A stretch of 64,000 nucleotides of DNA from Spinacia oleracea (taxonomy: Eukaryota > Streptophyta > Magnoliopsida > Caryophyllales > Amaranthaceae). The notes below the pieces were generated by a model that did no database searches, had not been told where the DNA came from, and worked only from the letters and a program-made list of their open reading frames with translations. Position numbers and translations under genes: made by a program. Position 1 is the stretch's first letter; each line of letters starts with the position of its first letter. Of this stretch, positions 1 to 64,000 are shown piece after piece. The DNA lies in contig NC_079488.1 in the NCBI RefSeq assembly GCF_020520425.1, forward strand, positions 1,651,747-1,715,746, in the 5' to 3' direction.

Positions 1-806
1 TTATCGGAATCGGAAAATAATTCCGGAAACGGAAATATTAAATATTTGTTCAAAACGGAAATTAATTCCGGAATCGAAAATATTAAATATTGTTCGTATC
101 ACCGGAATCGGGAATTTAATCGGAAGCGTATCGTACTAATTAACATCGGACGAGGCCTGCTAGACGAAGGCCCAGCACGAAGCCGGGCCATCGCCCAGCA
201 AGCCAAGCGCGCCACACGAACTGCCAAGGCCACGCCAGGCCCATCGCAAGGCCAGGCCCAGCAGGCCGTGGCAGCGCGCGCAGCTGCGAGCAGTGGGCTG
301 CGAGCATTGCTGCTGCTCGCGTGGGCTTGTAGCTCGCGTGGGCCGAGCGACCGTGTGGGCTGTGCGCGGGCATGGCCTGCACGCTTGCGGGTCATGCTCG
401 TGTAGAGTTTGTGTTCACATACGAAACCTATAGAGTATAGGATTTGTTTAATGATTAAATTCCTAATCCTAAAAGATAAATTAATTAAATAAGAATTATA
501 CTAGGATTCTAATTTAATTAATTCGTATCCTAGTAGGATTCGGTTACTTATTCCATAGCCTATAAATATGAGTTAAGGGCTCATAATTTATATAGAGTAT
601 TCAAGTATTAAAAGTGATTTTTGAGAGCAAAATTCAGTCACTTAATTGCCTACAAATAGCCGAAAATTCCAAGTACCTTAAGGGAAATTCTAGTTGATCA
701 AGCTTAAGGCGGATCCGGACGTGCTGTGGACTATCTACGGAGGGACGGCACTTGGAGTCCTAAAAACTTGTTCTTGTTCGGTTCGGGCGCAACTAGGGAG
801 GGCACG
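1..806. mobile_element. Left part of an older LTR, cut by a younger retroelement
   Basis: This stretch begins with direct repeats of a 'ttccggaa' type motif. It continues into a GC-rich block (about 150-410) and an AT-rich part, and ends at the target site of the Ty3-like element. The sequence resumes after 9496 and seems to end near 9616 in 'taacctaaca', so the two parts look like one LTR of an older retroelement, perhaps Ty1/copia, whose start lies outside the window. No gag or pol is seen. Open frames in the GC-rich block are compositional and I do not call them genes. The family is an inference from LTR-like ends only. Confidence 0.45.
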
Positions 807-3645
807 TGTAACGCCCCGACCTCTAAAACACTTATTAAAGCATAATTAGCAGCGAAATTAACCTAATTGGTCAGGGCATTACCTGCCGTAACTCCCTCTT
901 GGGAATTACAAGGCAATTTTCAATCATAAGATATTAAATCCCAAAAATTAATATAATAATCTTTTATATTACCAAAATAAAGGTACATAAATTACAAAAA
1001 AAGTCTTTAATTAAACTATTAAAACTTAAGGCATAAACTAGGTGGGAATTATTAAAGTGAAATCCTCGCCACTACTCGTTCCCATCGATCCCAGCGGTAC
1101 CTAAAACAGAAAACAAAATAACGGTGAGCCGAAGACTCAGTAACGAACTATTCTAGCAACGTAAATTCATTTCAATTCATTTTATTTAATAACACAGGGA
1201 GAATAGAATAATGTAAAACATTTTATAAAGTCCTTTATTTAATTCATTCATAACTTTTGGGTGCACATGCTAGTCGTGGCAAGTATGACATGGTGGAACG
1301 TCTTCCACGATGGACCGCTGTCCATAAACATGGGGCCTTGGCCCGAAAACATGAGAGCCTTGGCTCAATGGGCGGATGCCCCATGGGTACATGCATGACC
1401 GAGAATCGTAACCTGTGAACATATACTGCCAAACGGACTAGGTCTTTCACTTTCATTTATCATGTTTCGTTTAATTTTACATTTTAGCCTTTTTACTTCA
1501 GTTGAAGGAACATAATTCCTTTAGATCATGAGATCATGATAAAACATCATTTAGATCCTGGGATCCATAAAATATCATTTCTTTCCTGGCATCATAGAGA
1601 CATCATTTCATTCATGGTTTCTTATAAAGATCGTTTTATAAGAATTTCAATCAATCATATTATAGTAAATAATTCAATCAAATCACATTTCATTTCCCGC
1701 AATTCATAAAACATGTCAAAGCATTCAATTCATAAATAAATCATAACATTGTATTTTCATAAATGCATTTATAAGGGAATTGCGGGTACTAGCAATAGCC
1801 GTTACCTCACTTCCACGATTTTGCTAAGAATTTTCCTTAGTTCGTTCGTCCTGAGCTCCGAGTCCAATTTCTTTCAAAATAATAAATCCTTGAATTAGTA
1901 CTAAATCGATAAATAATTTAAAAATCAATATTTTTTATAAATCATAAATTTTATAATTAATAAATTTTATAAATCAAGAGTTTTAATAAAATATACTTTT
2001 CGAAATTTAATGAAAATAATATTAATCTAATTTTCAATCAAAATATTTATATGTATATATATTTATTTCATAAATTGTTTGTCATGACTATTATTTAAAC
2101 TCCATTTTTGTTAAATAAGTCTAGTAATTTCCTTTATTAAAATCAATAATTAAACCTGAAAAATAATAACGATTTATTAGTAAATAATTATATTATAAAA
2201 TCAATTTATTAAACACAAACACCATAGAAATTCTGAAAACTTAGGTTGGTCTTACCCAAAGCCCAAATGGTTAAGTTGGCCCAACTTAAATTTGGGTTGG
2301 AGGAAAATGAATCAGTTTCAATTGAAACTGATTCTCTCCTTTTTTTTTTTTTTTTGAGAGGTACGAACAGAGGGGGAGGGAGCACGGCTGAGCAGAGCAC
2401 GAAAAGGAGGGCGATGGGGCTGGGTTTAGTGGCGGCGGGAAAAGCCGGTGAAGGCGAGGGTGGTGGTGGTTTGTTCGGCGGCGGTACATCGAGGGGAAGG
2501 AGAGGAAAGGAAAGGCGAACAGGGGAGGCAGGGGAGTTTCGTTGAGCGGTTCTGGGCGGCGGTGGCTCACCGGGAATTAGGGCGGAGGTTGGATTTGATG
2601 ATGACGGTTTTGGTGTGGTGGCTGCGGTGTTGGTGGTGCGAGGCGGGGAAGGGGGATGAAACAGGGGAGGGGGCAGGGGATGCGAAGAGCAAGGGAGGTG
2701 AAGGTGGTGCGTTGGCGGGTGGTGGTCTGGGTGGCTGGGCAGCACAACAGGGTTGCGCAAGTGGTGGTGATGGTGAACGGTGGTGGGGCGTGACTTTGGT
2801 GGTGCGACAGGTCGAAAGGAAGGAGGGAGCAGGGGAGTGCCGAGTGCGTGAGATGGAGGAACAGGGGGGCGAATAAAGGGTGGTTGCGGTGGTGGTGAAC
2901 GGAACGGTTGAGGTGATGCTAGGCAGCAGTGGTAGAGGTGTTTGACGGAGGTTTCAATGGCGGCAACCACTGATGGTGGTGGTGGTTGAGCAGTGGTTTG
3001 AACGAAGAACACAAAGGGGAGTGAATCAGTTTTGGTAAATGATTTTGGGTTGAGAGAAGTGGAAAGAAAATGGCTGATTATAATGGTAAATAGAGTGAAT
3101 GAAAGCTGAAATCCTTGGGGAGCAAGGCAATGAATTAAGACTGAATTGAGGGAAAAGGGAGAAGGAAGGATTGGTTTCCTTCTTGCTGGTACGTGGAGAG
3201 CAAAGAGAAGAGGTGAAATGAGATTTTGGCTCTTCTAAGGGCATTTTAGTCATTTCCCAAAGTTAGGCAAAATTCAGAAAATCAATTTCTGTTTTTAGAA
3301 AATTTATTAGAATGGAAATGTTTAATTAAAACTAAGTCTCAAAATAATCTTTTATAAAAGTGTCGTTAACGAAAAACAATTTCGTTTCCGAATAAAATAA
3401 GAACGTTATTAAATTATGAAAAATCCGAAAATAATTAAGATTTAAAAAGATCGTTTAAGCACGTAAAGATAAAAATTAAATTATATAATCTGAAAATAAT
3501 AAATCGTGTAGCAATTATTAAAAATTCAAGCGAAATAAAGCTTCGTTAATTAAAACAAAGTTCAATTTAGGATTTAAAACGATTTTAAGCTAAATAAAAA
3601 TAATTAAGCATAATTAATCGAGTTTTAAAAATTCGGGGTATTACA
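807..3645 (-). repeat. Long terminal repeat (3' LTR in element sense)
   Basis: This is the first LTR of the element at 807-9496, flanked on its left by the duplication gcacg. Its outer parts are AT-rich. A block of about 0.65 kb (2380-3010) is GC-rich with marked strand bias: G and A on the plus strand, C and T on the element's sense strand. That bias gives long proline-rich or glycine-rich open frames which I treat as compositional, not as genes. Confidence 0.88.
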
Positions 3646-6600
3646 TTCTTACCCCCTTAGAAAAAGTTTCGTCCTCGAAACTTGAAAATTAGATTTATAA
3701 AATGTTTGTTGAAAATTGAACACGCTCGAATAAAAGTATGATGTTTTATTTTAAAACCCAGATCTCAAAAATTTTATTTCAATCTTGACAATGTCTAGCC
3801 TTCATTCCGCCATCATCTTTTAGGACTCCGCTTCAACTCGAGACCTAGAATCGAAGAGTAAAGAATGCAAAAGGGGCAAAATTATATATTGATCCTTAAT
3901 CGTCATTAAGGTCAATTACATCTCGCCATCGTCTTTCGTATCTCCACTTGATTTCATATAATAGGATCGAGGAGCAAAGAACACAAAAGGGGCAAACTTG
4001 TTAGCATAGACTAGGCTCCTATTTTACTTTGCGAGATCCTGTTTGAAAATATTTTCCACCAAAAATAGTAGTTTTTAATGCAAAATTATAATTCTGAAAA
4101 TATATGTATATATATATGAAATAAATATTTATCTATCAATTGCAATACTCAAATAATTGTAAAAGTTATTTATTATCACAATCTCGTACTCTGAGCTCAG
4201 GAGAACTTCCATCGGAGGCGGCATCCATGAATAACAATTAGATTACCAGTACAATCATGTCAGCACAAACATAATCCATATCATAGAGACATAATTCATA
4301 TGAAAATTCAAACTAAGCATAACATTCATAATCATTTGATCTAACACACGATCATGGTTGACCATAACATAAACATTCATAGAAAACATAGTCATTCATA
4401 CATCATATCGTTCATGGGCGAATAATTAGAGACATTTCACTTTCATTTGCTATTGGCTCCTTTGCTGCAGAAATCTTTGTCGTTGACTTTCATTATTCGA
4501 TTATTTTTGATTTCGATCTCCGGTCTTTCGTCTATGTTGAGTGACTTCGTTAACTACGTTCGTTGCAGGGGTTCGAATTCAATCACGTGACTAGAAATAT
4601 ATCGTTAGACATACGACTTGGTTACTTATCCTTAGGTCGAAAAAAAAAAAAAAATCTCGTATTTTGCGGAGAGTGCTAAGCCATCAAGCATGCCTTTATC
4701 ATAAACAATCTAGCTTCTAAAAAAACTTAGTTCATACTACCTGGTTTTACAGATATGTCATTTTGTCAATTTCTATTCTCAACTCCATTTCATTCCTCAA
4801 TCATTCATAACTCTCTTCGAATTTCATAACATTCATTAATATCATCAACCTGATAGACAGAATTCTCGATAACTTATTTTAATGCTTTATATGCAAACTC
4901 AATTTCATGTCCTCACTATAAATCATACTTTTCCTCACAACATTTTTGCAAAACCTTACATTCTCTAGTTCAGCTTTTCTTTTATGGAGATAATCAAGCG
5001 TCCTTTCAGATAACTACACAAAAACAATCCTTATAAATGATGCGGAAAGGTAAACCAAGAATACCATCAGCCTTACTGAAAAACTAATTCTTGATAACTT
5101 CTTTTATAATTCTCAGAACTTCATGTGTAACCTTAATCATGTGTGGTTTCGCATAATATTCTCACATAACTTTAAAATTCTAGCTTAGCTTCCTTAACAT
5201 ATCTGAAAATACACTTAGGTACTTAAAACCATAGAACAATCATTATAAAGGGTGCGGAATAGTAACTCAAAAATCAATTATACTCGCACGCTTTAAACCT
5301 TGAATAACCTTGATTTAATTGGTGCTTCACCACTTATAAGATACAAACTCATGCTTCTCTCTATACTCTGCCTTTTAACCTTACTGGTACATTAATTCTT
5401 CTTTTGGTAAAATTCTCAAGATCTTATTCATGTGTCAATTCAAATGGGTCTTTTATCATAACTCATGTTGGGTTCATAACTTTTCTGTATAACTTCTTAG
5501 CTTCCGTAATAGAGGCATAAGGCATACCAATCATCTTCTAGATAATAGACTTTTGTACTTATAAACATCAATATATATTCACCATGAATAACACGGGAGG
5601 TAACCCTAGAATCAATATCATTCACAACTTGAACACTTTAAATCTAAAATAACCTCAACTTAATTAGTGATCCTTAGTCTCGTTTGGTACTATTCTATCC
5701 TTACAGATTTCATAACCATACAAATTCCTCAAAACAATTCATATCCACAAATTCTTTGAGTTCGAACTGTTCTTAACTTGACTTCTCCAAGGACATAGTG
5801 ATGCTTTAAACTTTTCCTAGTCTATTTAGGGTAGGAAACTCATAACATGACATGTGACAATAAACATGAAATCAAGGGAAGTTCGATTCTAAAGCGAGAG
5901 AGAGCAAATCAGAATAATATCAGCGTTGGCGTCATTTTTGTCCTTTATCATGTAATCTTTTACGTATGTTGACGGGCGTGATGGATTTAGCATTGTTGTT
6001 GTTTCGTTCATGATTGGTAGGTGGTTTAGGACAATCTTTAACGAAATGATCTTTTCCTTGACATCGATAACAAGTATTCGTTTTAGCACGATATTAAATT
6101 CCATTCGTTAGAGCATTTCGAAAGTCTCGAGTAGTCTTCAAATTCCATCGAATCGGCTTGCGATCATAGATTGGTGAATTCAAAGGTGAAAACTTCTTTA
6201 AATAGTGACGCATTTCCGTTTGTATTAGTAGCTTTCGTTTTCCGAGAATCTTTGACCATTTCAGTTGACAACGTACGTGTAGTTCCTAATCGTTCCATCA
6301 TCTCCTTGTGGTCTCTTATAGATTGGTCGTCATAGAAATCGTCATGGGAAACATCATTGTGGACGACGTCATCGTGAATGTTGTGCTTGATGTGAGCTTC
6401 GTTCGTGGCATCGTTAGCAACCTTGATAATCGATATTTCGCATAACATATTCAATCAAGAAAACACACATACCATGAAAAATGAATCCCTTTTATCCCGT
6501 GCGTTCCTACGCTCACACTCATTTCATTTTAACTTAACATGATTTTAACATATTCTTTTTAACTAAACTCTTTGCTTCAAGCCTATTGAATTCTACTATG

Positions 6601-6658
6601 CGCAAAACCCGTAAGGTTTAGCACTTATGGTCCAGAACCTTGGCTCTGAATACCAAAC

Positions 6659-9496
6659 TGTAACGCCCCGACCTCTAAAACACTTATTAAAGCATAATTA
6701 GCAGCGGAATTAACCTAATTGGTCAGGGCATTACCTGCCGTAACTCCCTCTTGGGAATTACAAGGCAATTTTCAATCATAAGATATTAAATCCCAAAAAT
6801 CAATATAATAATCTTTTATATTACCAAAATAAAGGTACATAAATTACAAAAAAAGTCTTTAATTAAACTATTAAAACTTAAGGCATAAACTAGGTGGGAA
6901 TTATTAAAGTGAAATCCTCGCCACTACTCGTTCCCATCGATCCCAGCGGTACCTAAAACAGAAAACAAAATAACGGTGAGCCGAAGACTCAGTAACGAAC
7001 TATTCTAGCAACGTAAATTCATTTCAATTCATTTTATTTAATAACACAGGGAGAATAGAATAATGTAAAACATTTTATAAAGTCCTTTATTTAATTCATT
7101 CATAACTTTTGGGTGCACATGCTAGTCGTGGCAAGTATGACATGGTGGAACGTCTTCCACGATGGACCGCTGTCCATAAACATGGGGCCTTGGCCCGAAA
7201 ACATGAGAGCCTTGGCTCAATGGGCGGATGCCCCATGGGTACATGCATGACCGAGAATCGTAACCTGTGAACATATACTGCCAAACGGACTAGGTCTTTC
7301 ACTTTCATTTATCATGTTTCGTTTAATTTTACATTTTAGCCTTTTTACTTCAGTTGAAGGAACATAATTCCTTTAGATCATGAGATCATGATAAAACATC
7401 ATTTAGATCCTGGGATCCATAAAATATCATTTCTTTCCTGGCATCATAGAGACATCATTTCATTCATGGTTTCTTATAAAGATCGTTTTATAAGAATTTC
7501 AATCAATCATATTATAGTAAATAATTCAATCAAATCACATTTCATTTCCCGCAATTCATAAAACATGTCAAAGCATTCAATTCATAAATAAATCATAACA
7601 TTGTATTTTCATAAATGCATTTATAAGGGAATTGCGGGTACTAGCAATAGCCGTTACCTCACTTCCACGATTTTGCTAAGAATTTTCCTTAGTTCGTTCG
7701 TCCTGAGCTCCGAGTCCAATTTCTTTCAAAATAATAAATCCTTGAATTAGTACTAAATCGATAAATAATTTAAAAATCAATATTTTTTATAAATCATAAA
7801 TTTTATAATTAATAAATTTTATAAATCAAGAGTTTTAATAAAATATACTTTTCGAAATTTAATGAAAATAATATTAATCTAATTTTCAATCAAAATATTT
7901 ATATGTATATATATTTATTTCATAAATTGTTTGTCATGACTATTATTTAAACTCCATTTTTGTTAAATAAGTCTAGTAATTTCCTTTATTAAAATCAATA
8001 ATTAAACCTGAAAAATAATAACGATTTATTAGTAAATAATTATATTATAAAATCAATTTATTAAACACAAACACCATAGAAATTCTGAAAACTTAGGTTG
8101 GTCTTACCCAAAGCCCAAATGGTTAAGTTGGCCCAACTTAAATTTGGGTTGGAGGAAAATGAATCAGTTTCAATTGAAACTGATTCTCTCCTTTTTTTTT
8201 TTTTTTTGAGAGGTACGAACAGAGGGGGAGGGAGCACGGCTGAGCAGAGCACGAAAAGGAGGGCGATGGGGCTGGGTTTAGTGGCGGCGGGAAAAGCCGG
8301 TGAAGGCGAGGGTGGTGGTGGTTTGTTCGGCGGCGGTACAGCGAGGGGAAGGAGAGGAAAGGAAAGGCGAACAGGGGAGGCAGGGGAGTTTCGTTGAGCG
8401 GTTCTGGGCGGCGGTGGCTCACCGGGAATTAGGGCGGAGGTTGGATTTGATGATGACGGTTTTGGTGTGGTGGCTGCGGTGTTGGTGGTGCGAGGCGGGG
8501 AAGGGGGATGAAACAGGGGAGGGGGCAGGGGATGCGAAGAGCAAGGGAGGTGAAGGTGGTGCGTTGGCGGGTGTGGTCTGGGTGGCTGGGCAGCACAACA
8601 GGGTTGCGCAAGTGGTGGTGATGGTGAACGGTGGTGGGGCGTGGCTTTGGTGGTGCGACAGGTCGAAAGGAAGGAGGGAGCAGGGGAGTGCCGAGTGCGT
8701 GAGATGGAGGAACAGGGGGGCGAATAAAGGGTGGTTGCGGTGGTGGTGAACGGAACGGTTGAGGTGATGCTAGGCAGCAGTGGTAGAGGTGTTTGACGGA
8801 GGTTTCAATGGCGGCAACCATTGATGGTGGTGGTGGTTGAGCAGTGGTTTGAACGAAGAACACAAAGGGGAGTGAATCAGTTTTGGTAAATGATTTTGGG
8901 TTGAGAGAAGTGGAAAGAAAATGGCTGATTATAATGGTAAATAGAGTGAATGAAAGCTGAAATCCTTGGGGAGCAAGGCAATGAATTAAGACTGAATTGA
9001 GGGAAAAGGGAGAAGGAAGGATTGGTTTCCTTCTTGCTGGTACGTGGAGAGCAAAGAGAAGAGGTGAAATGAGATTTTGGCTCTTCTAAGGGCATTTTAG
9101 TCATTTCCCAAAGTTAGGCAAAATTCAGAAAATCAATTTCTGTTTTTAGAAAATTTATTAGAATGGAAATGTTTAATTAAAACTAAGTCTCAAAATAATC
9201 TTTTATAAAAGTGTCGTTAACGAAAAACAATTTCGTTTCCGAATAAAATAAGAACGTTATTAAATTATGAAAAATCCGAAAATAATTAAGATTTAAAAAG
9301 ATCGTTTAAGCACGTAAAGATAAAAATTAAATTATATAATCTGAAAATAATAAATCGTGTAGCAATTATTAAAAATTCAAGCGAAATAAAGCTTCGTTAA
9401 TTAAAACAAAGTTCAATTTAGGATTTAAAACGATTTTAAGCTAAATAAAAATAATTAAGCATAATTAATCGAGTTTTAAAAATTCGGGGTATTACA
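6659..9496 (-). repeat. Long terminal repeat (5' LTR in element sense)
   Basis: This is the second LTR, nearly identical to 807-3645 over its whole length, including the strand-biased GC-rich block (about 8232-8862). It is flanked on its right by gcacg at 9497-9501. In element sense it is the 5' LTR, because the primer-site-like sequence follows it inward. Confidence 0.88.
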
Positions 9497-9780
9497 GCAC
9501 GCAACAAAGTGTATGCATCTAAACTATGCTAAATGATTATGTGTAAATAATATGCTTTCATGACTTTATGGTTTTCCGCATGATTTATGTTTTGTCATAT
9601 GAATCATAACCTAACATGTATATCGCCATACAATTAAGTTTGATAGAGTTTATGTACGACAATTGCGTGTTTCTTCATTCAATTTCTACATATTATTAAT
9701 TAATGCCTTAATGGGTTGCTTGCTAATAAAAGTTAGGTCAACTTAATTTTTAAGATTGGAGACTATTCAATTTCCTCGTA
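9497..9780. mobile_element. Right remnant of the older LTR, then AT-rich spacer
   Basis: After the second copy of gcacg the sequence continues what was broken off at 806. An LTR-like end 'taacctaaca' occurs near 9616. No primer-binding site follows it, which fits a solo LTR or an eroded copy. The stretch up to 9780 is AT-rich and I see nothing else in it. Confidence 0.4.
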
Positions 9781-10039
9781 ATCTCTCTGTCCCTTAATAC
9801 TCACATCGTTTGAATTTTTGCACTATTTACAAAACTTACTTTAACTCTATTTTATTTATAGTATATGAAAACAAATGTTATTATATAATATATTATTGGC
9901 TTCATCTTAATATATATTTTCAAAATATTAGTATTTTTATAAGTTTTTATAATATGTAGTTAAATATATTAGTGGTCAAAGTTGTACATTAACACGCGTA
10001 TTCAATCTAAACGGTGCGAGTATTAAGGGACGGAGGAAG
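9781..10039. mobile_element. Stowaway-like MITE
   Basis: The element has terminal inverted repeats of about 30 bp containing 'gtcccttaatactc' at both ends (left 'ctgtcccttaatactcac', right 'gagtattaagggacggag'). It is flanked by TA dinucleotides, and its interior is AT-rich and non-coding. This matches the Tc1/mariner-derived Stowaway MITEs of plants, whose ends resemble ctccctccgtccc. Confidence 0.75.
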
Positions 10040-10268
10040 TATTTTTTTTGACGTCAATTCCTCATATCAAACACCAAGTATATGCCAATTCCTCATATCA
10101 AACACCAAGTATATGCCAAATTCACTAGTAAAAATGTTTGTTACGTCATCAATTCATCTTCATATAGTAGTACCTAGCTTACTCCCTTCATTTTTCAAAT
10201 TATTATCCGCCATTAAAAGTTATGTACCCTGTATTACGTAGTTAGATATAAAAAAAAGTCTTACCAAT

Positions 10269-10637
10269 CCTCCGACTTTTAACATTGTCCTTGCTCGTGA
10301 TATAGGTATTTCTAATCTCCACATCGAAGGTGATAACCTCTTAGTAATAACTGCTGTGCTTGCTTGGTCATCTCCTTGGCAAATTGATCACATTATTACT
10401 GATTCAGATTCTCCTGAATTTCTTCTGCAATTGGAATATTAGACACGTCTACAGAGAAGTAAATAGAACAACAGATTGGATCGCTGATGTTGGACATCTT
10501 GTTTCTACTAGCTTAGATATTGATATTTGTAATAACTTTAGTTTATTTCCTAGCATTTCTTCTGATGCATTAGGAGTGCCCCTCGTGAGGAGGGTCTCAT
10601 AGTGCTTTTCCTTTTCTTCTTACCTTGTAAAAAAAAA
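10269..10637 (+). pseudogene. RNase H-like (RVT_3) fragment of a non-LTR element
   Basis: Translation gives pieces typical of the plant RNase H domain found at the C-terminus of LINE-type ORF2 and of stand-alone RNase H-like genes: HIEGDNLLVI near 10314 and HVYREVNRTTDWIADVGH near 10445-10500. The reading frame is interrupted by stops between these pieces. An A-run follows at about 10630, consistent with a 3' end. I take it as a 5'-truncated, decayed copy; I could not define a target-site duplication. Confidence 0.55.
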
Positions 10638-10789
10638 GATCTATATTTTCTAAGATCATGTTTATAAACATCAAAAATTGGTGTTTAAAAAAGAGATTGG
10701 ATAAAAAAAACTATAAAATGAGAGAGAAAGGCAAAGAAAGAGTGAAATAATGCAACAGATAGTGTTTGACATGTGGCAAATGTGGACCA

Positions 10790-11450
10790 AACAATATTGT
10801 TAATCCGTTCCAATATGAACCCGTGCTTAATAAACCCGAACCGAACTGACAAGAAACCCGACCCGTTAATGAACTCGTTTCTACCCGAACCTATGAACCC
10901 GATCCAAACCTGATCTGTTTGTCTGAATTGACACACTCACGAGTCACGAAGCCTAATTGCTCATTGATATCCCATCCCTAATTGGCTAATTGCCTAAACA
11001 CGACTGCATGATTCACTTTATCACACGCAAATACACTATTTTCTTCATCACATTAACTTCTCCCCAAGCCGAGACAGAAACAAACTTGTTCAAAGAAAAA
11101 ATGCGGATTTAGACATCCTCAAATACAATTTTTTAGAACCTAGCCCGAAAACCCACTTTAACCCGAAAAATTCATATCAAATATTTATTTTGGACATGAG
11201 ATTTTTTGTTGAAACCCGACCCGGCCCGAAGATCACCGCTAATACGAAAGTACGGACTAAACGTTTTATTCGGGCTTATTTTCTAAAGCCCAATTGCTCA
11301 TTGATTTCCCATCCCTAATCGCCAAAGCACGACTGCATGATTCACTTCATCACATTAGCTTTCCCCCCAAATTGAGGCAGAAACAAACTACTTCAACGAA
11401 ATATCGAATTCAGAATTGACAACAACCCAAAAAACAGTCACTGAATCTCT
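10790..11450. repeat. Duplicated segment in the upstream region and 5' leader of the helicase gene
   Basis: Two related copies lie in tandem: about 10950-11105 and about 11286-11420. Both carry 'attgctcattgat', 'cccatccctaat', 'acgactgcatgattcact' and 'gacagaaacaaact' or a close variant. Each copy is preceded by a stretch rich in 'cccgaaccc' and 'cccgaccc' (10800-10930 and 11110-11240). The downstream copy probably supplies the transcript leader, since a 5'-UTR intron donor follows at 11454. Confidence 0.7.
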
Positions 11451-11453
11451 CAG

Positions 11454-11564
11454 GTAAATGCTTCTCTTACTTTGTTTATTTCATTCGCAAACTCAATTTT
11501 TTTTCCAGGTTTTGGAATTCAGTTGAACCTACTAAACCCTTCTTCAATACATTGTTGTTTGCAG
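11454..11564 (+). other. 5'-UTR intron of the helicase gene (predicted)
   Basis: A donor ctctcag|gtaaatg and an acceptor tttgcag|taatt bracket 111 bp just before the ATG at 11574. Size and sites fit a short leader intron, but no transcript was available to test it. Confidence 0.55.
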
Positions 11565-11573
11565 TAATTAGCA

Positions 11574-14500
11574 ATGGCTGAAACAACCCAAGTTCAGAAG
11601 AACATACCAGTGCTGCCATGGATGAGAAACCCAATCGACATTATTGATTTTAAGGAAACCCCTTTAAATTTGGTTCCTTTTCTTGACCCTAGGTACTTTC
11701 CCCCACTCAATTACCCCCTTTTTAATTTTATAGTTATTGTAATTGTTCTTAAACTTATGTTAGTTTCTACTCGTGTTCCGGTTTTGATTATAATCGGTAA
11801 ATGTCGTTTCCAATTTGTTATTCCCCGGCATACTCCCGTTTAAAATTTTGACTTGTTTCACCAGAATGACCTGTTTCGCTTCTCTAGAAATATGTGAGCA
11901 AAATAGATAGTTGCTGTATGTTTTTAGGGACATAGATGCTTTCTTGTTTAAGAAGAAGGTGGTTAAAAATGCTACCAAATTTGGGTATGAATGTATGATA
12001 ATAGTAGTATGTAATTTGGTTAATGCTTTAGGTAGTCCGAGAATTTTTGGTAAGGAATGGGAACTTGTTTCTTTCAGTAGATTTCACAGTTGATATTAAG
12101 GGTCTTAGACTCTTAGTATATATAAAAAGAAGCATACGTTGGTGTCGTGAATCGTGTTGGTCACCTAGGGAGTATGAACTTAAGACCATCTGTCTTTATA
12201 CTTAATCAAAAACTGTTTTTAATGGGGTTGATTGATGGTATAGTGTATCTATTCTATTTCAGATTGGATAAGGCTTTGAAGAATGTCAATATGTCTTCAC
12301 TTTTTCCTGTGCAAGTCGCAGTTTGGCAAGAGACTATTGGTCCTGGTTCTTTTGAGCGCGATTTATGTGTAAACTCACCAACAGGAAGTGGAAAGACTTT
12401 GTCTTATGCTCTGCCGATAGTGCAAATGCTTGCTAGCCACTCTGTGAAATGTTTGCGTGCATTGGTGGTGTTGCCCACTCGCGATTTAGCTGTGCAGGTT
12501 TGATGTTTTTGAACAATTAGCTCTCTATTTATTTATTTTGTTACTTCTAATTCTGGCATTGATACCTTATGTTTATGTTGCTCGTGAACCTTTCCGCCTT
12601 GGTTTTCAAGTCAATTTGGTTTTCCCAGTAGCCATAAGCAATGAAATGCATTATGCATATATTGGAGATTTTAGATTGTGAGTAGCTTCTTTGATGTATG
12701 AGTGACATTGGAAGGGTGGCCCACCTTATCCTTTACAAATTACAAGTATACTGGTGAAAGCTAATAACTTTTGGTCTTATGTTATACGAAGTATAATATT
12801 TTGATCAGTACAACTTACATAATTTTTTGACTCCAAAAGAGGATTACGAATCCCTTTACCTTGTATTCATAACCAAATAGAATTGAATTTCTCGTAATTT
12901 ATTCGTCAAACATGAAGCTATAAATTTTTAAAACCTTCCATCTTTCTAGCCCAGCTTGGAACTCAGCAGGCTTGGAGTTCACCTCAGTCCAGTTTTGTGA
13001 CTTGACTGTGAATGCCTCATGCTATGCTTGTAGGTCAAGTGAAGAATAGAAAAATTGAATTTCTTAATGGTCCATATGAAACTCTCAAGTCCACTTTGCT
13101 AAACAAAAAGACAAAAAATGATAATGAACGTTCATCTTCGAATTCCCAGCAATATATTTCAGTTTATTTATTATCAGATTAATTGTAACAAAAAGGGAAA
13201 AAAAAATCCACACTTGTAAAAGAACAGAAAATGAAGAATGTTTCATTGTTTGTTGTTATGATTATAGATCTGAATTGCAAGATTAAGTACATAACATTTT
13301 TGAAGTCATTCAAAAGTTAAATAACCACTAAAATGGAGAAATGTAAAACACAACTAAAGTGGCATGGAATTATAGTGGTTGCTTTCTCGCTGATGTGAAG
13401 CTGGATTAAAAGTAGAGGATATAGATGTGTTAAATAATCGTTTTGCCATGGCGATGTGGCTTGAAATTCTAAGATAACATCATGATATTAGAGACTACTG
13501 CAGTGAATCATGTTGTTGTATATGGATTTAAATAACACTTAAGGCATGCTATAACACACTTTTTTGTTTCTAAATATCAGGTCAAAAAAGTCTTTGATGA
13601 CATTGCTCTAGCCGTTGGCTTATCTGTTGGTTTGGCTGTCGGACAGTCTTCACTTGCTGATGAAATTTCAACACTAATTAAAGTGCCAAGACTTGAGGCT
13701 GGCTTCTGCTATGATCCTGAAGATTATACAAACAGATCACGAAGTGCAGTAGATATACTGGTAGCAACTCCTGGAAGGCTTATGGACCATATTAATACTA
13801 CGAAAGGCTTCACACTTGAGCATCTACGGTATCTTGTAGGTAGCATGCCTTTTTCTCCTTAATATTCTGCACACGATAGCTTATTGCCTCTATTATATCC
13901 GCCTAAGGCTTGTTTGATACAGTTTAACTACAAAGGCAAAGTTTTGTTGAAGTTGTCTCACTTGTCTGGTTTAAGATATTTTGGATTTTTGGTAGCTCAC
14001 CTTGGTGCTTTGTTCGCTTGTTCTTGGAAGAGATTTATATAGTTTAGTCTTCTGTAGTGGAAAAACCATTTTTGGTCTTGGGTGACGGAAATACAATAGG
14101 TACTTTCTCAGTCAGCTTTCATTTGCATCCCCCTTATTTCCGTTGCATTGCACAATAACCAATGCATAGTGGAAGAATCACCCATTTACGAAAATAGGGC
14201 CAAGGACAAATAAAATCGTGCCCTCAAGCTATCATGAATTAGTTTATCCAAAACAAAAATGGTCAAGTATCGCTCAAAACCTTATACTTGATTATTGATG
14301 CAGAACTTGAAGCCTAGACTGCTAGAAGCTCTCCCCTCATAAATCTGTTGGTTTAGTTCTATAGTAAACATCCTGGTGGACGGATATGGGTTCCTCCCTT
14401 AGAGGAACAACCTTAGAAATGGAGCGCTTTACTGGGCCTCTCCCTTATCTTATGCCGTTAGCCTTCCATGGACCTGCTTTTCTTCAGCGTACGCTATGAT

Positions 14501-17500
14501 CGGGACATTGCTGCTGCAGAAAAATTGCGTGCTCGTGTGGAGCGGGCAGCTACGTGGTAGGCAACTCGCCAGGAAGAGTGGAACACTGTTCATGGCGCGG
14601 TTAGCGGCTAAAAGGAATAGCGATTGTTGAATCAATTTGCAGTAAGTTGCTACGACATAATAGATTGTTTTAAAGAAAGGAAAAGCACCCTAGTCCAATT
14701 CATTGTTCATGAACTTCTGATTTCTTTCTAGTTCTCGCTTTCTACGATAACAAACCATCTCCAGCTGAAACGTGTGGTTTCCGAGCCCATTGAGATGACC
14801 TGGTGATCTCGTCTTGCTGGGAGAGAGGTTCTTTCCAAGTGCACCACCTAATTGCCAACGGAACCATCTTCCACACTTAAGCAAGCCAGTCTTTTTTCAT
14901 CCTTCTTATCCAAGGTAAAAGAATATGTTATACAAAAGAAGGTTGTACACAACTCATTCCAAACACGACTATTTATAAGTGCCAAAGGGAAAGAACCCAA
15001 GGAAAAAATGTGTAATACGTGATATAGCCTACTACCTTTATAGGCCTTATATTGAGGTGTATTAGCTTATGGGTCTCTTATCTCTTAATGCTCCCAAATC
15101 ATATTCTAGCTTTCATAAATATTTTATGGAACTTTTAAGTGGGGCGTTTGTAAATCTATACAATCATTACTTTGAATAAGCATTTTGGATCTTAAACCCT
15201 GGTCAATATGTGCAGTTTGATTCCTATATGGAATAATAATATGTATGGTTTATGATGTAGGTAGTTGATGAAACTGACCGGCTTCTAGGGGAGGCCTATC
15301 AGTCATGGTTGCCCGCTGTGCTCAAGCTGTCCCGTCCAAGTGACGAGGTGTTTGCACCTTGTGTTAAATCTTTCCCCCCTTCGATTAGTGGTCATTTCAG
15401 AACCATTCGGAGATGGTAAGTGTGATAATTGTTTATTCCATTCATAACCAAGTGTTTTACTATCTTTGGGTTATTGGCTTGTTTAGCTCGTGCTTAACTT
15501 TTCTTTCTTGTCTGTTCTTGTGTTATCTTTTTTTGATGGATCGGGCCTGAGCTAGTTGTAACTGTAGTGAAGACTTATTCTTGTTTGCTTGGACTTAAAC
15601 ATCTAGGCAATGTATCACTAATTAACCAAGCGTGTTTTTACAATGAATTAACATAGCTTAGACGCCATTAATGGCAGAAAATATGGAGGAAGAAGAAGAT
15701 TGATTAATAATCTTGAAATTACAGAAAATGTAAATGATGTTCAAGCTTTCGGTAGGCATAACACTCTCCCAAATAACTCTCTAAAAGCTTCTAGTCAAAA
15801 AAGTAAATAAAATAAATAAATAACTCTCTAAAAACTAACCAAAATACTCATAAATATTCAACATACCCCTCTCTCTCTCTCTCTCTCTAGTATGCTCTCC
15901 ATAAGGTGTTTTTCCCCTAACAAACCTCCTCACTTCTTCCCAAAGCTACCCATAACTAACTTATAACTGTCTTATGTATCCCTCCCCCCCCCCCCCCCCC
16001 CTTATATCTTCATTACAGTGTACATGTAATTTGAGCTGTAAATCTGTAAGTTATGATTGTGCATAATTTATGCTCTTTCACGCTTGAGGCTTGACATTGA
16101 GTTTGCCTTTATTCTGTTGCAGTGGAGTTGAGAGGGGTTTTAAGGATAAAGCTAATCCCAGGCTTATGAAGATGCTTTTTTCTGCTACGCTGACCCGAAA
16201 TCCTAGCAAACTTGGTCTGCTTGATCTCCATCACCCTTTATTCTTGACGACTGGTCTATCGCGTTATGCGTTTCCCGAAAAGCTCGAGTTTTTCAAAGTG
16301 GTATGGCCAATTGTCTATACATGTGATCTTATTACAGTGTCAATATGTTTACTTCTTAAGTATGTAGCAAATACTACCTCCGTTTTCTTTTAATCTATAT
16401 TTTGACTTTCACGCTTTCTAACGTGGGACTTTGACCATTACTATAGATATGGATAAGTAAAAATTATAAAAATCTGATATTTGGAAACTATAAATTGAGA
16501 CTAATCTGACAAGATCCCACATGACTTTTTCCCTTATGCATAAATCCCCAACATTGGTTAAAATGGAGTATGTGAATACAGCCAAAAGGAAAAGTGTATA
16601 GATTAAAGAAAACGGAGAGAGGAGAAATTATGAAGCTTCATAATATGACTGGTAATATTCGGCCTTTTGGGACTGGATTATTGGAGAATTAAATCAGGTT
16701 ATTTGATTATTCTGGGCTCAAGGTTATGTTATTTGATTATTCTGGGCTCAAAATTAAACCTACATTTATGTTATTTGATTATTCTAGGCTCAAAGTTAAT
16801 TGTGGGGTCCTAACTCCTAGTTTTCCTAGGTTAAACGAGGTTAGACATTTGGTCTTTGATTAATCAGTTATGAACTCTTATAGTTTAACAGTATGTTCTC
16901 AACCTCTTTTTTCTGCTAGCTTTTATCAGTAACAACCAATTTTGCACTTAAGAAATTAAGAGTCTGTTTAGGTTGCTGGAACTGAAGTTCTCTTAGATTA
17001 TTGGTGCAAGAATAGGAAAATGCACTAGTTATCAGTTCGAAAATTGATTGCTGAATGCTGAGAACTTTATCTGTGATGGGGTTTGAAATGTTACTTGCCT
17101 TGACACTTTCATCCACTTTTCCTGATGTTTTCTTCATTAATATGGGTTTACCGTATGCATACTTATCAATTGAAGGTTGTAATCTGTTTTTGGTTAAATA
17201 CTTCATATTTTAATTACTGTTACTTTGACAAGAGGGATTGGTTGAAATTATTGTTACTTCGGCAAGAGGAAATGGTTGGAGTAGTTGTATGAATTTATAG
17301 ATTTGCTGGGTAACTGAAGTTTCCTATGCTTGGATGGTTCAGGATGCCTCTATATTAAGAAGTTGATCAGCAAAGAGTTCTGAACTGTTTTGGGGTGTTT
17401 CTACCTGTTATTGTCTTCTTTACCACTGGAAACAAAAGCTTCAAATTGAAAGATCCTTCAGCTCATAATTTACCTGTTAATATTCTGACATGAATCTCTA

Positions 17501-20500
17501 TCTAATTTCAGCTTCATTACAACAATCTTGTATTTTAGGAAATAACATCAATCCATTTTAAGAACCCCATAATTAGCGTCTTCTTTATTCTTCTAAAATC
17601 ACAAATAGTGTTTACTGTAAGCTCATCTCCATTTCCATGGAGCCAAAAGATTCACTATCATTTGGCTTCGATTTATACTGAAATAAATTGGAGTCCTTAT
17701 ATACTGTTTTTTGGATATGTTGTCTAATGGAAACAACCTTCACATTGGTGCCATTAATAAGTTTAACTAACCTCCAGCTCATCCATTTGCGTGTTTCATA
17801 TCTTGCTTGTCCCACCTAGGGTGGCAGCCTTCTAGAGGCATTTAGATAATGTCGATCTTGTTAGATTGAAATTACCTCTAAATCATCATTTTGCTCAACT
17901 TAATTCCTATTTTTAGTTTTGAACTAATCAAAGTATGCAGGCAACTAAGAAATCCATAAAAATGTAGGGGGGTTAAGAAGGATATGAATTAGCAAGGGGA
18001 AACTCAGCCTTCTCGTTCTTGTTTACGTCCCCATGTGCCCTGATGTGGTGGTATGGAGGCAAAATAGGTTATATCAACTTGTCCTAACCAATGATAGTAA
18101 GCCCATGAACTTTTTCTTACTTTGTCGACGAGATTAAAAAATAATAATAATAAAAAGAGAGGCCTCCTCACTTGCTTTTTGTTGGGTGTGAAGCATTGTC
18201 AATCAGGCTGCATCTTCCAGTATGGCTACTTGATTGCGACCTCACTTGAATTACTAGTGCATGCTGCCTTCAGCATGTCTCTTTGTCATTGCGGTAATTA
18301 CTTCAAGCATGAAAATCTCCCATAATGTGGCACACAGTGTGTACAAGGCCTGCCGCCTTTGAATTAATTCACCCCTTAATCTCATATGGCATGTGTGAAA
18401 AGTTAGAAAGATAGGTCCTTGCTATTAAACTTTTTGCCGCTGTCATGTGTGAAAAGTTAGAAAGATAGGGCCTTGCTGATTTGTCTTTCTGAATCCAAAG
18501 TTTATTGATAACAAGTGTTTGATTTCCTTTTTAAATGTACATGTGTTTTCCAAGTAATTTGTGTCTCATGGTGAAATTTATGGTCTTAGATACTATATGA
18601 CACTTCTTCTCAATGAATCCTCTACTGTAGTGTGGTGTAATAAGGCATTCCAAATCATTTTTTGCGTTAAACAACAAAAGAAAAAGAAATAATGACGCAA
18701 TAATGCCGCCCCGGGGTTTCTTTTGTGAAAGACATGAAACTCTTAGTGATAGAAGTTTTCACTTTGTCATGGTGAATTGGTGATAGCTTGGGAAGTCATT
18801 GTTATGAGTTTGTTGAGATTCTCTGTTGTATGTTATCTTTGCAGATTTGTGAATCAAATGATAAAGCCCTGTATCTAGTTGCCCTTCTTCAAAAGTTGAC
18901 AGGCGAGAAATGCATTGTTTTTACATCGTCCAAAAAGATGACCCATAGGCTATGCAGCTTGCTGAAATCTTTTGGTAATCTTCAAATGAGGATCAAGAGT
19001 TACTCGAGTTCTCAACACCAGGCTGTGAGAAGGTGTGCTCTCCTTCTTCTCTCTTCTTGCCTTTTCTGCACTAATGATGCGTTCGGTTTTTAAGATTCAC
19101 CTTGTTGGCTTGTTCATTCTTTTTTGGGTTGGCTTGTGTTGCTTTGAAAAAATTCTTCTGTTGAAGGCTGACTCTTTTTTGATGTTATTGTTTGAGCTGT
19201 TATATCTCCATGTGTCCCATCTGGCCATCCTAGACAAAAGGGTCCAGTTCTCTTCTGTAACTTTGTCACAAGAAGTTGTGTGAAGTGTGCTTTTCTTTTG
19301 AACAATAAGAAATTTGAAATTACATGCTTTTTAGATGAAGGAATTTGAATATCATAATAACTATTGTTTTTCAGAATTTGTATGAAGTAATTTTGATGGT
19401 GTTTTCATTAAGTTCCTAAAGCAATTAATTCACTCGTAGTCAAATATGGCACAGATTGGTACTTGATGAAAAAATCAGGGATTCACCAAGGATGTGGTGA
19501 AATGGGTGAATCGTTGTTGTAAGCTTTTGGCGTTCTTAGCAATTTTTCAATACCCATTAAACTGAGAAAAATTGATGGCTGTATGCAGCTTTTAGCGAGA
19601 GATTACATCATTGACTTACAGCGAGTCGACAACATTCTTATATTGTCAATTTGAGTTTTTTCGCCTTTATATTTAGCATATGAGTTGTTTCATGTGATGC
19701 TGGTAGATTACCACCTCCGGCCTCCGGGTTTAGATTTAGAAATATACATGGAAATGCTTCTTAGATCACAATCTCACATCTGCAATTTGTTTGGTGTATT
19801 CCTTTCTGACTTTACTGATAAATCTATTTTAAGCGACTTGTCTTCATAAATATGTATGGAAAAGTGCATTTATGAAAGTTAAAATCTCTCATGTTTCACA
19901 GCAAAACACTAGATGCATTCCGGAAAGGGGAAGTGCAAGTGCTTGTTTCTTCTGATAACCTGTCCCGAGGAACAGATGTTGAAGCAGTAGCAAATGTCAT
20001 TATCTATGACGTGCCACGCTACATCAAAGCATATCTTCATCGTGCTGGAAGGACTGCTAGAGCATTCCAAATTGGGCGCTGCTTCACATTGCTTCTAAAA
20101 GATGAAGTAAGCTGCTACTTTGATCTACTTGTACCTACCTAGTTATGTCATGAAAATGTTGGTTTCTCAAATCAACCGATAGTGATACCCTTGTAAAATT
20201 GAAAAGGAAATGCTCTACTAGAAAATTGGAATTTCCTATATTCCTAAATTTACCAGAACAATTGTTAGAAGTGCGCAGAAAGTGGGAGAAAAAGTGAGTA
20301 AAGAAAGAAAAAGTGACGTTGATGATGGAGAGAAAAGGGGAAAGTATGTGAACTTTGGTTTTTTATTTTTAAAGGGAAAGAGGAAGTTCTAAGTTTCATT
20401 TTTTGATTTTTTGGCCATGCAAATATAAGATTATGGAAGTTTGTTTTGGGATGGAGGATGTACGATGCTGTTAGTAGATTTGAATATCCAGGATATGATG

Positions 20501-22049
20501 TTCTTTTTATATCTGTCTTTATGTTGCATTGTGATTTGTGAAGTATGGATAAATGGGTTAAATGGTAGTATGGTACTGTACCAAGACTTGGTAGATTGCT
20601 AGCCTCTCAACCAACAACCATTGGTTTGCAATGCTTGCATATAGGGTTCGTTTTGCTAATTTGTGGTCAATTCCATTTCCTTCTCCCTCCTTTTTCCTCC
20701 TCTCCACTCACTGTTTCCAGTGGCCAATTTTTTTTTATACTTGAAAATTATGTTGATGATATTATAATATGATTGTGGCCAGTTAAAATAATTCAGGAAA
20801 TGCTTAGAGCCTTGGACCCCCTCTCACCCTTTGAATATTTCTTGCAATGCTTCATTTCTGGAAAACATCTTTCTGCACTAAAAAACAAATGAGATTTCCA
20901 TTTGAATTCTAGACCCCGAGGTCTCTACTGCTGGCAGGGCTTAACTGGATAAACAGTTAGGTGTTGTTTGGTTGACATGAAAAACAATGATAAGTGTAAC
21001 TTTCTAGGAAGTGGAAGGTTGTAGTGTTGTTTGATTTGCAAAAACATGGAGTCACACTTCCTAGGAACTTTTACTTCCTCCAAAATGGAGGAAGTTGCTT
21101 ACCTAGGGGGACCTAGGTAAGTGGAACTTCCCATGAGAAGTTATTTCTCATGTTCAACCAAACAACATTTCCTACTTCTTCCCATGAGAAGTTAGGAAAT
21201 GTTAATACATGCGTAAATCTTCTTCCTAGGAACTTTTACTTCCTATGGTCAACCAAACGTTACCTTAACGTAGTTGCTGACAAAATGAAAGTTGACTTGG
21301 ATGACTATTTAAATCTTCATGTCATTCCATTACAGTTCAGAGCCATGATGCATTTCTCATTTTTTTGCATGGTAAAGTTGAATTGTATATGTTGGAATTG
21401 TATACGGATTGTATACGGAGTATGTTTCAGTATAGTTTTTCATGCGTAGTGAAATGTAGATGCAATGAGAGAAGAGAACAAAAGTTTCGAGCCTAGAATG
21501 AGTTATAGGATGACTATGGGATTCTGAAGTATCATAGTTGACTATGGGATTCAGAAGTAACAATCTGATATGAATTAATTCTGTAACTCAGATGAAGAAG
21601 TTCAAGGCACTGCAACAGAAAGCAGAGATCAGCTCTAAAGCTTTCTCACTTTCTCCGGAGTCAATTGAGTCCCTCAAGCCCGCTTACATATCTGGTAATT
21701 TTCTGTTACTTATTACCTGTAATATTTTCTTCATATCATGTAATCTCTTCTAAATTGTTGCTGGAGTGCTTGGATTAAATAATTTTTCAAAGTCTATATC
21801 TAAATCTGAAATTTCAACTTTTTATCATCTGTAAAAATAAAGGATGTGGATTGTGTGTATGATAGTCGTTGTTGTCCCTTAGTTTTAAAAGCCCTGAATC
21901 GTTGATGTGGAATCTTCTTTCCTTTGGTTGTTGCAGCGTTTGAAAAGTTGAAAGAGAATGTAGAGTCAGAAGCATTTAGAAAACGCAAGGTTAACTTCAA
22001 GTCTACAAAGCCACGTAAAGCAAAGGCAGTGAAAGTGTCCAAGGACTAG
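11574..22049 (+). CDS. RH1: DEAD-box ATP-dependent RNA helicase, RH1/DDX51-like
   Basis: Nine exons close in frame to 516 aa: 11574-11692, 12263-12497, 13581-13835, 15261-15415, 16123-16300, 18845-19032, 19902-20106, 21592-21694, 21937-22049. The usual superfamily 2 motifs appear in order: Walker A TGSGKT (residues 80-85), PTRDLAVQV, TPGRL, motif II as VDETD (205-209) instead of DEAD, SAT (275-277), the LSRGTDV region (about 397-403) and HRAGRTAR (423-430). A basic Lys/Arg-rich tail ends the protein. Domain order and the DETD motif agree with my recollection of Arabidopsis RH1; the human and yeast relatives DDX51 and Dbp6 act in early large-subunit ribosome assembly, so a nucleolar role is an inference. 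Introns are long (intron 5 is 2.5 kb) and hold MITEs. Confidence 0.93.
16374..16622. mobile_element. Stowaway-like MITE in helicase intron 5
   Basis: The ends are inverted: left 'ctacctccgttttctttt' and right 'aaagaaaacggagagag', extended by 'aatctata' and 'tatagatt'. The left flank is TA; the right flank is less clear. The interior is AT-rich and non-coding. Confidence 0.6.
20960..21264 (+). mobile_element. Tourist-like MITE, copy 1, in helicase intron 7
   Basis: Termini are ggtgttgtttggttgac and, on the opposite strand, ggtaacgtttggttgac, flanked by TTA on both sides (20957-20959 and 21265-21267). The centre contains a near-palindrome 'cttacctag...ctaggtaag'. GG-start ends with TTTGGTT and a TTA duplication are typical of PIF/Harbinger Tourist MITEs. 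A second copy in the opposite orientation lies at 28673-28998. Confidence 0.75.
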
Positions 22050-23283
22050 CAAAATATATTATCCATTCATTCTCAACAACCTCTCAATCTCCCCAAAAAT
22101 TATGACAGGATCGACCGACCGCTGATTATGGGTGCCGGAAAGGACGGCTCCGGTTGTGCACATTGGCTGGAAGCCTGGAACTGCAACAGACAGTGATTAT
22201 GACTTAATTGTGGCCGTAGGGGTGTCAAATCGGGTCATCGGTCGATTGCGGGTCGGGTATAATCGGTTCGGGTATAATCAGATAATGTTTTGTGCTGGGT
22301 CATTGTGCTCATGTAGATTGAATGTGAGATTTTTTTTTCTGGTCTCTTTGATTTTTGTCAGAAATCGGTTGGATGTGTAAGTTTCAACAACCCTAATTGG
22401 GGGTGTAGCCAAAAGAAGTAGCAAGTGGTGTGGTGGTGTGGTGTTGTGGGCTATGTGCACTTTATGGGCTGAGTTTCAAAGTTGGATTTGACATTGGGTT
22501 TAACCCAATAGTTTTACTTTTTTAATGTTAGGAATTAATGGTTATACTTGCATATTGTGATCAATAGGTATGTAAAATAGTTATAATTCGACAGGGGTAA
22601 GAAATTACGTGGTTGCCTCTTGAAAAGGGCTCTTTTAACGTCATTACGTATTTTTATTATCATATCAATCAACATTTGATCATTATTACCCCAAATAAAC
22701 CCTGCGTTCACATCAATGTATCACAATATGATACAGTGTCAATTCGATTGCACATAATTATCACATTTAGTATCATTTTCAATTTAAAAGGACTTAAATA
22801 ACCATAATAAGAATTTCATGTTCACATAAAAAATACCCAAACGTACGGAGTAATTGCAATTTTACTACAATTAAAAATATATACTCCTATCACCCAGTTA
22901 AGACGATAACAATATAAAAAGTTACCCACCACTCAGTATAAAATTTACCTTATTCACCCCTATATTTTATTTAAGTGTCAAAGACTCTAAATCTAACACA
23001 AGAAAAGGAAAAAAGAAAATTCATCATATCATCTTACATAAGCTTAAATAGAATTCATTGTCCATTTCCCAACCAATCAAAGATCTTTTCCTTAATTTGC
23101 CTAATTTCCCAAATTCTTGCGTTAATAAATAGAGGAAAAGGGGGAAGAACAAAAAAATTTGAAGTAAAAGTGTCAGTCTAAGATATTCCGGCGCAAAACG
23201 AGGGTCAATTTTGACAGACAGAAAATACAGAGGAGAGAGAAAATGACATAGCCGGAGGAGAGAAGGAAGAAGGAAGGTGAAGG
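22050..23283. other. Intergenic region between the helicase and the At1g16860-like gene
   Basis: It holds the helicase 3' UTR, then a short G/T-rich patch of repeated 'gggtc' and 'cgggt' (22215-22285). AT-rich spacer follows, with the probable promoter and leader of the next gene from about 23150. No gene is recognised here; short open frames are not conserved-looking. Confidence 0.5.
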
Positions 23284-24678
23284 GTATGTTTTCATTTCTG
23301 TTTTTCCAACCTTTTCTTGCCAGTAAATTTGATTTGTCTCTGTATTTTTGTTGTTGTTGTTGGTGGTGTAATACACAAGACACAAGCATTGTGAAAATAA
23401 TTACTTGTATTATTCTCTTACCAATAACCCACATCACTGTTTTTTTTTCAGCCAATAACTCACTCTCACTTTCTCTCTCAACTTTTCTTTTGTTTTTCTC
23501 TCTCTTCTTCGTGTTCTGTGAGTTTGCTTCACACTTGGGGTTGGAGGTGGGTGCGTTTTCAAATGATGGACTTGAAGAAATTATCTCTTTTGATTGGATC
23601 TATTGCAGTTCAGATTTGTTGAACTTTGTTCAATTTTATATTTTTGGGTAAATTGAAAGATATTGCTTCTCCAATTTTTTTTTAATGATATTGTAGTGAA
23701 ATCTGATGTGGGTATCTGATCTCTTTCCATTTACTTGCTTTTTGTTTGAAATGATAATGTGGGTAGTTCTGGTTTCCTATTATAGCTTCATTTTTGTTGT
23801 TTAATTTGTTTATTTTTTGGGTTTTTGTTGTATTACCCTAGATTTGTATTCTGGATCTGCTATTTTGGGGCTCCGGTAATTTGTGTTTTCCCCTTTGTTG
23901 ATTGAATAGTCTCTTTGATAGTGTAATTTGAACTAGTAACATGATGATTTAAGTCGCAACGGAGGGAGTACTACAGTTGATGGTTTCAAGTTTGTGGACT
24001 GACTGTATACTGTATTTTTGGGTTTTGGTTGGTTGGTTTGTTTTTTCTGCTTCACTGCATTTGGACTTGTATATTTCTGTTACTATGACTGTAGTTTTGG
24101 ATATATATTTTATGTCAAATGTTGTTGAAGACCTGGATCTCTAAATTAAACTTTTGTGACCACATTTTTCTGTTTTTTCTGTTTAATATATATTAGAAGT
24201 GGCTTAGAACATTTCTGTTAGTCATGATCTTTATCCTAGGATAACTTTGATCATTCCGATTGTGAGAATATGTACCCGAGTTTGTGAATTATGTTTTGTG
24301 TTCTTGAGTTGTGTGGTCATATTTATGGAAAGGTTTACAGAATCAGTCGTAACAACCTAGTCAGTTTCAGAACAAAAATCCTTGACAACTTCATTATTGT
24401 CAAAGTGTTTAGGAAGATTACAGTTGACTTCAGCTCTCAGCTCGTCTAACCCCTTTGATTATCGTGTTACTGAAGCAAACATTAGTGAGTACTTTGGCTA
24501 AATGTTGATACCAAATTTACAGCACTTGGCAAATAAATTATTTTTATCTGTTTTAATATATTTGAATGTTCTTAGAGGATTACTTGTTTGAGCAATGTCA
24601 AACATTTTTCTTATATGCTTTTTATTGATAATATATGTTAATAACATTAACTTGACCAACCAAATCCTGCATGTGCAG
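23284..24678 (+). other. 5'-UTR intron of the At1g16860-like gene (predicted)
   Basis: A purine-rich leader (about 23190-23283) ends in a strong donor ggtgaag|ggtatg at 23284, and an acceptor catgtgcag ends at 24678, 70 bases before the ATG. The intron is about 1.4 kb, T-rich and non-coding, as is common for first introns in plant leaders. Confidence 0.5.
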
Positions 24679-24748
24679 TTTATCCATAAAGCATTGAATT
24701 TTTAGAAGTGGTGTGTGTACCTTTTGGGTAATCAAAGAGACGAGCCAG

Positions 24749-27700
24749 ATGGGTTCTCGGTTCCCATCTCATCAGCTCAGCAATGGGCTTTATGTGTCAG
24801 GACGCCCCGAACAACCAAAGGAAAGACAACCTACCATGAGTTCAGTGCCCATGCCTTATACAGGAGGAGATATCAAAAAGTCCGGGGAACTTGGGAAGAT
24901 GTTTGATATACACGGGGATGCGTCAAGGTCACGTAAATCCGGACCAATTAGTAGTGCCCCTACTAGGACTGGATCATTCGGAGGAGCTGCATCTCACTCA
25001 GGCCCAATCGTACAGAATTCTGTGAATAGGGTTTCATCTTCAAATGTTGGAGGTTCTGGTTCAGCTTCCATGAAAAAATCCAATTCTGGCCCACTCAACA
25101 AACATGGCGAGCCAGTGAAAAAGTCTTCGGGTCCGCAAGCTGGTGGAGGAGTCTCTCGGCAAAATTCTGGCCCTCTTGCACCAATTCTTCCTACCACAGG
25201 ATTGATAACTTCTGGACCTATTACATCTGGTCCTTTGAATTCATCTGGAGCACCTCGAAAGGCATCTGGACCCTTAGACTCCATTGGTTCCATGAAACAT
25301 CATGCTGCATCAATTGTACACAACCAGGCTGTGACAAAGCTCACTCAGGAGGATGAATACTCATTCCACAAGAGCTTTCCAAAGCTAATTTTGTGGGCAA
25401 TGGGTCTTCTGTTTGTGATGGGTTTCATTGCTGGTGGATTTATCCTTGGAGCTGTGCACAATCCTATTCTTCTCATTGTCGTGGTGGTGCTTTTTAGTGC
25501 TGTTGCAGCTGTCTTCACATGGAATACTATCTGGGGAAGGAGAGCTATTACTGGCTTTATTGCTCAATACCCAGATGCAGAGCTTCGTACAGCAAGAGAT
25601 GGCCAATTTGTCAAAGTTTCTGGGGTATGTAAAATCTACCTGAAAGCTATAAAAACATTCTCTCTTTATTTATTTTTTCCTTTGTTTTGGAGAATGGTAC
25701 AAAAAGATTAAATTATTGGGAATTTTGACTGCAGTATCCTCTTTTTATTTCCATGAACGTGATTAACATGTTTCCACTGCCTGGCTCTGCATGTGTGTTC
25801 TTCAAGCTGTACATCCTGTTGCTTGTTCAATCTTATGGATTCATCTCTAGTGTTTAGGTCATATAGTTTTTATCTAGTGCGTTTCACTGCCATGGTGTTG
25901 CGACTTGTTATAATGGCTGAAAGTTTCATGATGCTTGTAATTGCCCTCTTGGGTTTCCCCTGTATATTGAATTGTAAAGTTCAAATTGGAGGGATAATAC
26001 TCCCTCTCCTTCAATAAACGAAATCCTTTCATTGTTGTAAAAGATATGGAAGGAAAATGGACGCTCACTCTTTCCCTCCCCCAACCTCCCTTTCTTTTTC
26101 CCTTCCCTCCCCTCCTTTTCCGTCCGCAAATGCTAAACTAACAAACTGTTGGTTCCTTCTCATATGATAATATTGTCTTACCCTAAAACTTTGTTGTGCT
26201 TTCTCATATGATAATATCTGTGCTTATTATTGGCTTGCCCCTTCGTTGCCATTCAGTTTATTTTCTGAAAAGATGCCTTTATTTTCTTTGTACAACTCTT
26301 AACATTTTAGTGGACCTTATAATGTTCTTTCTTTAAGGTATCAAAATCTTAATTGCTAACTATGTGTAACTCTTAAAATTGATTCTCACGGTTGAGATTA
26401 GAATGATATATTTTCTTTATTTGTCTTATTTATTAAATTAGGATAACTGGAAAAGAAGTTGCTTTGTGCTTGATATAATACGCTGATGAGAGTGATGGTC
26501 ACGTAGTTGTGCTAAATGAGAATGTATTCCCTTCCTTTAAGTGATTGGAAAACATTTAATTTGTTGGTACTTCTTCTGTCAGAAAGCATTATCTTTACAA
26601 TTACAAGTTCGCTGAGTAATTATAATTTATAAGTGAAATTAAAGGCAGGGAAGTTTTATATAGTTTGTCTAAAGAGTGCGCTTTGATTTTCTCTATTGGA
26701 AGTTTGGGGAGGAAAGAACTGATCTATAGAGTTAACTCGAGAATTAAAATTGGATGAGTAACTTGGTAACTTACAGACTTTTGCCTATTATGACTTACGG
26801 ACTTGGTAGCTTTTGGTATTTTGAGATGTTGAGTGAACTTTGTCGCTAACTCTGTTTATTGCTTTTCTTAATGCTATACAGATTTTCGTTTTCTCATCTT
26901 AAACGTATCCAAGCAGGATTATAAAAGTTTTGAGTTCATGCTTTGATTATTTGTATGCGGTTTGTCTTTTTGTTTTGGTTCTGAAATTCTATCTGTTTTG
27001 AGAAGTTCAATTTCACACAAGGAAAATTGTTGCCTTTATATGCTTCAATTTTTACTTCTTTATAGAACCAGATTTTTTACCAAATTTCTCATGCTAACAT
27101 GAAGGTGGTAACATGTGGAAATGTACCTCTTGAGTCATCTTTCCAAAGGGTCCCTCGGTGTGTCTACACATCAACTAGCTTATTTGAGTATCGAGGTTGG
27201 GATTCAAAAGCTGCCAATCCCAGTCATCGGCGTTTTACCTGGGGCCTGAGGTCACTTGAGGTGAGAACATCTCTCTTAATCAACCTTTTGATTTGACTCT
27301 TTAGCTTCTTCGCTGCACACCTTTGGTACAGGTCTCGCTCTGTGTGTGTTTATGTTGAATTATGCTGTAACACCTTCCAGTAATGTGGGCCTGCACTTGA
27401 TGTTTGAGGGTTGAGATTTTTTTTGAGTGGTTAAACATTTGAACTCTTTTTTTTGTGTATGTAGCTTGTACAGTTAAAATTCCCCTTGTGTCTATACTTT
27501 TGCTGAAGCACAAACCATACGCTTTATTTTTGAGTTTCAGGTATAACTTGACTTGAGTTTAACGATTGAGAAAGTTGGTGTCATTTTATTAAACTAATGC
27601 TAATGTTGATTCCAGGGTTGCTGTAATTTGCTTGTTGGCATCACCATCAATCCATATTCTGATTGAGAGCTTATTTTATGAATTGGGTTTGTAGTTATGA

Positions 27701-29437
27701 TACACTTATTTTGCACTCTACTTTTATCGCTAGTTTAAATGGCAGATGCTTTGTTTATTAGTAGCAATTTTATACTCTGTAAACTAAGTGTGTACTGCCT
27801 TTTTCCTGAACTTTGGAATATTACTTCCTTTGCTTCTCAAAGATGCCCAATGATTACTTGTTTAGTGATGAAAAGAGATCTGAAAACTTACAATTGCTTT
27901 TAGAAGATACTCACTGTTTGTTGTGAACATGGAACTGAAGTTCATTTTAATCTCAAATGCTTTGTTGTGCAACTGATTGGTTTTGGTGTAGATTATTTCG
28001 TTGGAGGTGCCTGCGTAATATTTTGGGTTTATAGAAAATTCAAAGTGAGTTATGTTTATTCTTTATTGCGTCTGCATCAAAAGCCCTATATTTTAGTAGG
28101 AAAGTTAAGGGAATTTTGAGATCATGCCGCGTTTTAGTTTGCACAAATAAAGCTTTGATGTCTTTGCGTTATATGAACTTCTGGTAGTCTTCTTCAAAGG
28201 AAATGTTAAACTACAGTATTTACCAATCTGGACTGGAAAACCCTTGAAATGACTGCAAAAATGGTTGTAATTTCATTGGCAGTATGCAATTATTTTCACA
28301 TAATTGATGCATATCCACTGTTTATTTCAGTAAAAGCTCCTGAACTTGTATAGATTGAATGAACTATTCTGAACTTGTATCCTTGGTTGTAGCGGCACGT
28401 GGTTGATTTCTACATTTCTGATTTCCAATCTGGGCTGAGAGCTCTGGTGAAGACAGGCTATGGTGCTAGAGTAACTCCATATGTTGATGAATCTGTAGTC
28501 ATTGATATCAATCCATCAAACAAGGATATGTCACCTGACTTTGTACGGTGGTTAGCTGAGAGAAACCTCTCTAGTGATGACCGTGTCATGCGCTTAAAAG
28601 AAGGGTTAGTACCAATTTTCATAACCTTTTCTATGTTTCAGAGAACTGCCAACTGTGAAGTACTACATTTAAGATTACGTTTGGTTGATCATAGGAAGTA
28701 AAAGTTCCTAGGAATAAGATTTTCACATGTATTGACTTTTCATAGGAAGTAGGAAATGTTGTTTGGTTGAACATGAGAATTAACTTTCCATTGGAAGTTT
28801 CACTTAGAAGTTTCTTCTTAGGAAGTTCTTACCTAGGTCCCCTCTAATTACTAGGGGGACCTAGGTAAGAAACTTCCTCCATTTTGTGGGATGTGGAAGT
28901 TCCTAGGATGTATGACTGACTTCCCAAGTTATTGCAAACCAAACAAGACCACACTATTCCACTTCCCATGATTTTTCATGTCAACCAAACTAACACCATA
29001 AAATGACTCGTGGTTAAATTAAATCAAATCAAACCGTTGCTATGCTGTTATTGCTTCTTATTATTAATTAACAAAATTCCCTTTTGCAAAATACAATCTA
29101 GTGTGCAATTATGTTACCTTTAACTTGATCTTTTGTGTATTATGCAATTATGTTACCTTTAACTTGATATTTTGCATAATCAATACAATGTATTGTGCAA
29201 TTATGTTACCTTAAACTTGATTTGGTATTGGTTAATTATGATAGGTACATCAAAGAAGGTAGTACTGTAAGTGTGATGGGAGTGGTTCAAAGAAATGATA
29301 ATGTGCTAATGATTGTTCCACCACCCGAACCACTGCCAACAGGGTGCCAGTGGTCAAAATGCATACTCCCTGCCAACCTAGAAGGTATTGTTTTGAGATG
29401 TGAAGACACCTCGAAGATCGACGTTATTCCTGTGTGA
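24749..29437 (+). CDS. Two-pass membrane protein of the At1g16860 family
   Basis: Four exons, 24749-25624, 27105-27260, 28393-28604 and 29245-29437, close in frame to 478 aa, near the usual family length. The first 200 residues are a Ser/Gly/Pro-rich low-complexity region with recurring SGPI and SGPL motifs. Two hydrophobic helices follow (about 212-236 and 239-260). A conserved soluble C-terminal part contains VVTCGNVPLESSF, RCVYTSTSLFEYRGW, HVVDFYISDFQSGLRALVK and ends in LEGIVLRCED. The family is named 'uncharacterised membrane protein' or, without good support, ubiquitin-protease related; no biochemical activity can be read from the sequence. I chose ATG 24749 over an upstream in-frame ATG at 24713 because MGSRFPSHQLSNGLYVSGRP matches the family N-terminus as I know it. 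Confidence 0.9.
28673..28998 (-). mobile_element. Tourist-like MITE, copy 2, in intron 3 of the At1g16860-like gene
   Basis: This is the same family as 20960-21264 in the opposite orientation. Ends are gattacgtttggttgatc and, on the other strand, tggtgttagtttggttgac, and TAA flanks both sides. It shares 'ggaagtaggaaatgttgttt', the central 'acctaggt' palindrome and 'ttcccatgatttttcatgtc' with the other copy. It is diverged by substitutions, so it is not a recent pair. Confidence 0.7.
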
Positions 29438-31010
29438 AAGAAAAGAGTATTATTACTATTATTATTGTTATTATTTAGGAATCTCACAATCATGAAGGTT
29501 CTGCTTATTTTGGAATATTTGGGGATTTGTTTAGTGGTGGTTGTGATGTTCGTTTTTTTTTTTGTTAATCTCGTGTGTATAGCTTTTATATGATTCCTTT
29601 TCATGTTATGGGGTTAGGGTTTTAGATATCTTTTGTAATTGGGAATGGAATGGCATGGCATGGCATGGCATGGGTGTTATAATGCAAAGAAAAACCGTAT
29701 TATGCCCGATGAAGATATTCGGAAATTTGGGTGATATGTTTAGATACGTTCTTAAAACTTTGAACATAATTTTGAGTAATATCGTTTGTTCTTTATTTCA
29801 TAGAGTTATATCCACCAATATTCTCTTGGTGTTTTGTTTGTTCTTTTATTGAAAGTTTGAAACTCTTTTTGGTGATTTTGTGCAAGAAAACAAAACTGTT
29901 TGATATCAAAGTAGGTTTTCTTCCAAATTATCAAACTGTTCCTTTTCTTGTCTTTTAAACTGCGTCAAATTAAGCTCAACATTATACTTCTTTTGTCATG
30001 AGTGGTCTCGTTAGATTTTTTTGTTCGACATAGTGCATCGATAAGTGTAAGTATTTCAAAGGATGTGATAATTAAAGAACGGAATAAGAATGAAATACAA
30101 GCTGATATTTACCAACTTTTGTACATATTATTTTGTACTGGAGACCTAACCAAAACAATAATTAAACTTGCATGAAAAACCCAAGTGCCTTACATACTCC
30201 AATGTGAATACAATCATAACTACTCATTTGTAAACTCTAATCAATTTTAGTTAACAGTTTTCATGTATAAAGGAAACGTATGTATACCCTGACATTATAC
30301 CCTGATGTAGACGGGATTTGATCCCAGGTCTTGCGTACCCTCCCTTTCAGTAAAAAAAAAAAATGATGAACGGTATGTATGAACGCGTAACTACTAACCA
30401 ATGCTCATGATTTGTGGCTGCTGCAAAACATGCAAAAAAAAAAAAAGAAAAAAAAAAAGACATACCAACTAATGTACATGTCTTGGCAGGGACAGACATT
30501 ATTCCCACCTCAAGTGCAAAAATCAGCTGTTGAAAGCAATGATGCATAAGTACAGAACACAAACCAGCTGTATAGTATAAGTATAGTACAGAGTTGGTCA
30601 CAAACTCACAACTCCACCAGCTTTGTAAAAATGCACTGTCATATTCATTTACCAGTAACTACACTAACTCCCCACTTTCTGTCTCTTCTTTTTTTTCCTC
30701 CATTTTTCACTTTCAAGTTCAACCACTCCAACTTAATTGTATTACAGCCAGTTCAAAATTTCAAACAAGGGTACATAAAACAAAAACAATGCTTGTCTCA
30801 CAAAATTTAGAACGCTACTTGAGAACTCTTAATACTATGCTTCCATAATCCTCTACAGTCTAATTCCAATGTTTAGACAGTGTGGAGCAAAAGCGTTTGT
30901 GAGGAAAGCATGGTCTGTAGATGAATTACCCGAACAACTCAGCGAGTGCAATGAGATATGCCGAGATGGAATTCCTGGGAAAGTTGGCAAGCAATCATCA
31001 AGTACCGCAT

Positions 31011-31197
31011 TTTTAGACACATATTCATACAATGAAATTTACATTAGAGAAAAAGATTCATATTATAGTTACTATTTTTGTCATAATAAACCCTCTCTTT
31101 GTCTTTTAGACACATTTTATACAATGAAATTTACATTAGAGAAAAAGATCCATATTTTATATACTCCGTACTATTTTTGTCATGAACCCTTCATCAT
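31011..31197. repeat. Tandem duplication of a 93-bp unit
   Basis: The unit starts 'ttttagacacat' at 31011 and again at 31104. Both copies contain 'acaatgaaatttacattaga', 'gaaaaagat' and 'ctatttttgtcat'. The second copy has gained a 'tactccgta' segment (31162-31170). It is non-coding. Confidence 0.75.
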
Positions 31198-31440
31198 CAA
31201 CTCTAAACTCTCTTTGTTATAATAAAATAGTTACATACACTATTTTTTAGCATTTGGAAACAAGTTTTCACATTTCCTAAAATGGTCTGTGATTGGCTTG
31301 TCCATTTTCGATGGAGCCAAAAATTCATTTGTTCTTTTGGCTGTGGGATGTAATGGGCTAAATCAAAATGGCTCTTAAAACTTTTTCGCTTCCTTTCCAT
31401 GAAGTAGAAGATGGTCGTCCCGTTGTCATCCCGTTATCAA

Positions 31441-31535
31441 TTTTTGGTCAATTGGAAACAACCTGGTTGCGTACACCCGACCCCCCTTTACCCCGCTTCT
31501 TGCGGGAACCTTTTTGAGGCAATGTGGTAATGATA
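31441..31535 (+). mobile_element. SINE-derived fragment (conserved plant SINE body)
   Basis: The sequence 'caattggaaacaacc...ttgcgtaca...cgacccccc...taccccgc...gcgggaacc' follows the order of a body segment shared by many angiosperm SINE families. No promoter boxes or poly(A) are clear beside it, so it is a truncated remnant. The assignment rests on remembered consensus only. Confidence 0.45.
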
Positions 31536-32663
31536 ATGAATGGATTGGCTTATCTGAGAAACTTAGCAGAAAGTGTGAGAATCATTCAATTATTACAAAG
31601 GGTCTTTGCGTGAAATTGGGTCGTACCCTTAATTGCCTTAAATACGGGTTGAGACAATGAGACAATTAATTTCAGATGGAGTTCTATACAGAGGGCAAAT
31701 GATAAGTCCAAGGAAGAGTTCACTTCTTCCAAGGAAATCAACTTTGAAAAAATGTGCATTTTCTTGGAAGAAGTAAAAATTTCCTTGGATTTATCACCTC
31801 CCTCTACAGAGCCAAATACTAATGCACAAACTTCACCACCTTGCTCAATTGAAAGAATAATAAACCGAAGACAATTTACACACAAGTTCGTAGCTTCAAT
31901 AGATTGATTATATTTTTCATGTGTTCATTGTGCATAACCAATTATAATAGTCATGAGAATTAATAACGATAATTAAAAACAAATAAAGTGCAAATGCAAT
32001 GCAAGCATTGAAGGCATGCCTAACTTATCACATTATTAATCATTCCAGGAATAAACATATATTGCTCAGTACCACTCCATAAGGTGTAAAATACTCATCA
32101 TGTACATATTATCCCAGAATAAAAGGCTATTTTCACTTTTGGTGTCAAATTTTGTCAACTTTGGCCATTTATTTGTCAAACAGTACACTTACTAGATTCA
32201 TATCACCAAAATTATCCCTAAAAGATACTTGCAATAATCAATAAAAGTTTGACCACAAAAGTCTATCGTGGGCTTATGGCCTATTTGGGACGAAGGGAGT
32301 ACTATTATGTGATCCTATTTGTAAACTTACATGTTTTTTAAAAGGTTGTCAAGATTGAGATGCAATGTAGGATGTTTTGCAGATAATTAAATCCACAAAG
32401 AAACAGAAAAGATGGCCACATACTATGTTCTTCTAGATAGATGAAGAATGTTCTTGACATAGGGTGAGTTCTTGGATTAGAACGTGGCTAATTGATTGAC
32501 AAGATAAAAAATGGTCTGTGTTGGTTCTCTACAAGAACTTTCCTTTGATGCAAACAGATGTGTGAAGATGCATTATGATAATAATGCTAAAATTGAAGCA
32601 GAAAAATGGATCCCAAGAACTAGCTTACCATAAAATATTGGGCAAAGATGCCAAAGAATACTT

Positions 32664-35600
32664 TCAAGATGCATTCCATTGTCTATATTTACATATTCCA
32701 CGTCGACTCTCAGAAAAGGAATCACATATAGATTGCACCATGGAGCATATGACAGGAATCTGACACAGTTCTTCATGCTGCTCCTGTGAAAATGCTATCA
32801 GTTGGTGATATGTAAAGCTTTCAATCAATTCAGAAATAGGAACAAAAGAAATACCAGTTCTTTGAGACGATCTTCAATACTCCCGGATTCATTATCATTA
32901 GGCATGAAAATCTTGCGGTATGCCGCTCGCAAGCCCTTAATCTAGATCCTTGCCAAGTGAGATGATTCACATTCATAATTTTTCTCACAGATATTAAAGC
33001 TATTGTGATAAACTTCTTATATAAACTTTTACTCACAGACTAGGTAAACATAAATCTAGAATAACCAATTAATTCCTCAACGTTATCAAGGATTTTAATA
33101 TCAATATTGTGATACATTTACGCCAAGGATGATGTTGCATATGCTCATGAAACTAAACTAATGTAGCTACTTACATCAAAACAAGTTCACTTTCTGCTCT
33201 TCATTGAAATTCTTTTTTCTGTTTTTATTTTATGTTTGAATCTTCTCTTTTTAGGTTGATGTTGTGTTCTGGACCACAGTCTATTAATCCTTAACAATAG
33301 AAAGTGGGCCAAGATTCCAAAAGAAAAGGAAAAAGAAGAAGACATCCGCTGGCGATGTTTATAGTATATTTGTTTCCTAGTCGATAGTGCATGATTAACA
33401 CTATATTATATGCTTTATTTTTGTTAAAACAAAGAGTAATAAGGAAGCAAATCTGATGTTCATATATCTTTGTGGTTCAAATACTCTATTAGTTTAGTCA
33501 AATATATATATGCATAATAGTAAAGAAACCTTTAATTTTTAAAAGTGCGCTTACCATATATAAACACTGGTCACACAAATAAACTTGCGAAAGACATGGG
33601 CACAGTTATGCTTGTGCTGATTTAATCAAGAGCCTTGAACAAAACTAACCTCTGTAGCCGAGAACCCACGACGTCGCAAGCCTTCTAAGTTCAAGCCACG
33701 AAGCTCAGCTCTATCACCAGATACCATCATGAATTTTGGAACATCTTGAGAAACCTTAAAAGGATACAAGTATTAGAAAATGCATCTCAGGATAGCTATT
33801 AAGTATCAACACTCGTTATGACACACTGTCACTGACCAAAGGGTTAACTTGCATCAAGAGAATAAGAAAAGTATATATCGTCCTATCTCTATGATTTTTT
33901 TACTGTAAACCTTAAGGAACATGTTTAGAACAAAGGGATAAAAGTACATACCACAGATCCACCACCAATGAAACAAAACGAACCAAGGTGGCAGTGCTGG
34001 TGGACAACAGCCGCACCGGCAGTGTGAATGTAATCCTAATTCAGGTATTTCAATAGAATAAAAAAAATGAAAATGTTTAATAAATATACTATGTACCAAT
34101 ACAGGAAAAAAAGGTAAACAAAAAACTTCAAATTAGAGACTATAAAAAAGAACTCACTTCTACTACTATATGACCTGCCAACAAGGTATTATTTGCTAAA
34201 ATGTTGTTGTTACCGATTTTGCAGTCATGAGCAACATGACAGGATCCCATAATAAGATTATTATGACCAACGATCTGTGGACATGTGCAAAATGTGAATA
34301 TAATAGTAACACAACGAAATTAAAGCGTCTTTGGATTGAAGTAAAGTTGCACTCCACACCGTCTGATCATCTGGCTTGGACGATCTATGTATAGAGCTGT
34401 ATTCCCTTATCTCATTATTGTCACCAATATCAAGGAAACATTCATCCCCATCCTGAAATTATGTGGAAGGAAAAGTATCAAAGCGTCTCCTGATGCATCC
34501 TCAGCAAGGGAGCAATAAAGAAAATAGCAATACAAGGCTATCAAGAAATGAAACTAATTCATCCACCAATTCTAAAATAGGTTTACTACACCTACTACTC
34601 AACTAAAGGGTACTCCTTTTAAACATATATTTCTCACATTGCAGAGACGGTGTTAGACTGTGTTATACTGCATTCGTCTTCCATTGTTAATCTATTAAGA
34701 AAAAATAGAGAGTTAGTTGTATAATGGGATTCTAACCTCGATGCGATTTAAAATGAATAGATCATGGCAGAGATTTTGGTTGATAATAAGGATTATTATA
34801 TGATATTTACAAGCCTTGTACAGTCTCTACAACAAATTCTTCAAGCGATAAATTAAAGCAATAAGTTTAAACTATATTTAATTTCTCAAAACAAGTCAAT
34901 GAATGGTTAAGTTCACAATCCTTCACGAATTGTCTTTCTTAGCAATAGTATAGATTCTTTCCAAAAAAAAGTTGTTGGTGACAAATCAAGATCACTAGTT
35001 CAAGCCTGGATGATGTATGTTTACTCTGATGCACCGGTACCTAAGGAAACATCCCGGATTCGTCTCCAAATCGGGTACGGTCAACTGATATTGATGCAGG
35101 AGCTTAAAGGATAGAAAGAACAGAAAATAGAGAGAAGAAGATAGAACAGAATGTAGAGTATTAAGAGAGAGAATTTGAGAGATTAGAGAAGATGATTTGT
35201 ATTATTATGAATGAATCAATACAATCTATGATCAGCTTATTTGTACAAAACTACTGCTCAACAGAATCGGCTAACACAATTGCTGAGTTGGCAAGTTTGT
35301 TATAACAGACTATTATTCTGTTATTGCCTCCAAGGCACCTAAAGTCAACAGATTTTTCTTATGTTTGACTTTTATTAGCTAATTGTACAAGTCCACCCTT
35401 AACGGATATGGGTACGGTCAACTGCTACGCCGGGTACGTTTTGGGACGTTTCGGCCTAGAAATATAAGTACCCATCCAGAAAAAGGGGAATAATTTCTCG
35501 ATTGGTTAAGGATTGATTTAAGTAGTTGTTGTATGTTATTGTTTATTGTTACTGCTACTGGCATCGTTGTTTCTTGTTGTTACCTCTTGTGTTTTACTAC

Positions 35601-37705
35601 TGCTACCGCCATTTTCGTGCCTTACTACTTTATGTTGTTGTGTGGATTAAAATGGTTATAATTTATTTGTCGCCTATGGTATGTAACAAACTCTTTAAGG
35701 CGTTGGCCCAGTTAATATATAATTGCATGTTTAGAAAAATACAATATAGTAACCCATAATTCCTTGCTTTCCATACTTTGATATTCTTGTGGCTGATTAT
35801 TTTTTTATATATAATACTTTTTGGACTATTTTTGCCGTATTCTTAAAGGACCAGTTTCTTGAATTTTTGATTTTTCCATTTCCCGAACCTGTACCCGTCC
35901 CGGTCCCGTACCCGTGCTACCTAGATGTTTACTTTCCGTAACTTCAATAAAAAAGCTAAACCAATTAATAACTTCATGACTCTTCATGATGTTCTTCCCT
36001 ACTATTGATTGTAAAGTTCATTTTAATACACAGTATACATTCTATACAAAACCACACACTCATTAGCGATTTCCATTAATGACAACTTTTATGCTTAATT
36101 TTAAGCACTACTTTTAATACTTCAAACATGCTTTTAACATAATTTATTGCATGCTATTTCTACTACCTCATAATTCTTGGTGGTTTTAACCTGAAGACCC
36201 TCCACTGAATCTTGGTAAAGTTAAATAATCGAATGGAATGAACTGATAGGATTAGCCCATCACCACCTAACACATCATAGACACCTTCAAACCAAACATA
36301 ACATGAAGATCTAGGTATAAACTATTAGACATTTGGGTGCGGAAGAGTTGATTGGTATTTGGTGCTTATGTTTTAATATTGAGAACAAGGGTGAGCATGA
36401 GATATTTATAGTTGTATAATGTAGGTCATGTTCATTCTCTAGATTTTTCTAGATTAACAGTTTAACACAAATATCTTAACTGAAGTATCTAATTTCTTGC
36501 TGTAACTTTTGCACACATTTTAAATTCCTAATCCGGGCCACCATACATTTCAATATCATATGCATACATAAAAAATTTACTTGTACTAAGGGACGAAAGA
36601 TGGTTCAATTACACGCGCAACCACGACAAAATAAAGAACCAAGGCACATTTAATCCAAAAGTGCAATACCAATACCAATTCCAATGTTTTTACTTTTTAC
36701 TTTTTAGTATTAACATTATTTAGGATAAATAAGGAAGCCACCTTATATTTCAAGTCTTGGCACTTTACACCCACAACAGCATGATGTCCGATAATGTTGT
36801 TTGATCCAATCACAGTCTTCCCCGGAAGCTCATCACCAACGACCGCACCACTACCCAGTCCACCAAATATAAAAAAAAAAAAAAAAAAAAAAAAAAGCAT
36901 AAAGTTCAGCTTAATTCATATACGAAGTACATAAGTTGATAGATTGTATGTAAATAAGTTGATTATCTTTTGTAGTTAGTAAATGTATAATTCATTACCA
37001 TAGTTACAGTCTAAATATCCTCTTGTAATCGATGTAAACTTGGTATCTTCATATACATTAATCACAAGATGATATTTTGGTTATACTTATGGTAACAAAT
37101 TATACACCTACTAATTACAGAACACAAATCAAAGATTATGAACTCATTTACATATATTCTACTCCATACTCCAAATCATAAGTAAGAATTGGAATTACAA
37201 ACTAACGTCATAAGAATGCAGTTATCACCCAATTGAGAATATCCAAAAATGTGACTACCAGGATACAATTTACAAGCATTGCCAAGTTTTACAGATGAGC
37301 CAACTGTACAAAATGGCCCAATTGACACTCCCTGGCATTGAAGCATTAAAATTTAGTCTTAAATCTTAATATATAAGTTTTAATTAGAGTATAATTATAT
37401 AGTTAATTGGAAGGAAAACAGACCTGACCAAGAGTAGCATTGGGATGAATAATAGCAGTTGGGTGCACAAAAGTAGGGTTCCAATCATCTGCTGCTGCAT
37501 CTGTAAATCAATCAAATCAAATTAATTTGAAATTAAAAACCCCAGAATTTGTTGCAATCAATCAAATTAATTTGAAATTAAAAACCCCAGAATTTGTAAG
37601 CCGTATCATAACATTACTGGATAGAGGTCTAAGGAAAGAGAGAGAAGAGTATTGAAGGAGAGTTGAAGCAAGTGAGTTGCTGTTGGTGTTACGAAGCCAC
37701 CTCAT
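32664..37705 (-). CDS. LPXA: UDP-N-acetylglucosamine acyltransferase LpxA, mitochondrial type
   Basis: Ten exons read on the minus strand: 37618-37705, 37424-37500, 37207-37331, 36742-36850, 34360-34452, 34158-34274, 33952-34035, 33650-33754, 32855-32941, 32664-32783. Together they give 334 aa, close to the Arabidopsis enzyme. Exon 1 encodes a Ser/Leu/Arg-rich presequence ([18 protein letters not shown]...) that looks mitochondrial. Then come left-handed beta-helix hexapeptide repeats ([34 protein letters not shown]). Histidines matching the bacterial active-site set are present in CHVAHDC, LAGH and VVHQHC. The C-terminal helical part includes [12 protein letters not shown] and [15 protein letters not shown]. 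The enzyme transfers a hydroxyacyl chain from acyl carrier protein to UDP-GlcNAc, the first step towards lipid A-type precursors. Intron 4 (2.3 kb) holds a hAT-like element. Confidence 0.93.
35025..35924. mobile_element. Non-autonomous hAT-like element A, in LPXA intron 4
   Basis: It is flanked by the 8-bp duplication atgtttac (35017-35024 and 35925-35932). The left end has 'gcaccggtacc'; the right end read on the other strand is ctaggtagcacgggtacggg. Subterminal 'gggtacgg' motifs recur (35085 and 35410). There is no transposase. An 8-bp duplication, short imperfect terminal repeats and repeated subterminal motifs are hAT traits. Its end resembles that of the element at 51989-54868 (ctaggttgcacc...cggatacgg). 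Confidence 0.65.
35092..35351 (-). mobile_element. Small solo LTR inside hAT-like element A
   Basis: About 260 bp bounded by tgatgcagg and gtcaaca (TG...CA), with near-matching 5-bp flanks gatat and gattt. The interior has purine-rich 'gagagaagaagatagaacag' and 'aatcaatacaatctatgat', as in short plant LTRs. There is no internal domain beside it, so it would be a solo LTR. Its orientation is tentative. Confidence 0.45.
37508..37597. repeat. Short tandem duplication in LPXA intron 1
   Basis: A unit of about 49 bp that includes 'aaattaatttgaaattaaaa' and 'accccagaatttgt' occurs twice in a row, just upstream of exon 2 in gene sense. It is intronic and probably neutral. Confidence 0.8.
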
Positions 37706-37730
37706 TTTTCAACTTTGCAATTTTGGGTTT

Positions 37731-37770
37731 GGTTTGAGTTTGAGTTTGAGTTTGAGTTTGAGTCTGAGTC
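37731..37770 (-). repeat. Hexanucleotide microsatellite in the LPXA leader
   Basis: About five 'tttgag' repeats (ctcaaa in gene sense) lie some 30-65 bases upstream of the LPXA start codon, probably in the 5' UTR. Confidence 0.8.
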
Positions 37771-38843
37771 AATCTCCCTCTCTTTCTTTTTCTTCGCTTC
37801 CTTTTGGGTTTAAGGGCTTTGAAAATATTTGGATTTGGTCTTTGTTGATTAAAAACAATACAGAGTAATTGTGGATTTAACGATTCAACTGCAGCTTTTG
37901 TGTCAGAAATTTTGACATGCGCGTCTGTAAAAGACGGATCGATGACGCCTACAATTAAGCTTTACCTTTTAAGTAACACTTTAAAAAAGTCCCCTCCCAC
38001 TTAAGTGTGTTGATCTCACTCATGTCCGTTAATAATGTCGTACTCCGTAACTCACTAAGTGCACCCAAGCTCTAATCAGTAACGATTTTGGGTGTCATTT
38101 TTCTATTGATTGAAATAGATATTTGATCTTTCAATTTTAGTATTTAAATTTACAATTAACATAAATCTTTTCAACCAATAGAAAGAAGTGATACACTGAT
38201 AAAGAAATGATTTAGACTCATCAATAAAATGCTTCAGTTTTTCTAGCCAGTAGGCAATATTGCCTCCCATAATTATCACTATAGCAACACAAACCTCGCT
38301 GCTGCCAACAGCCAAGAGTGTGTAGCTATTAAAATATTTATTTGGATCATAACACTAGAAAATGTTTACATTGAAAATCATGTGAGACAAAAGTTTATAT
38401 AAGGGCGAAATTGCCTTACAAAATTCCACAAATAGCCCCGCTAGCTTAGGGATCTTTAGGCCCTGATTAGTTCACCTTATTTCATGACCATGAACGTGTA
38501 ATGAAATAATATAAGAGCATGGATTGATTTATTAAATCTGTACACCTTCAATTTAACTGCAACTGATGACCTTATACAATATACTTCATCATTTATGGGC
38601 TCTACAAGTTTACAAAATTTTGAAGTGGTAAATAAGATTAGGTATCACTAATTCACTACACTACTCTGGCATGGACCTCCACCCTCTGGATATGTTGCTC
38701 TGCAAGGAGATTGAGCTGAAGTTGAGCAACTCTTCTCCTTTTTCAGTGCATTTCCAGAGTGAATTCTGAACTGAACAAGGTATTTACTCTGTTAAGGAGG
38801 AGTTTTACTGCTGCTGTATTGTTCAGGATCCAGAACTTTGAAA

Positions 38844-41800
38844 TTAACCGAATGAGTTCGAGTTGCCACTCTCCAACATCCGCAGAACCTAATAATAATA
38901 AGCAACTTATTGTCAAAAATGTAATGTGGAGTGATGTAACAACCATATATAAATCAAGTCACAATGATAAATTATCACAGACATCACATGCAATTGGCTT
39001 GACCTTCCATATATATCTCAGGTAGGGTACCAAGGGTAGGTTGTCACGTGGAGGGCGCCGTTGAACTTCAATTTTTTTTTTGGTTACGAATGAGCCACAA
39101 AGGCAATATAAATTACAAATGAGGGCGGGGTATTCGAACCTGAGACCTACCATACACAGGCCCCTCAGTCTTAACCACTAGGTCAAGACATCATTGGTTA
39201 ACTTCACAGTTTACAATACCAAAAGTAACCGAAAAACAGTAAAATAATCATTGCATTAGACTAAAGCTGAGCATCTCAACAGAATTTCAAGCAATTCCAG
39301 CAATTACAATTCCAACTGCAATGAACTTCCTACTTCAGAAATCACCAAGGCTAGCAAACTACTTCACATGCCTAACAGTTTTGCACTTTGGCTCATGTTT
39401 GGTTCTTCCTAGCTCAATGAAACACACACATTCCCTACTGCTTCTGGTCTTAAAAGGGTGTCAACTTTCAATTAACTTAGGATGGTCCCAACTTTGGAGG
39501 GTATTATCCAAAAAAGGACCTTGACATGGATTAACCAATTTAACAGGTTAAAGTGAACACAAGGCATGCTACCATTTTCTCAATAAAAATTAAAATTAAA
39601 AACTTCCCCTCTTCTCTCTCCATCCATCCCGCGTTTCTACCCACACCATTTCCACCAGGTCGCCACCGTATCGTAGGCTAATAGCCCTGCCAATCTGGCC
39701 ACGCTTTCTTTTGTCCTATCACTATTTTTTCTGCCATCCATCATCCTCAACCTCAACCTCAACCACAAGCCCACCGAAACTAACTCAATCTGCCACCCTT
39801 GAACCAAAACTTTTGCTCAATATTGGAAGTCATCTCCAATTGAACTAATTTACTAGTCAATAACTAATTGAACTTGTATAACTATGGTACTAATGAAATG
39901 AGAATTCAAATGTTTGTAAATTCAACCGTGTACATGATAACGACCCATTTTGTTTTTGAGGGAAACATAGAGCGGACATTTATTAATGTAAATCGACTCT
40001 GTCAAAGTTATAATACTTTGAGGAAGCGAACCAATAAAAACATACACTGAATTACTACTAGTATCCCACCTTGCCACTAGATGAGCTACTATATACTCCG
40101 TATGTCAGTTAACATGAGAAATGTCATAAAAATAGAAGAATAAGCTATGAAAACAACCCAATTAATTGCAAACAAGTCCCTATAAAAATTCAGTTGTGTT
40201 TTTAGGTACATGTTTTAATGGAAAATCCAGTTGGGTTTTGAACTTCTACGTTTCCACAAATATACTGTACAATGGGATACACTATTCTTAACTGGAAGGG
40301 CTCGTGGTGAGGAAAGAGGAAAAAAATTACCTCCTTTTCAGGTAACTGGTCATTGGAACTGATTTGAGAAGACACTCTCATAGTTGTGACTGCTCTAAAT
40401 TAAACAATAGTTGGGACCTCTAAGAGAAGAATGTTCATAGTTGGAATCAGTGTTATTAATATCTAAGTGAACTATAATATGGGATGATCCTACTACAGAC
40501 CAAATTAAAATTAACAGTCTAGATTCATATTTTAACTCAATTTTAAGTCCAAATTACAAAGCTAGAGCCTAAAAAGGCTCAAAATGAATTATACCGATTG
40601 TTTGAAGAGCCTAAGAGAGCACAGACAGACTTTTAAAGCTCAAAAGTGAATTATACCAATTGTTTAAAAAAGCCTAAAAGACGGTGCAGACTTACAAACC
40701 TGAGACATACGAGGCCTTGAATCAGGATCCTTTTTGATGCACAACGAGGCACAATGTAGCATATTGCAAAGATCCTCTTTCACATAGCTATTTCCCAAGC
40801 ATGGATCAATCAACTTTCTGATATTCTCTTCTTTAACTACACGTCGTGCCTGAAAAAAATTCAAATGAATTCAATTTTATTCCCCCGTTTTGTTTGAGAG
40901 ACATTGGCTTAATAAGATTTGAGGAAAATAAAAATTATACCCATTCAGTGAGGCATTGCTCTCCTCTGGGACGATTTATATCCACAGCTTTCCGTCCCGT
41001 GATAAGTTCTAATAACACTATACCAAATGAATAGACATCAGCCTTTTCTGTGATCTGACCACTTTGAGCATATTCAGGAGCCAAATACCTGCAGCATAGA
41101 AAGACGATATTATTATCTCTTGCAATCACAAACATACCAATTACCAAGTATATACAGGAAGCTGTAACTAAACTTACCCAAATGTTCCAATAACTCTAGT
41201 TTCCTCACCTACACCTCCATCAGGCTGGCACCTTGCCAATCCAAAGTCCCCAACCTATTAATCAGAAGTTTTTCATCCATAGTCAATAAGTTAGCTTGTT
41301 CACATGAATTGTGCATTTTTAGTGCATGATTGGTATGAATCTAGGAACCGAAATGGATTGGGAACATTTAAGACGGGGAAATGGTAATGTTAAGTGTTAT
41401 CGTTATTTGTTGTTTGGTATACCTAAGGAAAGCAATCCCTTGTATCAAATTAGGGATTGAGGAGTGTTAACACTTTGTTACCACAAGGTTAGAAGAGGTA
41501 ACAAATTGCTGGTAATGGTTACCCTTTGGATATGAAGTGTGTTACCCATCTCTCACACCAAACAATTGGTAATGGAATTAGTTAATTGATTCCATTTCCA
41601 ACACTTGAAAAATGCTATACCGAACATGCTCTTAGTCTTTTAGATATAGGAATCGATATCCTAAAGAAAGAAAGATGAACTAGAAAACATCAATTTTCCA
41701 AATGAAGATCAATGTAGTTCTGTACAAGAAAATTGATCACTACTATTCATGATGATTCAATGTGATAATTTTTATGCAAGTGTGCCATGGTACATCTTTG

Positions 41801-44800
41801 TAAACAATCTAAACACTACCGGAGAAAAACATACATACCAATGGTTCAAAATCATGGGTTAACAGGATATTGTTTGGTCGCATATCGCGATGAACAATAC
41901 AGCCAACTCGACATTCTTCATGAAGGTATCTCAGTCCACGAGCAGCTCCAAGAGCAATCTTTTGCCTTGCAGGCCATTCTAATATATTGCTGCTACGACC
42001 TGTGCATTCCATAGTTTAGTAAACTGCAAATATTCTAATGTTGAACATAATAGGCCGTACGCAAAAAAAAAAAACTTATTATAAGGAAATAGGTTACAAC
42101 AAAAAACGTAACGCGTAAATGATTAGACATTATAATGGTTAAAAACATGTTCAAGAATTTCAAGTGAGATCAAATCATGTTCAACCAAGGACTGTTTTTT
42201 TTTTTGGCTAGTACAAAAATTTAGAAAGAAAGAGGCCTGGAAACCTACACTAAGACGTGATATTTGTGGTTATCGAGAAGGAGCTTGTTCTATTCACAAT
42301 AGTGACAATAAAGTGAGATATTTCTAAGCATATCTCTTTGATGAGTTAATATTTAATATTGTGATACACAAAACTCAACAGTCAAGACGTCCTCCCCCTA
42401 TAAACTACCTGATATATACAAGTACTTAAGAAACTTACCATAAAGATGATAATCCAAAGAATTATTGCATATAAATTCATAAACCAACAACCTTCTTCCG
42501 CCCTCCACACAAAATCCAATTAGTGTTACAACATTGCGGTGTTGGGCACAACTTAAAACCTCCACTTCAGAGCAGAACTCCTTATCTCCCTGAGAGCTAG
42601 CCAGTTTATATTGCTTCACAGCAATGATCTGTCCATCTTGTAGTACCCCACGATAAACAGAACCATACCCACCTTCTGCTAAGAAATTGTTGACTGAAAA
42701 TCCATTGGTTGCCATTTCGAGCTCCGTGTATTTGAATGAGTGTGGAGGTTTCCCAAATATTGGTGTTCTATGCTGACATTTTGAGCATAGTGGTGGCGGA
42801 TCAGATGGTGACTTTTTAGACAACGAGATAGCTTCCCGGACACTTGTTGAGTTCGAGTTAAGTTTCTGCGTAGGACTTTGCATTTCTGCAACTGAGAATC
42901 TCTTCAGTAGATTTATTGATGCACGTGCCAGAATTTGATCTGTAGTTCTGAGTGAACCATCTATGTCAGATTTACCAATTATGGGACTGTTCAGCATCCA
43001 TGGCTGGCAACAACTTGTTGAGCTCATTGATTCATTATCTGTGTCACTTGTATCAGAATCCTCTAATTTATCAATTTCACTAGCAACAGACAAAAGTGCT
43101 CTCTTTTGGTCTTCAATTGTCCCTGAGAGAAAATATGATGAAGCGGCATCTGAGCTTGATATAGATGATGTTCCTACATCAGTTGCAGTGTATGATGTAT
43201 CGTGCTCTGGAGTACTGATGGGAGTCACGTTTGGCACCCGAATTGAATCCGGAAAATCATATGCATCATTTGAATGTGATGCTTCAGATATGGGCAGTGA
43301 GTGTATTACTTCAGTTTCCACATCACCAGATCCAGTTAAATTCAATCTAAGAACCTTGGGATGAGATCCTTTCATCATGATAACATTGCACTGAAGTTGT
43401 TCCATACAGTGTTTTGCCTCATCCTTCAGCCTTCTGGAAATACACCAAAATCCTTGGTTGAAGTGCATGATTGCTTTCAATGATTGACTAAAAATGCTAA
43501 ACTATGCAATATTTGACGGCCAGTTTGGTAGTCGGTCATAAATGGTGTCAATGGGAATGAATATGTTTGTAAATTTGTAAGGAAAAGAAAATCAATATCC
43601 ATTTCCATGGTAATACTAATTCACTCAAAATTATATCTTTTTCTTTATAAACTTCCATTACCATTTTGGGAGTGGTATTAGGTGAGAATGCAAATTTATG
43701 AAGAAAAACACCAAGTTTGAGACAAAATTTCATTACCATGAACATCGTGATGTTAATTTCTTTCCAAATAAACACTTGGATTTATTCGCATTCCCACCGT
43801 ATATTACCGGCTACCAAACGGGCTGTGAGAGATCTGTATATTATGTAATCAACAAATCAAGTACAAACAAGATTTAAACAAAATTACTTACTTATCCAGT
43901 ATCACCCACTTTGTTTGATCTTTTTTGGCTTCAGCCGCCACAACTCCTTCAGCAGAAGCAGACAGGACTTTTATCTTCACATTTATCTGTAAATTAAGAA
44001 GTTGACATGGGGAAAAAATGTCAATGGAATGAATCAAGCTTACATCAAACTTTGAATAAGATGCTTAATCAAAGAACTGGCCTTGCATGATTTCTGATCT
44101 TTACACAATTGATGCATTAATTGTGAGCAAGAGTCGGTTATGTCTTCCTCTTGGTCCAAAAGGGTCCCTGTGCGAGATCTCCAAGCTCCACTCGTACAAT
44201 CAGTGGTAAACCTTTGTAGCCCCCACAGCTTCTTTCCTGAAAAATGCACCTTCTTTATCAATACACAAGCTAATTTGAGCACAAAGGTCACACTTAGGTT
44301 TTGTTCTGTTCACCTTATTTCCACTTATTTCAGGACAAATAAGGTCAGATAAGATAAGTTCGGAAAAAAAAGGGTTGACCAAGTACAATTTATAACTAAA
44401 ATAAGTTTTGATAAGTTCTAATAAGTTCAGATAAGATAAGTTCAGAAAAAATAAGTGATAATCAGATGAATAGAACACACCCTATGATCTTACACTGGTA
44501 ATTGCTATGAACAATCATAAAAAACAGGTATGTTTCATTAATTTGTTAGAATCCTATGATTGCACTCGATAATCTTCTGATGTACAAAACTATACCCCCC
44601 TTAAAAGAATGAAGTAAAGAAAATGCAGAAATTTTGATCAAAGAATAAAGTTTTCCATCCCATTTCATTTCTACTAGCTTCCAAATGTCTGCCACTTAGT
44701 AGCAATGAAAATGTACAAAAATGTAGCACCTATGTTCTCAAGGATTTTTACTAGTCCAAGTTTGAAATTTAAATCCGCCATTTGAACTAGAACAAGTGCA

Positions 44801-45440
44801 CACTTGTAGTACAATCCAAACAGATACAGGAAAGGTACTCATTTAAGGAGCAAAACATCCATAGGTTCATTGATACTAATCTATTGGGAAGTGAACCCTC
44901 ATCATGTTCATACATATTGCATTTCCCCTCTACTCATCCAAACCAAGTTCACATTCCAGCACTAAAGAGTACTAGGAATTGCCTAAACACACACACACAT
45001 CATTCTAGGACTACAGCAACACCACCACCACCACCACCACCACCTGATCGCAGTTTCTAAGGCGGACTCAGTAAGATTAACCAATCTGATACAGGACCTA
45101 CTATTGCAAAATTATTCAGGAACCAAATATTATGTAACAGCGATGATTACAACCAAACAAATTGTCAGTTAATTACAGAAAACCAAACAATAAGCTATAA
45201 ACAGAATATTAGAGAAGCAAACTAGCAGCAATACACTAAACAATAAACAGACCGAAAAAGGCAATAACAATTTAGTAAGAAAATTATACCAAAAGTTTGA
45301 GGAGAAGTGACAACCAAAAGCTTAATGCAATTCCCAGGTTGAACAACATGAGCAAGTGCCCACTCCATTGCATTTTTTGGAATTTCTTTGGTAGCTTTCA
45401 CAGCAACTAAAACAACAACCTTCTTTTGATTGGAATTCAT
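38844..45440 (-). CDS. USP-like domain protein kinase ('inactive kinase SELMODRAFT_444075' type)
   Basis: Nine exons on the minus strand: 45290-45440, 44082-44236, 43892-43986, 42439-43433, 41839-41999, 41178-41254, 40941-41088, 40700-40849, 38844-38888; 658 aa. Residues 1-150 form a USP/adenine-nucleotide-hydrolase-like domain ([34 protein letters not shown]). A Ser-rich linker with [12 protein letters not shown] follows, then a kinase domain from about 368. It keeps AVK Lys407, HRD Asp504 in [14 protein letters not shown] Asp522 and [19 protein letters not shown]. The first glycine of the P-loop is Ala (LAEGGYGSV). Homologues carry an 'inactive' label, but the catalytic residues look present. 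The tail after MSQVLRMLE is short compared with Arabidopsis relatives such as At3g13690. Exon 2 ends at AAG|GCC, a possible GC-AG intron. The substrate is unknown. Confidence 0.9.
39071..39196 (-). mobile_element. tRNA-derived SINE in intron 8 of the kinase gene
   Basis: On the minus strand the sequence runs from 'cctagtggttaaga' (A-box-like) through 'ggttcgaatac' (B box, GGTTCGANNC type) to an A-run at 39071-39081. Imperfect flanking duplications ttgaacttca (39061-39070) and gttaacttca (39197-39206) enclose it. Box order, length of about 126 bp and a poly(A) end fit a short plant SINE. It is not a tRNA gene, as no cloverleaf is present. Confidence 0.65.
41322..41631. mobile_element. Tourist-like MITE in intron 5 of the kinase gene
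   Basis: Ends are gtgcatgattggtat and, on the other strand, gagcatgttcggtat, flanked by TTA on both sides (41319-41321 and 41632-41634). The interior is non-coding and partly self-complementary ('ggtaacaaattgctggtaat...'). TTA duplication suggests PIF/Harbinger ancestry. Confidence 0.6.
43518..43824. mobile_element. MITE-like inverted-repeat element in intron 3 of the kinase gene
   Basis: A left end ggccagtttggtagtcggt and a right end accggctaccaaacgggct form a 19-bp inverted repeat with about three mismatches. Between them are about 270 bp of AT-rich sequence. No clear target duplication was found, so the superfamily is open. Confidence 0.55.
44297..44481. mobile_element. Short MITE in intron 1 of the kinase gene
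   Basis: Ends 'ggttttgttctgttca' and 'tgaatagaacacacc' are near-complements, and the interior contains repeated 'ataagttc' and 'agataagataagtt'. Flanks TTA and CTA may be a decayed 3-bp duplication. It is 185 bp, with no coding capacity. Confidence 0.55.
45015..45045. repeat. (CCA)n microsatellite in kinase intron 1
   Basis: A run of 'cca' triplets lies between 45018 and 45043 in the first intron of the kinase gene. It is non-coding. Confidence 0.8.
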
Positions 45441-46163
45441 ACCTTCAACCCTAAACCACAATTTTCTTCACTAAACTCTAATTTTAGCTCAAACCCACAA
45501 ATACCCACATAAAAAAAATGTGATTTTCAACCAAAAATCAGTTATTTAGAACAGTGGGCAGCTAAAAGCATGAACAATGATGCAGAAAATATAAGATGGG
45601 GTTTTGGGATGATCAATCAAGATGTCATGATTTCTACATTTTTTTGTGTGAAGCAGCTTTTTTGCATGATGAAAATGCAAAAAGGGTAACAGATGGTAAA
45701 AGGAGGGGTACTGTTCTTTGGAGCAGAAATTGATGAATAAAGAGGAAAATGAAAAAGGGGAATTTGGACAATTGGATTTGGGATGGTTTTAATTGAAGTA
45801 GGGAATTGTAATAATGACAATTAAATTTAACAGGTAAGATTGAGCAAATAATTGAGCATTTTCTTTCTGTATGGGATGCGATGGGACCACTTACACGTTG
45901 ACACCTCCACTTGTTTCCAAGTTCTTGCTCATTAAGCTAAAGTTTTCATGGGATTTGAGCTAAAGTGTGGACTAAAATGATGTATCTACTCAATTTGGTT
46001 AAGCTTTTGTTTCTAAAATTAGGAGTATGTGAATCGAATATAAAGTAGATTAATTTCAATTGTTATTTTTGGAAGTTTTGTCTTTTTTCAATCTTGACCG
46101 TGGTCAAAACATTACTCAAAGTTTAGTTTAGTCTGTAAGATAAGTTATTGAAAAATACAATCA
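45441..46163. promoter_or_regulatory. Upstream region of the kinase gene, up to the MULE
   Basis: It contains the kinase 5' leader and promoter on the minus strand and AT-rich spacer. No TATA box or motif could be pinned with confidence, and no gene is seen. The MULE target duplication begins at 46164. Confidence 0.4.
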
Positions 46164-46172
46164 TTATTTTTA

Positions 46173-46255
46173 CGGTTTTTTCATGAAATGCCCCTGAGGT
46201 TTGCAATAATGCACCAAATACACCTGCGTGTTTTAAAATTCATAAAATACCCCTA
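46173..46255 (+). repeat. MULE left terminal inverted repeat
   Basis: 83 bp that match the right end (51277-51359) in reverse complement with two differences, in the segment 'gcgtgttttaaaa' versus 'gcgcgtttcaaaa'. Further inward the two arms share only short pieces such as 'ccgttag'. Confidence 0.93.
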
Positions 46256-46529
46256 TTTACTCAAAACTGTTCACCAAATACCCCTATTATGACTTTCCGT
46301 TAGTCCTCCGTTAAGTCATGTTTAAAATTCATAAAATGCACCTAAATATAAAGGTTTTGCATAGTATACACCTATTTGTAAAGTTCTTTGCACCAAATAC
46401 CCAAACTTCATAATTTGAATCCAACGACTAGTTTTAATTCAATATAGCCGTTATGTTCATGCTGCCTATAAGTAAGGTTGTTGTTCACTTGACTTGCTCC
46501 ATGTTTAGCCCTCTATTTCCTAAATAGCC

Positions 46530-46976
46530 ATGAGTTCTAATTCAAAAACCGGATCCTCTTCCATCCCAAGTTTGTCATACCTAAGAGTTCCAAATAAAAA
46601 CTGCAATTGTGGGAGAAGATTTGCAATTAGGAGCTCGGAAACGGCTAAAAATCCGCAAAAGCTTTACTACAAGTGTGATTCTTGTGATAATTTCAAGTGG
46701 TGCAAAGGTTTTGTTGAGCAGACATTTGATGAAGCTCAAAGCAAGGGAAACAGAGCTGATGAAAACAGGGGAATGCAAGAAGAAAACAGGGGAATGCAAG
46801 AAGGAAGCAGGGGAATGCAAGAAGAAAACAGGGGAATGCAAGAAGGAAGCAGGGGAATGCATGAAGAGTTGAAGCTATTGAAGAAGAAACTGAAACAACA
46901 GAAACAACAATTCAAGTTTGCAATAAAAATTGGTGTAATAATGTTTGCATTTCTAATTTGGATAGCAATGAAGTAG
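46530..46976 (+). CDS. GRF-type zinc-finger protein with C-terminal membrane helix, MULE-borne
   Basis: This single open frame encodes 148 aa inside the MULE, 357 bp from its left end. Residues about 25-62 form a GRF zinc finger: CNCGRRFAI, then YYKCDSCDNFKWCKGF, with the usual CxCG...C..C pattern. Next come five tandem heptads, ENRGMQE/GSRGMQE (about 77-111), a Lys/Gln/Leu-rich probable coiled coil (LKLLKKKLKQQKQQF) and a hydrophobic helix of about 18 residues at the C-terminus (IGVIMFAFLIWIA). Similar small proteins are annotated in plants as 'At1g43920-like'; their function is unknown. Gene position matches that of mudrB in MuDR, but no similarity to MURB is evident. The ATG sits in a good context (gccatgag). 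Confidence 0.82.
   Translation: MSSNSKTGSSSIPSLSYLRVPNKNCNCGRRFAIRSSETAKNPQKLYYKCDSCDNFKWCKGFVEQTFDEAQSKGNRADENRGMQEENRGMQEGSRGMQEENRGMQEGSRGMHEELKLLKKKLKQQKQQFKFAIKIGVIMFAFLIWIAMK
46758..46867 (+). repeat. 21-bp tandem repeat inside the GRF gene
   Basis: About five copies of a 21-bp unit (forms such as gaaaacaggggaatgcaagaa and gaagcaggggaatgcaagaa, alternating) encode the ENRGMQE/GSRGMQE heptads. The alternation suggests a 42-bp higher-order duplication. In-frame length keeps the protein open. Confidence 0.85.
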
Positions 46977-47200
46977 AGTTGTAACAAATTTCAAGCAAGA
47001 ACATCACTTGTTTAAGCATATGAGCTTTACAAAAACTGATTTCTAAGTGGACAAATGCCACTGAAACTGCACAAAAACATCTTGTCTAAGCAATTGTGTT
47101 CTTTCCAAAAAGTGATACTAATTGTAAATTGCCTAAGCTATTTTAACTTTGTGCACCTACAATTCACCAAAAACTGACTAACTTTTAACTTTGTGCATGG

Positions 47201-50200
47201 TTAAGTTGCTGTGTTTGCTCTTTTCCTCCCCCTTGAACCCCCTTGTGATGTACTTGCTCCTGCTGCTGCTGAAGTGCTTGGTCCAGTGCTTGGTCCTCCA
47301 TTCTTACATGTCCTTGAGTTATGACCAAACTCCCTGCACTTTCCACATTTCACATTGCTGTTTCTCTTCCCCTTCCTGGGTTCATTTGGTCCTCTCTTTC
47401 TCTTCTTAGCAGGTCTGCCAGCTTGTCTTTTGATGACTGGAGGCTGAATGGTAGGGAGAGAAAAGTTAGGCCACTGTGTTGGGTCTGACATGGGGTGAAT
47501 GTGGTCTGCATATGTAAGCTTGTATGCAGCAGACTTGAAGAATGGGGAGACAAAATCAATGGGGTTCAGCCTTTGGTCATAAATCACCCTGAGTGCATGC
47601 TTGCAGGGGATTCCAGAAATTTGCCACTTCCCACACCCACAGCTTCTAGTTGATAACCTGATGGGGAAGTTCACATGTGCATCTCTGACCTCAAATTCCC
47701 CCCCACCACAGGCTGTAGCATAGCAGAACCTAGACTCTCCTGTTCTTTCATCCACCTCTTTCTTGGCATACTCAGTCAACTGACCATCCTCCATATCAAT
47801 TGCCATGTCAAATCTTGCCCCAACCCTCTCCATACACCACTTTCTGATTGCTGTACAACAACACAACAACATACAACATTATACACAGAACATCACAAAC
47901 ATCACAAAATAAAGGAACAGAACATGAAGTGGTGAGCTATACCTTCCAACAATGAGAATACAGGCATGTCTCTGTATGGTTTTGTGCATGCATTGAATGA
48001 CTCCACAAAGTTTGTTGTGTTGTGATCACAACAAACAGCAGGGTCAAACATATGCCTGGACCACTGCTCCTGGCATGTGTCCAAGTATGCAGCAGCATTT
48101 GGATCATGAGCAGTGATCTTCTCTAATGCTTTACCATACACATACTCATTGTGTGCATTTGCAGCTATCCAAAACAGTTTGAAGAAAGCAGATCCACTAA
48201 ATCCATTGTTTTTGCAATTCATGTACAAGTGTTGGCAGCAAACTCTCCTAGTAGCTCTAGGAAAAGTATCTCTCACTGCCAAGTCAACTCCCTACACAGG
48301 ATATGTTCATTTTAGGCCAATCATATCTGTTGCAATATTATAAAATTGAAACAAAAAAGGAGCAAAATAAACATATACCTTCATCCTGTCACTGATGAAG
48401 GTCCAATCATCTTTGTTGCAACCCTCTTGCTCAAACATCTGCCTCAAGCATCTCATGAAATGTGTCCAACTATCACAGCTCTCAGTGTCCACTATCCCAT
48501 AAGCCAGAACAAATATTTCATTGTTCCCATCAATGCCAACAGCTGTGAGTAGGATTCCCTTGTAAAACCCACTTAGATGAGCCCCATCTATTCCAATTAT
48601 AGGCCTGCACCCCCTCAAAAACCCCTTGACTTGAGCAGCAAAGGAGAAGAAACAAGCTCTGAACTTGGGGTTCACATCCCCACTTGTAGCACCCCATGAA
48701 ATCAGTGCATAACTTCCTGGGTTTGTCTGTTTAATCATCTCAGCATACCTAGGAAGCAACTCATAAGCCTCAGCCCAACCACCATGTATCTTCTCTACTG
48801 CCATACTCCTTACTTTGTACAACAATCTCTTTTTAACCCTCAATTGAAATGTCTCCTGTGCATACCTTCTCAATGTCTCAACAGGAATTTCAGTGTTGGC
48901 CTCAATTAGACTCATCATGTTCTTACATAGCCACTCAGAGGTCACCACAGGGTTCTCCTCCAATCTCCCACAAGTTTTGTGGCACCCACTGATCCCCTTA
49001 ATAGCCCAACTGACACTGTCAAACATCTTACTTGCATGTATCCTCCAGTCACAAGTTTCTATTGCACACACTGCAGTGTACCTCTTACTGTCAGCCCTCT
49101 CAACACTTAGTCCAAACCCCTCTTGTATGCAAAAACTCCTCAAAACATCTAGGAAAGTGGACTTGTCTGGAAAGATCAACCAAGGTTCTAATTTGATGGA
49201 CCCATATGGTTGATGAGTCCATATCTTTCCATTCTTGTAGGCCTTATCCATCTTACTAGAACCATCCAAACATTCCTCAAACAATAAGTCAGGCACATCA
49301 TCTGTTATTACCTCAGCCTCCACATCAGAGTCAACCCAATCATCAAGTTTATCCTCCTCTAGTTCATTGTCTGGTTCAGATTCCTCCCAATCTGAATCCT
49401 CACTCTCCTCTTCTGAACCTATATCCTCAATATCAGTGAACACCCTTGCACTCTTTGACCTCCCTGTACCCTTCCTACCTATGCCCTTCCCTTTGGATAC
49501 CCAAGTTCCAGCTTTCTTGGCAGTCACTTTGTTCACCCTGAACCCTGTAGGTCTAGTTCTGGCCCCCTTCCTTTTAACAGCTTCAGACTGATTCTGTGTT
49601 GGTGTTGAATGGGGTGGCTGATCATTTTGGGTGTTCTGTGGTGGTGGGGAATGGGGTGGTTGATCATTTTGGGTGTTCTGTGGTGGTGGGGAATGGGTGG
49701 GGTGTGTTTGTGGTGATGGATTGGGTTGCTGTGGTGGTGGGATGGGCTGCTGTGTTGTTGGGGTGGGTTGCTGTGCTGGTGGGATTGATTGTTCTGGAGT
49801 TGGGGTAGGTTGCTGTGGTGTTGAGGTGGGCTTTTTTGTTGTTGGGGTGGGTTTTTTTGCCTTTGGTGTGGCCTGTTTTTGAGTTGGGGTGGGTCTCCTC
49901 TTAGGGGTCAGTTTCTTGGCTTTAGGAACCTTAGGAGCTTTTGGAGTAGTTGGCTTGACTTTGGCCTTTTGTTTTGGTTTAGGAGAAGTAGGTTTTTTGG
50001 AGGGTGAAGATTCTTGTGTGGGTTGTGGTTGAGAGGCTCCTGGAAACACCTCATCAGCACCATCCTTGCTTATAATCCTCACATACTCAGTGCTTAAGTC
50101 CTCACAATCAACCACAGGCACCTCCACAGCTATTGTGTACTCCATTTGTTCTTGAAGTTCCCTTAAAATGTCCTCTCTCTCCTGTTTTTTCCTCATTTCC

Positions 50201-50586
50201 TCTTCCTCCTTTCTTTGAGCCCTAAGAAGTTCATCTTGTCTCTCTTTGAGCTTTCTCTCACTCTCCTTCCTATGATGCTCAATTGTGGCAACAACATTTC
50301 TAAACACCACTCCTGGTTTGTCTGTACCCTCAACCCATATTTCAGCAGTGTCCTTACCCCAATTCCATCCCCACATTAGCTTCATTGTCTTATCATCTAC
50401 CAACTCAACTCTACCACAGGGAGACTCAATAAACAGGGCAAATGTACTAGGTAAAAACACATCCTGCCTAACAGATTCCTCAAAAATATCCAAAAACAAC
50501 CTCAAAAGACGATACTTTTCCATGTCTGTAACTCTCACATCAAAGCTATGTGATCCATGATGCAATAACAACCACATTGCAGTCAT
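47201..50586 (-). CDS. MURA-type Mutator transposase
   Basis: Three exons on the minus strand, 48379-50586, 47943-48291 and 47201-47850, join in frame to 1068 aa. The N-terminus (about 1-95) resembles the plant PB1-like domain of such transposases. A coiled, charged stretch and a long Pro/Thr/Gln-rich linker (about 190-350) follow, then an acidic patch and the Mutator DNA-binding domain (about 455-640). The DDE core shows Asp667 in GIDGAHL and Asp733 in ISDRMKG, with the motif CCQH; Glu785 in NAHNEY is the likely third residue. A SWIM zinc finger (CGCG...GIPCKH) and a CCHC knuckle (CGKCREFGHNSRTC) close the protein. It would cut and join the element's terminal repeats. The minus-strand leader lies in 50587-51276. 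Confidence 0.92.
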
Positions 50587-51276
50587 CCTAAAGGGAAAAT
50601 TTAAGGAAAAAAAAACATGAATTTCGATTCAACCAACAACAATTCATCAATAAACAACCACAATCATGATCACAATGAAATTCAACAGGTCACAATCACA
50701 ACTTACAACTAACCAAACAATTATTCACAACAAATCCAAGGAATAACTAACTTCTAACCAATCAATTAATCTCAACTGACAATTTCAAAAAATCACTGAC
50801 AATTTCGCAAAACCCTAACCCTAATCAATTTCGCGAAAAAAATTGTACTTTACAAGCAAAATAAATCAGCGAAGAAGGAATTATTACCTTGAAGTAGATA
50901 ATCCAACTAGGAAAAGGGCCCTTGTTCGTCCACTGCACCCGAAGCTCTAAATCGCCTCCAAGTTGCCCCCTTTTTGTCGCGAATTCACCAAACGAACACC
51001 CACGAACTCGCCAAAAGAGAACGCAACAAATTTCACTAAATTCTTGAAGATCTACCCAGAATTTTGTCAGTTACAGTAGAATTGATGAGGGTTGAAGAAC
51101 AGGGGAAAGGAGAGAGAAAGAAGAGAAGTTGAGAAGTTTTTTTTTTTTTGGAATTTCAGTCACAATTGTTACCTAAATCGCGCCAAACAACAATTAAGGG
51201 CAAATTGGTAAAACGTCACTAACGGCAAGCTAACGTCCGTTAAATCCAAGAGCATTTAATGAACAGTACGGAACTT
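50587..51276 (-). promoter_or_regulatory. Transposase leader and promoter region within the MULE
   Basis: The stretch between the transposase start and the right terminal repeat is non-coding. It carries a telobox-like 'aaccctaaccctaa' at about 50813-50826, a motif known from promoters of growth- and translation-related plant genes. Its role here is an inference. No clear TATA box was fixed. Confidence 0.45.
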
Positions 51277-51359
51277 TAGGGGTATTTTATGAATTTTGAA
51301 ACGCGCAGGTGTATTTGGTGCATTATTGCAAACCTCAGGGGCATTTCATGAAAAAACCG
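51277..51359 (-). repeat. MULE right terminal inverted repeat
   Basis: Reverse complement of 46173-46255 with two mismatches. It is followed at once by the target duplication ttattttta. Confidence 0.93.
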
Positions 51360-51368
51360 TTATTTTTA

Positions 51369-51980
51369 ATATAAGTAGTAGATAGATAATCTTGTAGGAA
51401 AAGAAGAAGCCTATTATGGTGATAGTCGGGTGTTTGGGATGTTTAGCGTATACTCCGTACCTACATAAAAATTTGTTTGCGAGTTACCCAATTTTCGAAT
51501 GTTATGGACGTACTAACATGACTCTATACTCTAAAAGTGTCTATCCCGCTAATCCAGGCCGGACTGTCCTGTACAGAATTCCGACCCGATAGAACACTTC
51601 ATCTTACCTTTTATAAAACATGTCCATGCATTAACTAAGTCACCCATCTTCGAGAACCATACAAAATACCACCAAAGACTTGCACCAACGACTAGAGCTA
51701 CACCGCTCTACACATGCGTGCTCCAGCAAGTCGACCATAGATCCAGTGTTCCACCATTGTATGCACGTTCTCCCGGCCGAACCATCGGCTTTGATGCCAT
51801 TTGTAGGCCCCCCGAGTTCACCTGCAGCTCCACCATTAGTATGATATTATCCGATTTGGGACAAACTTGCACAGATTTGTTTTTGGGCTCCTTCCCAAAA
51901 AGCCTTATAGGCTTATAACTAATGTAGTTGGTGAACTCTTGTAAACTAGGTAACTCCTTATCTTTCCGATGTGGGACTTA
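51369..51980. other. Spacer between the MULE and hAT-like element B
   Basis: Mixed-composition sequence with one 'tactccgta' (51451-51459). Text-like short frames occur, but no domain or gene is recognised. Confidence 0.4.
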
Positions 51981-51988
51981 GGATGTAT

Positions 51989-54868
51989 CTAGGTTGCACC
52001 AAAACGGATACGGACACGGACAAAGACACAATACGGGTACGGGGATACACCATCTTAAAAATGACGGACACGGGGACACGGGAAATAATAATATTAAAAT
52101 AATAATATATCAAAGAAAATTAAAATCATTAAAAAATAATATGCAAAAAGTAATTAAATTTATTAACGACATTCAAATAAGAAAATAGAACTATATTACA
52201 TAATATGACACGATAATCATCTCCTCTCACATCCCTCATTTTTGTTCCTCCCTTTTAATAACTTTCACTCCTCCTAGAAAGTGGACATAGATTGTTGTGA
52301 ATGAACAACAAGCCTTCAAAAACATAAGATCATATTCACATGATGGATGGAGTAACCCACAAAGGAGACCGTAATTAATGTCATTGTGGCTTGTGAATCT
52401 GGTATATGTTTATGAAGGTTGTTGATTCCTCAGAAAACCTTCGAAGGAATTGTAAAAAAGAGCAGGCAATCTGAAATATTAATTAATATTGAAATATGTG
52501 TCTAAGACGTGTCCATCGTGTATCCGGTCGTGTGTCTCGTGTCTTAATTTTTCAAAAAAAAAATCGGACACGTGATTTTGTGTGTATTTTTTTTACGCAA
52601 AAACGACGAGTATTATTAATTAATTAGAAAAAGTCGGGACAAGCCTCATTACATGAGGTAAGAAAAAGATGAAAACCCACCCGATCAATTCCTAAACATT
52701 CTAATCCCCTTCCTACGCAAAAACTTGTCAAAAAGGGATGCATCATCTGTTGTAAAATGTTCTTAGGAGATGTACTAAAAGAAAACGACCACCTGACACT
52801 ACTTATTAACATAGGAACGGAAGGTAGAAAAACGCCATTGCATCAGCTTGAAAGTCATGCGCCGCACAAAAACCTTGACGAAAAGCAATTAGTTGTTGGT
52901 GATTTCACCATCTTCTAATTCAACAATCTCTATTGGGTGGGAGACTGTTGAACCTCCAACAACAAAAGGCTCAAACACTTTAGATTTTCCTTTGTCCTGA
53001 GTCAGCTTGTTATTTCCTTTAGAACCATCCACAACCTGTCTGATAGTAGAGACTATTGATCCAAAAATGATTTCTCCTGCTGAAGAAGTAGACACCCTCT
53101 CCTGTGGTTCTTGAATCTGAAGGGAAGTTCGCTGTCTGGCTGGAGTTCCTGTGATTTGATTGAACATTTTGAATTCTTTCATATAGTGCTCCTTTGCACA
53201 AGCAGGGATAATGTAATGGAGCTTGTGACCAACTGCCATAACCAAGGAGTGAGCTGCAAGATCATGCGCAACTTTGTTGCAAAAACGCGGAATATGAGAG
53301 AAATTCACCATCCAATTTTGCCCTAACAGCTGTGCTACTTCTCTAAGAACTGGACCCAATTCGTGGTGAGATTGATCATCAACTTTACCCAGCAGCAATG
53401 TTAGTTGTACAGCATCAGTCTCAACTCCCAACTTATCAAATTTTAGGTCTTTGGCTATCATTAATCCTTCACGAAGAGCATATAATTCAGCAGCTAAAGG
53501 CGAATTAACATTAAACTTGCTAGAGAATCCTACAAACCATGAAGCATTTGGCCTTCGAAAAACTCCTCCTCCTCCTGCCTCAGTTGCAGACTTCCAGGCA
53601 CCATCAATGTTTAGCTTGATGAAATCCTCCTTAGGGGGAGTCCATTTGAACTTAGGAACGCCCGGTTCCTGAACTTGATAAACATCTCTTCCCTGCAAAA
53701 TAAAATTAGTGCTTTTCCAATCTACAAAAAAAGCATTATACAGAGAGAAGGAGTTTTTCATTTTAAATTCAAAAACTGCTGAGTTCCTAGAAAGCCAAAT
53801 GTGCCAAATTGCAACAGCAAAGAGAACTTTCCAATTCATGGAACAAGAAAGATTAAAACGCAACCAATTCGTCCAGTCCAAATTGAAAAAGGCATGAAGG
53901 TCAAACTTATCATTCTCCCAGATTCTTTGAAAAATAAAGGATCGTAATATACTAGATTGAGCACAGTCCCTAAAAAGATGCAGATGAGACTCAAAGGCAG
54001 TTAAACATCTAGAACAATTTGGGCTAATTTCAGTAATATAAGTGTGAAGATGTTGAGCCACATGAAGACTTTCATGACCACATCTCCATAAGAGCATTCT
54101 ATATTTGTAAGGAACTTTAATTTTTCAGATAGAACTCCAAATTGTGTTAGACCCTAGGACAGTAGGCGAATCATTTTGCAACTGAATATAATAAGCAGAT
54201 TTGATATTAAAAGCTCCATTTTTTGAAAAGTTCCATCGAACATAATCCTCTTCCTTGTTGTTCCTGGAGAGGGGATAAGCCTTTATTAGATCCAAAATGT
54301 GATTAGGAATGTAACTCTCCACATCTTTTAAGTACCATTTCCCATTTCTAATAATTATGTTAACAAACCAATGTTCCTTTGCTTCTGGAATCCTTACATC
54401 CTTTAGAGTGTACAGAGGTCCTTCACCTATCCAATGATGATACCACAAGGAAGTGTTGTTTCCATTTCCAATACTGACAATTAAACCCTTTTGTAGAACT
54501 TCACGACCCTTAATAATATCTCTCCAAAGAGGGGAATGGTTACCATTAGGAATACAATCTAAAAAATTTGATTTTCTAATATATTTCTCTCTAAAGACCT
54601 TCACCCAAAGTTTATCTGGATTGGTGAGGATAGTCCAACCTAACTTGGCCATAAAGGCCAAATTCCATTCTCTAAGCTTTCTAAATCCTAGACCTCCATT
54701 TCCAGTAGACTTAGTAATCTTATCCCAGGCAACTGGAGAAAAATATCTAAAATATCTAACGTGATTTTGTGTGTAGGACACATATTTTCGCGTGTCCAAG
54801 ACGTGTCAGTGTCCAATACGTGTCGGACACGGGACACGGCATCCCAATGGCGTGTCCGTGCTTCCCAG
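51989..54868. mobile_element. Non-autonomous hAT-like element B, split by a LINE
   Basis: It is flanked by the 8-bp duplication ggatgtat (51981-51988 and 54869-54876). Ends are ctaggttgcacc and, on the other strand, ctgggaagcac. Subterminal regions are packed with 'ggacacgg' and 'gtgtccg' type motifs (52000-52080, 52505-52575, 54776-54860). Without the LINE it would be about 0.69 kb. No transposase is present. It appears related to element A at 35025-35924 by its end and motif style. Confidence 0.7.
52587..54758 (-). mobile_element. 5'-truncated LINE (zf-RVT and RNase H part of ORF2)
   Basis: A 17-bp duplication acgtgattttgtgtgta (52570-52586 and 54759-54775) flanks 2172 bp that end, in minus-strand sense, with a short A-run. 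The coding part (about 54758-52889) runs in one frame through the post-RT region (KIWR-like zf-RVT, NCSRC...H) to an RNase H domain with LNIDGAW, AAELYALREGL, VETDAVQL and a final NKVAHDLAAH. It ends in an acidic tail ELEDGEITNN. One in-frame stop (about 54125) lies between the two large open parts. The reverse transcriptase and ORF1 are missing, as usual after incomplete reverse transcription. The long perfect duplication suggests a fairly recent event. Confidence 0.88.
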
Positions 54869-54876
54869 GGATGTAT

Positions 54877-55619
54877 ACCCAACAAGTTAAAATTGGCCCC
54901 GGTTCTTCTCACCTTAAAAGCAATAATATTCAGTAAAATACGGAGTAATTAAAGTTCATTTAAATTATTTACGAAAATGTCATTTAATTGGAATTTTTTT
55001 CCCAATACCTCACATACGTGTGAACATGATATAACTAATGAAACAACTTTTTGTTCTCTTTGGTGCAATAGGAATCAAATCAAAATAATAAAGTATATTA
55101 AGCAATAAAGTTAATTAGAGAATCTTCTTTTAAGGAAAAAAGAAATAAAAGGGAAAGAAATAAAAGAAAATCCAATCTCACCCGATTACACATTTGCGCA
55201 CAAAATTTAGCTTGATCCCATCCCATTTTTGTTACGTATTCACATGGGCAAGGACACAACTAAAGCCCAGCCCGGCACAAAATCCCAGCCTGACACGAGA
55301 AAAGCACAACTCTACGTGAGCACGAAGTCGTGGACTCGTGGGCCATAAGTCGTAATTTAGGAAAAAAACACGATATGACACGATACGACAAAACACGTTA
55401 ATTTTAGTAAAATTATGCTTACTTGCTTAGACACGGCGGCCAACCAGACGCGACAAGAAGACCCGTGTGGCTGGGACTTATTTTAAATTTTCGGCCCTGA
55501 ACGGGCCTATTCAGACACACGCTCCGAAACCCAACCTGACCCCGGCCCACTGCCACCTCTTAAAACAAAATTAAATCAAAGCCACCTAAAAAAACGGTCA
55601 CTTCCTCAAACTAACACTC
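54877..55619. other. Intergenic region before the ET gene
   Basis: AT-rich to about 55240, then a patch rich in 'agcccgg', 'cacgat' and 'gacacg' (55240-55560) like the dispersed GC-rich patches elsewhere in the window. The ET promoter must lie here, but I cannot fix a TATA box. Confidence 0.4.
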
Positions 55620-58600
55620 ATGGGAGGAGAGCTTCCACGCCTCCATACTCCCACCACCACCACCACAACCGCCACCACAGCAAAGCTAAAGAGGGAGAAT
55701 CACTTAAAGACGAAACACGATACCGCCTTCTCGAAATGGAAAATCCTAATCGGAGCATCGGATTGGGTGGACTATGAAGCGAAGAAAGAAGGGGCAGAGA
55801 GATACAGAGTTAGCAACCTCCCCAAAGTTTGTAGCCCTGGATTATACGAGATTGGGGTGGCTGTTTGTTTATCGGGTTCGGGTCGTGACCTCGAAACTGA
55901 GCGGATTGTGGTTGTTTACTTGGGTCAGGCTGATAATGTCAGGTCTAGGCTTCAGGAGTATGGACGTACTGGATCTCATTTGGTTCATGGTTTTGGTTTG
56001 TTTAAGGATATCTTCTCTACAGGCTTCCCCATTGTTTATCGATGGGCTGCTGTAAGTACTCAATTTTTAATTTTGTTTAAAATTCGCTTTAATCTGGGTA
56101 TTAATATTTGTTAAATTGGCAATTAGGCTGGTTTCGGGTTGGATGATTTTGTTTCAGGTTCAAATCGGGTTTGTTTTGACTTTTGATTAGGCAATTTTTA
56201 GGTGGGGTTTCAGGTCCAAGAATCTTGATCAAGATTTTAGATATATTTTTGGCAAATTTGGGTTGATTTTTCAGGTTGGGTATAAATGTTTAATCACGAC
56301 TTGCCAAATAAATAAACAAATTCTCACTGTTTTATTGATTTTTTTTTGTTTGTTTTTTGAATGACTGGTATATTGGTGTGGAATAATATATGTGGTGCTG
56401 CTGCTATTCTGTGATCTTTGAATCTGTATTAGTTGAAAAGTTGAGGCAGTACTGTAAGCAGTTTACACAACCTTGGCCTTCTTCCACTGTTTTCTCCACA
56501 AAACTGGCTATATCGCTAGCTTCTTGGTGGTAGCTCGATAGGCTTAATCGAATATACATAGGTCAATTGGTGTGAACGAACTCTTCAATGCCAATTTCCA
56601 TTACCAATACTTTTAGTTTAGATACCTCTTGAATTATGGAGTTAGACTGTTAGTTGCTCTTCCTTTTGGACTTTAGAAAAAAGAACATTCATTTGAAGTG
56701 GGCGTACAAGTTTGTGCACCTGTCATGATGCAAAATTTCAACATTTTTGTACCATCTCAATGGAATACTAGCTTAATACTGAATATTACTCCGTATGTGT
56801 TTATATTTATTGTGTGCTGCTGCTGCTTCTGTCTTTAAGTGTAAAATACAAGTTTTGGAGGATTAAAAGATGGTTAAAAGTTGTTTAAATCTTGGGGTGG
56901 ATTGCATCTGAACATTTCAAGATGATCAGAGTTACATGTGCAGGAGCAAACTAATAGCAACAAGGCCAGCGCAATTAAGTTGTCTAAAGTTCTTTACATA
57001 GATTGAATTGATCTGGGATGCTGAATACTTGGTTCATGCAATTTCGATTTAAGGTAGCACTTTTCCTTGCTGTAATAGTTGAAGCAACACCATAAGGCCG
57101 GAGTTCATTCAACCCTGTCCTCTTGATAGTTTCCCCAAAGACGCGTTTGTCTACAGAGTTCGCTACTTTTGCTAGCTTCTTGGTAGCTCGATAGGCTGAA
57201 ATATATACATAGGTTTGAACTGAGAAATTTCATGACAATTACCAACACTTTAATATAGTTACTTTGGGGCTCAAGAAAGACAAATGACAAAGAGCCATGA
57301 ATTAACAGGGAACACATGAGTTTGTGCATCTAGCTTAATGCAAATTGACCAATACATTTTCTTAGCTAAGTATGTTTCCACTAGAATGCGGTTGTGAAAA
57401 AGTGGTTGCTACTGTCAGGACTTGTTATGAATTTGGAATGTATTCTGGTTGGTTTTGAATAGAAAACCCTAGGAATTCTTAACAGCCTCTTAGCTTCCGT
57501 TTGGTTGGGTGTGTAAAAATGATTTTCATGGAAAACAATTTACAATTGAAAACACAATTTCATAATTAGTGTTCCTCTGTTTGGTTCCATGTAAAAAAAA
57601 TGATGAAACAAAAGGAAAATGAAAGGGAAACTAAGCAGGTAGTGAGAGGAGTGTACAAGAGAGATAAGGAAAAGGAGGGAAAACAGTTATCCATCATTGG
57701 GAGAGCAATTTTACTCATAGGGAAAATGGTTTTACACTCCATTGCAAACCAAACAATGTAAAATTGAAAATAGAGGAAAACTGTTTTCCAGGATAATGTT
57801 TTACGAAATTGACCAATATATTTTCTTAGCTAAGTATGTTTTCACTAGAATGCGGTTGTGAAAAGGTGGTTGCTACTGTTCAGGACTAATAAACTTGGAA
57901 CATATTCTGGTTGGTTTTGAATAGAAAACCCTAGGAATTCTTAACAGCCTTTTAGTGTTAGGAACCAACCTTCGCGTCTTCTAGAATAGTGTTCCATTTG
58001 TTTAGATAGTACCATTAGATGCTTCCATGCTTAATATTTTGCTTATTGGTTCATATATATATATTTGAAACAGATGAAGAGCAAAAGTGATGCTGAAAGG
58101 ACAGAGAGTGAGCTGCTTGAAAGATTTGATTATGCATGGAACAAAATTGGAAATAATGCACGACGTCCTAATGATGTTCTAAGTAAAATTGAGAAGATCT
58201 CATCTCGGAACTATAAAATTCCTAAGATTATGAAGATGCTACAGTCTCTCGGTGAACAAAAGGTTGGTATCCAAATACAAGCAGAGAAGCTTTCAATTGG
58301 CAACAAACCCAAACCTAGTTATGAAGAGAACTTGAGTCTCTTTGATCGAGTTTTCAAATTCTCTCGTTCACAACCACGATTAGTTTCTACTACTAATTCT
58401 GAGGACTTGAATCAAACTCAAGTTTGTGGAGTGATTTCAAGTGATGGAACAAGTTGTAGTAACCCACCAGTCAAAGGGAGAAAACGGTGTTCCAACCATA
58501 AAGGAAGAAGACTGAATAGTGTAGTATTTATCAACTCAAAAAACAGTAGCAGAAAACATAATGTTGTTGTTCATGACAAGGTTGAGGTTTCTTCTGTTTG

Positions 58601-58844
58601 TGGTGTTATTTTACTTGATGGTTCTCCATGTACAAGGTCTCCTTTTCCTGGTAGGAAAAGATGTGAGGAACATAAAGGTATGAGAATAATTAACCAAATC
58701 ATGTCCAAGTCTTCGATCCTAAAGTCTGTTACTGACTCTGTACACCATTGCGGAGTGAATTTGGGTGATGGAAAATGTTGTGAAAAGCAGCCGGTCAAAG
58801 GAAGAAAGAGGTGTGAGCAGCATAAAGGGATGCGCGTGCGTTAA
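55620..58844 (+). CDS. EFFECTOR OF TRANSCRIPTION-like protein, GIY-YIG plus ET zinc repeats
   Basis: Two exons, 55620-56051 and 58074-58844, join in frame to 400 aa. The first holds a GIY-YIG-like nuclease domain: GLYEIG (74-79), VVYLGQ (98-103) and NVRSRLQEYGRTGSHL. The second has a helical stretch (LLERFDYAWNKIGNNARRP) and three Cys/His repeats starting near residues 262, 319 and 369, each of the form CGV...DG..C...P..GRKRC..HKG. This is the domain order of plant EFFECTOR OF TRANSCRIPTION proteins (ET1/ET2, Brassica HRT relatives), which bind DNA and modulate gibberellin-related transcription and possibly DNA methylation. Nuclear location is known for the family, not seen here. The single intron is 2.0 kb and repeat-rich. 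Confidence 0.9.
57343..57957. repeat. Direct duplication around a MITE-like insert in the ET intron
   Basis: Two copies, about 57343-57495 and 57807-57957, share 'attttcttagctaagtatgt', 'actagaatgcggttgtgaaa' and 'gaaaaccctaggaattctta' at about 90 percent identity by eye. Between them lie about 310 bp with inverted pieces ('ggaaaacaattta' and 'gaaaactgttttcc') that look like a MITE. The intron also has a weaker duplicated piece, 'gctagcttcttggt...tagctcgataggct', at about 56515 and 57173. Confidence 0.75.
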
Positions 58845-60716
58845 TGCAGCATATGTATCCAAGACTCCAAGTAGGGGGGGCAATTCGGTCAATGGGTCAG
58901 GCTCGGGTTTGGTTCCGGGTCGATTTCAGGTCATTCGGGTTAGGTTCAGGTCGGGTTTGGGTTGCTCTCATTAACTTCAGGTAGGGTTCAAAGTCAGGTT
59001 ATCGGGTCAGGTCAGGATTGCCAGCCCTATTAATCCAACTATCCAAGTGATCATCAAGATCGAATCAAATGAGCAAACTATCTATTCGTTACCAATCTCA
59101 GAAGTGAAATCTGCTGCTACTCACTTATGGCCACTGGCTCGAGTGCTTTCGACCAGCAGGTGGTTCTTACTGCAGAATGAAGACTGTCACAGGCTCACTG
59201 TAAGCACTAGACCTGTTCGACGAGCCAGGTTAGGGCCGGGATGGGCTTAGCCTATTTTTTTGCTGTGCCCGGTCGGAATTAAACGGGCCAGGCCAAGCTG
59301 GGCTTTGTTTGGTCTATATGTTCTTCAAATGTCTTTACACAAGAGTTTGATGGCTTAAACTATTTATTGTGTCAACATTAAGTTATTGTTTGTTTTTTTT
59401 GTAGAAATATAGATAAGAAAAGGAAAATACAGAGAAAGATGAATTAGTTAAAACAAATTAAAATTACAGTATGTGTATGGAAAAACAGAATAACAGAAAA
59501 TGTAAGTGTTGATGTAGAGCAAGGTGTGTATCCTTCTTTAGAGTTTAGTCTTACTCCAAACAGGATTGTGAGATTAGGATGTATGTTCATTGATTATATT
59601 GTAATTTATGGATCAAAAGTGAGAATTAATTTTTCGATACCTATTTATTTAATTGAAGTTTAAACTCTTGTTGCTTCTCTTGTTGCCCTTCAATCACCCT
59701 CAAAAAAAAACTAATTTGTACTTTATTTATAGTTATCCAAGTAAACTAGCTTGAATGGGTGATGATAAAAGTCAGAAGTTGCGACAAATATAATTAAATG
59801 CGTCCCAATACTAAGTGTCACTCTTTCAGTTCTTCCTTTTGCTCAAATTTTTGGTCTCATGTTCTTAGGATGACAATGTTTTAGCCCATAATTTCTTTTG
59901 GTTTTGAACAAATATGGGAAAAATGCACGGTCCCTCAAAGATTTTTCCCTATGTACTTATAATTGAACTCTTTATCCCTTGATTAATGATTAACTTTCTC
60001 TTTTTCCTCAAAACATATTCAACAACTTGGTATTTGGTTTCTTCGTCATTGTTCATTAACTGATCATCTTCTTCCAATACTTGTTTATTTACATACCTTC
60101 AAATCTTGATATAAATTCTTTATTTATTTTTCAGAGATTTGCATATGTAAGTCTAGATAATGCATCCAAATTAACTAATTATGGATTAATGCTATATGAC
60201 TAGGTAACGACTTTGAAGGTCCCTAATACGCATGTTTGTTTTTAGTTAATTAATTAGCAATGACTTTTTTTTTTCCCATTGATAATAAAATTCGAGAAGA
60301 ATATAAAGTTTTAGGTGACTGTATTTGTCTTACATATAAATCACTAAAGTTGGTAAATTATTACTATATGTTAATAGTGAATTTTTTTAAAATGTTACAA
60401 CTTACGACTAAAGTAAACGGAGAAAAAGCCCAATTTTTTTGAGCTTTTTTTGATTAAATTAAACTAAAATAAATGTTGTTGAAATGAGCTAAACTAAAAA
60501 TACGTCTGAAAGAACATAGCCGAAATATACAAGGCGAAAAAGAAGAAAAAAAAGTATCCGATAAGAGTTCCCACGAGGTATATGCGGTTGACAAAATTTG
60601 ACAATTCAAAATATCAAGTACGTACTGTATTTAATTTTGTGATCGTAAGATGAAGCAAAAGTCAAAAGTCAACAATCCACCAAAAGCCCATCTAGATATA
60701 TACTAATTCAACTTAA
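58845..60716. other. Intergenic region after the ET gene
   Basis: It holds a patch of 'gggtc', 'cgggtt' and 'caggtc' repeats just after the ET stop (58876-59030) and a second GC-rich patch (59215-59310). AT-rich spacer follows without any gene I recognise. Confidence 0.45.
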
Positions 60717-60717
60717 A

Positions 60718-61617
60718 ATCATCTAACATGCATGCCTTATCAGTTATCATAATAATATGGACATGACAATACGCTTTAACAAATAACTAACTAAACTTGA
60801 CCTTTTCTCTTTATACATTATTCCCTTTACTTGATTTGATTTGATTTGATTTGATTTTTTAAAGTTTTAGTATGATCTAATTTGATCTGATCTAAATAAA
60901 TTTTTGGTCTAAACTGATCTGATTTGATCTGATTTACTCCCTCCGTTTCTAAATAAGTGTCACATTTAGGCTCCGGCGCGGTAATTAATAAAATTGTAAA
61001 GTGTGTAAGAGTTAATGATTGAGAATGTTTTTTTTTGGGGAAAGGATAAAGTAGATAATTGTTTAATTGAATAAAGTACAAATAAAAGTTGATGTGGGGA
61101 TTGAAAAGTGAAAAAGTGTAGAATGTGTAAGTAAAAGTAATCATGATTTATAGAAAAGTGGAAAAAGTGTATGGAAAAGTGTGAAAAGTGTATGGAAAAG
61201 TGGGAAAAGTATATGTTCAAAAATAGAAATGTGACACTTATAAAGGAACGCCAAAAAAAAAAATGTGACACTTATTTAGGAACGGAGGAAGTAATAAACA
61301 ATAAAAATAAGGTAAAAAGAACCGAAATTTTAAAACCATCTAACATGCCTTATCATAATATGGACATCCTTACGCTTTAACAAACTACATCTAAACTTGA
61401 CTTTTCCTCTTTATACATTGTTCTCTCCACTTGATTCGATATCATTTTTCTAGTTTTGATCTGATCTGAATATTTTGTGTGATTTATTTTTCTTTTTATT
61501 TGATCTAGTCTGATTGATCTGGTCTGATCTAATAAGCAATAAGAACATTCCAATACGCTCTAACAAACGGCTATCTAAACTTGACTTTTCCAATCTCTTT
61601 ATTTTTAACTATAAATA
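60718..61617 (+). promoter_or_regulatory. Chitinase upstream region with three degenerate repeats, W-boxes and TATA box
   Basis: Three related segments (about 60718-60890, 61330-61475, 61540-61600) share 'tacgct(t/c)taacaaa' and 'ctaaacttgac(c/t)tttt'. Each carries a TTGAC(C/T) W-box core: 60797, 61397 and 61581. A TATA box tataaata lies at 61610-61617, about 73 bases before the ATG. W-boxes bind WRKY factors that drive defence genes, which suits a chitinase; the regulatory role is an inference. A Stowaway-like MITE (60937-61291) separates the first two repeats. 'gatctgatct' runs follow copies 1 and 2. Confidence 0.65.
60937..61291. mobile_element. Stowaway-like MITE in the chitinase upstream region
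   Basis: Ends ctccctccgtttctaaataa and ttatttaggaacggaggaag are inverted and continue into 'gtgtcacattt' and 'aaatgtgacac'. TA flanks both sides (60935-60936 and 61292-61293). The 3' end appears duplicated inside ('aatgtgacacttataaagga' just before the true end). Tandem 'gaaaagtgtatg' repeats lie near 61150-61210. Confidence 0.78.
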
Positions 61618-61689
61618 TGCCCATTTCCTCCACCCTCTACTACATCATCTATCCAATCTCTATCTATTTCCTCCCTAAAACATAACACC

Positions 61690-63786
61690 ATGACTAATTC
61701 CTTGAACCCAATCTTCACTTTAGCCGCCGTCCTCGTCTTAGCCCTAGCTTGTGGTTCGAGTCGCGCACAAAACTGTGGTTGCGACTCGAACCTATGTTGT
61801 AGCCAATACGGCTACTGCGGCACCACATCTGACTACTGTGGTGTCGGGTGTCAACAAGGACCCTGCGATGCACCCGTCGGGCCCACTCCTACGGGCCCGA
61901 GCGGGGTCTCGGTTCCCGATGTAGTGAGTGATGGTTTCTTTAATGGGATAATTGATCAAGCAGACTCTAGTTGTGCTGGTAGGAACAACTTTTATAGTAG
62001 GTCTGCCTTCTTGGATGCTCTTAACCATTATCCCGAGTTTGGGACTGTTGGTTCTGCTGATGATTCTAGGCGTGAAATTGCGGCTTTCTTTGCCCATGTT
62101 ACTCATGAAACCGGACGTAAGTATTTATCATACTATACTATCACTTTTCTTACATTTTTGCATGTTAATTAATAATTATGTTAGCTAATTAACTCCTATA
62201 TTGGTATATTATCGGTATGTATTTTCATAATATCAACTTTTAAAAAAAATCACATAACAAATTGGATATATTAGTGGTTAAATATTGAATTGGAGCCCGT
62301 TCAAATAGTAACTATATATAAAGAATTTTAAGAAACGGACGTACGTGATCATATTCCCTCATTTTCAAAATAATAGTAACATACTGTCCTTTCTCATGGT
62401 TTCGGACCAACTCAGGCCTTTAATCATTAATATGTTGAAGAAAATAGTAAAAATTATTATAAAAAATGATATTCTAAAAATATTAAGACAAATCAATATA
62501 TTAAGACATCGAATTATTATACGTTGAGCTTTTTTATATTTAAATTATGTATGGGAAATAGAATTTGGAACCATATGCCAATTAATTGAAAAACTATCGC
62601 TATTTTGTTTTAAATTAGTACGTAGATGCCAAACTACTTAGCCTTTACTCTTTAACTAACGCTTGCTAAACGAAAGAGAATAGAAAATCGTGTTTTCTTT
62701 GCGGCCCATAGATCATTGACTTAGTATTCTATCCACAAACACAATTGGTAAATGAAAAAAAGTTTCTAGGAAGACCACTATTTCAACTTGGTGTATAGGT
62801 GTGAAAAAAATTTATTTTTTTTCTGTTGTAACGGATGCAAAGAAAGAATAAAGAACGTAATAAAGAACGCAGAGAATTTAACGTGGTTCACTAACAATGT
62901 GTTAGCTACGTCCACAGGCAGAGGAGAGGAAAGCTTTATTGATCTTGAGGAGTACAGATTACAGAATACAACTAGGTTATGACCTAGAGAGTTTATATAG
63001 TACTCTCTAGACAGATGCGGAAAAGCCCAGAAAATAGGCCCAAAACAGATAACTCTAGTCCAGAATAACAGATACCGTAAAGTTCGGGGGCGTTGCCCCC
63101 GAACCCCCATCGGGGACCACGTTGCGTCCCCAAACCCCTAAACCAAGGGCGTCGCCCCTGGACCCCGACTCGCTGACCGGTCAGCGAGATCCCCGTGCTG
63201 GGGCGTTGCAGTAAGGGGCTTGACCGATTCAAGGCATTATCTAACATTTTCTGAATTATCTAAACGTGTCTAAACTTAATTAAATGTAACGTACTGTACT
63301 TATTTTGTCTGAAATAAGTCAAGTCAAACAGAGTTCAAACTGTATAAATTAATCAATATTTCATGGGTACGTACAGATTTTTGCTACATAGAGGAAATAA
63401 ATGGAGCATCAGGGGACTACTGTGACGAAAACAACACACAATGGCCATGCAACCCTAACAAACAATACTTTGGAAGAGGACCAATTCAACTATCATGGAA
63501 CTACAACTATGGACCAGCTGGCCAAAGCATTGGATTCGACGGTTTAAACGCGCCGGAAACCGTCGCCAGCGACCCCGTGATCGCATTCAGGACGGCGTTC
63601 TGGTTTTGGATGAACAATGTACACTCTAGGATAATTTCTGGACAAGGGTTTGGTTCAACCATTAGAGCTATTAATGGGATGGAATGTGATGGTGGTAACA
63701 CTGCAACTGTTAATGCTCGTGTTGGTTACTACACTCAGTATTGTAGTCAACTTGGTGTTTCTCCCGGGGATAATCTTTCTTGCTAG
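61690..63786 (+). CDS. Class IV endochitinase (hevein domain plus GH19)
   Basis: Two exons, 61690-62116 and 63377-63786, give 278 aa, the normal class IV length. A signal peptide of about 26 residues ends at SSRAQ. A hevein chitin-binding domain follows ([17 protein letters not shown]...), then a Pro/Thr/Gly hinge and the GH19 catalytic domain. The catalytic pair fits Glu140 in HVTHETG and Glu149 in FCYIEEI, nine apart as in class IV enzymes. Substrate-side motifs [19 protein letters not shown] and the final disulphide region ([15 protein letters not shown]) are intact. It would be secreted and would cleave chitin of fungal walls, or act on arabinogalactan proteins as in EP3-type enzymes. The intron (1260 bp) sits at the usual GH19 place and holds a solo LTR. 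Confidence 0.95.
62824..63246 (-). mobile_element. Solo LTR in the chitinase intron
   Basis: 423 bp from tgttgtaacggatgc to ttatctaaca (TG...CA), with the 5-bp duplication ttttc on each side (62819-62823 and 63247-63251). On the minus strand a TATA-like actatataaactctct is seen near 62990, so the LTR probably reads against the gene. No internal domain is present, as after recombination between two LTRs. It holds two GC-rich inverted repeats: cgggggcgttgcccccg (63085-63101) and tcgctgaccggtcagcga (63168-63187). Confidence 0.7.
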
Positions 63787-64000
63787 TTAATTAGGCTCTG
63801 TTTGGTAACACGTACTGCAACTGTTAATGCAAAATAAATATGTATATTCAATCAAAAAAATAAAAAAGTAAATTTTATATAGGGCTCTTTTGCGGTTTAT
63901 TTTTATTCCATGGCCATTGTTGTTAACCTTTACACACGACTTGCTTTTTTTTTTCTTCTTTTTTTTATTGTCAACTACACAAATTGCATAATTACTCAAA
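63787..64000. other. Chitinase 3' flank
   Basis: AT-rich sequence after the stop codon, with a T-rich run near 63945-63967. It should contain the 3' UTR and polyadenylation region. Nothing else is seen before the window ends. Confidence 0.5.

Follow-up and report, generated by a model that had tools for sequence, protein, structure and literature searches.

In maize, the Mutator-like element (MULE) MuDR consists of two genes, mudrA and mudrB, which are enclosed by long terminal inverted repeats (TIRs) and of which the second runs opposite to the transposase gene; its product MURB is described as a helper whose function is unclear (PMC3276141, PMC9168764, PMC3903597). The role of the second gene in two-gene MULEs is a long-standing question, partly because mudrB has been reported just from Zea (PMC3276141). 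The window that we analysed, 64,000 nucleotides of the Spinacia oleracea genome, contains at 46173-51359 an intact-looking and autonomous-looking MULE that likewise carries two genes. Its second gene encodes a small protein with a GRF-type zinc ribbon and a predicted membrane anchor (here called GRF-TM). Does this gene belong to the transposon, or is it a host gene that the transposon has captured?

The element is bounded by TIRs of 83 bp at 46173..46255 and 51277..51359, which pair with 2 mismatches, and by identical copies of the 9-bp target-site duplication TTATTTTTA at 46164..46172 and 51360..51368; none of these four features has a strand. It thus shows both the long arms and the duplication of ~9 bp by which MULEs are recognised. 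Between the arms, GRF-TM is read from the plus strand (46530-46976) and MURA from the minus strand (47201-50586), and the two convergent coding regions are separated by 224 bp. Two convergent genes, MURA and a second one, between shared TIRs make up the MuDR-type plan, and the likeness to mudrB is one of gene plan. The first-pass annotation, made from the letters of the window, had proposed an intact-looking MULE with TIRs and a 9-bp duplication, and, within the same TIRs as MURA, a convergent gene of 148 amino acids. Both proposals were borne out.

The transposase gene has three exons, as had also been proposed, all on the minus strand. Exon 1 (48379..50586) contains a low-complexity N-terminal part, the DBD_Tnp_Mut domain and a MULE domain that includes two D residues as catalytic candidates, exon 2 (47943..48291) a candidate catalytic E in the motif NFVESFN, and exon 3 (47201..47850) a SWIM finger and a CCHC-like knuckle. 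The introns of 87 and 92 bp are both of the GT-AG type, and the joined exons form 1068 open codons followed by a stop. DBD_Tnp_Mut, MULE and SWIM scored above their Pfam cut-offs, and zf-CCHC_6 scored below its own. Together with the candidate D/D/E residues in IIGIDG, FISDRM and NFVESF, these domains mark a MURA-type DDE transposase, in which these residues presumably form the catalytic triad. In a Pack-MULE the transposase is absent and a host fragment lies inside, whereas here the transposase is present and the GRF gene is common to deep MULE lineages, as described below.

Relatives of the left TIR occur at many genomic sites, with at least 40 matches scored from 2102 candidates. Seven sister copies with both ends were compared, each at a different site; their 9-bp duplications were identical in six copies and had 3 mismatches in the seventh. 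A chance or artefact reading of the window element is ruled out, because the element recurs at numerous sites, each with its own 9-bp duplication. Four of the seven copies measure 5142-5144 bp, i.e. 43-45 bp less than the window copy, and 42 bp of this excess is an additional coil repeat inside the GRF gene. Some elements, shortened to 3.1 kb by internal deletion, are likewise flanked by perfect duplications (L054/L055, C3:48694176-48697292; L031/L040, C6:98604299-98607438); these retain the GRF gene and have no match among the 150 listed for the MURA core.

GRF-TM is a single exon on the plus strand (46530..46976; 148 codons plus stop), an open frame with 150 relatives listed. Its zinc ribbon (46602..46700, plus strand) is arranged as C25-x-C27 ... 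C49-x2-C52 ... W57, an assignment based on a Pfam match below cut-off together with conserved residues. The ribbon scored 21.7 bits against the cut-off of 25.9 for the Pfam GRF family (PF06839), which was exceeded by relatives L074 (29.4 bits) and L075 (31.6 bits) and not by L069, L071 and L073. C25, C27, T38, N41, P42, C49, C52 and W57 were invariant over eight GRF-TM proteins, so that all four ligands, the NP pair and the W are retained. The GRF finger named in the first-pass annotation is hence supported by ligands, T, NP and W common to relatives that pass Pfam, although the window protein itself falls short of the cut-off.

The CxC...C...C ribbon with conserved T, NP and W is shared with the NEIL3/APE2-type GRF zinc fingers (PF06839). 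Unlike in those proteins, GRF is the sole recognised domain of the small GRF-TM protein, which ends in a hydrophobic anchor, and the last two cysteines of the window lineage form CxxC, as opposed to the wide spacing in the others. Compared by profile, proteins of the window lineage matched those of the L074/L075 lineage with an E value of 2e-5 and a probability of 77%. When the eight-protein profile was compared with PDB, two NEIL3 GRF entries ranked at the top, with whole-chain E values of 0.00028 and 0.00051 and weak single-finger E values of 0.77 and 0.89. The L074/L075 profile alone placed NEIL3 at 0.29, outranked by an unrelated lectin at 0.17.

The ribbon is followed by a charged coil of tandem NRGMQE-type repeats. 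A coil is thus present as first annotated, although the term 'heptads' used for it was loose. In the window protein the coil is 14 residues longer than in the common sister form. The tandem repeat (approximately 46755-46865 of the window) differs among sister copies, whose genes have 134, 141 or 148 codons. The C-terminal hydrophobic helix, a predicted tail anchor of residues 128-146 (46911..46967, plus strand), has a 19-residue Kyte-Doolittle mean of 2.10 and stops 2 residues from the end, in agreement with the C-terminal helix noted earlier. In all ten GRF proteins compared, several of them nearly identical, the most hydrophobic 19-residue stretch ended 1-3 residues before the C-terminus. 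This layout is that of a tail-anchored protein, for which hydropathy predicts insertion into a membrane.

Genome-wide searches were carried out in one genome, of 894 Mb in 242 contigs, six of them large. We used as queries a 134-residue MURA core (150 matches listed), several GRF proteins and the Pfam GRF family, and joined the matches by their coordinates. Only the best candidates were scored, so that copy counts are lower bounds and 'no GRF gene' means none among the matches listed. For relatives of the window GRF protein, the best 150 of 168 matches were used. From the Pfam GRF family, 83 of 150 matches were joined, leaving out mainly one GRF family that was already listed separately. Another GRF protein contributed 58 of 150 matches, the other 92, mostly with 49-53% identity, being left out, and L071 contributed 21 of the best 150 of 154 GRF relatives, the rest being already in the window-GRF list or mostly interrupted by stops. 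All other lists, among them those of the MURA core and of the window GRF protein, entered the joins with every listed match.

Among the 150 listed MURA-core matches, 143 had a GRF gene within 20 kb and 130 within 4 kb, and the two genes were convergent in all 143 linked pairs. Linkage extended over both identity classes, with 79 of 83 matches at ≥87% and 64 of 67 at 71-77% identity to the MURA core. The commonest gaps in such pairs were 1406 and 1511 bp. A smaller earlier join on the six large contigs linked 200 of 297 MURA matches, again all convergent, whereas random placement of the GRF matches gave an expectation of 5.0 linked matches and a maximum of 11 in 200 shuffles. Hence, the possibility that sister MULEs mostly lack the GRF gene failed for this lineage. 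Conversely, around the 30 best window-GRF matches (the window's own copy included), the left TIR preceded the GRF gene by ~357 bp in every case, and MURA exon 3 followed it downstream. In 57 of the best 150 of 168 GRF matches, none of the 150 listed MURA-core matches lay within 20 kb. Nine of these 57 were examined: six (L026, L031, L034-L037) have a MURA truncated within exon 2 or within the core, and no break was visible within the locus in three (L019, L022, L025).

The association extends to more distant lineages. Five loci with a MURA 75-76% identical to that of the window all had a convergent GRF-TM gene (38-49% identical) inside repeats of 123-149 bp. L074 and L075, which represent abundant GRF families from the Pfam list, have repeats of 139 and 173 bp and MURA cores that share no more than 41% and 38% identity with the window core, and here too the GRF-TM gene is convergent to MURA. 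L076 is a full-length element with a GRF protein 84% identical to that of the window. In total, the GRF gene lay inside the element's own TIRs and duplications of 9-10 bp in eight of eight further full-length elements from six subfamilies. The program that located these duplications tried many offsets; they are nevertheless convincing because the TIR ends agree with them, with zero end mismatches in six elements (L069, L070, L071, L072, L075, L076), one in L074 and two in L073, the duplication of L071 being a run of T and little informative. Together with the 30 nearest relatives, these elements contradict the idea that close GRF-TM relatives lie mostly outside TIRs. The GRF gene has been inherited with MURA, in fixed orientation and within the TIRs, over subfamilies that are 38-100% identical in the MURA core.

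The first-pass annotation had suggested a comparison of gene trees. The MURA and GRF trees of nine elements agreed at every resolved fork, with the order of three inner groups unsettled in both; the MURA rows were frames of either the first or the longest exon and differed in coverage. We calculated dN/dS with our own Nei-Gojobori count for two pairs of elements, all other pairs being at or near synonymous saturation. For the GRF gene, dN/dS was 0.36 between the window and L076 (dS 0.22) and 0.09 between L071 and L073 (dS 0.65); the corresponding MURA values were 0.17 and 0.20. These values are signs that the GRF gene is kept by purifying selection.

Two further observations concern sequence divergence and repeats in these elements. 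Within the same pair of elements, synonymous divergence was 0.22 for the GRF gene (window 46530-46976 versus L076:528-929) and 0.84 for the first-exon frame of MURA, a contrast that hints at exchange between subfamilies or at uneven rates. A 49-bp tandem repeat is present at L075:3362-3753, inside the transposase region.

GRF-TM-like genes may also accompany another type of MULE. L079 adjoins a FAR1-type MULE (PF10551; FAR1 in L080), from which a convergent gene of two exons, one for the GRF ribbon and one for coil plus anchor, is separated by 2.2-2.7 kb. The 19-residue stretch of highest hydrophobicity in the second exon of this gene likewise ends 1-3 residues from the C-terminus. When matches to this second exon and to the L079 MULE domain were joined within 35 kb, 21 of the 150 listed MULE matches were linked convergently, 4 in the same orientation and 125 not at all, compared with a random expectation of 1.4 linked and 0.3 convergent pairs. 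Spacing was near 8.4 kb in four pairs and near 10.7 kb in three. No long terminal repeat was found in 7.7 kb around L079, and the 113 second-exon matches comprised 22 convergent ones, 7 in the same orientation and 84 without such a MULE within 35 kb; for these two reasons, an extension of the partnership to FAR1-type MULEs is suggestive only. Hence, the placement of GRF relatives inside MULE TIRs applies to the window lineage, whereas the two-exon relatives are mostly not placed beside a MULE. Among the best-scoring PF10551 matches, 142 of 150 had none of the GRF matches then listed nearby, 5 were convergent, 2 in the same orientation and 1 divergent. In L077, which belongs to a FAR1-type 586-residue group, inspection by eye of the 3 kb downstream revealed no open reading frame of ≥70 residues reading as GRF, a search that a short exon would escape.

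The 84 second-exon matches show that GRF-type genes not placed beside a listed MULE exist in this genome, as would be expected if the GRF gene were a captured host gene, a passenger in the style of Pack-MULEs that has been amplified with the element without serving it. Extra open reading frames in MULEs are indeed often taken as host-derived (PMC6446971). L078, a GRF exon with no MURA-like open reading frame seen in 4.3 kb, points the same way, a weak negative given that the same search missed the FAR1-type MULE of L079. A passenger, however, would be expected to decay or vanish, whereas the GRF gene has a single orientation in all linked pairs, a tree that agrees with that of MURA and dN/dS values below 1, and is found in elements whose MURA is merely 38-41% identical. 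On linkage, orientation and trees we reject capture as the best reading and consider it improbable.

The GRF gene is not universal in MULEs, as some MULE lineages seem to lack one. Among the listed MURA matches of the L074 type, linked and convergent GRF genes accompanied 80 of 89 matches at ≥80% identity. The share was only 1 of 10 for matches at 70-79%, and 29 of 51 for those at 49-63%. At L082, beside one of the matches at 70-79%, no open reading frame of ≥40 residues read as GRF in 1.05 kb at the expected place. With PF03108 as query, a linked GRF gene was convergent to 109 of the 150 listed matches and had the same orientation as one; the other 40 had no GRF match within 20 kb. The five top PF03108 matches (C4:7228452, C5:2730786, C4:54859375, C4:15163371 and C3:15599147) are set off from the rest by their scores, and no GRF gene is listed within 60 kb of any of them; they are possibly domesticated transposase genes, perhaps MUSTANG-like.

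In other families the GRF gene is present and interrupted. In-frame stops occurred in 108 of the best 150 of 154 GRF relatives of L071, and therefore not every copy requires the gene in cis. Match length and stop number are alike in many of these copies (e.g. C1:41257946-41258335), and the high-copy families among them seem to have been amplified after their GRF gene broke. The many stop-bearing relatives suggest that the GRF product can act in trans or that some families can do without it. They would also suit a reading in which the gene is a remnant or by-product, with convergent transcription regulating the element and the peptide having no role. Set against this, dN/dS is below 1 in both unsaturated pairs, and ligands and tail are conserved over large divergence; we regard this reading as very improbable. 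A rice element without an opposite-strand ORFR has been reported as recently active (PMC9168764), which counts against an obligatory second gene.

The window MULE is a variant of the two-gene MULE plan, one that is more general than could be seen from the window itself. Other plant MULEs with antisense genes offer partial parallels. Abermu elements of barley and other plants combine a transposase with an opposite-strand ORFR of unknown function and Ka/Ks <1, in which they resemble the window MULE; ORFR, however, is reported to show no similarity between distant species and to vary in position (PMC9168764), whereas GRF-TM can be recognised, always in the same position, in deeply separated lineages within one genome. 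An antisense accessory gene also occurs in several plant MuDR-like clades, but this gene encodes a plant mobile domain (PMD) and not a GRF zinc ribbon with tail anchor (PMC6446971). Unlike the GRF-TM gene, mudrB has been reported solely from the genus Zea (PMC3276141, PMC3903597). The main text of the Abermu paper contains neither 'GRF' nor 'transmembrane' (PMC9168764), and 'GRF' does not occur in the main text of the survey of MULE diversity (PMC6446971). In the open-licence PMC literature, we found no paper joining GRF fingers with MULEs.

We conclude, with a probability of roughly 0.6, that GRF-TM is an accessory gene owned by the transposon and part of a two-gene MULE, and that it is a predicted helper of transposition that resembles mudrB in plan. 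GRF fingers of NEIL3 are described as suited to single-stranded DNA, and those of the mouse as binding single-stranded and forked DNA (PMC9266487). From this family relationship and from hydropathy, GRF-TM may bind single-stranded DNA and insert into a membrane. For its helper role we hypothesise the following mechanism. The GRF-type ribbon would attach either to MURA or to DNA that is single-stranded or branched, and the charged coil would oligomerise the protein. The tail anchor would insert post-translationally into the membrane of the ER or nuclear envelope, and the anchored protein could then tether the transpososome, or the ends of the element, to the nuclear periphery while strand transfer or repair takes place. 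Such tethering would serve reinsertion, a step for which maize MURB is reported to be important (PMC9168764).

The accessory genes of MULEs are diverse, and vanC of the Arabidopsis element Hiun has an anti-silencing function (PMC6446971). GRF-TM could accordingly be an antagonist of host defence encoded by the element, VANC-like in plan, instead of a cofactor of transposition; a convergent gene under selection is compatible with either role. A tail anchor is not an obvious feature of a chromatin anti-silencing factor, however, and the solved structures that match the profile best, albeit weakly, are the GRF fingers of NEIL3, an enzyme of DNA repair. We therefore think an anti-silencing role rather unlikely and prefer a transposon-owned gene that helps transposition.

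For genome annotation, these results come with a warning. Well over a hundred small GRF genes in the Spinacia oleracea genome are transposon genes, because 143 and 110 MURA matches, in two lists, adjoin one. For MULE biology, a widely inherited GRF-TM gene that combines a ribbon with a predicted anchor means that the need for a membrane-tethered cofactor is now testable in many elements. A broader and tentative reading, which we consider possible and would not favour at present, is that plant MULE transposases in general have long had a tail-anchored GRF protein as their partner, its gene being kept convergent in MuDR-like and some FAR1-type lineages, that mudrB and the fast-evolving ORFRs are diverged or substituted versions of one role, and that many small plant GRF-type genes are transposon genes. 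If this reading were true, membrane tethering would be a step of transposition.
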